A stretch of DNA of 35,003 nucleotides. Origin: Planctomycetota bacterium. Its GTDB lineage: Bacteria > Planctomycetota > Planctomycetia > Gemmatales > Gemmataceae. The position numbers and the translations under genes are program-made. A model generated the notes under the pieces. It had not been told where the DNA came from. It worked only from the letters and a program-made list of their open reading frames with translations, and did no database searches. Where the stretch lies: contig JACPPF010000028.1 of NCBI GenBank assembly GCA_016191165.1, forward strand, positions 1 through 35,003, in the 5' to 3' direction. Of this stretch, positions 1 to 35,003 are shown piece after piece (position 1 is the stretch's first letter; the number at the start of each line of letters is the position of its first letter).

Positions 1-3000
1 ACGTCCCATAGTTGAGCGCGGTGGGTCCAAGGCGGACGTTGTAGTTGCCCGACATGATCTGCCGCATCGCCTCGGTGTCGCCCCATTCGTCAACGGAACG
101 GCCCGCCAAACGCTGCGCCGTGCGGAACACGGGCGAAAGCAAGTCCGCCGTGTTGAGGACGGACCGGTCAACGAATTCCCAGATGAAGGTCGGCTGATAG
201 GTGACGCGGACGGGGTTGGCGTCCCGCCAGGCAACGAATGAATCCAACGACATGGAATCGGCCAGCCGCCGAATGCTGGAGGGCAGCTGATTGAACGCTT
301 GCTGTTGCGCCGCCGTGAAGCCGGTGAGCGCACGCTGGCGGGTTGAGGCGTGGCGGAAAATCGTTTGCAAATCGGGCGTCTTGTCAACCACGCGCATTTG
401 GCCATTGAAGCGGTCGCTCAAGAACTCGCGCATTTGCTGGGCCGCCGTGGCGAGCGACGACGAACCGATGCGCGTAAACGTCAACTCGGCCATGTAAAGC
501 GAATTGATGAGCGCCGAGCGATCCAGTGGATGGAGCGTGTCCGCGAAAAACTCCCGGCTGGATTGCGATGCGTCGCGCCAGCCAGCCACGAGCGGCAGGG
601 CCATGTTTTCCAGGTTGAAGCGATCCAGCGTGTAGAATTCCTCCACGCTGGCCATGCTGTTGTACGTCGGCGTGGTTTGCGCGCGTCCACCACGGAAATA
701 GCGATCGAACACATAACGCGCCGCCGAATAGAAATCGCGTCGGCCAAGTTTGACATTTGATGACTGAATGAAGTTTCGCACGGACGGATACAAATACTGC
801 GCCGTGTTGCCCGTGTAGCGCGTCATCGTGTAGAGAACCATGTTGCGTCCGACGTAGTATTGAAGTGCCGTCGGTATCGCTTGAAGTGCCGCCTGACGAG
901 CTTGCTGAATGTTTGCGATGGTGGGATTCGCACCGTAACTCAAGTCGATGGCCGCGCGTTCGCGGGCCACGAATGTTTCATAATTCGTGTCAGCCAGAAA
1001 TGCAACGCGCTGATCGAATGTCCCGCGGTAAACTTCCCAGCCCAGCATGGCCTGCGGGTCACTGGTAAGGTTTGTAACGAGGTCGGAGAATGACCGGCTG
1101 GCGGTTTGCAGGCCATACGAGGCCGCGGCGCCCGAATAATGCATTTCGGAATAGACCGTTTGGCTGATCGCCAGTGACTGCGTGGCTTGCCGGCGGAGCG
1201 TGGCGCTGGTGCTGGAACTGGCAAGTTGTTCGCTGCACCGAGCCATCTCCAAATCGAGAGCGACACGCAACAGGCTGCGTTCTGGTGGCGTCAGGCGCGT
1301 AAGGTAATTGACAAGTTCCGCAGTCGTGGCGTACCGCAGACGCGGAACAAGCGTACTGCGGACCTGATCGGCGTAGGAGTTGCGATTGGCGGCGGCTTGG
1401 GCCGGGTTATCAGAATGGGCATGATTCGCCCGGTAATAAGGGTCACCCTGTGTCGGGTCATTCATGTAGGGAGTAAACTGCAAGTAAAAGCGCTGTGCTC
1501 CGTCGTCCCCGTCAAAATCAAAGGTGTCCCCGTCGAGTGCCGTGCTCCATGTGTTCGCGGTCACCTTTGGGATGTCCACGCTCCGCAGCGCCACCAGGCG
1601 GACGTAGGCCTGGTACGTGTACAACTCATACCAGCCGGTGTCGGGGGCGGCCCATTCGAAGCCGGGGACGCGCGACCAGCGCGCGGCCACTTCTTCGCCG
1701 ATGCTGTCCGCGTCCTGCGTTCCTGCCGGCGACTGACGCCACTCCGCGTCGAGCCGGGCGATCAGCGCCGGGTCCAGCGAGGCCGCGGTCTGCGTGCGGC
1801 TCGCTCGAAGGGCGTTCCATTCGGCAAAGGTGAAGAACTCGACCCAGGTGAGGGTCGCGTTGACGCCGAACTCGGCAGCGACCTCGGCGCCGACAGCGGT
1901 GTTGTTGCCCGCGCCCGCCGGTCGGCGCAACCAGGCGCGATACTTCGCTTCAGCGAGCGTGTTGGCGAAATACGGACTGCCGGGCCAGCTCCAGTAGTCG
2001 ATTTGAACGGCGGGCGGGGCGCCGGGCCAATCGCCGGCGTTGGCATCGGGCGCGAAGAGATTGTCAACGGCGGGGCCTGGGTCATTCCAGGGCGTAAATG
2101 TGCCGCCCCAATCGCCGCCGCCGGGCAATGGGTCGCCGCCCCACGGCTCGTCGCCAGGGTCGCCACTGCCTGGGTTTGGTTCGCTTGGTGCGGTCCCGGC
2201 GCCGGCGCCCGGGGTCGTGACGCGCGCCTGGGGTGAGGTCGGCGCCAACATTCCCGAAAGAGCGAAGAGGTACGCATCCCATGCCGACGCTTCCGCGGCG
2301 ACCCAGGCATCCATCGCCGCAGTGTTGGCTTGAGCCAGGGCGGCGTCGGCGGCGCTCTCGGCCGCGTCCCATTGCGATTGCAAATTCAGCAGATCGCCCT
2401 GGTAGGCGTCCCACGCGTTTTGTTCCGCCTGGTCATACGCGGCCAATGCAGCGTCTTCGAGTGGATCGTAGACATCCCATGCCGCGGCGCTGGCCGACTC
2501 GAAATTGGTGTTCGCTGCATCGACCTCGGCGTTGTAGGCCGACAGGGCCGCGTCACTGGCGGCGTCATAATCGACATCGGCTTGCGTTTCCGCGGCGTCG
2601 CGCACCTGCTGTGCGTTGGCGTAATCGGCATCACGAATCGTCGCGGCCTGCGCCTCGGCATTGGCCAGGTCTTGCTCGGCGTTCGCCCAGGCGGTTTGGG
2701 CCGCGGAATCTTCGGGATGCTGAAGCGCGTACGCCTGGGCCGTGTCCCGGGTCGCCTGGTAGGGTATCAACGACGTTTGATAGACGCCGTCAGCTGTTTG
2801 CCTGGCGAGATCGTAGGCCTGCGCCGCGGACTGTTTCGCCTGATTCCAGGTATCGTCAGCGATGACCATGGCGGCGTCATAAACGGTTTCGGCCGCGTCC
2901 ATGCGCACGTCCAGCGCCGCTTGCGCCTGGACGGTGGCACTATCGTAAACGGTCTCGACGCTTGCATGCGCGAATTGGTACGCCTGCTCCGCGGCAGCCA

Positions 3001-3547
3001 TCGCGGTTTCATAAATTTGGTAGTGGTCGTCAGCACCCGCGTAGTAAACGGCGTTGTTGAAGTCCGTGGCCAAATCGCGCGTCATTTCCGCGGCATTCAG
3101 GGCGTCAAAATAGACCTGATCCGCCTGCGACACCGCGGCCAGGTAGTCGGCGTAGTAGGGGTCGGTCACGGTCGGCGGCGGCGGTGGGGGAGGCGGCGGG
3201 TCGCCGTAGGTGATGTTGACGGTCGCCCAGGCTGTGTCGATGTTGTCTGTTACGGTGTAGGTGAAATTCTCCGCGACGGGGGAGGCGGGGTTGGGCGTGA
3301 AGACGAACGTGCCGTCAGGGTTCATCGTGACCGAGGAACCGCCCGGAAGCGTGAAGGGTTGGCCGATGGCGGCGGGGTTGCCGTTGACCGCGGACACGCT
3401 GAGTGGATTGCCAAGATCGTTGGCGAGAACGGTGGACGCCGTGAAACCAGCGCCGGCGGGGGCGGAGTAGAAATCGTCCGCTGCGGTGGCGGCAGGGGCG
3501 AGTCGCTCCTCCAGAACCTCAACGAGCAACCGCCGCGGCCGATTCAC
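1..3547 (-). CDS. Giant exported Ig-like/hendecad-repeat protein, 3' end outside window
   Basis: The minus-strand frame is open from 3547 to the window edge, about 1180 codons with no stop. The N-terminus reads NRPRRLLVEVLEERLAPAA, the planctomycete export/surface motif. Residues about 25-115 look like a cadherin/Ig-like (tandem-95 type) domain, ending in a run of prolines. Residues about 160-435 are Ala-rich and repeat every 11 residues with an aromatic at a fixed place (for example VDYDAASDAAL, SAYNAEVDAAN), as in hendecad coiled coils. A Gly/Pro linker and a helical region of no recognised family follow. The only usual start in frame is GTG at 3547, with no clear ribosome site. An ATG at 3579 with AGG seven bases upstream is one base out of frame across a run of eight G. 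A surface or cell-wall structural role is inferred; the exact function is unknown. Confidence 0.8.
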   Translation of the reverse strand, partial: MNRPRRLLVEVLEERLAPAATAADDFYSAPAGAGFTASTVLANDLGNPLSVSAVNGNPAAIGQPFTLPGGSSVTMNPDGTFVFTPNPASPVAENFTYTVTDNIDTAWATVNITYGDPPPPPPPPPTVTDPYYADYLAAVSQADQVYFDALNAAEMTRDLATDFNNAVYYAGADDHYQIYETAMAAAEQAYQFAHASVETVYDSATVQAQAALDVRMDAAETVYDAAMVIADDTWNQAKQSAAQAYDLARQTADGVYQTSLIPYQATRDTAQAYALQHPEDSAAQTAWANAEQDLANAEAQAATIRDADYANAQQVRDAAETQADVDYDAASDAALSAYNAEVDAANTNFESASAAAWDVYDPLEDAALAAYDQAEQNAWDAYQGDLLNLQSQWDAAESAADAALAQANTAAMDAWVAAEASAWDAYLFALSGMLAPTSPQARVTTPGAGAGTAPSEPNPGSGDPGDEPWGGDPLPGGGDWGGTFTPWNDPGPAVDNLFAPDANAGDWPGAPPAVQIDYWSWPGSPYFANTLAEAKYRAWLRRPAGAGNNTAVGAEVAAEFGVNATLTWVEFFTFAEWNALRASRTQTAASLDPALIARLDAEWRQSPAGTQDADSIGEEVAARWSRVPGFEWAAPDTGWYELYTYQAYVRLVALRSVDIPKVTANTWSTALDGDTFDFDGDDGAQRFYLQFTPYMNDPTQGDPYYRANHAHSDNPAQAAANRNSYADQVRSTLVPRLRYATTAELVNYLTRLTPPERSLLRVALDLEMARCSEQLASSSTSATLRRQATQSLAISQTVYSEMHYSGAAASYGLQTASRSFSDLVTNLTSDPQAMLGWEVYRGTFDQRVAFLADTNYETFVARERAAIDLSYGANPTIANIQQARQAALQAIPTALQYYVGRNMVLYTMTRYTGNTAQYLYPSVRNFIQSSNVKLGRRDFYSAARYVFDRYFRGGRAQTTPTYNSMASVEEFYTLDRFNLENMALPLVAGWRDASQSSREFFADTLHPLDRSALINSLYMAELTFTRIGSSSLATAAQQMREFLSDRFNGQMRVVDKTPDLQTIFRHASTRQRALTGFTAAQQQAFNQLPSSIRRLADSMSLDSFVAWRDANPVRVTYQPTFIWEFVDRSVLNTADLLSPVFRTAQRLAGRSVDEWGDTEAMRQIMSGNYNVRLGPTALNYGT

Positions 3548-3575
3548 GATGGGAGCGCGTCGCCCCCCCCGATAT

Positions 3576-3660
3576 ACATAAGTTTACCTATCCAGGAAAG
3601 TGGGCGAAGCATGGTGCGATTCCTTGCGTGGGAAGTGGCGCCGATTTTTCGAGTTGGATG
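3576..3660 (-). repeat. Leader repeat, copy A, upstream of the giant protein gene
   Basis: This 85-base stretch, read on the minus strand and ending in ATGT, aligns with 34483-34566 on the plus strand. About 40 of the first 50 bases match, and the run CTGGATAGGTAAACT is identical in both. It contains the AGG ribosome site and ATG at 3579, so it looks like a conserved 5' untranslated region plus start codon rather than a random match. Confidence 0.75.
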
Positions 3661-3661
3661 A

Positions 3662-3691
3662 AGTCTACCGATGGTGCGCGAGACTTGTCAA
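3662..3691 (-). promoter_or_regulatory. Sigma70-like promoter for the giant protein gene
   Basis: On the minus strand TTGACA (3691-3686) is followed after 18 bases by TAGACT (3667-3662). The -35 box is perfect and the -10 box matches TATAAT at four of six positions. It lies directly upstream of leader copy A, which fits transcription into the giant gene. Confidence 0.5.
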
Positions 3692-3718
3692 CAACGAAAC
3701 CGAATTTCATTCGCTCCT

Positions 3719-3893
3719 CATTTATTGGCACACCTCAATTTTTTCAATCACCCGCTTTATTGATGGGGTCCATGTTCGTATGTGATTTTTCAAGCCAAAT
3801 TCCGAGGATATTGACGAACTTCGCTCCTGATTCCGAAGCCCACCCCATCAATAAAGCGGGTGATTGAATTTTTTTGAGGCCTGGCAACAAATG
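3719..3893. repeat. Large inverted repeat with 27-bp perfect core arms
   Basis: The bases at 3743-3769 and 3842-3868 are perfect reverse complements over 27 bp, separated by 72 bases. Weaker symmetry (CATTT, TTG, CCTCAA) extends outward to about 3719 and 3893. Each arm also holds a small palindrome, CAAT..ATTG. The surroundings are clearly AT-richer than the rest of the window. It may be a MITE-like remnant or a large RNA/DNA hairpin. No transposase is nearby and no target duplication is evident. The rest of the gap between 3548 and 4129 holds no convincing gene. Confidence 0.75.
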
Positions 3894-4129
3894 GCAGACA
3901 GGCCTATACCCCCGTTTCGTGAACAGTCCTCAAGAAAATCGCGGCAACCGACGACCCGACAAGGCGTTGCGACGTGATTACGACTATTCACTTACTAGCG
4001 TGCCCCGGCGCCGGCCCTGGCATTTCAGGAAAGAGGATTTTTTGCGATTTTGCACTGGCAAACTGACTGGAAATGCGCGAAAACAAGCTCAAAGCGTTTC
4101 GCCGCGCCTCTTTTCAGGAGTTGGTTGTG

Positions 4130-5164
4130 ATGAAAATGTCAACGTTGGTTGCAGCCGTTTTTTGTGTTCTGCTTGGCTCGGTCGCGCCGATTCACGCTCA
4201 GGGGGCGAAGGTGCGGATCAAGAAGGTCGAGGATGCCGTCGAGTTTTACGTCGGCGATGAACTGGTCACGCGGTACCTCATCGGCACCGCCCGGCCCAAG
4301 CCGATCTTTTGGCCCGTCAACGCGCCGGGCGGGGTGCCGTTGACGCGCTCCTGGCCGATGGCGAAGCCGCTGCCGGGCGAGGCAACCGATCATCCGCATC
4401 AGCAATCCGCCTGGTTCTGCCACGGCGATATCGTCCCCGAGGGGATGAAACTCAAGACCAAGATCAAAAACATCGCGGGCGTCGATTTCTGGTCGATTGC
4501 CAAGGGGCACGGCAAGATGCTGGTCACGTCCGTCGGCCCACCGGCGATTGCCGCCAACTCCGGGTCAATCGTCACGAAGAATGAATGGCACACCGCCGAT
4601 GGCGTCAAGATCATGGACGAAACGCGCACGATTCGGCTCTATGCGATGCCGAAGGCGCGGCTGATGGTCGTCAGCTGCGACCTGTTTGCGAGTGTTTGTA
4701 ACTTGACGTTTGCGGACACCAAGGAGGGGGCGTTCGGCATCCGCATCAATGATGTGATTCACGCTAGCGGGGCTACCAAGAAACGCCCCGCGGGCAAGGG
4801 CAAGATCCAAAACGCCGAGGGCAAGATCGGTGAGAAGGCCTGTTGGGGCCAACGCTCCGCATGGTGTGATTACTCCGGGCCCATCGGGGGCAAAACGGTT
4901 GGCCTGGCGGTGTTTGACGATCCGACGAACCCCTACCCCAGCTGCTGGCACGTGCGCGGCTACGGTCTGATGGCCGCCAACCCGTTCGGCCGGGCCAAGC
5001 GGGCGAACTTCCCCGGCGTCAAGGGGAGCAACGACCTGGTGCGGCTGGAAAAAGGCAAACACCTGACGTTTCGTTACGGCATGTTGCTGCACACCGGCGA
5101 TGCGTTTGATGGGCAGGTGGAGCCACACTATCAGCGGTATGTGAAGTTGCGCGACAAGGAGTAA
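4130..5164 (+). CDS. DUF6807 (PmoA-family) exported protein
   Basis: The protein has 344 residues. A signal peptide (MKMSTLVAAVFCVLLG..PIHAQ, residues 1-24) indicates export. The mature part matches DUF6807, which is often labelled 'methane oxygenase PmoA' although it is not a methane monooxygenase. The family hallmark DHPHQQSAWF is at residues 87-96, and the C-terminal half has the expected beta-rich pattern with HVRGYGLMAANPFG. The start at 4130 is chosen because AGGAG (4116-4120) lies nine bases upstream and the signal peptide begins there; an in-frame ATG at 4073 would add 19 residues without a signal. DUF6807 proteins often accompany planctomycete sugar-degradation and oxidoreductase genes; the substrate is unknown. 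A repeat hairpin follows the stop. Confidence 0.88.
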   Translation: MKMSTLVAAVFCVLLGSVAPIHAQGAKVRIKKVEDAVEFYVGDELVTRYLIGTARPKPIFWPVNAPGGVPLTRSWPMAKPLPGEATDHPHQQSAWFCHGDIVPEGMKLKTKIKNIAGVDFWSIAKGHGKMLVTSVGPPAIAANSGSIVTKNEWHTADGVKIMDETRTIRLYAMPKARLMVVSCDLFASVCNLTFADTKEGAFGIRINDVIHASGATKKRPAGKGKIQNAEGKIGEKACWGQRSAWCDYSGPIGGKTVGLAVFDDPTNPYPSCWHVRGYGLMAANPFGRAKRANFPGVKGSNDLVRLEKGKHLTFRYGMLLHTGDAFDGQVEPHYQRYVKLRDKE

Positions 5165-5174
5165 ACCTGGCTTG

Positions 5175-5212
5175 CGTTTAGCGCCCGCGGAACGCCGGGC
5201 GGGCGCTAAACG
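5175..5212. repeat. GTTTAGCGCCCGC dispersed hairpin, copy 1
   Basis: CGTTTAGCGCCCGC at 5175-5188 pairs perfectly with GCGGGCGCTAAACG at 5199-5212 around a 10-base loop, directly after the DUF6807 stop. The same arms recur at 9871-9908 and 13631-13687, so this is a dispersed REP-like palindrome. It lacks a T tract but could still act as a weak terminator or mRNA-stabilising hairpin. Confidence 0.85.
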
Positions 5213-5289
5213 AAGACGATGATTGAATCTGTGATTCATGATTCCTAGGATGACCTCATCGCCGTTTGTACATGGAGTCCACCTATCTC

Positions 5290-5907
5290 ATGAGTGCCAC
5301 CTCAAACCAAAAAACGCTCGCGCCGGTCTGGATTCTCGTGTTGGCGACAGGCGCCGGTGCGATTCGTCTTTTGGCAAACGTGTTCAGCGCGTTCAACGCC
5401 GCCCCGGTGGCAGCCACTGCGACGTTTACGGGCGCCCGACTGCGTATTTGGCAAGCGATGCTGGCCGTAATGGGCATCATGGTCGCCACCGATCTCGCGT
5501 TGTGGACGATGCACGCGTTTGACACTCGCTACACGCCCTGGGACGCGCTTCGGCTCTGGGTGTATCCGTGCCTACTGGTCAATGTCATTCTCGGCGCGTG
5601 CCTGGTTCGAAGTCCAAACTACTGGCGGTTCCCACAAATCGGCGTCGCCTCGCTGCTTGGCAGCGTGCAGTTCTTTCTCGTTACCAATTTCGCCTGCTGG
5701 CTCGACCCGCGCTTTGGTTATGCCACCGACTGGCCTGGCTTGCTCGATTGCTACATCCGAGCCTTGCCGTTTTGGCGGTCCACGTTGGCGAGCGACGTTC
5801 TCTTCACCTTCGGTTTGTTCGGCTGCGAAGCCCTGGCGGTTTATTTGGCACAGCGCCGACTCGCAGCTGTTGAACCGAGCGAGGTTCCCACCGGAGTACA
5901 GGGATGA
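5290..5907 (+). CDS. DUF6580-like integral membrane protein
   Basis: The protein has 205 residues with several hydrophobic segments, for example around AMLAVMGIMVATDLAL, PCLLVNVILGACLV and DVLFTFGLFGCEALAVYL. The order 'FFLVTNFACWL..Y..DWPGLLDCYIRALPFWRSTLASDVLFTFGLFG' is characteristic of DUF6580, a family resembling ECF-transporter S components. The N-terminal region (RLLANVFSAFNAAPVAA) corresponds to the usual RLxPHPPNFxPVxA, here without the double proline. The start is uncertain: ATG 5290 has GGAG 12 bases upstream, while ATG 5272 and TTG 5266 are in-frame alternatives. Its last four bases overlap the next gene as ATGA, implying coupled translation. Any transported ligand is unknown. Confidence 0.75.
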   Translation: MSATSNQKTLAPVWILVLATGAGAIRLLANVFSAFNAAPVAATATFTGARLRIWQAMLAVMGIMVATDLALWTMHAFDTRYTPWDALRLWVYPCLLVNVILGACLVRSPNYWRFPQIGVASLLGSVQFFLVTNFACWLDPRFGYATDWPGLLDCYIRALPFWRSTLASDVLFTFGLFGCEALAVYLAQRRLAAVEPSEVPTGVQG

Positions 5908-6191
5908 AATTCGCCGCGATCATCGAATACATCCAGGACAAAACCAAGATCGGCGAGGTCAGGCCGATTCATCGCCAGTATCTTGCAAGCCTTAAAGAAA
6001 AAGGGCAGCTGGCGGCATCAGGTCCGTTCACCGACGACTGGGGCGCGCTCATTGTCTACGAAGCGCCATCGAAGGAAGAAGCCGAAGCCTTGCTCAAGGG
6101 CGATCCGTTCCACCAAGCCGGCATCTTCGTGAGCTACGTTCTTCGCCCCTGGAACACGGTGATTGCCAATCGCGACCTGTTCCCCGCGTGA
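5904..6191 (+). CDS. YciI-like (YCII domain) protein
   Basis: The 95-residue protein matches the YciI-like family, small ferredoxin-fold proteins: MKFAAIIEYIQDK at the start, HRQYLASLKEKGQLAASGPFTDD in the middle, then EAEALLKGDPFHQAGIFVSYVLRPW. The conserved His (HRQYL) and the Asp of GDPFHQAG are present. Its ATG overlaps the stop of the upstream membrane protein (ATGA), so the two are almost certainly co-transcribed. The family has been linked to dioxygenase/lactonase-like chemistry, but the function here cannot be told. Confidence 0.85.
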   Translation: MKFAAIIEYIQDKTKIGEVRPIHRQYLASLKEKGQLAASGPFTDDWGALIVYEAPSKEEAEALLKGDPFHQAGIFVSYVLRPWNTVIANRDLFPA

Positions 6192-6464
6192 GCCGTTGGC
6201 CTTTTGGCGCCCGCAATTGAGCATCACCGGGCGAAAAACCTCCTGTCTAATCTTGCCGCACGATGGATTGTCCTGCTCCGGTCATTTGCAGCGAAAGGGA
6301 TCAGTTTCCAAACTTTTCGCAAGCTGGTTTTTCGTCTATTGATGAGTGCCGAGCTGACGTAGAAAAAAAAAAAGTCAATCTAACTTGTTTCCAACTTGTT
6401 CGTTAGGGTGAATTGCGGAAGCGAAAAACAATCTGATCGTGCTTTGGCATCTTCCTTGCTATCC

Positions 6465-6597
6465 CACTCACGTCGCGATAGGGCGGAAGCGAGTCCCGGC
6501 CTTGAGCGACGTTGAGCCTTAACCTGCTCACACACTCCCACCCCGGTACGCACGGGGTGCAGTGGGAAGCGAGTCCCCGCTGTACCCCGTGCAACCA
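6465..6597. repeat. Intergenic palindromic repeat cluster
   Basis: Two hairpin-forming units lie side by side. One is bounded by CGTCGC and GCGACG. The other pairs GCACGGGGTGCAG with CTGTACCCCGTGC with one G-T wobble. Both carry GGAAGCGAGTCCC (6485-6497 and 6565-6577). I see no gene in the gap 6192-6828; it contains this cluster, a terminator, another inverted repeat and a possible promoter. Confidence 0.6.
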
Positions 6598-6644
6598 TCT
6601 CTCGAAATCTGTCCTACAACATCAGTTCCAACGATTTCACACCA

Positions 6645-6671
6645 AGAGCCGAGCAGGGAAGGCTCTTTTTC
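6645..6671 (+). terminator. Rho-independent terminator
   Basis: AGAGCC (6645-6650) pairs with GGCTCT (6661-6666) around a 10-base loop and is followed by a T run. It lies downstream of the YciI-like gene and upstream of the DUF1553 gene, so it may insulate the latter. Confidence 0.55.
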
Positions 6672-6679
6672 CTTTGCGA

Positions 6680-6740
6680 TAGGTCAGGATTTCCAACCTG
6701 ATATTTCGCAAGGGCCGTTATGTTGGCAAGCCTGACCTAC
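6680..6740. repeat. TAGGTCAGG inverted repeat
   Basis: TAGGTCAGG at 6680-6688 is the reverse complement of CCTGACCTA at 6731-6739. An inner TCAGG/CCTGA pair lies in the left half. It looks like another dispersed intergenic palindrome, judged from its form only. Confidence 0.55.
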
Positions 6741-6748
6741 TCAAGCGC

Positions 6749-6777
6749 TTGACGTGGCGCTGCAAATCGCCAACAAT
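6749..6777 (+). promoter_or_regulatory. Possible promoter of the DUF1553-DUF1501 genes
   Basis: TTGACG (6749-6754) and AACAAT (6772-6777) are separated by 17 bases and lie 51 bases before the start codon at 6829. The boxes match the sigma70 consensus at five and four of six positions, so this is a modest candidate. Confidence 0.3.
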
Positions 6778-6828
6778 GGACGCTGGTATTCTCGCCTACC
6801 CGCAAGCATTACGAGCCGAGGAGTTCGG

Positions 6829-9800
6829 ATGACGATTCGCGTGCGTGTTACTCTTTCGATTTCCGCGTTCTTCCTTTTCGCGGCTGCGCCGGCGCTGGGG
6901 CAGGAAAGCGAATTTGATCGCACGATCGCGCCGCTCCTGATCGAACGCTGCATCGACTGCCACAGCGGGCCCAAGCCCAAGGGAAAGCTCGATCTGACGA
7001 AGAAGGCATCAGCCGCCAAGGTGCTTGTTCCGGGAAAACCTGGCGACAGTGATCTTTGGAAGCGAGTCGAAGCGGGCGAGATGCCGCCGAAGAAGCCGTT
7101 GCCTGCGAAGGAGAAGGTGATCCTGAAGCAATGGATCGACAGCGGCGCCGTCTGGGGCGCGGACCCGATCGATCCGTTTCGTTTCACAAATTCCAAGCGT
7201 GCTGGTTACGACTGGTGGTCCCTGCAACCCGTCAAGCGACCGGCAGTTCCAGCCGTCAAACAAACGAACTGGCCGCGCAATCCGATCGACCGTTTCATTC
7301 TGGCGAAACTGGAAGCCGAGGGGCTAACGCCATCGCCAGAGGCGGATGCGCGCACGTTGACGCGCCGCCTGTATTTTGACTTGATCGGGTTGCCGCCGGA
7401 TCCCAAGGACTTGCCGCGTTCCCCCCTGGGCTTGGTGGATGAGCTGTTGAAAAGTCCGCGGCACGGGGAACGCTGGGCTCGTCACTGGCTGGACATCGTG
7501 CGCTTCGGCGAGAGCCACGGGTTCGAGCATGACGAAATTCGCCGCAACGCCTGGCCCTATCGCGACTGGGTGATTCAGGCAATCAACCGCGACATGCCCT
7601 ATGACGTTTTCGCCCGGCTGCAGATCGCGGGGGACGTTTTGAAGACCGATGATCCGTCCGCCATTACCGCGACCGGTTTTCTCGTCGCCGGCGGGTACGA
7701 CTCGGTCGGGCAAGGGCAGCAAAGTGCGCCGATGAAGGCGGTGGTCCGCCAGGATGAACTGGAGGACATCGTGGGCACGATAGGGCAAACGTTCCTCGGT
7801 CTGACGGTGCAGTGCGCCCGGTGCCACGATCACAAGTTCGATCCGGTTCGAGCCAGGGAGTATTACAGGTTGACCGCCGCAGTCGCAGGCGTTCGGCATG
7901 GCGAGCGCAACATTACCAATCCCGACCTTAATTTGGCGCAGGCAAAGCGCCTCGCGGCAAGTCAGAAAGAACTCGCTTCACTCCGCGCTGACCTGGCAGC
8001 GCTTGAAACGCCGATCCGCGCCAGGATTCTCGCCGGCCGCAAGAAGGAAGGAAAGTCGCCAAAAGTCTTTCTCCCCAAACCCGTGGTCCGTTTCGATTTC
8101 ACGAAGAGCCTGAAGGACGAAATCACGGGTCTCGAAGTGAAGCTGCACAACGGGGCGATTCGAAAGAGCGACGGCTTGCACCTGCGGGGCAACAGTGCCT
8201 ATGCCAGCACGCCGGCTTACCCAAAAGCGATCGCCGCCAAGACGCTGGCCGTGGTCGTGCAACTTGACAATCTGGCGCAGCGCGGCGGCGCCGCGCTCAG
8301 CGTGCAGTCGCTCGACGGACATCTGTTCGACGCCATTGTCTTCGGCGAGCGGCAAGCGGGCCGATGGATGCCGGGCAGCGATGGTTTCCGCCGCACCCGG
8401 GACGTTGGCGGACGTCCGGAAATCGACGCCGTCAACAAGCCCGTCCACGTTGCCATCACATACCGGGCCGACGGTGTCATCACCGTCTACCGCAACGGCA
8501 TTGCTTACGGCAAGCCGTACAACGCGACTGGTTTTCTTTCATTCGAGGCGACCAAGGCGATGCTCCTTTTCGGCCTGCGGCATTCGCCCGTGGGGGGCAA
8601 CAAACACTTGACCGGCACGATCCTTCGCGCGGAACTTTATGAACGTGCCCTGCCCGCCGACGAAATTGCCGCCCTCGCGGGCGGGTCAAGCGACTACGTT
8701 TCGGATGCGGAGATTGTGTCCGGTTTAGATGAAGCGATGAAGAAAAAGCGAGACGCGTTACTGCGCTTGATGGCACAGGCGGGTGCTAAACAGGGAATGG
8801 AAGCGCCGGCAGCGCGCGTCTATGCCGTCGTGCCGCGTGTGCCAGAGCCGACCTATCTATTGAACCGTGGCTCCCTCGCGGAAAAAGGCGCGCTGCTCAC
8901 GCCCGGCGGCGTCGCTTCGTTGAAGGTGCCTGACGATTTTGGCTTGCCCGCCAACGCCAGCGATGCCGATCGTCGCAAGAAGCTGGCCGAGTGGATCACG
9001 CACCCGAAAAACCCGCTCTTCGCTCGCGTCATGGTCAATCGGCTCTGGCATTACCACTTCGGCGTTGGTCTCGTCGATACGCCGAGCGACTTCGGCTTCA
9101 ACGGCGGTCGGCCGTCGCATCCCGAACTGCTCGATTGGCTGGCAGCCGAATTCATGCACCCAACCAGCCCCACGCGCAAACGTGGCGAAAAGCCCGACCC
9201 CACGCTTGCGCGCGGGACTGGTTGGAGCATGAGACACATTCATCGGCTGATTGTCAACTCCGCGACGTATCGGCAATCGTCACGCTTCCGCCCCGACGCC
9301 GCCCGACGCGATGCGAATAACCGGTGGCTGTGGCGATTCAGTCCCCACCGGCTTGAAGCGGAGGCGCTGCGCGATAGCATCCTGTCGGTGGCCGGCGCGC
9401 TCAACCTTCAGCAGGGCGGTCCCGGGTATCAGGATTTCAAGCTCACCGTGCGTGGCGCTACGCATTATTACAACCCGATCGACACGGACGATCCCGCCCT
9501 TTATCGCCGCAGCATTTATCGCACGTGGGCCCGCAGCGGTCGCAATGGCCTCCTCGACGCGCACGATTGTCCCGACCCATCCACCGTGTCGCCTCGCCGA
9601 GCGGTGACCACAACGCCGCTGCAGGCACTGGCCCTCATGAACAATGCCTTCGTGTTGCGCATGGCCGACCGCTTCGCGGAACGGTTGAGAAAAGAAGCAG
9701 GCAACGATATCGGCAAACAGATCGCTCGCGCCTATGAGGTGGCGTATGCGCGATCAGCGACCGTGGCCGAGATTGGGCGCGCCCGCCCCGTCATCGAACG

Positions 9801-9864
9801 ACATGGCCTGGCAGCGTTCTGCCGGGCCGTTTTCAATAGCAATGAGTTCGTGTACGTGGATTGA
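6829..9864 (+). CDS. PSD1-type protein: PSCyt1-DUF1549-LamG-DUF1553
   Basis: The protein has 1011 residues. A signal peptide (residues 1-24, ending AAAPALGQ) is followed by a planctomycete cytochrome domain with CIDCH at 41-45, DUF1549 from about 148 with a second haem-like motif CARCH at 329-333, a concanavalin/LamG-like beta domain at about 418-620, and DUF1553 from about 715 to the end. The start has GAGGAG just upstream; the longer in-frame GTG start at 6754 would bury the signal peptide. The 66 bases at 9160-9225 encode a repeat-derived insert (TSPTRKRGE...) between AEFM and GWSMRHIHRLI of DUF1553. A DUF1501 gene follows after 61 bases, the standard planctomycete pairing. A periplasmic redox role in polymer degradation is generally proposed, but the substrate is unknown. 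Confidence 0.95.
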   Translation: MTIRVRVTLSISAFFLFAAAPALGQESEFDRTIAPLLIERCIDCHSGPKPKGKLDLTKKASAAKVLVPGKPGDSDLWKRVEAGEMPPKKPLPAKEKVILKQWIDSGAVWGADPIDPFRFTNSKRAGYDWWSLQPVKRPAVPAVKQTNWPRNPIDRFILAKLEAEGLTPSPEADARTLTRRLYFDLIGLPPDPKDLPRSPLGLVDELLKSPRHGERWARHWLDIVRFGESHGFEHDEIRRNAWPYRDWVIQAINRDMPYDVFARLQIAGDVLKTDDPSAITATGFLVAGGYDSVGQGQQSAPMKAVVRQDELEDIVGTIGQTFLGLTVQCARCHDHKFDPVRAREYYRLTAAVAGVRHGERNITNPDLNLAQAKRLAASQKELASLRADLAALETPIRARILAGRKKEGKSPKVFLPKPVVRFDFTKSLKDEITGLEVKLHNGAIRKSDGLHLRGNSAYASTPAYPKAIAAKTLAVVVQLDNLAQRGGAALSVQSLDGHLFDAIVFGERQAGRWMPGSDGFRRTRDVGGRPEIDAVNKPVHVAITYRADGVITVYRNGIAYGKPYNATGFLSFEATKAMLLFGLRHSPVGGNKHLTGTILRAELYERALPADEIAALAGGSSDYVSDAEIVSGLDEAMKKKRDALLRLMAQAGAKQGMEAPAARVYAVVPRVPEPTYLLNRGSLAEKGALLTPGGVASLKVPDDFGLPANASDADRRKKLAEWITHPKNPLFARVMVNRLWHYHFGVGLVDTPSDFGFNGGRPSHPELLDWLAAEFMHPTSPTRKRGEKPDPTLARGTGWSMRHIHRLIVNSATYRQSSRFRPDAARRDANNRWLWRFSPHRLEAEALRDSILSVAGALNLQQGGPGYQDFKLTVRGATHYYNPIDTDDPALYRRSIYRTWARSGRNGLLDAHDCPDPSTVSPRRAVTTTPLQALALMNNAFVLRMADRFAERLRKEAGNDIGKQIARAYEVAYARSATVAEIGRARPVIERHGLAAFCRAVFNSNEFVYVD
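9160..9225 (+). repeat. Repeat-derived 22-codon insert inside the DUF1553 gene
   Basis: The segment is bounded by CCAACCAG and CTGGTTGG in inverted orientation, with further symmetry GCGCAA/TTGCGC inside. It is exactly 66 bases, so it keeps the reading frame, and encodes PTSPTRKRGEKPDPTLARGT. Translations like 'SPTRKRG' are familiar from dispersed planctomycete repeats. Confidence 0.65.
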
Positions 9865-9870
9865 TGTCCT

Positions 9871-9908
9871 CGTTTAGCGCCCGGGTCAGGCCATGCGGGC
9901 GCTGAACG
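9871..9908. repeat. GTTTAGCGCCCGC dispersed hairpin, copy 2
   Basis: CGTTTAGCGCCCG at 9871-9883 pairs with CGGGCGCTGAACG at 9896-9908 with one G-T wobble. It sits in the 61-base gap between the DUF1553 and DUF1501 genes, just before the ribosome site of the latter, so it could affect processing or relative expression within the pair. Confidence 0.8.
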
Positions 9909-9925
9909 TACACCGAGGATCCCTG

Positions 9926-11332
9926 ATGAACCGCCGCTCCTTCCTCTCCTGGACCACCCACGGCCTCGGCGGCGCCGCGCTGGCATCGCTGCTCCAACCG
10001 GCCCCGAGCGCCAGCGCGGGGACGGCGCCAGCGCCGCACCATCCGCCCAAGGCTCGCCGTGCCATCCACATTTGCTTGTGCGGCGCCTTGAGCCAGGTTG
10101 ATTCGTTCGATTACAAACCCGCCCTGGCACGCCTTCATGGCCGATCGTTGCAATCGTCGGAACGGCCCGATGTCTTCTTCGGACAGGTCGGCCTTTTGCG
10201 ACAAAGCGACTGGACCTTTCGGCAACGAGGGCGGAGTGGGCTGTGGGTGTCCGATCTGTTTCCCGAAATCGCCCAGGTCGCCGACGAACTGACGATCATC
10301 AACTCAATGGTCGCCGAAACGTCGAATCACACGCCGGCGACCTTCCAAGAAAACACCGGGTTTCGGCTCAACGGGTTTCCGACCTTGGGAGCCTGGCTCT
10401 CCTACGGTCTCGGCAGCGAAACGGAGAATCTGCCGGCGTTTGTCGTCATCCCCGACACGCGCGGCCAGCCGGCGGGCGGATCGATCAACTGGACCAATGG
10501 CTTTCTGTCCGCGAGGCATCAAGGCGTTATGATGCGCAGTCAGGGAACGCCCATCGATGACCTTTTTCCCACGCGCCAGCTTCCCGCCGAGGCCGACCGC
10601 GCCACCCGGCAACTCCTCGACGCGATGAACCAGGCGCATCAGGAACGGCGTCCCGGCGACGATGCGCTCGCCGCGCGCATTCGCAGCTACGAGTTGGCCG
10701 CACGCATGCAACTTGCGGTCCCGGAGGTTGCCGACCTGCGCCAGGAAACCCAGGCAACCCAATCGCTCTATGGCCTCGACCGCCCCGAGTCCGCCGACTT
10801 CGGTCGCGGCTGTCTTCTCGCACGCCGTTTGCTCGAACGCGGTGTTCGCTTCGTACAGCTTTTCTCCGGGGGTTCGTTCGGCAGTCCCCGCATCAACTGG
10901 GACGGGCACGAAAACATGAGGCAGAATCACGGCCGCGAGGCGCCGCGCATCGATCGGCCAGTCGCAGCGTTGTTGCGTGATCTGCGCCGCCGCGGCATGA
11001 TGGACGATACCCTGGTGATCTTCACCACGGAATTTGGCCGCACGCCATTTACGCAGTCGGCTGCCAATATCGTCGGCCTCGGGCGCGATCATAACCAGTA
11101 CGGTTTCAGCGTCTGGCTTGCCGGCGCCGGATTGAAGGCTGGCCATAAGTATGGCGCCACAGACGAGATCGGCTGGCGCGCGGCTGAAAATGTCGTGCAC
11201 TGGCATGATTTCCACGCCACGGTATTGCATTTGCTCGGAATCGATCATGAGCGGCTGACGTTTTACCACAACGGCATCCGCCGCCGGTTGACGAATGTTC
11301 ATGGCGAGGTCGTCAACGGTATTCTCTCGTGA
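9926..11332 (+). CDS. DUF1501 Tat-exported protein
   Basis: The 468-residue protein begins MNRRSFLSWTTHGLGGAALASL, a twin-arginine signal, and belongs to DUF1501, a family related to the alkaline phosphatase/sulfatase superfamily. Family landmarks include CGALSQVDSFDYKP near the start, HTPATFQENTGF, the INWDGHENMRQNHG segment, and TLVIFTTEFGRTPF followed by GRDHNQYGFSVWLAGAG. GAGGAT five bases before the ATG supports the start. It is the usual partner of the upstream PSD1/DUF1553 cytochrome and is probably co-transcribed with it. Catalytic activity has not been settled for the family. Confidence 0.93.
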   Translation: MNRRSFLSWTTHGLGGAALASLLQPAPSASAGTAPAPHHPPKARRAIHICLCGALSQVDSFDYKPALARLHGRSLQSSERPDVFFGQVGLLRQSDWTFRQRGRSGLWVSDLFPEIAQVADELTIINSMVAETSNHTPATFQENTGFRLNGFPTLGAWLSYGLGSETENLPAFVVIPDTRGQPAGGSINWTNGFLSARHQGVMMRSQGTPIDDLFPTRQLPAEADRATRQLLDAMNQAHQERRPGDDALAARIRSYELAARMQLAVPEVADLRQETQATQSLYGLDRPESADFGRGCLLARRLLERGVRFVQLFSGGSFGSPRINWDGHENMRQNHGREAPRIDRPVAALLRDLRRRGMMDDTLVIFTTEFGRTPFTQSAANIVGLGRDHNQYGFSVWLAGAGLKAGHKYGATDEIGWRAAENVVHWHDFHATVLHLLGIDHERLTFYHNGIRRRLTNVHGEVVNGILS

Positions 11333-11466
11333 TCCGCAATCCGGGAGACTCGCCAGTGGACTCATCGCCACACGCGAACTCCGGCGAGATTCGGGTTGCT
11401 AAAAGTCCCGTTATGAGTAAAGTAAATATTGTGCATCCATCATTCCGCCTGGCGAAAGACCATTCC

Positions 11467-12462
11467 ATGAACCAAGTACCAGCTCCCCGCGGCGTCTTCA
11501 AATCGATTTTCCAGTGGTTTTGCCCGCCAAAGCAGGATGATACGGTTCCACAGAACATGAGCGAACGCCTGGACTGGGGCCGTTTGATGCCCTTCATTGC
11601 CATGCATCTCGCCTGCCTGCTCGTTTTCTTTGTGGGCTGGAGTTGGCTGGCGATCTCGATTGCCGTGTTTCTCTATGCTCTCCGGGTTTTCACGCTGACC
11701 GGGTTTTACCATCGCTACTTCTCTCACCGCGCATTCAAGACGAGCCGCCTGGTGCAGTTCATCTTCGCGGCCATCGGTTGCTCGGCAGTTCAGCGTGGTC
11801 CGCTCTGGTGGGCGGCCCATCATCGCCATCACCACAAAACTTCCGACGAACCCGACGATCTGCATTCCCCCAAACAAAAAGGCATCTTCTGGGCCCATAT
11901 GGCCTGGTTCCTCACACCACGGGCGCAGCGCACCAATTTGAAGCTGATCCCCGATTTTGCCAAATACCCCGAATTGCGTTTCCTCGACCGTTTCGATCTG
12001 GTCATGCCGGTGCTGCTCGCGCTGTCGCTGTTCGGCTTCGGCGAACTCGTCGCTCTGGGTGCTCCCGAATCAGGCGTTACCGGCTTCCAGCTTCTGGTTT
12101 GGGGCTTCTTCATCTCCACCATCGCGTGCTACCACGTCACTTACTTGGTGAACTCGGCAACGCACCTGATCGGCACGCGCCGTTACGAAACGAAGGACGA
12201 CAGCAAAAATAGCCTGGTCGTCGCCCTGCTCACCTTCGGCGAAGGTTGGCACAACAACCACCACTACTATCCCAACTCGACGCGCCAGGGTTTCTTCTGG
12301 TGGGAGATCGACCTCACCTTCTACGTTTTGACCTTCATGAGCAAGCTCGGCCTGGTCTGGGATCTCAAGGGCGTTCCCGAACGCATCCTGTACCCGAAGC
12401 CCAAGGCTGCCCCTGAGCCAATCCCGATGCAGGCGGAGCCGGTGACCGTACACGCCTCGTGA
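11467..12462 (+). CDS. Membrane fatty acid (acyl-CoA delta-9-type) desaturase
   Basis: The 331-residue protein carries the three histidine boxes of membrane di-iron desaturases: HRYFSHR (82-88), HHRHHH (118-123) and EGWHNNHH (259-266). Hydrophobic pairs lie before the first box (FIAMHLACLLVFFVGWSWLAISIAVFLYAL) and between the second and third. It should introduce a double bond into acyl chains, using oxygen and an electron donor, and so adjust membrane fluidity. The start is uncertain: 11467 is taken, but 11413 (MSKVNI) and GTG 11329, which overlaps the DUF1501 stop, are also in frame; none has a strong ribosome site. A terminator follows the gene. Confidence 0.9.
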   Translation: MNQVPAPRGVFKSIFQWFCPPKQDDTVPQNMSERLDWGRLMPFIAMHLACLLVFFVGWSWLAISIAVFLYALRVFTLTGFYHRYFSHRAFKTSRLVQFIFAAIGCSAVQRGPLWWAAHHRHHHKTSDEPDDLHSPKQKGIFWAHMAWFLTPRAQRTNLKLIPDFAKYPELRFLDRFDLVMPVLLALSLFGFGELVALGAPESGVTGFQLLVWGFFISTIACYHVTYLVNSATHLIGTRRYETKDDSKNSLVVALLTFGEGWHNNHHYYPNSTRQGFFWWEIDLTFYVLTFMSKLGLVWDLKGVPERILYPKPKAAPEPIPMQAEPVTVHAS

Positions 12463-12490
12463 TGATTGCGAATGGTAGGAAGTAGTCCAT

Positions 12491-12517
12491 CAACCCTGCG
12501 GCAGTTCGCGGGGTTTT
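12491..12517 (+). terminator. Rho-independent terminator after desaturase
   Basis: AACCCTGCG pairs with CGCGGGGTT (one mismatch) around a short loop and runs into five T. It lies about 30 bases after the desaturase stop, before the convergent dehydrogenase gene. Confidence 0.65.
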
Positions 12518-12605
12518 TCGTTTCAGTGGGATTCGTGACGAGTTGGTCAATCTGCCGATCCACCCTGGCCCGCGTGGCGCCTCGCGTACGCCAGGGCGCG
12601 AGCCG

Positions 12606-13610
12606 CTAAATGCGAATGCAAACCTTCCCGAAATGCGCTCCACTCTCCAGGTGCGTGAGCGCCGCCTGAATCTCGGCGAACCCGAATACGCGATCGACGA
12701 TGGGCCGAAGCTGCTCGTTGTCGATCTCGCGGTTCATCGCCTCGAACATCGTCCGGCTGCCGACGAAGATGCCCTGGACGCACACGCCCTTCATGAGCAC
12801 GGGCATCAGGTTGACATCGCCTTTGCCCGCGAGCACGCCGATCAGGCTGATGCGTCCGCCGGTGCGCACGGCCTTGAGCGACTGGTTGAACGTGGCGGCC
12901 CCGCCGACCTCGACGACGTGATCGACGCCGGCGCCGCCCGTCAGTTCGCGCACCTTGTCTTCCCAGCTGGGCGTTTCCTTGTAGTTGATGCCGTCCGAGG
13001 CCCCCATCGCTTGGACCCGTTCCAGCTTGGCGTTGCTGCTGGAGGTGGCGATGACGCGCGCGCCGAGGATCTTGGCGAACTGCAAGGCAAAGATCGACAC
13101 GCCGCCGGTCCCCTGGATGAGCACGGTGTCGCCGGCCTTGAGCTTGCCGTGCGTGACGAGCGCGTTCCATGCGGTCAACGCGGCGCACGGCAGCGTGGCA
13201 GCTTCCTCATCCGTCAGGTGCGCCGGTACGCGTACAACGCCTTCCTGGTCGAGGACGACTTGTTCCGCCGCGACACCTTCGAGCGCACCGCCCAGCGCCG
13301 ACCTGGCGGCCGTGTCGTTGACGTCGCCGCTGATCCACTTCTGCATGAAGCAGCCCGCGACGCGCTCGCCGAGCTTGACGCGCGTCACGCCCTCGCCAAT
13401 GCCGATGACTTCGCCGACACCATCCGAGAGCGGGACGAAAGGCAGCTTGAGTTTCGGATTGTAGAGTCCCTTCACGATCAAGAGATCGCGATAGTTGAGC
13501 GACCACGCGTTCATCTTCAACAGGACCTGCCCGGGCCCTGGAGTCGGCTCGGGGCGGTCCATGATCTGTAGGTTCTCGATGCCAAATGCTGGGATAACGA
13601 TTGTTTTCAT
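12606..13610 (-). CDS. Zinc-type alcohol dehydrogenase / quinone reductase-like protein (MDR family)
   Basis: The 334-residue protein has the two halves of medium-chain dehydrogenases. The N-terminal GroES-like domain has MNAWSLNYRDLLIVKG and PLSDGVGEVIGIGEGVTRVKLGERVAG. The nucleotide-binding domain has LPCAALTAWNALVTHGKLKAGDTVLIQGTGGVSIFALQFAK. GTGGVS is the dinucleotide-binding loop. I do not see a full structural zinc-binding Cys cluster, so 'zinc-dependent' is by family name only. The start at 13610 is the second of two adjacent ATG codons, with GGAG seven bases upstream. The gene converges on the desaturase and diverges from the cytochrome gene. Substrate unknown. Confidence 0.88.
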   Translation of the reverse strand: MKTIVIPAFGIENLQIMDRPEPTPGPGQVLLKMNAWSLNYRDLLIVKGLYNPKLKLPFVPLSDGVGEVIGIGEGVTRVKLGERVAGCFMQKWISGDVNDTAARSALGGALEGVAAEQVVLDQEGVVRVPAHLTDEEAATLPCAALTAWNALVTHGKLKAGDTVLIQGTGGVSIFALQFAKILGARVIATSSSNAKLERVQAMGASDGINYKETPSWEDKVRELTGGAGVDHVVEVGGAATFNQSLKAVRTGGRISLIGVLAGKGDVNLMPVLMKGVCVQGIFVGSRTMFEAMNREIDNEQLRPIVDRVFGFAEIQAALTHLESGAHFGKVCIRI

Positions 13611-13630
13611 CATTGCGCTCCGTCCTTCGT

Positions 13631-13687
13631 CGTTTAGCGCCCGCTTTTCGCGTTCGGCGACTGAGCGCGCCGCGCGGGCGCTAAACG
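13631..13687. repeat. GTTTAGCGCCCGC dispersed hairpin, copy 3
   Basis: CGTTTAGCGCCCGC (13631-13644) and GCGGGCGCTAAACG (13674-13687) are perfect inverted arms around a 29-base GC-rich loop. The right arm continues AAGAC, as in copy 1. It lies in the divergent gap between the dehydrogenase and the PVC-type cytochrome gene. Confidence 0.85.
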
Positions 13688-13767
13688 AAGACATTCCATT
13701 CGATTTCACTCCCTGCTGATGATACAATCATCCCCAGCCAACACCAAACAAAACCGGGGGCTCTTCC

Positions 13768-16700
13768 ATGAAACTCCGCTTTACCGTCATCGCCCTGGCC
13801 TTTACGTTCGCCGTGGCATTCCCCAGCGCCCCGGCCCAGCAGAAGAAGCCCAAAAAGCCGCTGATCCCGCATGGCCAAAGCAAGCCGCCCAACGACGCGC
13901 GCACCCCGCAGGAAGCGCTCAAGCATATGCAAGTGCCGCCGGGGTTTCGCGTGGAACTCGTCGCGGCCGAACCCGACATCGTCAATCCGGTGGCGATGAC
14001 ATTCGACGAACGTGGCCGCATCTGGATCACCGAGTCGATCGAGTATCCGCGCCGCAGCGCCGGGCCTGGCAAAGATCGTGTCAAGGTTCTGGAAAGCACA
14101 AAGGGCGACGGCAAGTTCGACAAGATCACCACCGTCATCACCGGCCTCAATATCCCCTCCGGCATCGCGGTCGGCCACGGCGGCGTCTGGGTCGCCAACT
14201 CGCCGGACATACTCTATTACCCCTTCCAGGATTTTGCGGGCGCTAAACTGGGAAAACCGCAAGTGGTCGTCACCGGCTTTGGCCGATTCGACACGCACGA
14301 ACTGCCCAACTCGCTCACCTGGGGTCCCGATGGCTGGCTCTATGGCCTCAACGGGGTCTTCAATCGCAGCGTCGTCAAGCAAGACGGCAAGACGTTCGAT
14401 TTCACGTGCGCCCTCTTCAAGATTCATCCGAAAACCAAGAAGTTCGCAATCTTCTGCGAAGGCACGTCGAACCCGTGGGGCCTCGCCTTCAACGACAACG
14501 GCGACGCCTTCGTCAGCGCCTGCGTCATCGACCACCTCTGGCACCTCACCGAGACCGGCTACTACCATCGCCAGGGCGGCCCGTATCCGCCCTACACCTG
14601 GAAGATCGGCTCCATCGTCAAGCACAAGCACCAGAAGGCGGCCTACTGCGGCCTGTGCTGGTTCGACTCCGACGCCTATCCGCCAGAATACCGCGAGAAA
14701 ATGTACATGGGAAACATCCACGGCGGCGCCATCAATTGCGATGAGCTGACAAGAGATGGCTCGACCTACTTTGCAAAACCCGCCCTACGCCCAGGGCCGA
14801 AAGGCCCTGGGATCGGCGAAGGCAGCAACTTCCTGCTCGCCAATGACGCCTGGTTCATGCCCGTGTCGCAAAAGGTCGGCCCCGACGGCTGCCTGTACAT
14901 CCTCGACTGGTACGACCGCTACCACTGCTACCAGGACGCCAACCGCGACCCCAAAGGCATCGACCGCTTGAAGGGCCGGCTGTATCGCGTCGTGTACAAG
15001 GACTACAAGCCGGCGGGGAAGATTGATTTGAACGATGAGAAGAATGCAAAACTAATCGAGAGAATTATGAGCCCGAACGTCTTTGTGCGAGAGACGGCTC
15101 AACGCATCCTACAGACGCGACTCAAAGACGAGCCTCCAACATCGCAAGCGGTGCAGGAGGCCTGTATTGATTTGCAAGGATTCGTAGATAAAGCGAAGGA
15201 TCGAAAAACCCGCCTGCACGCTTTATGGATAATCCACAGCTTGAATGACTATATCCATGGAAGTTATCTCAGGCACCCTGACCCAATTGTTCGTGCGTGG
15301 GAAGCGCGTTCTGTCGGCTACCAACAGGAAATCGACCGAAAAACCTACAGCAAACTTGTCGCTCTGGCAAAATATCGTTCCCCAGAGGTGCAACTCCAGG
15401 TGGCGATTGCGGCGCGCAAGTTCGAGGCTGATGCCATGCCTGTGCTGCTCGACGTTCTCACCCACTGCGGCGACGACAAGCTGATTCCGCACATCGTCTG
15501 GCAGAACCTGCATCCGCTTCTGGAAAAAGACGGCGAACGCTTCCTGACCTTGGCCGGCAAGATTGATCTCGCCAAGGCGCCAGGCGTCGCCAAGGTGTTG
15601 CCGCGCGCCATCGATCGCATCCTCGGCAACGCCAAGGGCGACCCGGCGGCGGTCGTGCGATTCATCGACCGGCTCACGAATGAAAAGAAGGACGCCACGG
15701 CGGGCCTCTGCCTTGCCGCACTCACCAACCGCGTGCAGACGGGCGAAATCAAGGGCCCGGCCCTCGCGCGGCTCAAGGAGGACATCACCCCGTCACTGGC
15801 GAAACTCATGACGCGAAAGGACGCCGGCCCGCAGGCACTCTACCTGCGCATTAGTCTGGGCGATACCGCTTGGCTCAAGTTCGCTCACGAGTCCTTGCAA
15901 TCCTCGCCGGTGGAAAGCGAACGCGTGCTGCTTCTCGATGCGTTGATGACAGGGCATCCTGATTCCCTCAAGACATCCGTTCCAGACCTGCTGCGCCAGG
16001 CCAATCCAAAGATGCCCACGCTACGCGGCCAGGTGTTGAGCCGACTGGGCAAGGCGAGTGACCCCTGGATTGCTACCATCGTGCTCGATCTCTATCCGAG
16101 GTTTACGCCCGACGAGCAGGCCAAATCGATCGAACTCTTGACCCAACGCCCGAACTGGGCCAAGTCCCTCTTTAATGAAATCGCCTCCAAGAAGATCAGC
16201 AAGGACGTCATCAACGTAAATCAAGCCCGCCGCTTGCTTGCGAGCAAGGACGCCGAGCTGCGCAAGCTCATCGAGAAGCACTGGGGCATTCCGCGCAACG
16301 CACGCAATCCCGAACGTGAGCGCATCGTCGCTCAGATGCGCGAACTTTACACCAAGACGCCGGGCGATCCGAAACGCGGCGCGCCGATCTTCAAGAAGCT
16401 CTGCGCCCAGTGCCACAAGATTCATGGCGAAGGCGTCGATGTCGGCCCGGACATCACGTCGAATGGCCGGGCCGACTTCAATCAGCTGCTGTCGAACGTC
16501 TTCGATCCAAGCCTGGTGATCGGCTCGGGCTATCAGGCGGTCACCGTCAACACCAAAAACGGCCAAACGCTGACGGGTTTGATTGTGGAAGACAACAAGG
16601 AGCGCGTGGTCCTCAAGGTGCAAGGCGGCGAACTGAAGACCATCGCTCGCAAGGACGTGGACGAACAGTTCACGAGCAAGCTGTCGATGATGCCCGAGGA

Positions 16701-16812
16701 TCTGGAAAAACAGCTGCGGCCCCAGGAGATCGTCGATCTGCTGGCGTATTTGAGCCTTGACCGGTCGCCGGAGGATCCGAAGGCAAAGAGGATACCTGGC
16801 GTGCCGCGTTGA
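13768..16812 (+). CDS. PVC-type CxxCH protein: beta-propeller, HEAT repeats, cytochrome c
   Basis: The protein has 1014 residues. A signal peptide ends near AFPSAPAQ (about 24). Residues about 50-415 form the planctomycete/verrucomicrobial sugar-dehydrogenase-like propeller (VPPGFRVELVAAEPDIVNPVAMTFDERGRIWITES; GPDGCLYILDWYDRYH). Residues about 425-860 look like HEAT-type helical repeats. A C-terminal cytochrome c domain has CAQCH at 879-883 and a distal MMPEDLEKQLRPQEIVDLLAYL. It is probably a periplasmic electron-transfer or sugar-oxidising protein. A perfect hairpin at 14790-14811 encodes a local RPGPKGPGIGEG stretch. The region about 15000-15330 is AT-richer with rarer codons than the rest. 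Degraded copies of its 3' end follow at 18095-18205 and 18984-19043. Confidence 0.93.
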   Translation: MKLRFTVIALAFTFAVAFPSAPAQQKKPKKPLIPHGQSKPPNDARTPQEALKHMQVPPGFRVELVAAEPDIVNPVAMTFDERGRIWITESIEYPRRSAGPGKDRVKVLESTKGDGKFDKITTVITGLNIPSGIAVGHGGVWVANSPDILYYPFQDFAGAKLGKPQVVVTGFGRFDTHELPNSLTWGPDGWLYGLNGVFNRSVVKQDGKTFDFTCALFKIHPKTKKFAIFCEGTSNPWGLAFNDNGDAFVSACVIDHLWHLTETGYYHRQGGPYPPYTWKIGSIVKHKHQKAAYCGLCWFDSDAYPPEYREKMYMGNIHGGAINCDELTRDGSTYFAKPALRPGPKGPGIGEGSNFLLANDAWFMPVSQKVGPDGCLYILDWYDRYHCYQDANRDPKGIDRLKGRLYRVVYKDYKPAGKIDLNDEKNAKLIERIMSPNVFVRETAQRILQTRLKDEPPTSQAVQEACIDLQGFVDKAKDRKTRLHALWIIHSLNDYIHGSYLRHPDPIVRAWEARSVGYQQEIDRKTYSKLVALAKYRSPEVQLQVAIAARKFEADAMPVLLDVLTHCGDDKLIPHIVWQNLHPLLEKDGERFLTLAGKIDLAKAPGVAKVLPRAIDRILGNAKGDPAAVVRFIDRLTNEKKDATAGLCLAALTNRVQTGEIKGPALARLKEDITPSLAKLMTRKDAGPQALYLRISLGDTAWLKFAHESLQSSPVESERVLLLDALMTGHPDSLKTSVPDLLRQANPKMPTLRGQVLSRLGKASDPWIATIVLDLYPRFTPDEQAKSIELLTQRPNWAKSLFNEIASKKISKDVINVNQARRLLASKDAELRKLIEKHWGIPRNARNPERERIVAQMRELYTKTPGDPKRGAPIFKKLCAQCHKIHGEGVDVGPDITSNGRADFNQLLSNVFDPSLVIGSGYQAVTVNTKNGQTLTGLIVEDNKERVVLKVQGGELKTIARKDVDEQFTSKLSMMPEDLEKQLRPQEIVDLLAYLSLDRSPEDPKAKRIPGVPR
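14790..14811 (+). repeat. Perfect hairpin repeat inside the PVC cytochrome gene
   Basis: CCCAGGGCC and GGCCCTGGG flank GAAA, giving a 9-bp GC stem with a GNRA tetraloop inside the coding region. It encodes part of PALRPGPKGPGIGEG, where a loop insertion relative to relatives is likely. Confidence 0.6.
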
Positions 16813-16819
16813 TTTTTGA

Positions 16820-16862
16820 CATCCTTGCATTTCTGTAGTCTGACTACAGAAATACAAGGATG
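16820..16862. repeat. CATCCTTG palindrome 1 before the ATPase gene
   Basis: CATCCTTGCATTTCTGTAGTC folds onto GACTACAGAAATACAAGGATG with one mismatch. It is the first of two tandem related palindromes between the cytochrome stop and the ATPase start. Confidence 0.8.
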
Positions 16863-16867
16863 TGTGA

Positions 16868-16897
16868 TTGACAAACATCCTTGCATTTTGGTAGAAT
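16868..16897 (+). promoter_or_regulatory. Promoter of the ATPase gene, overlapped by a palindrome
   Basis: TTGACA (16868-16873) and TAGAAT (16892-16897) are 18 bases apart, 26 bases before the ATG. The second palindrome covers the spacer and the -10 box, so a protein bound to it, or a hairpin in the transcript, could control expression. Confidence 0.6.
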
Positions 16898-16916
16898 AAC
16901 TACCGAAATACAAGGA
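16876..16916. repeat. CATCCTTG palindrome 2, overlapping the promoter
   Basis: CATCCTTGCATTTTGGTAG pairs with CTACCGAAATACAAGG around AATAA. Its outer arms match palindrome 1, while the inner stem differs on both sides together (CTGTAG/CTACAG against TGGTAG/CTACCG), so pairing is kept. It ends at the AAGGA ribosome site of the ATPase gene. Confidence 0.8.
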
Positions 16917-16923
16917 ACCCACG

Positions 16924-18075
16924 ATGATCCATCGCGAGCTTCACCTGAAGGCCGTGCACGCCGCCCTGGCGCACAATCCGATCTGCGCCATCCTGGGGCC
17001 GCGGCAGTGCGGCAAGACCACCCTGGCCCGGCAAGTCGGCCAACTCAAGGCGTCGCATTATTTCGACCTGGAGACCGCCGTCGGCCGAACGCGCCTCGCG
17101 GATCCCGATCTGGCCCTCACGCCTCTCAAGGGTCTGATCGTCATCGACGAAATTCAGCGGCTACCGGAATTATTCACGGCCTTGCGTCCGCTGGCGGATC
17201 GGCGCCCGCGGCCGGCCAGGTTCTTGATCCTGGGCAGTGCTTCACCCGAGGTGGTGCGCGGAGCGTCCGAATCCCTGGCGGGACGAATCGCTTTCGTGGA
17301 TCTCGGCCCTTTCGATTTGCGCGAAGTGGGCATCGCGAAACAACGCCGCCTGTGGCAGCGCGGCGGCTTTCCGCGCTCCTTTCTGGCTCGCTCCGCCACG
17401 CTGAGCTTCGACTGGCGCCAGGATTTCATCCGAACTTTTTTGGAGCGGGATATTCCCCAGCTGGGCATTCGCATCCCGGCCGACACGCTGCGGCGCTTCT
17501 GGATGATGGTCGCCCATTACCACGCCCAGATCTGGAACGGCGCCGAACTGGCCCGATCCCTGAGCGTGACCGAACACACGGCACGCAGCTACCTTGACCT
17601 TCTCACGGCGACGTTCCTTCTGCGGCAGCTTCCCCCCTGGTTCGAGAACCTGGGCAAACGTCAATACAAGGCGCCCAAAGTGTACGTCCGCGACTCCGGC
17701 TTGCTTCACGCCTTGCTGGCGTTGCAAAACCATGCGGACCTGCTAGGGCATCCCAAGTATGGCGCTTCCTGGGAGGGCTTCGCTCTGGAGCAAGTCTTGA
17801 GCATTACCGGTGCGGCCCAGGCGTTCTTCTGGGGAACGCACGCCGGCGCCGAATTGGATTTGTTGTTGATTCGACGAGGCAAACGGTTTGGCGTGGAGTT
17901 CAAGGCCAGCGCTGCCCCGGCCATGACCAAGTCGTTGCACGTGGCACTTGGCGATCTAAGGCTTGCCCAGGCCTGGATCGTTCATCCTGGCGAGGAAACC
18001 TATCGAATCCACGAACGCGTCGAAGCGATTGCCTTGCGGGACGTGCCGGCCGCCTTTGATCGTTTAGCGGTATAG
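16924..18075 (+). CDS. AAA_14/DUF4143 ATPase
   Basis: The 383-residue protein has a P-loop ATPase domain with Walker A GPRQCGKT (25-32) and Walker B GLIVIDEIQ (70-78), then LILGSASPEV as the sensor region. A winged-helix/DUF4143 part follows from about 175 (LARSLSVTEHTARSYLDLLTATFLLRQLPPW). The C-terminus has GAELDLLL..FGVEFKAS, the D...ExK pattern of the nuclease-like fold typical of DUF4143. AAGGA eight bases before the ATG supports the start. Many such ATPases occur as isolated, horizontally spread genes with unknown targets. Here it stands alone between the cytochrome gene and a duplicated piece of that gene's 3' end, behind two palindromes. Confidence 0.92.
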   Translation: MIHRELHLKAVHAALAHNPICAILGPRQCGKTTLARQVGQLKASHYFDLETAVGRTRLADPDLALTPLKGLIVIDEIQRLPELFTALRPLADRRPRPARFLILGSASPEVVRGASESLAGRIAFVDLGPFDLREVGIAKQRRLWQRGGFPRSFLARSATLSFDWRQDFIRTFLERDIPQLGIRIPADTLRRFWMMVAHYHAQIWNGAELARSLSVTEHTARSYLDLLTATFLLRQLPPWFENLGKRQYKAPKVYVRDSGLLHALLALQNHADLLGHPKYGASWEGFALEQVLSITGAAQAFFWGTHAGAELDLLLIRRGKRFGVEFKASAAPAMTKSLHVALGDLRLAQAWIVHPGEETYRIHERVEAIALRDVPAAFDRLAV

Positions 18076-18094
18076 TTGGGGCCAAAGGAGCCGT

Positions 18095-18205
18095 GCGGAG
18101 AAGCAGTTGCGGCCCCAGGAGATTGTCGGTCCGCTGGCGCACCTGAGCTTTGACCGCTCGCTGGATGATCCGAAGGCGAAGAAGATACCGGGGGCGCCGA
18201 GGTGA
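18095..18205 (+). pseudogene. Degraded copy of the 3' end of the PVC cytochrome gene (tail 2)
   Basis: Read in frame it gives AEKQLRPQEIVGPLAHLSFDRSLDDPKAKKIPGAPR and a stop. The true C-terminus ending at 16812 has EKQLRPQEIVDLLAYLSLDRSPEDPKAKRIPGVPR. DNA identity is roughly four in five by eye. There is no start codon or other part of the gene before it, so it is a fragment left by duplication. Confidence 0.85.
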
Positions 18206-18215
18206 TAGGAAAGCG

Positions 18216-18243
18216 TTGACAACGCGCTCAAACGTGCTACTTT
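18216..18243 (+). promoter_or_regulatory. Promoter of the DUF5678-like/retropepsin-like pair
   Basis: TTGACA (18216-18221) and TACTTT (18238-18243) are 16 bases apart, 37 bases before the ATG at 18281. The -10 box is the same as in the pilin promoter at 20834-20862. Confidence 0.5.
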
Positions 18244-18280
18244 GAAAGCGCGCCAACCTCGTTCAGGCGGGAGGTCGATC

Positions 18281-18520
18281 ATGGTCACGCAACAGTATCG
18301 CCAAAACCGCGCTCGGTTTTCGCACGCCGACCTCGCGAAGTATCAAGGGATGTGGATCGCCTTCAGCTCCGACGGTTCACGCATTGTCGCCAGTGCGGAA
18401 ACGGTGGACGCCCTGGAGGATCAACTCGCCGCATGTGGTCAAAATGCCCAGCAGGTGGTTCTGGAATGGCTCGCAGGGCCGGACGATGATATCATGCTGG
18501 GCGCGGGAGAATCCATGTGA
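18281..18520 (+). CDS. Small DUF5678-like protein
   Basis: The 79-residue protein reads FSHADLAKYQGMWIAFSSDGSRIVASAETVDALEDQLAACG, the pattern of DUF5678 ('W.A.S.DG..IVA.g.t...l...l'). GGAGG is about seven bases upstream of the ATG. Its stop lies inside ATGTGA, overlapping the start of the protease-like gene, so the two are translationally coupled. Such small proteins are often encoded beside retropepsin-like proteins; whether it is a partner or inhibitor is unknown. Confidence 0.75.
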   Translation: MVTQQYRQNRARFSHADLAKYQGMWIAFSSDGSRIVASAETVDALEDQLAACGQNAQQVVLEWLAGPDDDIMLGAGESM

Positions 18521-18987
18521 CCTTGCGTTTTGCCTATCAGGACGAACCACTGACCGGCCCCGCGCCGCCGTCGTTATCCAAAGGTACAACCGTTCGTTGG
18601 CGGCCATTGATTCCGTTGACGATAATCGGGCCTACCGGAATCACACGCGATTTCGGCCGAGCCGTTTTCGATCCAGCCGCCGACGACACGGTGCTGCCCA
18701 TCGACACGGCCCTGCGCCTGGGTGTTCGGCTCCTTGCTCCCACGGGACACGGTGTGCGCTGGGGCGGCCAACTTCACGCCTTGCGATTCGGGGAGGTGGA
18801 TTTGCTGCTGACCGACAATTTCACAGTCTGGTGCTGGCGGGCCGTGGTCGGTTTCTCGCCGGCGCCTCTGCGCTATCCTATCCTGGGCCAATCTGGTTGC
18901 CTCCAATTCATCGACGCTCGCTTTCTCGGCGCCAATCTAATAATCGAGCTGGACGCCAACCGCCATTTTCCGGGCACTCAAACTTGA
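18517..18987 (+). CDS. Retropepsin-like aspartic protease homologue with altered active site
   Basis: The 156-residue protein has the fold signature of small retroviral-type aspartic proteases: a first strand region RPLIPLTIIGPTG, then AVFDPAADDTVLPIDTALRLGV, and a C-terminal PILGQSGCLQFIDARF matching the usual 'iLG..gfl..f...f'. The catalytic DTG/DSG is DPA here: the Asp is kept but Thr/Ser and Gly are replaced, so activity is doubtful. The start is GTG at 18517, overlapping the upstream stop, with GGGAGA six bases before it. Residues after about 145 run into the third cytochrome tail remnant. Confidence 0.72.
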   Translation: MTLRFAYQDEPLTGPAPPSLSKGTTVRWRPLIPLTIIGPTGITRDFGRAVFDPAADDTVLPIDTALRLGVRLLAPTGHGVRWGGQLHALRFGEVDLLLTDNFTVWCWRAVVGFSPAPLRYPILGQSGCLQFIDARFLGANLIIELDANRHFPGTQT

Positions 18988-19043
18988 CCGCGAACCTGCC
19001 GGACGATCCGAAGGGGCGACAGATTCCGGAGACGCCGCGGTAA
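18984..19043 (+). pseudogene. Degraded copy of the 3' end of the PVC cytochrome gene (tail 3)
   Basis: The frame gives LPDDPKGRQIPETPR and a stop, matching SPEDPKAKRIPGVPR at the end of the cytochrome. The DNA upstream also matches (TTGACCG, GATCCGAAG) but with a small indel. It overlaps the end of the retropepsin-like gene by four bases. It is shorter and more diverged than tail 2. Confidence 0.65.
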
Positions 19044-19060
19044 CCTTTTGGAGGAAAAAC

Positions 19061-20086
19061 ATGAAGTCCATTCGATTGATCATCGGCGTGGCGGGGGTCT
19101 GGATGTGCGCGGCAATAGCGCACGCCCAAGTTATTAGGGAGCTTGACCCAAAGGTGATTGAGGCCTGGAAAAAAGCCGGGGCAGGCGCCAGTTGGTGTTG
19201 GTACGACAGTCTTGGGCGTTTGAAGACCCTGAAAACGAGACCGAACGAATCTGCCGCCCTTCCGACGTTCTTTTGCCCTAAATTCAAGCCAGAATCCATC
19301 GCGAAACTACCCGATCCGGGGCAGCCGTTTGGAATTATTGTTCGGGGAACCGGAGTAACTGATCGGGAACTCAAAGAATTTGCCAAGTTCACGAGCCTGT
19401 GCCTACTCGTCCTTTCAGGTCAAAGTGTGCTTGGCGGCGATGGAGCGGTGACGGACTCGGGACTGACTGCTTTGGCCGGGCTCAAGAATTTGCAGACCCT
19501 GGCTCTTGAAAGATCCGACGTTACGGACGAGGGCATGAAAACGATTGGGAAGCTCGCGAGGTTACGCCACCTTGATTTGTGGGGAGTAGGTATCACCGGA
19601 AGGGGTCTGAAGGAATTGGCGCCGCTCAAAAATTTGCGGTGTTTGATGTTGAGTTCCGTGGGAGATTCGGACCTCAAGGAAATCACCCGGTTCACCGACT
19701 TGGAGACCCTAGTCCTGAGTGCGGCAGAGGTGACCGACAAGGAAATGCGTCAGCTGAAGAGCCTTAAGAAACTGCGGACACTTAACCTTGGGCGAACGAA
19801 AATCACCGACATCGGCCTAAAAGAGATCGCCACTCTGGCAGCGCTTGAGAACCTTTCCGTACACCGCACAAAAATAACGGACGCCGGCCTGAAAGAGATA
19901 GCGGCGTTGCCAAGGCTCCAGTTCCTTAACCTTCAAGAAACCGCAGTCACCGACGCCGGTTTGAAACTTGTCGGCACTATCAAGAGCCTGCGGAAACTGG
20001 ACCTGATTGCGTCGAGGAAAGTTAGCAAGTCCGGCATCGAACACCTGAAAAAGGATCGTCCCGACCTAAACGTTGTCGGGCCATGA
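19061..20086 (+). CDS. Exported leucine-rich repeat protein
   Basis: The 341-residue protein has a signal peptide (MKSIRLIIGVAGVWMCAAIAHAQ). From about residue 95 it consists of about nine repeats of roughly 24 residues with the pattern 'L.tL.L..t.ItD.GLKEIA.L', for example LRTLNLGRTKITDIGLKEIA. This resembles RNI/internalin-type LRR proteins common in planctomycetes. GGAGGA lies seven bases before the ATG. It probably mediates protein binding outside the cytoplasm; the partner is unknown. It is less GC-rich than its neighbours and follows the cassette region. Confidence 0.88.
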   Translation: MKSIRLIIGVAGVWMCAAIAHAQVIRELDPKVIEAWKKAGAGASWCWYDSLGRLKTLKTRPNESAALPTFFCPKFKPESIAKLPDPGQPFGIIVRGTGVTDRELKEFAKFTSLCLLVLSGQSVLGGDGAVTDSGLTALAGLKNLQTLALERSDVTDEGMKTIGKLARLRHLDLWGVGITGRGLKELAPLKNLRCLMLSSVGDSDLKEITRFTDLETLVLSAAEVTDKEMRQLKSLKKLRTLNLGRTKITDIGLKEIATLAALENLSVHRTKITDAGLKEIAALPRLQFLNLQETAVTDAGLKLVGTIKSLRKLDLIASRKVSKSGIEHLKKDRPDLNVVGP

Positions 20087-20162
20087 GCTATCAGGATGAT
20101 GGCCCGTCAAAAAAAACGCAACCTGAGTGTGCAGCATTTTTCGTGGACGCCGCGTTAACGAG

Positions 20163-20205
20163 CATCCTTGCACATCGGTTCTTTGCCAACCGATCCGCAA
20201 GGATG
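20163..20205. repeat. CATCCTTG hairpin between convergent genes
   Basis: CATCCTTGC at 20163-20171 pairs with GCAAGGATG at 20197-20205, with an inner ATCGGTT/AACCGAT stem. It lies between the LRR gene and the convergent pilin gene and may serve as a terminator, though it lacks a T tract. The outer arms resemble the two palindromes at 16820-16916. Confidence 0.65.
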
Positions 20206-20222
20206 GGCTGCGGCGTGTATCA

Positions 20223-20621
20223 CTACCTCCGTTGGCGTCGGCGGGTGCTGCCGCTGTTGCCGCCGGAGCCTGACCCACCAGAGTTGCCTGAGCTACCGCT
20301 CACTGATCCGCTTCCAGAGTCGCCGGTTCCGCTGCTGCCGGAGGTCGAGCCCGAGCCGCTGCTGGTTGAACTGGAGCCGCTGGTTGAACTTGAACCGCCT
20401 GAACCGGTGCCGCTGGTCCCGCCCGCCGGCAAGCCCGACGTATCGCCCTTGGCGCCGTCGGCGGCGGCCAGAAACGACTCGTTGGCGTTCTTCCCGAGGG
20501 TGGTAACCGGCAGAGTGCAAACCGCGACAATGAGCGCCAGCGTCACCGCGTATTCCACGGCGGTCGGTCCGTCCTCGTCACGCATAAAGGCGACGAGGCT
20601 GCGATAGAGTTGTTTGCTCAT
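20223..20621 (-). CDS. Flp/type IVb-like pilin with Ser/Gly tail
   Basis: The 132-residue protein begins MSKQLYRSLVAFMRDEDGPTAVEYAVTLALIVAVCTLPVTTLG, the Flp pilin pattern: short basic leader, Gly before the cleavage point, Glu five residues after, and one hydrophobic helix. Ordinary Flp pilins are about 50-70 residues. Here some 80 further residues follow, almost all Ser, Gly and Thr, ending STRRRQRR. The start at 20621 is set by AAGGA upstream and the pilin leader. It is preceded by a c-di-GMP riboswitch and a promoter. No tad assembly genes are in the window. Confidence 0.85.
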   Translation of the reverse strand: MSKQLYRSLVAFMRDEDGPTAVEYAVTLALIVAVCTLPVTTLGKNANESFLAAADGAKGDTSGLPAGGTSGTGSGGSSSTSGSSSTSSGSGSTSGSSGTGDSGSGSVSGSSGNSGGSGSGGNSGSTRRRQRR

Positions 20622-20677
20622 GGGTGGTCCTTTTTGATTTTGCGCAGGGGAAGCCAGTGTTACGGGTAACGTGCGAA

Positions 20678-20701
20678 GGCAAATCGCCGTCGGCGTTTGC
20701 C
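20678..20701 (-). promoter_or_regulatory. Hairpin between riboswitch and pilin start
   Basis: GGCAAACGCCGA folds on CGGCGATTTGCC (minus strand) with one unpaired base. It lies just 3' of the aptamer and could be part of the expression platform, but it has no T tract, so it is not an ordinary intrinsic terminator. Confidence 0.4.
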
Positions 20702-20707
20702 CCACCA

Positions 20708-20806
20708 CCCCTTCGGTAACCTGGCGACCCTGCGAAGTCCGCTTTTGGACGGACCAGGGCCCATGGCTTTGCGTCCCCGCCTTGCGACGGGTTTGCCGTG
20801 TCGAGG
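20708..20806 (-). promoter_or_regulatory. Cyclic-di-GMP-I (GEMM) riboswitch aptamer
   Basis: Read on the minus strand it has the class I consensus in order: ACGGCAAACC, a stem CCGTC-GCAA-GGCGG with a GNRA tetraloop, GGGACGCAAAGCC, a second long stem-loop (GGCCCTG..CAGGGTC), and GGTTACCG as the closing receptor. This is the well-known c-di-GMP-binding RNA. It lies 87 bases upstream of the Flp pilin ATG and just downstream of a promoter, so it should set pilin expression by c-di-GMP. Whether it turns expression on or off is not visible. Confidence 0.92.
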
Positions 20807-20833
20807 ATGACTGATTCTTGGGGAGATAACGAA

Positions 20834-20862
20834 AAAGTAGGTTGCGAAATCGATTCTGTCAA
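20834..20862 (-). promoter_or_regulatory. Sigma70-like promoter for riboswitch and pilin
   Basis: On the minus strand TTGACA (20862-20857) and TACTTT (20839-20834) are 17 bases apart, and the GEMM aptamer begins about 28 bases downstream. Spacing and placement fit a leader that starts just before the aptamer. Confidence 0.6.
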
Positions 20863-20977
20863 AAAAGAAAGGCCGTTTTTTCTTGCCGTCAACATTCATC
20901 CGGCGCGCCGAGCCCCGTTAGCCGTCGGTTGAGGAATTCATTTATGCTGCACGCGCTCGAGATTGGCGCCCTTGTTA

Positions 20978-21042
20978 CGAGCCGCTACCGTAAGGGAGTG
21001 GGAGCGGCAATAATTGCAACGGCCCTTACGCGTCTCGGCTCG
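20978..21042. repeat. Intergenic inverted repeat
   Basis: CGAGCC (20978-20983) with GGCTCG (21037-21042), and CGTAAGGG (20989-20996) with CCCTTACG (21023-21030), form a two-part hairpin. It looks like another dispersed palindrome in the gap before the fusion gene. The remaining bases of the gap 20863-21128 show no gene. Confidence 0.6.
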
Positions 21043-21055
21043 CCAGTTTATTTTC

Positions 21056-21084
21056 TTGGCAAGTCTTTATCGTTTTGATACGCT
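21056..21084 (+). promoter_or_regulatory. Possible promoter of the sugar-dehydrogenase fusion gene
   Basis: TTGGCA (21056-21061) and TACGCT (21079-21084) are 17 bases apart, 44 bases before the ATG at 21129. The -35 box matches five of six and the -10 box is weak. Confidence 0.3.
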
Positions 21085-21128
21085 GATTCTCTCGCCGCGA
21101 CAACCGAAACCCTCGCGAAGATTCCACC

Positions 21129-24100
21129 ATGACCTATCGCATTCTTCTTTGCAGCATCTCAGCCATCCTCGCTTCCACCTTGGTGTGGGGATTGGCGTCG
21201 CAACCCGGCCCCTCCCGGGGGCCTGCTCGCCAGGAAAAGGCCTTCGAATGCCGCTGGACTCCGACGCCAATCAAGCTCACGGGCAAGGGAACCGACCCCG
21301 CGTGGAAGAACGCCCAGACCATCGATAACTTCTATGTTCCCTGGCTTGGCGCCAAAGCTCGGCCCGCCAGGACGAAGACCAAAGCGAAACTACTCTGGGA
21401 CCGCGACTTCATCTACTTTTTCGCCGACATGGAAGACGCGGACCTCTATGCCGACATCAAGGAACATAACGGCAATCTCTGGTACAACGATGTGTTCGAG
21501 TTGTTCTTCAAACCCGCCGACGACAAGCCGGGCTATTACGAATTCCAGATCAACCCCGCGGGCGCCGTGCTCGACGTATTCATGCCGCGCCGCAACGCAG
21601 GCGGCTTTGATCGCTTCAAGAACGACACGAAGTTTCACGTCGAGGCCAAGGTTCACCTGCGCGGCACGCTCAACAAGTGGACCGACCGCGACGACGGTTG
21701 GTCGGTCGAGGGGCGAATTCCGTGGACCGACTTCATGCGCACCGGAGGCCGGCCCGACCGTGGCGAGAAGTGGAAGTTCGCCCTGTGCCGCTACGATTAC
21801 TCGGTCGATTTTGAAGGCCCGGAACTTTCCACCTGCGCCCCCCTCCAGAAGGCAAACTTCCATGCCTACGAGGACTACGCGACGCTGACATTCGTCGGCC
21901 CGGAGAAGAGCAAGAAAAAGGCCGCGCCGGCCCAGTTCATCCCGATGACGACATCGCGCGTCGTCGGATTTCCCGACGGGCCCGCGCCCTATCAGGTCCA
22001 GCGAGTTTATCCCGACCTGAAGATGGCCTACCCACAAATCACGCACCTGATCCCCGGAACCGATCAACTGCTCGTCGTCACATCGCCCAACAATGGCACC
22101 TCCACGAAAATCTATCGCATGAAGGACGATCCGAAGGTCAACACCTGGGATCTCTGGTTCGACTCCGGCGAGGTGGTCTACCAGCTTGCCTTCCATCCCA
22201 AATTCGCCGAGAACGGGTATGTTTTCGTCGGCTCCAACGGCAACACCCCCACGCCGATGACAACAACCCCAAAGGGCCAAAAAGCCGGCAAGAAAAAAAC
22301 GCGCCTGACGCGCTACACGATGCAGACGAAGGCGCCCTTCAAGATCAACCCGGCGTCGGAAAAGGTCATAATCGAAGTCGTCTCCGACGGGCACAACGGC
22401 GCCGCCCCCGTCTTCGGGCCTGACGGCATGATGTATCTGACAACCGGCGATGGCACCAGCGATTCCGACACCGATCTCGTAGGGCAGGACATGAGCACGC
22501 TCCTGGCGAAGGTGTTGCGCATCGATGTCGATCGACCCGCCGCGCCCAAAAACTACTCGATCCCGAAGGACAACCCCTTCATCAACCTGAAGGGCGCCCG
22601 GCCCGAGATATGGGCGGTTGGCCTGCGCAACCCATGGCGCTCCTGTGTCGATGAAAAAACGGGGCATATCTGGGTCGGTCAAAATGGCCAGGACATGTGG
22701 GAACAGGCGTTCCTCGTCAAGAAAGGCGACAATTACGGCTGGAGCGTCATGGAGGGCAGCCACCCTTTCTATTTAACGCGCAAGCTGGCGCCAGTGCCGC
22801 TGACCAAGCCAACAGTCGAGCATCATCATTCCGAAGCGCGCTCGCTCACCGGCGGCGGCGTCTATTATGGCAAGAAATATCCCGAGCTCGTCGGCCACTA
22901 CATCTACGGCGATTACTCCACCGGTAAAATCTGGGCTGTCAAACACGATGGAGCAAAGGTTGTTTCCCATCGTGAAATCTGCGACTCACGCCTGACGATC
23001 ACCGGCTTCGGCGTCGATAGCCAAGGCGAAATCCTGATCGCCGACTTCCAGCGCGACAAGGGCGGGCTCTACACCTTTGTCCCCACACCGAAGGAAAAGC
23101 AAACCACGATCTTTCCAAGGAAGCTAAGCGAGAGCGGCCTGTTCAAGAATGTCAAAGGCCACATCATGCAGGACTCGCTGATTCCCTATTCGGTCAACGC
23201 CGTGCTCTGGTCCGATGGCACGGCCAAGATGCGCTGGATCGGGCTGCCGAAGGGTGCGCAGATCGACTATCGCAAGAGCCGCGGGTGGGACCTGCCCGAT
23301 CAGACGGTGATCGTCAAGTCGTTTTACCTGGACACGATCGAAGGCGATCCGAAGTCACGCCGCTGGATCGAGACGCGCTTCCTGACTCGCCAGGGAACCG
23401 AGTGGTACGGCTATTCCTACGCCTGGAATGATGCCGAGACCGAAGGCACGCTCGTGGAATCCAGGGGAGCGGATCGCGAGTTCACGATCAAGACCGCGAC
23501 CGGGCAGAAGAAACTGAACTGGCGCTACCCGAGCCGATCCGAGTGCATGGTCTGCCACAGCCGGGCCGCCAACTATGTGCTCGGCTTCAGTGAATTGCAA
23601 TTCAATCATGTGCATACCTACCTCCCGTCTCCCTCTGGGAAGGGGGCTAACAATCTTCTCCCCTCTCCCACTGGGAGAGGGGCCGGGGGTGAGGGCGAAC
23701 GCGAAAACCAGCTCGCTGTCTTCGAGCGTCTGGGTTTGTTCAAGAGCTTCAACTGGGCGTCCGAGACGCACGATCGAATTCGCAAGGAATTGAAGGCCAA
23801 GGGCCGAACGACCAAGGAGATTAACGAGGAGCTTGCACAACGTACCGCGGGCCCCGGACAGCGCACGCCCAAATCGTCCTCGCTGCTGCCCTTCGCGCCG
23901 GACAAGATCAACAAGCTGGTCGATCCCTACGACAAGACGCAAGACCTGACCTTGCGGGTGCGAAGTTATCTGCACAGCAATTGTTCGCAGTGCCATGTTG
24001 AAGCAGGCGGCGGCAACTCGCAGATGGAACTCGAATTCACCAAGGCGCTCACGGAAATGAGGATCATCAACGTCAAGCCGGTGCATGACACGTTTGGACT

Positions 24101-24260
24101 CAAGGACGCCAAGCTGGTGGCGCCCGGTCATCCCGAGCGGTCGGTCCTCCTGCACCGCATCAGCCATCGCAACAAGGGGCACATGCCGCCGCTGGCGACG
24201 CGCGTGGTCGATCAGCAAATGGTGGACACGATCCGCGAGTGGATCCGGACGATGAAGTGA
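21129..24260 (+). CDS. CBM9-like / PQQ sugar-dehydrogenase-like / diheme cytochrome fusion
   Basis: The protein has 1043 residues. After a signal peptide (about 1-24), residues about 45-255 form a CBM9-like/DOMON carbohydrate-binding domain (DRDFIYFFADMEDADLYADI; WSVEGRIPWTDF). Residues about 290-655 resemble glucose/sorbosone dehydrogenase propellers (LAFHPKFAENGYVFVGS; PVFGPDGMMYLTTGDG; EIWAVGLRNPWR). Residues about 660-1043 match the HNE_0200-type (TIGR03806) cytochrome family with CMVCH and CSQCH, and end in GHMPPLAT..DQQMVDTIREWI. It should bind and oxidise a sugar outside the cytoplasm and pass electrons to its own haems. A repeat at about 23621-23700 adds PSPSGKGANNLLPSPTGRGAGGEG inside the C-terminal domain. 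The ribosome site is weak. Confidence 0.88.
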   Translation: MTYRILLCSISAILASTLVWGLASQPGPSRGPARQEKAFECRWTPTPIKLTGKGTDPAWKNAQTIDNFYVPWLGAKARPARTKTKAKLLWDRDFIYFFADMEDADLYADIKEHNGNLWYNDVFELFFKPADDKPGYYEFQINPAGAVLDVFMPRRNAGGFDRFKNDTKFHVEAKVHLRGTLNKWTDRDDGWSVEGRIPWTDFMRTGGRPDRGEKWKFALCRYDYSVDFEGPELSTCAPLQKANFHAYEDYATLTFVGPEKSKKKAAPAQFIPMTTSRVVGFPDGPAPYQVQRVYPDLKMAYPQITHLIPGTDQLLVVTSPNNGTSTKIYRMKDDPKVNTWDLWFDSGEVVYQLAFHPKFAENGYVFVGSNGNTPTPMTTTPKGQKAGKKKTRLTRYTMQTKAPFKINPASEKVIIEVVSDGHNGAAPVFGPDGMMYLTTGDGTSDSDTDLVGQDMSTLLAKVLRIDVDRPAAPKNYSIPKDNPFINLKGARPEIWAVGLRNPWRSCVDEKTGHIWVGQNGQDMWEQAFLVKKGDNYGWSVMEGSHPFYLTRKLAPVPLTKPTVEHHHSEARSLTGGGVYYGKKYPELVGHYIYGDYSTGKIWAVKHDGAKVVSHREICDSRLTITGFGVDSQGEILIADFQRDKGGLYTFVPTPKEKQTTIFPRKLSESGLFKNVKGHIMQDSLIPYSVNAVLWSDGTAKMRWIGLPKGAQIDYRKSRGWDLPDQTVIVKSFYLDTIEGDPKSRRWIETRFLTRQGTEWYGYSYAWNDAETEGTLVESRGADREFTIKTATGQKKLNWRYPSRSECMVCHSRAANYVLGFSELQFNHVHTYLPSPSGKGANNLLPSPTGRGAGGEGERENQLAVFERLGLFKSFNWASETHDRIRKELKAKGRTTKEINEELAQRTAGPGQRTPKSSSLLPFAPDKINKLVDPYDKTQDLTLRVRSYLHSNCSQCHVEAGGGNSQMELEFTKALTEMRIINVKPVHDTFGLKDAKLVAPGHPERSVLLHRISHRNKGHMPPLATRVVDQQMVDTIREWIRTMK
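23621..23700 (+). repeat. Repeat-derived insert inside the fusion gene
   Basis: The core CCCCTCTCCC/GGGAGAGGGG (23660-23669 and 23673-23682) is a perfect hairpin with a 3-base loop, followed by GGCCGGGGGTGAGGG. Its opposite-strand translation LTPGPSPSGRGE is a familiar sign of a repeat found in many genomes. The frame stays open through it. Confidence 0.7.
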
Positions 24261-24290
24261 GTTTTCCCGCGCCGCCGCTGGCCAGGAAAT

Positions 24291-24409
24291 CGGCTACAGC
24301 GTGGTGTCTCACTTTGCTTCGGCGCATGGTAGACCTCACGCTCCGCGCGAGGAATTCCTCACGCGGAGCGTGAGGTCTACAATCAAATTGAGACACTACC
24401 GGCTACAGC
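24291..24409. mobile_element. MITE-like element with 16-bp inverted ends and 10-bp direct repeat
   Basis: The 99-bp core (24301-24399) begins GTGGTGTCTCACTTTG and ends CAAATTGAGACACTAC, inverted ends matching at 14 of 16. Its centre is a long perfect palindrome, GTAGACCTCACGCTCCGCG with its complement (about 24329-24380). CGGCTACAGC occurs directly on both sides (24291-24300 and 24400-24409), as expected for a target-site duplication. The right copy covers the stop codon of the convergent gene. It encodes no protein and must have been moved by an enzyme elsewhere. Confidence 0.82.
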
Positions 24410-25326
24410 AACCCCATGGCACGCAAGTCCGCGCAGGGTTCCTCAAAGCTGCAACTCCCGAAGGTGGTGGCGCTGGTGGTGCGAAGGTTTTCAATCCGGG
24501 CCGTGGGGCATGTCCAGTGCTTCCAGGCGAAGCCGTCATCGTCAAAACGAAAATACCGGGCCTCTCGATCCGAGAGGATCGCCGCGATATCTTCCTGCGT
24601 CAATGGATGAACGGCAGCCAACAGGCCGGCGCCGAACACGTTCAGGAACCCATGATGCCAAACCTGTAAGGATTGGTCCCAGTGTCGGCGCGGATGGTGC
24701 AAGCCGGCCGTGGCTTTCCAAGGCACACGGGCCAGCTGGCATTGATGGATAAAGTACGCGACCGCGGACTCGTCAGGAAATGCGTCGGCGCCCAGGCCCC
24801 CAGTGCGCAACTTGAGGCCCAGCTGGCTTCCCGCCAAGGCACGACAGGTTGTTTGAAAACCACTCTGCCACCCCGGCGTCCGCGGGATTTCCAAAAATCC
24901 ATCCAGGCCGGCGTCCGCGAGCAGGGCTTGCACCGTCTGGACCGTTGAGCGTTCGAGTGCCTGGTACGCCGGCAGGGCCACCTCATAGGTGTCGATCAAC
25001 GGTCCGTTGGTCCACCCGGTGCGGAACTCGTCAATCGCGCGAATGTCTGCCAGGATTTGGCTCATCACGTCGCTCGCCGGCGCGCCGGGCTGCCCCAGCA
25101 CCGTCAAACGAAGCAGCGCGGCGTTATCGTATTCCCTTGCATGCGCCGCCAGCTCCCCCAGCCGTGCGGCTGGGCAGACGAAGCGGCCCAGCATCCAGGC
25201 GGTCGGCGCTGACTCCTTGTCACGCAGGTAGGTGCGCAGGGCATCCGCCATCGGCAACCGCGCCGGCGGAAACAGCCCGGCATGATCGATGATCTGGTTC
25301 AGCAAGGCCTTGACCGACGCTTTCAT
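24403..25326 (-). CDS. Conserved hypothetical protein, possibly TIM-barrel-like
   Basis: The 307-residue protein is of a type I recall from many bacteria but cannot name. Features are NQIIDHAGLFPPARLPMADAL near the start, WMLGRFVCPAARLGEL, LGLKLRTGGLGADAFPDESAVAYFIHQC, and VPWKATAGLHHPRRHW. The Lys in GLKLRTGG and in PWKATAGLHHP, each at a strand end, suggest an aldolase-like barrel, but this is inference. No signal peptide is seen, so it is probably cytoplasmic. AGGAG six bases before the ATG fixes the start at 25326. Its stop codon lies in the right direct repeat of the MITE-like element. Confidence 0.8.
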   Translation of the reverse strand: MKASVKALLNQIIDHAGLFPPARLPMADALRTYLRDKESAPTAWMLGRFVCPAARLGELAAHAREYDNAALLRLTVLGQPGAPASDVMSQILADIRAIDEFRTGWTNGPLIDTYEVALPAYQALERSTVQTVQALLADAGLDGFLEIPRTPGWQSGFQTTCRALAGSQLGLKLRTGGLGADAFPDESAVAYFIHQCQLARVPWKATAGLHHPRRHWDQSLQVWHHGFLNVFGAGLLAAVHPLTQEDIAAILSDREARYFRFDDDGFAWKHWTCPTARIENLRTTSATTFGSCSFEEPCADLRAMGLL

Positions 25327-25821
25327 GCCATGCTCCTGTCTATTTCGACTCTGTCCGTTATAACGATCAGGGGCATTTCTGGGATTGTAGCGTTTGCACA
25401 ACATGAGACACGGAGTCCGCAAACGGTTTCACGGAGTGATCTCGACAACGTTTGAGATGGTCTGGCCCCAGGTCGATAACAGATGCGGGGCGGATGCCAG
25501 CCATCCCACCCGGCTACCGTTGTTGATTCCAAGGAAAAGGATTTCCTGGCCTTGCCGCATTCGACCATTCCTGCACCGCTCGCTCCTGGAAAATGGGGGA
25601 GGCTGGGCAAGATTTGCGAATTGCAGCTGGCCCGATGAAGGTCTACAATGGAAGCTGACACTCGGCAAGGGAAGCGGATCGACGCGCGAATGCGTGTGGA
25701 CAGGAAAAGGCGATACGGCCAACCAGAAACCACCTGGCTGGGCCAATTCGCCCCACGGGCTTGAGCATTTACGGCGTCTTCGCTTGATCATCGGACCACT
25801 TATTGCCCTGGAACCAACCCC
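25327..25821. other. Intergenic region, no recognised feature
   Basis: The 495 bases between the divergent hypothetical gene and the sigma factor show no coding frame with recognisable family features, no strong sigma70 boxes and no clear hairpin. It should contain the promoters of both flanking genes, but I cannot place them. Confidence 0.5.
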
Positions 25822-26661
25822 ATGAATCGACCTCGTCGGCAACGCGGTCCTTCGGTCCAGTCGCCGCTGGAAACGTACCTGCGCGAAATCAACGAGACGG
25901 CGCTCTTGAACGCGGACGAGGAAAAGGAACTCGCCCGCGAAATCGAGAACGGCAATAGCGAGGCGCGCGACCGCATGGTTCGCGCCAACCTCCGCCTCGT
26001 CGTCAACATCGCCCGCAGTTACACCGGCAAGGGACTTGGCTTGCAGGACCTGATCGAAGAAGGCAATCTCGGACTCTTGCGCGCCGTCGAGGGTTTCGAC
26101 CCGCGCATGAACACCCGCTTCAGCACCTATGCGAGCTACTGGATCAAGCAATCCATCAAGCGCGCGCTGGTCAACACCGCCAAGACCATTCGCATCCCCG
26201 CCTACATGGTGGAACTACTCGCCAAATGGCGCCGCGCCACCTCGCAATTGCAGGATCAACTTGGCCGACCGCCAACCCATGAAGAAGTCGCCAAGAGCTT
26301 GAACTTGCCCAAAAAGAAGCTCGCGATCATCAAGAAGGCGATCCGCGTCTACAACGCCGCCCCGCAGACCGATCAGCCCGAAGCCGGTTGGTCGCTCGAC
26401 GAAATGGTGATGGACGGCAATTCAAAATCCCCCGACCTGGAGATGGTCGAGGCCGACGATCTCAAGCACGTGCTGGAGTTGCTTGAGAAGATGGACCCGC
26501 GCGAGGCGACCGTTTTGCGGATGCGCTTCGGCCTGATCGAGAATGAGGATCCGAAGACGCTCAAGGAGATCGGCGAAAGCCTCGGCCTGACCCGCGAGCG
26601 GGTACGCCAGATCGAGAGCGAAGCGCTGGCGAAGCTCAGTGAGTCGATGCACGGCGATTGA
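25822..26661 (+). CDS. RNA polymerase sigma-70 factor (RpoD-like, short)
   Basis: The 279-residue protein has sigma region 1.2 (SPLETYLREINETALLNADEEKELA, about 13-37), region 2 (RANLRLVVNIARSYTGKGLGLQDLIEEGNLGLLRAVEGFDP, then RFSTYASYWIKQSIKRAL as 2.4), region 3, and region 4.2 helix-turn-helix TLKEIGESLGLTRERVRQIESEALAKL. It lacks the long region 1.1 of a main RpoD, so it is probably a group 2 or alternative vegetative-like factor. There is no visible Shine-Dalgarno before the ATG. A strong hairpin follows. The next gene is an FHA-STAS protein, a possible regulatory neighbour. Confidence 0.95.
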   Translation: MNRPRRQRGPSVQSPLETYLREINETALLNADEEKELAREIENGNSEARDRMVRANLRLVVNIARSYTGKGLGLQDLIEEGNLGLLRAVEGFDPRMNTRFSTYASYWIKQSIKRALVNTAKTIRIPAYMVELLAKWRRATSQLQDQLGRPPTHEEVAKSLNLPKKKLAIIKKAIRVYNAAPQTDQPEAGWSLDEMVMDGNSKSPDLEMVEADDLKHVLELLEKMDPREATVLRMRFGLIENEDPKTLKEIGESLGLTRERVRQIESEALAKLSESMHGD

Positions 26662-26691
26662 GGTCATGGGACCTCTTAGGTCAACCAGAAA

Positions 26692-26721
26692 AAAGCCCAG
26701 GGACCTCCGTCCCTGGGCTTT
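26692..26721. terminator. Strong terminator after sigma factor
   Basis: AAAGCCCAGGGA and TCCCTGGGCTTT are perfect 12-bp inverted arms around a 6-base loop, with a short T or A tract on either side, so it may work in both directions. It separates the sigma factor from the FHA-STAS gene. Confidence 0.8.
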
Positions 26722-26811
26722 CGCGCTGAAATTTGGCGGGCGGGCGCTGTTTTGCGTGTTATCATAGAATGACCCAACGTTCCATGAATGCGCCGTTCTG
26801 GAGTGGGATAC

Positions 26812-27609
26812 ATGAAGTTCTACCTGATCGTCGCCAAGGGGAGAAAGCAGGGCATGCCCATCCCCGTCAGTTGCGATCTTTTTCTGGTCGGCTCGGACCG
26901 GATGTGCCAGCTCCGCAAAGATAGCCTCGGTGCCAAACATTGCGCCTTCGTGACCCGCGACAAGAAGGTGTTCGTCCGCGACATGGATAGCGGCAAGGCG
27001 ACCCTTGTCAATGGCGCGGCGATTCCGCCCGGCGAGGAATGGCCTCTCCACAAGGGGGACCGAATCACCCTTGGGCCGCTCGAGTTCCTGGTCGAGTTTC
27101 GCGAACAAAGCCTGTCCCAGGCCGACATCGAGGAATGGTCCAACCGGACCCTCGACGAGCAGGACGGGCAGGAGGACGATGACGACGACGATGCCGAACA
27201 CCTCAGTGCCGCGGGGGCGGCCCAGTCCATTCTCAACAAGCTCAACTCGATGAAGGGACTGGTGACCGGCCAGCTGCGGATTGGGCACGAGCACGGCGTT
27301 GTCATCGTCCGTTTGAATTGCCTCAAACTGGTGGAGGAGTCGGAAATCGCCAGCGTCAAGAAAGAGCTCTGCGATAATCTCAACAAGCCGAACCAGCGAA
27401 TCCTTTTGGATCTCAAAAACGTGCGCCGCCTCTCCTCACAGGCCGTGGTCATGCTGGCGGATTTCTACCGCTGGCTGCAGCATCCGCGCGGCAGCTCGAT
27501 GGCGGTGTGCCGAATCCGCTCCGAACTTCAAACCGCGATGGGCATGTTGCGCGTCGAGAAAATTCCAATCTATCGCGACAAGAAAACCGCGCTGAACTCG
27601 GACTGGTAG
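26812..27609 (+). CDS. FHA-STAS two-domain protein
   Basis: The 265-residue protein has an FHA-like domain at about 1-100 (FLVGSDRMCQLR, KHCAFVTRDKKVFVRDMDSGKATLVNG), an acidic linker with a run of Asp at about 123-130, and a STAS domain at about 155-255 like anti-sigma-factor antagonists (GVVIVRLNCLKLVEESEI; ILLDLKNVRRLSSQAVVMLADFYRWL). Ser in LSSQAV is at the place that is phosphorylated in SpoIIAA-type proteins. GGAG nine bases before the ATG supports the start. It probably joins phosphopeptide binding to partner-switching control, and the neighbouring sigma factor makes that attractive, but no anti-sigma gene is here. Confidence 0.85.
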   Translation: MKFYLIVAKGRKQGMPIPVSCDLFLVGSDRMCQLRKDSLGAKHCAFVTRDKKVFVRDMDSGKATLVNGAAIPPGEEWPLHKGDRITLGPLEFLVEFREQSLSQADIEEWSNRTLDEQDGQEDDDDDDAEHLSAAGAAQSILNKLNSMKGLVTGQLRIGHEHGVVIVRLNCLKLVEESEIASVKKELCDNLNKPNQRILLDLKNVRRLSSQAVVMLADFYRWLQHPRGSSMAVCRIRSELQTAMGMLRVEKIPIYRDKKTALNSDW

Positions 27610-27672
27610 GTCGGCGCGCGCTGTAGACCGTCACGACAAACCCCTTACTTCGAGCGCGTTTTTTTTTCTCGC

Positions 27673-28218
27673 TCATTCGCATTTTTCAATCAACGTCTGT
27701 GATTTGATGATCGTGTTTTCTTCGGGAAACGTGTGAAAAGTTGACAGGTGCAGGCGGTTCGGCCTGGTTTCCGCAACGATGTAGCCAAGCGGCGCGATGG
27801 CGAGTCGATGGTTCGGCTGAAAGTTATGCAAGATGCCGCGTTTGTTGCCGTCGGCGAGGATTTCCTCATGAACGTGGTGAAAAATCTCCTCGGGTAGCGT
27901 CTCGACCTGGAAACTGGTCTGATAGAGAATGCCGTTGACGCACTGGAACTTGCCTGAATGCTCGCCGCGCATGGGGTAGCGCAGGAAGCGGCGCTTGTCG
28001 GAGATGGGCTGATCGGCGTCGGCGACCTCGGTGAGAAGCACGTCTTCATTTTCAAAAGTGATGACATGGCCCGTGCGCGTGATCCAGATGCGCAACTCAT
28101 ATGCGTCGCGCTCGAAACGCCGCACGGTCATGATGTCGAACAGCTCTGGATGGAGCGGCCGACCGTACAGCTGAAAAACCAGTTCCGCCACACGCGGTCT
28201 GACGAGCAAAGCATTCAT
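27673..28218 (-). CDS. DUF2617 family protein
   Basis: The 181-residue protein shows the DUF2617 pattern: VFQLYGRPLHPELFDIM near the start, ITRTGHVITFENEDVLLTEV in the middle, and LHLSTFHTFPEENTIIKSQTLIE at the end. Function is unknown for the family. The start at 28218 (MNALLVRPRV) is where the family homology begins; longer in-frame starts run into the end of tsaB. It follows tsaB on the same strand after 143 bases and may be its operon partner. Confidence 0.82.
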   Translation of the reverse strand: MNALLVRPRVAELVFQLYGRPLHPELFDIMTVRRFERDAYELRIWITRTGHVITFENEDVLLTEVADADQPISDKRRFLRYPMRGEHSGKFQCVNGILYQTSFQVETLPEEIFHHVHEEILADGNKRGILHNFQPNHRLAIAPLGYIVAETRPNRLHLSTFHTFPEENTIIKSQTLIEKCE

Positions 28219-28361
28219 GATGTCACGAAACCACTCCTCGGCATTTCGGATGCGATCATTTCTTCGATTATAGCAACCGGTCCCGTCCCTACAATGCGAA
28301 CTGTCCTTCGTGAAAAACTCGCCTTGACAGCGATTATTCGCGCGCGCAACATTCGGAAAAG

Positions 28362-29063
28362 TCACCCGGTTTGTATGGCTTGCTGGGCTGGCCTGGGGTG
28401 TAACTGCGCCCACTTTTCCTCGGCCGAGCTGACGCGCAAATAAAGCGGCTCCACCGCGAAGGGATCGTCGCGCTCCCCCAGTTGAATACGCGGCAGGCTG
28501 ACTCCCAGCAGGCCGGCCGGTTTTGCGTGCCAGTACGCTTCGGGAAGCATCGCCAGGCCAGGCGGCATACGGTCCGCCAGCGTTTCCAGGCCTGGGCCGG
28601 TCACCGCGACGTTCCACGCCAACGCCGATTCGAGCCACATTTCCAGAGGCAAGATCATCAGCGGCTCGGGGTTCGTGCCGAAACGCTGGACATAGACGTG
28701 GTTCTGCTGCGCGTCGGCGATGACATCGACATTCGGCCCCGCGCCCGGCGCCTGCTCACGGATCGCTTCAAAGGTTGGGACGGCGAGCAAGGCGCACCCG
28801 GTGGCATAGGCGAGCGTCTTCGCCGACATCAGACCGACGCGCAAGCCCGTGTAGCTGCCCGGGCCGCTGCTGACGACCACGCCGTCGAGTTCGCGTGCGC
28901 TCCAACTTTGGCCCCGTAACAATTCCTGAATTGCCGGGACCAGATCGCGCGCGTGCCGGCGCGCCTCGTCAAGCCGTCGCTCCGCAACGATCGCACCGTC
29001 CACCGCCAGAGCAACCGTGCCGATGCGGTGCGAGGTCTCCAGGATCAGATAACGACTAACCAT
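28362..29063 (-). CDS. tsaB: tRNA threonylcarbamoyladenosine biosynthesis protein TsaB
   Basis: The 233-residue protein begins MVSRYLILETSHRIGTVALAVDG and has the TsaB hallmarks RRHARDLVPAIQELL and DGVVVSSGPGSYTGLRVGLMSAKTLAYA, with the ASKHA-fold phosphate-loop-like GPGSYTGLR. TsaB is the dimerisation partner of TsaD in making t6A at position 37 of ANN-decoding tRNAs, in the cytoplasm. The start at 29063 fits family length. It lies divergently to the RNase HI gene with a 74-base gap that contains a repeat. Confidence 0.93.
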   Translation of the reverse strand: MVSRYLILETSHRIGTVALAVDGAIVAERRLDEARRHARDLVPAIQELLRGQSWSARELDGVVVSSGPGSYTGLRVGLMSAKTLAYATGCALLAVPTFEAIREQAPGAGPNVDVIADAQQNHVYVQRFGTNPEPLMILPLEMWLESALAWNVAVTGPGLETLADRMPPGLAMLPEAYWHAKPAGLLGVSLPRIQLGERDDPFAVEPLYLRVSSAEEKWAQLHPRPAQQAIQTG

Positions 29064-29067
29064 CTCG

Positions 29068-29123
29068 TTTAGCCGCTCGCTTTTGGCAAGCGCGCCTCCC
29101 GCTCGCCAATCGAGAGCGGCCAA
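29068..29123. repeat. Degenerate CGTTTAGC repeat in a divergent promoter region
   Basis: TTTAGCCGCTC (29068-29078) pairs with GAGCGGCCAAA (29114-29124, one mismatch), with an inner CGCTTTTGGCAAGCG hairpin. The beginning resembles the GTTTAGCGCCCGC family but the stem differs. It fills most of the space between tsaB and the RNase HI gene. Confidence 0.5.
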
Positions 29124-29137
29124 AATACAATCGCATC

Positions 29138-29791
29138 ATGGACAACACCTGGACGATCTACACCGACGGCGGTTCCCGCGGCAATCCCGGCCCAGCCGCC
29201 TACGCCTATGTTATCAAACGGCCCGGACTGCCGGATATCGAAGGCAAGTGTTACCTCGGCAAGACCACCAACAACATCGCCGAATACACCGGCGTCGTCA
29301 AGGCCCTGGAACACGCCAAGGAAATCGGCGGCCGCAAGTTGATCCTCCTCAGCGACAGCGAGTTGATGGTCAAGCAGATGAACGGCCAGTACAAGGTGAA
29401 GAACGAGGGCTTGCGGCCGCTGTACCTGCAAGCCGTCGCGCTTCGCAAGCACTTCGATTCACTGACGATCAAACACATCTACCGGGACCAGAACTCGCAG
29501 GCCGACGCCCTGTGCAATGAAGCGATGGATGACCGCTCGCCCACTGAGCCGATTCGTCTGGACGATTCCGTTCTTGAACAGCCGCGCATACCCGCCGTCG
29601 AAGACAAGAAACCTGATACCCCGCCCGCCCCGGCCCCAAGCGATATGACGCCGCTGATGCAGGCCCTCGCGTTCCTGAAGCAAAGTGCGGTGCGCTGGGC
29701 CAGGGGCGACGCCAACGACCCGCCGCCGGCCGACGTGTTGAATCGAATCGCCGAGATTCTTCAACGCGATGAACCGCCGGCTGCCGATTGA
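29138..29791 (+). CDS. Ribonuclease HI family protein
   Basis: The 217-residue protein has the RNase H fold at about 1-135 with the four catalytic acidic residues: Asp in IYTDGGSRGNPGPAA, Glu in NNIAEYTGVVKAL, Asp in LLSDSELMVKQMNGQYKVKN and Asp in NSQADALCNEAMD. It should cut RNA in RNA-DNA hybrids in the cytoplasm. A Pro-rich linker at about 160-170 leads to a short helical C-terminal part (MQALAFLKQSAVRWA..PADVLNRIAEIL) not found in basic RNase HI. A cell-wide role in replication or R-loop removal is expected. Confidence 0.93.
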   Translation: MDNTWTIYTDGGSRGNPGPAAYAYVIKRPGLPDIEGKCYLGKTTNNIAEYTGVVKALEHAKEIGGRKLILLSDSELMVKQMNGQYKVKNEGLRPLYLQAVALRKHFDSLTIKHIYRDQNSQADALCNEAMDDRSPTEPIRLDDSVLEQPRIPAVEDKKPDTPPAPAPSDMTPLMQALAFLKQSAVRWARGDANDPPPADVLNRIAEILQRDEPPAAD

Positions 29792-29852
29792 CATAATGCG
29801 AAAGCTCGGCTACTTTAGTTAATGAAAGCGATCCCGCCTCAAGAGATTTCTC

Positions 29853-31271
29853 ATGAAACCATCCCGCCACTGTTCCGGCCCACAGTCCCGCCGCGACTTC
29901 CTCAAATTCGGCGCCTTGACCCTCGGCGGTCTCAGTGCCGCGGGAATCGTGCCGTGGAAGGTCGAGGCCGTTGACGGGCCAAACTCCGCCCCCTCACGGG
30001 GACGGCTCGCCGCGGAGAGCGACACCGCAGTCATTTTCATCTGGCTACCAGGCGGTCCGCCCCATATGGAAATGTACGACATGAAACCCGACGCCCCGGC
30101 GGAGTACCGCGGCGACTTCCGGCCCGTGCGCACCAACGTCCCCGGAATTGACGTGTGCGAACACTTGCCGATGCACACGCGTATCGCCGACAAGTTCACC
30201 ATCATTCGCTCGATCGCGCATAACTTCGCCGATCACGGCGGCGGGCACAAGCGCTTTCTCACGGGCCGCGATCCGGTGTCGCCGGTCGGTTTCGTGACCG
30301 ATCATCCGATGGTGGGCTCGATGGTCTACAAGGTACGTGGCCAGCGCGCCGGCGGCGTGCCCAATTACGTCAGCGGCACCGATGGCGGACGCGATCACAT
30401 CGACGTGTTCAGCTTCGGCAGCGCCTACCTCGGCCCGTCGGTCCATCCCTTCACCGTCGCCGGCGATCCGACCGACCCGGCCTTTCAGGTGCGCAACCTC
30501 AATTCGATTCAACCCCGCGAGCGCCTGGGCGATCGCCTGCAATTGCTGCAACGCCTCGACACCACCCGCAGCGCCAACGATCCCACCGGCACGATGAGCG
30601 CGATGGACACCTACCGCCAGCGCGCCCTCGGCATGTTGACCACCGACGAGGCCCGCCGGGCGTTCGACCTTTCGCAAGAGCCCCAGCGCGTGCGCGAACG
30701 CTACGGCATGCACCGCTACGGCCAGCGGGCACTCCTCGCGCGTCGGCTTGTCGAAGCGGGGGCGAGTTTCGTCACCATGGTGATGGAGAACCCGTCCCCT
30801 TTCCGCGGCGGCTTCCCGGCGGACGCGACCTACAACTGGGATTCGCACGCCGTCAATTGCCATATCTTCAACGACAGCCTGTTCCGCTTCCCGTTCTACG
30901 ATCGCGCCGTCACGGCGTTGATCGAGGACCTCTACGACCGCGGCCTGGATCGTCGCGTCCTGTTGATCGTTACCGGTGAATTTGGCCGCACGCCACGCAT
31001 CACTTACTCTGACGGTCGCCCCGGCCGCGACCATTGGCCTCAGGCGATGAGCCTGATCGTGTCCGGCGGCGGCATGCGGATGGGCCAGGTGATCGGCGCC
31101 ACCAACGCCCGCGGCGAGCACCCAGTGCAACGGCGCATGACGCCCAACGACCTCTGGGCGACGATGTTTCAGCACCTGGGCATCGACCATGATCACACGT
31201 CATTCCTCGACCACACCGGCCGGCCGATGCCCATCCTACCCTACGGAACGCCAATTGCAGAGTTGTTGTGA
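29853..31271 (+). CDS. DUF1501 Tat-exported protein, second copy
   Basis: The 472-residue protein has a twin-arginine signal (SRRDFLKFGALTLGGLSAAG) and DUF1501 features: IFIWLPGGPPHMEMYDMKPDAPAEYRGDF, HNFADHGGGHKRFLTGRDP, NYVSGTDGGRDHID, YNWDSHAVNCHIF and VLLIVTGEFGRTPRITYSDGRPGRDHWPQAMSL. It differs clearly from the gene at 9926 and has no DUF1553 partner beside it. A retropepsin-like gene starts 65 bases after the stop. Role in the cell envelope; activity not established for the family. Confidence 0.93.
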   Translation: MKPSRHCSGPQSRRDFLKFGALTLGGLSAAGIVPWKVEAVDGPNSAPSRGRLAAESDTAVIFIWLPGGPPHMEMYDMKPDAPAEYRGDFRPVRTNVPGIDVCEHLPMHTRIADKFTIIRSIAHNFADHGGGHKRFLTGRDPVSPVGFVTDHPMVGSMVYKVRGQRAGGVPNYVSGTDGGRDHIDVFSFGSAYLGPSVHPFTVAGDPTDPAFQVRNLNSIQPRERLGDRLQLLQRLDTTRSANDPTGTMSAMDTYRQRALGMLTTDEARRAFDLSQEPQRVRERYGMHRYGQRALLARRLVEAGASFVTMVMENPSPFRGGFPADATYNWDSHAVNCHIFNDSLFRFPFYDRAVTALIEDLYDRGLDRRVLLIVTGEFGRTPRITYSDGRPGRDHWPQAMSLIVSGGGMRMGQVIGATNARGEHPVQRRMTPNDLWATMFQHLGIDHDHTSFLDHTGRPMPILPYGTPIAELL

Positions 31272-31336
31272 AAGCCGCTTTCGGCGCGGCATTCCATGGT
31301 TCCCTGTTCACGAAATGGCAAGACGAGGGGCGGGTC

Positions 31337-31777
31337 ATGGCAAACAAGGACAAGAAAACCATGGGCCGGTTCTCCGTCGAATTTGAAATCGCCAACAATC
31401 GCGACCTGAACAGCGCTGCGGATGGCCATCTCGACTCGGCCAAGGTTCGCCGCAAAAAAATCAAGGGCGTCGTCGACTCCGGCGCGACACGTCTGATCTT
31501 GCCGCGCGCGGTGGCCAAGGAACTGGGATTTCCGATCAAGCAGGATAAAGTCAAGGTTCGCTACGCGGATGGCCGCCGCGGTCTGCGGACCGAAGTAGAA
31601 GAGGTCCATTTGTATCTCCTGGGCCGGGACGGGGTGTTCAAGGCCGTGGTCGAACCGAATCGCGACACCGCCCTGATCGGCGCGATCGTCCTGGAGGATC
31701 TGGATTTGCTGGCGGATTGCACCAAAGGTTGCCTGACGCCACGCGATCCAGATTTTGTCGTGAGTGAGATTGAGTGA
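31337..31777 (+). CDS. Retropepsin-like aspartic protease, intact DSG motif
   Basis: The 146-residue protein has the single-domain retropepsin pattern: GVVDSGATRLILPRAVAKELGF with the catalytic DSGA, and later ALIGAIVLEDLDLLAD matching the usual 'LiG..vL..ldl..d'. The start at 31337 has GAGGGG about seven bases upstream. A longer in-frame GTG at 31268 overlaps the DUF1501 stop. It would work as a dimer. No signal peptide is visible. Contrast the altered copy at 18517. The first 12 residues (MANKDKKTMGRF) are basic. Confidence 0.85.
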   Translation: MANKDKKTMGRFSVEFEIANNRDLNSAADGHLDSAKVRRKKIKGVVDSGATRLILPRAVAKELGFPIKQDKVKVRYADGRRGLRTEVEEVHLYLLGRDGVFKAVVEPNRDTALIGAIVLEDLDLLADCTKGCLTPRDPDFVVSEIE

Positions 31778-32076
31778 CAGGAAAACCAGGGAGCCGCTTT
31801 CTGGTTTGCTGATCGCGCCGTTCCTTTTGTATTCTGCAAGCGTGGCCCACGCGCGAGGTCGCAGTGGTTTCGATTCCCCCAAACCGCATCGACCTTGCGG
31901 AGTTGATAGAAAAAGCAGCGCGACCCTTCGTATACAATAAAAAACCTATCCACAGGGGCCCTCACCCGGATGGCTCGGCCAGAGCAGGCCGCGCTTGACG
32001 CGGCTGGCGTCTCCTGCGACAATTGCTCCACGTTGCTGAAGTTGACTTCTTGAAACTCGACACGGGGGAGGAACCC
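31778..32076. other. Intergenic region, only a TATACAAT box seen
   Basis: This 299-base stretch has no convincing coding frame. TATACAAT at about 31930-31937 could be a -10 box, but no -35 box lies at the right distance. A GC-rich CCGCG/CGCGG hairpin lies near 31990-32004. A tRNA-like GGTTTCGATTCC was considered and rejected. Confidence 0.4.
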
Positions 32077-33333
32077 ATGAAACGTCTGGCCGCCGCCATT
32101 CTACTCGCCGTTTTTTTTCTGGGCATGAGCTTGCCGATCCGTGCGGACTGGCTCCAGTTCCGCGGGCCCGGAGGTCTCGGCATCGCGCCCGACAAGAACA
32201 CGCCGATCGCGTGGAGCGCCGAAAAGAACGTCGCATGGAAAACCGCATTGCCTGGCCCCGGCGCATCGAGCCCCATCATCGTTGGCAACAAGATCCTCGT
32301 CACCTGCTACAGCGGCTATGGGCTCAATCGCGATGAGCCCGGCGAGCAGAAGAACCTCAAACGCCAGCTCGTCTGCGTCGATCGCCAAAACGGCACGACC
32401 CTGTGGGCACGCGACCTCGAGGTCTCCCTGCCCGAACCGCCCTACCAATCCTTCATCACCCTGCACGGCTACGCCTCCAACACGGCGGTCTCCGACGGCA
32501 AAAACGTCTGGGTCTTCACCGGCCGGTCCGGCGTGTTCGCCTTCGATCTCGACGGCAAGCAGCTCTGGCACACCAACGTCGGCACGGGAACCTACTACTG
32601 GGGCGTCGGCCTGTCTCCCATCCTTTACAAAAACACCGTCATCATCAACGCCAGCACCGAGGGCAAGGCGATCCTCGCCCTCGACAAGGCCACCGGCAAG
32701 GAAGTCTGGAAGACCAAGGGTATCAATGAGTCGTGGAGCACTCCCGTGCTCGTACCCGTCGCCGGCGGCAAGACCGAACTCGTCGTCAGCGGCTCGCACA
32801 AAATCCTCGGCTTCGATCCCGAGACAGGCAAGGAACTCTGGCACAGCGATTCGTTCAACTGGTACGTCTGCCCCACCGTCATCGCCCACGCCGGCGTTGT
32901 CTACACCCTGCAAAACGACACCGCCGTCGCCGTCAAGGCCGGCGGTCGCGGCGATGTCACCAAGACGCACACCGTCTGGCAAAAGAGCTTCGGCGCCACC
33001 GTCACCTCGATGGTGTTCCACGATGGCCACGTCTACTGGGCCAACCGCGGCGTGGCGTATTGCCTCAAGGCTTCCGATGGCACGCAGGTTTACCGCGAAC
33101 GCCTCAAGGCCGGCGGCGAGTTTTACGCCTCCCCGCTATTGGCCGACGGCAAGCTGTACTTCACCAGCCGCAACAACGGCGTGTACGTGCTCGACGCAAG
33201 CCCGAAGTTCAAGGTGCTCGCTCACAACACGCTCGACGACAAGAGCGTCTTCAACGCCAGCCCGGCGGTGAGCCAATCGCAGTTGATCTTGCGCTCGGAT
33301 AAGTATTTGTACTGCATCGGCGTGACGAAGTGA
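32077..33333 (+). CDS. Exported PQQ-like beta-propeller repeat protein
   Basis: The 418-residue protein has a signal peptide (MKRLAAAILLAVFFLGMSLPIRA, about 1-23) followed by DWLQFRGPGGLGIAPDKNTPIAWSAEKNVAWKTALPG, the usual start of planctomycete PQQ-binding-like propellers. Blade motifs recur: LVCVDRQNGTTLWARDL, FAFDLDGKQLWHTNVGTG, LALDKATGKEVWKTKG and ILGFDPETGKELWHSD. They resemble BamB and quinoprotein propellers, though no catalytic residues for PQQ are evident. GGGGGAGG upstream of the ATG supports the start. Role unknown; probably a periplasmic scaffold or binding protein. Confidence 0.9.
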   Translation: MKRLAAAILLAVFFLGMSLPIRADWLQFRGPGGLGIAPDKNTPIAWSAEKNVAWKTALPGPGASSPIIVGNKILVTCYSGYGLNRDEPGEQKNLKRQLVCVDRQNGTTLWARDLEVSLPEPPYQSFITLHGYASNTAVSDGKNVWVFTGRSGVFAFDLDGKQLWHTNVGTGTYYWGVGLSPILYKNTVIINASTEGKAILALDKATGKEVWKTKGINESWSTPVLVPVAGGKTELVVSGSHKILGFDPETGKELWHSDSFNWYVCPTVIAHAGVVYTLQNDTAVAVKAGGRGDVTKTHTVWQKSFGATVTSMVFHDGHVYWANRGVAYCLKASDGTQVYRERLKAGGEFYASPLLADGKLYFTSRNNGVYVLDASPKFKVLAHNTLDDKSVFNASPAVSQSQLILRSDKYLYCIGVTK

Positions 33334-33373
33334 GCGTTCAAGGTTTCGCCGCTCGTCTTTGGCGAGTGTGAGA

Positions 33374-34426
33374 CTATACCACCGCCTCATTCTTGCGTGC
33401 CAGCCGCAAAAGAAACCGCTCGAACAGCGTCCGTGCCTGCAGCGGGCTGCCGCCGCGAAGGTCGAGGTTCATTTGTAGCAGCCATTCGTAAAGGCGATCC
33501 AGCCGGCGCCGGCCCAGGTGGCGAATCTGCTGCTCGGCTTCCTTCAATTTGAACGGCGGCACCCCCGCCTGCGCGACGGCGGCGCCCAGGCTCATGCCCG
33601 TCCCTGACAGACGCGTCGCTTGCGCCAGCTTTCGCAACTGGAACGTCATCGCCCCCAGAATCCGCAGCGGCTCCTCCCCCTGATCGAAAAGCCGATCGAT
33701 GATCGCCAGCGCCGTCTTCACGTTCCCGGCTCCGATCGCATCGAAGATCTTCCAGATGTCTTGCGTGTGGTTATTGCCCACGAGTCGATCGATGTCCGCG
33801 AATTCGATCCTGGCGCGGGCGCCGACGAAGATCGACAACTTCAAGAGTTCCTGATCGAGCAAACCCATCTCCGGATCGACCAACTCGGTCAGAAGCCGGG
33901 CGGCATCGGCGCCGAGTTGCTTTTGATACTGGCTCGCGCACCAGTCGATGCACCACTTGGCCAGGTGGTAACTCGCCGGCGCCTTGCACACCACGGTGGC
34001 CGCGCTGTCGATCATCTTGGCCAGCCGCGTGTTCGCTTGCCAGGTCTTGACATCGAGAATCAACATGCCGGTGTCGGGCAAATGGGCGAGCCGTTTCTCC
34101 AGCTCGGGCCGATACTTCGACACGAACGGGTCGGCATTCTCGACCAGCACAACGCGCATCGGGTCAAAGAAGGGCACGGTGTCCAGATCGTCGAACACCT
34201 CCGCGAACTCCGCCTTATCCCCGGCATACGTCGAAACCGACTGCTCCTCGGCTTCCTCGCCCAGCGCGCGTTTGCGCAACATCCGTATCACCTGGCGTTT
34301 GAGAAACGGCTCATCGCCATGCACGATGTAAAGAGGCCCAAGCTTGGCCTTGGCGTTCGCGAGAAAAGGGAGCGCTTCCATGCGGGGTATCTTACGCGGC
34401 ACAGGCTTGGTGGTCAGAGGGGACAT
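33374..34426 (-). CDS. holA: DNA polymerase III subunit delta
   Basis: The 350-residue protein matches HolA: PLYIVHGDEPFLKRQVIRMLRKRAL near the start (degenerate P-loop region), FFDPMRVVLVENADPF in the AAA+-like domain, GLLDQELLKLSIFVG, and the C-terminal SLGAAVAQAGVPPFKLKEAEQQIRHLGRRRLDRLYEWLLQMNLDLRGG collar domain. It loads the sliding clamp as part of the clamp loader in the cytoplasm. Starts at 34426 (MSPL) and 34381 (MEAL) are both possible; the first is taken. It converges on the PQQ-like gene. The leader repeat copy B lies divergently just upstream. Confidence 0.92.
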   Translation of the reverse strand: MSPLTTKPVPRKIPRMEALPFLANAKAKLGPLYIVHGDEPFLKRQVIRMLRKRALGEEAEEQSVSTYAGDKAEFAEVFDDLDTVPFFDPMRVVLVENADPFVSKYRPELEKRLAHLPDTGMLILDVKTWQANTRLAKMIDSAATVVCKAPASYHLAKWCIDWCASQYQKQLGADAARLLTELVDPEMGLLDQELLKLSIFVGARARIEFADIDRLVGNNHTQDIWKIFDAIGAGNVKTALAIIDRLFDQGEEPLRILGAMTFQLRKLAQATRLSGTGMSLGAAVAQAGVPPFKLKEAEQQIRHLGRRRLDRLYEWLLQMNLDLRGGSPLQARTLFERFLLRLARKNEAVV

Positions 34427-34482
34427 GAGCCATCCGCGACCGTGCGAATGGAGGCATTGGCGACAGAGTAAGTTTGAGAGTT

Positions 34483-34566
34483 CATCCAGATCAAAAAATC
34501 GGCCGCACTTCTCAAACAAGCAATCGCACCAGCCTCAGCACCCTCTCTGGATAGGTAAACTCATGT
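34483..34566 (+). repeat. Leader repeat, copy B
   Basis: This 84-base stretch matches the leader of the giant protein gene at 3576-3660 (opposite strand), including CAATCGCACCA and CTGGATAGGTAAACT, and ends at the same place, an ATG (34563). The 52-codon frame that follows has no recognisable protein features, so what the leader serves here is unclear, possibly a decayed gene. Confidence 0.75.
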
Positions 34567-34773
34567 GCATGAGACGGTGTGCTAATACCAGGCCCGCGCG
34601 CAAGCGGAGCGGAATCTTGCATGCTCGACCATTGACCGCATGGTCGAACAGCAAGGAACTAGGCATCAATCGTCGGCCAACGCCACCGCGATTCAATCGG
34701 CCACGACCGCGGAGGTGCTGACGTGGCGAGCGAGTGAGCTGGGGCTGTTTACCGCCCGGCAGACGCACCCGGT

Positions 34774-35003
34774 TCAGGCCGTCACCGAGCCTGGACGCTG
34801 ACATCGCTCGCACCGCGCGACGGCGTCGAGCGGCTTATCCCTGCCAAGGTTGTGGCGTTGCATGGCGAAATACTTGACCTGCTGATCGCGGACCTTGTTC
34901 TCGGCAATTTTTACCAAATAATGAAGCATCGTGTCCGGGGACTTCAACACGTCCGCGCAAAATTTGCGCTGAAATGCTTCCTTGAAAGCCTCTTGTAAAA
35001 AAT
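34774..35003 (-). pseudogene. Sigma-70/ECF-like fragment, 5' end outside window
   Basis: The minus-strand frame from the edge reads LQEAFKEAFQRKFCADVLKSPDTMLHYLVKIAENKVRDQQVKYF, like region 2 of ECF-type sigma factors ('vvQe.F...f.r...f....sp..l..yLv.iA.NkvrD..R'). After about 60 residues it diverges (DAVARCERCQRPGSVTA) and stops without a region 4, so it is probably truncated. It could still be a complete short protein if most of it lies outside the window. The span 34567-34773 before it holds no gene I can support. Confidence 0.55.

Follow-up and report, generated by a model that had tools for sequence, protein, structure and literature searches.

Candidate poly-G phase variation of adhesin-type genes in a free-living planctomycete of the family Gemmataceae

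Phase variation based on simple repeats has been described mainly in host-associated pathogens. The opa genes of Neisseria form a family of surface-protein genes in which each member carries its own repeat near the coding start, a pentamer in the signal-peptide region, and members switch independently. In Campylobacter jejuni, contingency genes are set on or off by runs of at least seven G that lie mostly within reading frames, and homologs that have no tract also occur (PMC6321876). The porA gene of Neisseria meningitidis carries its poly-G tract between the -35 and -10 promoter elements (PMC3639595).

The window, by which we mean the whole stretch of DNA that was analyzed (35,003 nt), is the entire contig C13 of a 7.23 Mb planctomycete genome assembled in 183 contigs. 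Its minus strand carries a large adhesin-type frame of 1182 codons that begins at GTG 3547 and extends to the end of the contig (2-3547) and whose open reading reaches upstream as far as a run of eight G at 3563-3570, read from the minus-strand sequence. A sequence-only reading of this DNA had pointed to this run and had calculated that one extra G would join a short leader frame to the large one; both the run and the frame arithmetic are correct. We consider it probable that the run is the frame-setting slippage site of a poly-G contingency (phase-variable) locus. The Campylobacter genes resemble those reported here in their runs of at least seven G and in the existence of tractless homologs, but they belong to another phylum and encode other proteins, whereas here a shared promoter-leader cassette is found in front of many different adhesin bodies. 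Like opa, the genes form a family with start-proximal repeats, although the repeat is mononucleotide G rather than a pentamer.

The leader frame (3544-3612, minus strand) starts at ATG 3612, reads MLRPLSWIGKLMYIGGGDALPS, and ends at TGA 3546-3544. Its start codon is preceded by the conserved ribosome site CAAGGAATCGCACC, in which AAGGA (3621-3625, minus strand, beginning at 3625) is nearly invariant across 14 aligned copies of the start region. Farther upstream lies a sigma-70-like promoter on the same strand, with the -35-like box TTGACA (3686-3691) separated by 18 nt from the -10-like box TAGACT (3662-3667), both recognized from the alignment of the 14 copies together with the window sequence. 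The sequence-only reading had taken ATG 3579 for a good start, correctly noting an AGG seven bases before it and a frame that ends after 11 codons at the same TGA. However, ATG 3612 lies 11 codons upstream of ATG 3579 and shares its frame. The codon at the 3579 position is GTG, ATT, ACT, or TTG in paralogs on contigs C33, C162, C45, and C183, respectively, and the upstream ATG is retained in most paralogs (it is CTG in C176a and lost in C18). Because the ribosome site and promoter belong to ATG 3612, and ATG 3579 is often not an ATG in paralogs, ATG 3612 is the likelier translation start.

Just upstream of this promoter, at window positions 3743-3868, is an element with 27-nt perfect inverted ends and 72 nt between them. 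It is flanked on both sides by AAAAAATT, C33 has the uninterrupted site, and a second copy of the element is present on C21 near 90.8 kb (L065). In sequence, it looks like a MITE.

Taken alone, the tract of the window was rejected as a signal, because it is the only run of eight G or eight C in the 35,003 nt and dinucleotide-shuffled windows hold a mean of 1.77 such runs. The signal that exceeds chance is that paralogs carry the tract again and again in the same position. When the DNA of the same genome was searched with window positions 3480-3700, the start region recurred at many other places. From the 14 strong copies that were aligned, a sequence-only model (R1) was built that covers the 67 positions before the tract. 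It has 19 matches in this genome at E ≤ 1, which include the 14 copies used to build it; the others are C176:24384 (E 1.4e-5), C107 (E 0.002), and three weak ones. Reading the contexts of tracts of at least nine G (79 overlapping matches, or 38 tracts by our count) added three diverged leaders, on C183, C46, and C86.

Most leader copies conserve the -35 and -10 boxes, the ribosome site, and the start codon, followed in most by some 14 codons that fit the type MxSPxSWIGKxMY. Three copies carry a three-base insertion that keeps the frame. Differences among the leader codons number 671, 328, and 434 at the first, second, and third positions, and a third-position excess is absent. In several copies (L038, L041, L143, L137) a repeated hairpin-like, REP-like stretch, GCTAATACCAGCC...GCGCAAGC, is situated between the tract and the LEDR motif, where it is coding (NTSPPRKRG). 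Some leader-like genes have no tract: those on C63 and C107 are in frame, that on C182 has no adhesin frame, and those on C18, C87, and C13 at 34477 are degenerate. The last of these, found by the DNA search and by R1, is a second leader copy within the window (34477-34569, plus strand) without either the ATG or the G tract.

Tracts of 7 to 13 G are present in 15 leaders, all but one of which precede an adhesin-type frame; the exception, on C21, is not followed by one. These lengths, including the eight G of the window, agree with the 5' tracts of about 7-8 G or more that characterize poly-G phase-variable genes. Homologs of such genes also differ in tract length and frame state, as is found here. 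The leader is in frame with the body in four of the 14 genes: C138 (10 G), C168 (8 G), C140 (7 G), and C162 (10 G). It is out of frame in the other 10: the window (8 G), C33 (9 G), C20 (10 G), C1 (9 G), C23 (9 G), C45 (13 G), C176a (8 G, with the CTG start), C183 (9 G), C46 (9 G), and C86 (9 G). When two genus relatives, G004 and G006, are added, the in-frame share of 4/16, with each locus known at one tract length and each species at one genome, compares with an expected 1/3 at a binomial p of 0.60. This share matches the expectation for lengths that are random with respect to frame.

The shift needed to restore the frame also bears on a different role for the run. Tracts of G are candidate slippery sites, and programmed slippage of RNA polymerase or the ribosome would yield some full protein from every copy, with which the intact out-of-frame bodies are compatible. 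A programmed frameshift calls for a constant direction, whereas the copies need a shift in one direction in the window, C23, and G006, in the opposite direction in eight other copies of this genome and G004, and none in the four in-frame copies. We regard programmed slippage as highly improbable.

It is very unlikely that the G run is simply irrelevant and that ribosomes begin farther downstream, at GTG 3547, perhaps through re-initiation. That codon does overlap the leader stop as GTGA (3547-3544), and the same GTG occurs in G006. However, the sequence-only reading rightly saw no clear ribosome site for GTG 3547, and none is found nearby. In C33 the GTG is present, but the leader frame does not end at that codon. 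No in-frame ATG, GTG, or TTG occurs between the tract and the motif in five off copies (C20, C46, C86, C176a, and G004), and in the four in-frame copies reading continues from the leader into the body. The GTGA overlap could nevertheless permit low-level re-initiation in the present phase of the window.

The proteins behind the tracts share an N-terminal plan, with a LEDR-like motif followed mostly by Big_9 or cadherin-like domains. In the window, the motif EVLEERLAP (3494-3520, minus strand) starts the large protein and is followed by a Big_9 (bacterial Ig) domain at 3209-3493 on the same strand (Pfam E 7.4e-10, 40 bits against a cut-off of 23.6). Pfam matches across the adhesin-type bodies include Big_9, Cadherin_4, and Cadherin_5, and most bodies have Big_9, cadherin-like, or He_PIG domains (the window, C168, C1, C23, C162, C33, C86, C63, and G006); the stretches of C183 and C46 that were compared with Pfam matched no domain. 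Tails vary: C138 (L135) has an annexin domain and G006 (L142) a calpain-type protease domain, both toward the C-terminal ends. These domains suggest exported, adhesin-like proteins, and a surface location is presumed from the domains only. An LEDR-like N-terminal motif together with Big_9 or cadherin-like repeats is a feature of large planctomycete proteins. What sets the present genes apart from such proteins is the G tract between start codon and motif, although tractless LEDR-type members also exist (C63, C107, and, in a genus relative, G005:C100, which is in frame from a GTG).

A rival reading is decay, in which the out-of-frame copies would be pseudogenes that arose recently as the adhesin family expanded, and the degenerate copies C18, C87, and C13:34477 do exist. 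We compared dN/dS (Nei-Gojobori) in the 70-150 codons that immediately follow the motif, leaving out the out-of-frame copies C23, C46, and C86. Three pairs of out-of-frame copies among C20, C1, and C45 gave 0.15, 0.10, and 0.116, close to the 0.074-0.083 of pairs among three in-frame copies, and mixed pairs gave 0.065-0.163. Pairs with the degenerate C87 and C18 stand apart, at 0.22-0.68. The window and C33, both out of frame, gave 0.21 over the first 150 codons and are too diverged farther on, and C183 versus C176a gave 0.225. The compared out-of-frame bodies thus stay under purifying selection. With long open frames and values of 0.10-0.23 in the out-of-frame copies compared, the bodies are intact apart from the tract, as in poly-G phase-variable genes. 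Decay would require 10 of 14 copies to have died at the same tract with their bodies intact, and we judge it quite unlikely as the explanation of the out-of-frame state. A frame that is broken while its body remains constrained is consistent with an off state that is recent or can be reversed.

Tracts are also found in a second gene family and in promoters. MauE-DUF1573 proteins have 14 matches in this genome, some of which are pieces of one gene. The neighboring paralogs L130 and L131 (C176:59973 and 62581) carry internal runs of nine G (out of frame) and 11 G (in frame) at the same site, and a gene of this family on C115 has 11 G and is out of frame. Three paralogous promoters, on C94, C60, and C26, carry runs of 8, 10, and 11 C directly after the TTG of a -35-like box, and the spacing from TTGCCC to TAGAAT or TAGACT is 15, 17, and 19, respectively. 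Two further loci read TTGCAA-19-TAATAT (C46:55459, 12 G) and TTGACA-18-TATACT (C114, 13 G, before a DUF1573 gene). The promoter-spacer loci before DUF1573 or MauE-DUF1573 genes, with spacers of 15-19 nt, are L120, L105, L113, L188, and L110. Promoter-like placement was seen for six of 69 tracts against 1.16 expected (sd 1.09, maximum 5, in 300 flank shuffles), with the reservations that three are paralogs of one another and that the one on C21 is an antisense match, probably due to chance.

The arrangement known from porA is thus matched at five loci (C60, C26, C94, C46:55459, and C114), the window locus excluded since its tract is coding. The genes concerned here are MauE-DUF1573 or DUF1573 membrane-type proteins, known from sequence. 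The MauE copies on C26 and C46 look frame-broken away from the tract, which suggests decay in part of this family. Together with the degenerate leader copies named above, these copies are a counterpoint to switching: decay is real in both families. Other repeats were encountered as well. Two similar stretches on C38 (L107 and L108) have runs of 11 and 10 G at a matching position, and L114 and L100 hold arrays of the tetranucleotide TCAC, another possible hypermutable repeat.

The sequence-only reading had offered a single-base assembly error as its alternative to phase variation. In the wider form of this explanation, the real tracts would be in frame and the assembly would have miscounted them; long G runs are error-prone, and the assembly is fragmented into 183 contigs. 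Yet tracts reach 13 G in length and both frame directions occur. A run of 11 G within a valyl-tRNA-synthetase-like frame (L128, C145:105675), by the anticodon-binding domain, is in frame, and of 59 unique tracts examined, those at 13 loci fall inside long frames (open for 90 codons or more on each side) that run on across them, although the same set holds five loci that are split candidates (one a leader, one antisense to the tRNA-synthetase frame), not all of them resolved. A similar pattern occurs in several other assemblies, and error would leave unexplained why the tracts sit in leaders and promoter spacers. Miscounting is possible at individual tracts, that of the window included, but as an explanation of the whole it is unlikely.

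Among 41 genomes searched with the leader model under stricter filters, matches were obtained only in this genome, G001, and G006. The genus relatives G006 and G004 (the latter found by protein search) each have eight G and are out of frame, as is the tract copy of G005; no in-frame tract copy was seen among these three. A leader-plus-tract pattern run against GTDB contigs returned a single record, VGZI01000183.1 (Planctomycetota MAG 'K_Offshore_80m_m2_128'), which was dropped as an adhesin leader because its downstream frame has no LEDR motif.

A wider pattern, consisting of eight G, 15-45 bases, and codons for LEDR, was found in 11 of 95 family genomes, compared with two of 95 for a control pattern (counted from the table). 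Nine of its 14 loci were opened (all except L256, L257, L260, L263, and L267). Seven fit, a start codon lying close ahead of the tract and the motif following it, and two did not; one of the seven, L258, has a short downstream frame. The seven are distributed over five genera including that of the window, and one is in frame and six are out. In G017, from another genus, three paralogs share the leader MRxTxRRIxDRGPKRAT, with 12 G in frame and 13 G and 8 G out of frame. Summed over this genome, G004, G006, and the seven fitting loci, the in-frame count is five of 23. That related arrangements precede LEDR-type proteins in four further genera of the family hints that a poly-G switching system may have arisen, or been retained, more than once.

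Across the class, the wider pattern occurs in 45 of 397 genomes and the control, counted by eye, in 13 of 397. At the three places opened outside the family, a start-proximal tract before an LEDR motif was present in none, and the claim that the pattern extends beyond the family was dropped. Counts of nine-G runs per genome were likewise abandoned as a sign of a phasome, because they vary widely among 25 genomes and are inflated by G runs at contig ends. Fisher tests of frame state carry no weight here, since their 9-of-9 control set had been selected by inspection of the frames.

The phase variation proposed by the sequence-only reading has thus gained support from the repeated leader with its varied tracts and frame states, the low dN/dS of the compared out-of-frame bodies, the same arrangement in relatives, and the promoter-spacer tracts. 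Transcription would begin from the conserved promoter, ATG 3612 would start translation, and slipped-strand mispairing during replication would alter the G count. With an in-frame sum, translation would pass through a short Gly-rich N-terminus to the LEDR-type motif and on into the surface protein with its Big_9/cadherin-like domains. With any other sum, the leader would stop soon after the tract and the gene would be off, as in this assembly. Slippage in living cells and the switch in expression are what we infer from these sequences. Because a similar 5' cassette precedes fourteen adhesin-type genes, the population would be a mixture of on and off combinations. With somewhat less confidence than for the locus itself, we favor the broader view that this free-living lineage runs a poly-G phasome, in which the common cassette and the spacer and internal tracts may give each cell a random subset of surface proteins.

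A literature search that covered few subscription journals returned no paper that describes phase variation by repeats in planctomycetes. Poly-G phase variation in Planctomycetota is apparently unreported; the mechanism is known and the setting new. In such genes, automatic annotation will place the start wrongly or report a pseudogene. If switching of this kind also controls the adhesin repertoires of free-living planctomycetes, the selection for it exerted by phage attack, grazing, or attachment to surfaces may be as strong as that exerted by immunity. Aquatic bacteria would then have a simple genetic source of population heterogeneity, one that existing metagenome reads could test at once.

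Follow-up and report, generated by a model that had tools for sequence, protein, structure and literature searches.

Three copies of one gene's 3' end around small cargo genes of a planctomycete may record successive additive insertions behind an intact gene

Genomic islands integrate at the 3' ends of genes, and site-specific integration classically restores the gene end and leaves a displaced end behind. Integron gene-cassette arrays, in turn, carry toxin-antitoxin cassettes. Insertion accompanied by a long duplication of the target has been described for restriction-modification (RM) genes (Nobusato et al., 2000, as cited in PMC1643837 and PMC3031569), and chromosomal RM genes resist replacement by allelic DNA (PMC3874152). 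In Escherichia coli, linear DNA that has re-circularised enters the chromosome by a RecA-dependent single crossover and leaves partial gene duplications of 109-950 bp (PMC3240628).

The window analysed here, by which we mean the whole stretch of 35,003 nucleotides, is one whole contig of its own genome and carries an intact gene for a haem-binding protein, the host gene, followed by two small cargos and by copies of the host gene's 3' end. The features of this region, with positions counted from the first letter of the window, are the following:

13768..16812, forward strand: host gene, intact, for a PVC-type haem-binding CxxCH protein with a DUF7133 domain, a HEAT region and a cytochrome c domain
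16704..16813, forward strand: tail1, the host gene's own 3' end with its stop codon (sequence comparison, pattern search)
16816..16921, forward strand: two tandem palindromes, at about 16819-16863 and 16875-16916, with TTGACA before each; promoter/operator-like region of the ATPase gene
16924..18075, forward strand: cargo 1, an AAA_14/DUF4143 ATPase, PADLOC candidate phage-defence gene PDC-S01 (Pfam, PADLOC)
18076..18096, no strand: 21-nt junction from the stop codon of cargo 1 to the truncated tail2 (sequence)
18097..18206, forward strand: tail2, a decayed copy covering the final 105 coding nt and the stop codon (110 nt, 82% DNA identity to tail1)
18281..18520, forward strand: cargo 2a, a DUF5678-like small protein (Pfam DUF5678, E 0.025, below cut-off)
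18517..18987, forward strand: cargo 2b, a retropepsin-like aspartic protease homologue (alignment of homologues)
about 18998..19043, forward strand: tail3, an older and shorter relic of the host gene 3' end (44 nt, 75% to tail2)
19061..20086, forward strand: leucine-rich-repeat protein gene, adjoining tail3 on its downstream side
21129..24260, forward strand: right-hand flanking gene with CBM9/GSDH domains

The host gene product matches Pfam DUF7133 (E 4e-71) as well as TIGR02604 (E 2e-83) and TIGR02603 (E 2e-35), and the 3' tail of this cytochrome gene is present three times, as the first-pass annotation had claimed. A degenerate pattern derived from the final 33 nt of the host gene found three sites in the window, which are exactly tail1, tail2 and tail3, and none in 100 shuffles. 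The alignment of tail3 with tail1 (62% over 45 nt) is weak as a stand-alone match; against the orthologous tail of G002, a genome of the same genus, tail3 reaches 90% over 42 nt (E 2e-11). The copying is confined to the 3' end, and no other part of the host gene was found duplicated downstream. A widespread repeat family was considered and rejected, since no further tail copies were found elsewhere in the 183 contigs (7.2 Mb) of the own genome and since, in 89 relatives, the strong tail matches all fall on full-length genes, with the exception of the window's tail2 and of one match in G023 that lies in a 125-aa frame on another contig.

The ATPase sits between tail1 and tail2 and the DUF5678-like/retropepsin-like pair between tail2 and tail3, such that each cassette is indeed flanked by tail copies, as had been proposed from the sequence. 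The blocks are compact, since the tail copies begin 21 and about 10 nt behind the respective cargo stop codons. The ATPase matches the PADLOC PDC-S01 models with a best E of 7.5e-84, PDC-S01 being a candidate defence family whose phage protection is a prediction. As for the pair, the Pfam cut-off for DUF5678 is reached by one homologue of cargo 2a, the copy at locus L260 described below; cargo 2b has the motif DPAADDT, versus D(T/S)GADDT in most homologues, and Asp_protease_2 is matched by 11 of 14 retropepsin homologues, the window member being one without a match. A literature search on DUF5678/retropepsin pairs in Planctomycetes yielded nothing. The first-pass annotation had also placed a TTGACA promoter just behind the tails, and this holds for the ATPase, which is preceded by a strong sigma-70-type promoter-like site (16868-16897, 11 of 12 matches) inside the tandem palindromes; for the pair it holds only weakly, with a TTGACA at 18216 upstream and a poor -10, and behind tail3 there is no TTGACA promoter. 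Searches of the contig's main ORFs turned up no integrase or transposase.

Most of the homologous ATPase genes that we read have a palindrome just upstream. At two other loci of ATPase homologues there are palindromes on both sides, a feature distinct from the tails. We considered as well the ATPase family itself as the duplicating agent and rejected it, a tail copy being present at one of the 13 homologous loci examined, that of the window.

Tail1 and tail2 have in common five derived bases that are absent in six relatives, which places their separation on the branch of their own lineage. Their private changes are five synonymous and one amino-acid change in tail1 versus two synonymous and four amino-acid changes in tail2, those of tail2 falling at residues that hardly vary in relatives; this pattern points to a host gene under continued selection and to a tail2 that has drifted. 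Judged from these bases and changes, tail2 is a decayed relic of the host gene of its own lineage. Tail3 has no derived base in common with tail1 or tail2, all three of its private changes alter an amino acid, and in the comparison among tails it is closest to that of G002 (87% over 45 nt). Age thus rises outward from the host gene, from the live tail1 to tail2 and then to tail3, and the small numbers of nucleotides compared, 105 and 45, give evidence of a direction, not a clock. The tails of the window are old (18-38% diverged), in fact too diverged for microhomology at the junctions to be read at this locus, where we saw neither a donor molecule nor a circle nor any copy of recent formation.

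The host gene has orthologues throughout the genus and the family, for which we also drew on a second genome collection; the genomes compared are mostly metagenome-assembled, one per species. In G005, an ATPase homologue (77% aa) lies directly behind the stop codon of the host gene, with its own tandem palindromes and no second tail. The succession of host gene and ATPase therefore exists in the genus as a stand-alone arrangement, and a tail does not regularly accompany the ATPase cargo. In G003 the gene that lies downstream in G005 is again present, the ATPase is absent and the intergenic DNA is different; G006 and G002 have other genes behind the host gene and then the right-hand flanking gene of the window, 1.2-1.8 kb downstream of the host gene, and G001 has yet another neighbour. 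As these arrangements differ, the place behind the host stop codon is variable between species. The possibility of a recombinant host gene was examined with sliding-window identities and with trees of the first and second halves, which gave no clear sign of a separate origin of the 3' half.

We then collected retropepsin homologues, drawing on 149 relatives and on 397 genomes within the class, and read more than 70 loci. Isolated 3'-tail copies lie beside DUF5678-like/retropepsin pairs at five further genes in four other genomes, given here with the length of the tail and its identity:

L129: tail of a DUF1553 gene, 31 nt, 94%, between tandem pairs
L132: tail of a GH3 gene, 53 nt, 87%, pair inverted
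L134: tail of an unnamed gene, 106 nt, 97%, pair inverted; at a contig end, where an assembly effect is possible
L231 (in G180): tail of recG, 198 nt, 99%
L260 (in G390): tail of a DUF4915 gene, 105 nt, 93%

The host genes are unrelated between loci and the order of gene, cargo and tail is the same. The direct repeats measure 31, 53, 105, 106, 110 and 198 nt across the cases, and at the window, recG, DUF4915, GH3 and DUF1553 loci only 3' ends are duplicated. Six isolated tails were counted in 0.59 Mb around pair loci versus no convincing one in about 1.6 Mb of other sequence that went through the same scan (about 1.13 Mb surrounding the orthologues of the host gene, plus 0.48 Mb from elsewhere); the hits were classified by eye, and the cases of L129 and L134 rest on separate locus comparisons. 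Left out of the count were L225, where the 90-nt repeat around the pair is intergenic, and L124, L226, L227, L234 and L264, whose repeats are repeat families or not gene tails.

The closest parallel to the layout of the window is L260, where a DUF4915 gene is followed by an antitoxin gene and a PIN-family toxin gene (identified by TIGR00305), a tail copy with its stop codon and a DUF5678/retropepsin pair. G364, of the same genus as G390, has the gene, the toxin-antitoxin genes and the tail copy, with the left junction as in G390; in G273, G419 and G285 the DUF4915 gene is present and the toxin-antitoxin genes are absent. The arrangement at L260 is consistent with a clean insert that has a copy of a single contiguous target on either side. 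The tail copies of G390 and G364 are each nearer to the live tail of their own genome than to each other, and that of G364 changes abruptly across its last 24 bases, a pattern that suggests exchange between live and relic tails.

We favour, with a confidence a little above even, the reading that the three tails of the window are scars of at least two successive RecA-type additive insertions behind the intact host gene, by single crossover of a rejoined fragment. A foreign or sister-strain fragment would have carried the same host gene's 3' part, followed by a small cargo; its ends would have been joined, by circularisation or concatenation, and one homologous crossover of the RecA type within the end of the host gene would have brought it in. 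The expected product would be an intact gene, the new cargo, the displaced and truncated old gene end and the former downstream DNA. In the window, the pair would have been added first and the ATPase later, giving the observed order and ages, for each insertion would displace the old gene end, such that the newest cargo, the ATPase, comes to lie nearest the gene and the scars are older outward. Addiction- or defence-like cargo would favour addition over plain allelic replacement; among the cargos of the loci described are a toxin-antitoxin pair and one candidate defence gene, and candidate addiction-like cargo is perhaps the reason why the insertions were kept. What the sequences show is the copies with their 3'-only extent, decay and relative ages, the recurrence at unrelated genes, the arrangement in G005 and the joined mqnE and recG ends described below; what we infer is how the crossover came about, which molecule served as donor and that selection kept both cargos. 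Against this account weigh the age of the window's tails, at which no junction can be read, the G005 ATPase with its single tail, the lack of a clear recombinant phylogeny for the host gene and the unequal ages of the two relics at recG. Of the ideas raised in the first-pass annotation, that of an insertion which duplicates the 3' end of a gene and leaves the gene intact fits best, given the 3'-only copies, the relic nature of tail2 and the same order at unrelated genes.

Products of the same appearance, with a small cargo flanked by direct repeats 31 to about 200 nt long, could also be made by an insertion with a long and variable target duplication, through a transposition-like or repair process that needs no donor copy of the host gene, and such insertions are reported for all types of RM systems (PMC3031569, PMC1643837). 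We regard this as a genuine possibility, though an unlikely one. It does not account for G005, in which the same ATPase lies behind the same gene without duplication, and it meets its main difficulty at the recG locus. There, recG and mqnE are convergent neighbours whose ends lie about 25-52 nt apart in G398 and G174, and in G180 the order is recG, the pair, the last 86 nt of mqnE, the last ~200 nt of recG, other DNA and then mqnE. The piece of mqnE (86 nt, 88%) is frameshifted, and the displaced recG end (198 nt, 99%) is broken by an IS256-like insertion. A simple target-site duplication does not explain this locus, where the mqnE end is placed directly before the recG end, as a single target duplication cannot yield the two joined. 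A closed fragment consisting of recG end, pair and mqnE end can yield the order of G180 by one crossover in the recG end; the difference in age suggested by the two relics (99% versus 88%) would need, in addition, gene conversion or two events.

Related to the favoured reading is a more general one, which we offer as tentative and consider rather improbable, according to which planctomycete addiction and defence modules spread as units of gene end plus module, the end of whichever host gene lies before them serving as the RecA homology for entry and exit, which would make them the analogue of integron cassettes without the integrase. Modules would then leave and re-enter as circles and tails would accumulate as scars, with which the tails of G390 and G364 are consistent.

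At L129 the layout is tail, pair, tail, pair, pair, with a repeat unit that begins inside the upstream gene, and this is what would be expected if gene end and cargo had been duplicated in tandem, by unequal crossover or replication slippage, and one cargo had then been lost or replaced. As an explanation of the whole set we find this doubtful, since the successive cargos are unrelated both in the window and at L260 and each case would require the exact loss of an entire cargo.

The decay of full-length tandem paralogues to 3' tails, with cargos filling the gaps, had been raised in the first-pass annotation and finds no support here. It is true that tails 2 and 3 do decay and that many of these genomes encode several related PVC haem proteins; still, the downstream DNA contains no further piece of the gene, no tandem full-length copies of the host gene were seen among the relatives searched, and the same 3'-only pattern is found at other genes, all of which makes this origin very unlikely. 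The least probable origin, to which we give hardly any credence, is a site-specific integrative element with its attachment site in the gene 3' end and its integrase since lost, for although a restored gene end followed by a displaced one is the classical outcome of integration, no integrase was found on the contig, the host genes differ and have no shared core, the inserts measure ~1 kb, and the orientation of the pair varies, being inverted at L132 and L134. The likeness to integrating elements that had been drawn earlier therefore fails: none of the contig's main ORFs was identified as an integrase or transposase, the duplications range in length from 31 nt to about 200 nt, and the recG case takes in part of the adjacent gene, three observations that make ordinary recombination likelier than a dedicated att-site mechanism.

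The reading of stacked additive insertions bears on how small toxin-antitoxin and defence genes that have no transposase move and pile up in genomes. The tail scars would be readable marks of single acquisition events, giving the order and the relative age of the arrivals and showing that the host gene stayed functional, and they can be searched genome-wide. If the reading is true, homology to the 3' end of a neighbour together with the resistance of the cargo to replacement would suffice to build defence clusters, and no dedicated enzyme would be needed.

Compared with integron cassette arrays, the window has in common the compact cargos, some with their own promoters, and a repeated element between them; it differs in that each repeat copies the coding end of the local upstream gene and is not an attC site, and in that no integrase was found on the 35-kb contig. 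As in genomic islands at gene 3' ends, the gene is left whole, with part of its end repeated at the far border; unlike them, the loci described here have ~1 kb cargos with no recombinase found, many different host genes, and a repeat whose sequence and length change at every host gene, with no common core seen. The integration of re-circularised DNA in E. coli is similar in that a partial gene duplication is left beside the new DNA, of 109-950 bp there and of 31 to about 200 nt here, with the difference that the former was an experiment with plasmid DNA and the latter is read from genome scars (PMC3240628). The RM insertions with long target duplication (PMC1643837, PMC3031569) also involve small cargo of the selfish or defence type, long and variable direct repeats and intact neighbour genes. 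Here, by contrast, the inserted genes are those of a DUF4143 ATPase, of a PIN toxin-antitoxin or of a DUF5678/retropepsin pair and none is a restriction-modification gene, the duplicated piece is mostly the 3' end of a gene, the events are stacked in series, and at one locus, that of recG, the ends of both neighbours are joined. In their products, the loci described here resemble the RM-type insertion with long target duplication.

The retropepsin-like protein encoded in the window (18517-18987) reads DPAADDT where the majority of its homologues carry D(T/S)GADDT, and because of this replacement we consider, from its sequence, that it may lack protease activity. The Pfam aspartyl protease models gave no match to this protein. 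In several genomes, the DUF5678/retropepsin pair occurs as tandem, diverged copies (loci L125, L127, and L129). A pair in G203 lies between the two copies of a 90-nt direct repeat (96%; L225 1-90 and 941-1030), which is intergenic and not a gene tail.

Most of the DUF4143/AAA_14 ATPase genes, in the window and at loci L079-L091, have a near-perfect palindrome that overlaps the promoter. The palindrome is present in tandem in the window (16819-16916) and in relative G005, and the ATPase genes of L083 (G093) and L086 (G096) each have nearly identical palindromes on either side. The palindrome resembles an element with an autoregulatory or terminal role.

A Flp/Fap-pilin-like gene is found in the window immediately downstream of a riboswitch:

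20711-20806, minus strand, c-di-GMP-I-GGC riboswitch (Rfam RF03167, 65.6 bits)
20223-20708, minus strand, Flp/Fap-pilin-like gene

In relative G026, a putative REP-associated tyrosine transposase gene (L144 3210-4203) is located immediately 3' of the host gene stop codon, with an identical 53-nt repeat on each side (n=2), and it looks like a further insertion at that same place. The recG relic of G180 is split by an IS256-like transposase region (L231 4825-6202); therefore, an insertion sequence has used the relic as a landing site. As for the DUF4915 relic tail of G364 (L317 3553-3663), its first 84 nt closely match the live tail and are followed by a diverged, still alignable ending (LIFVDDERA vs LMLIEDE), as if the relic were the recombination product of two alleles.
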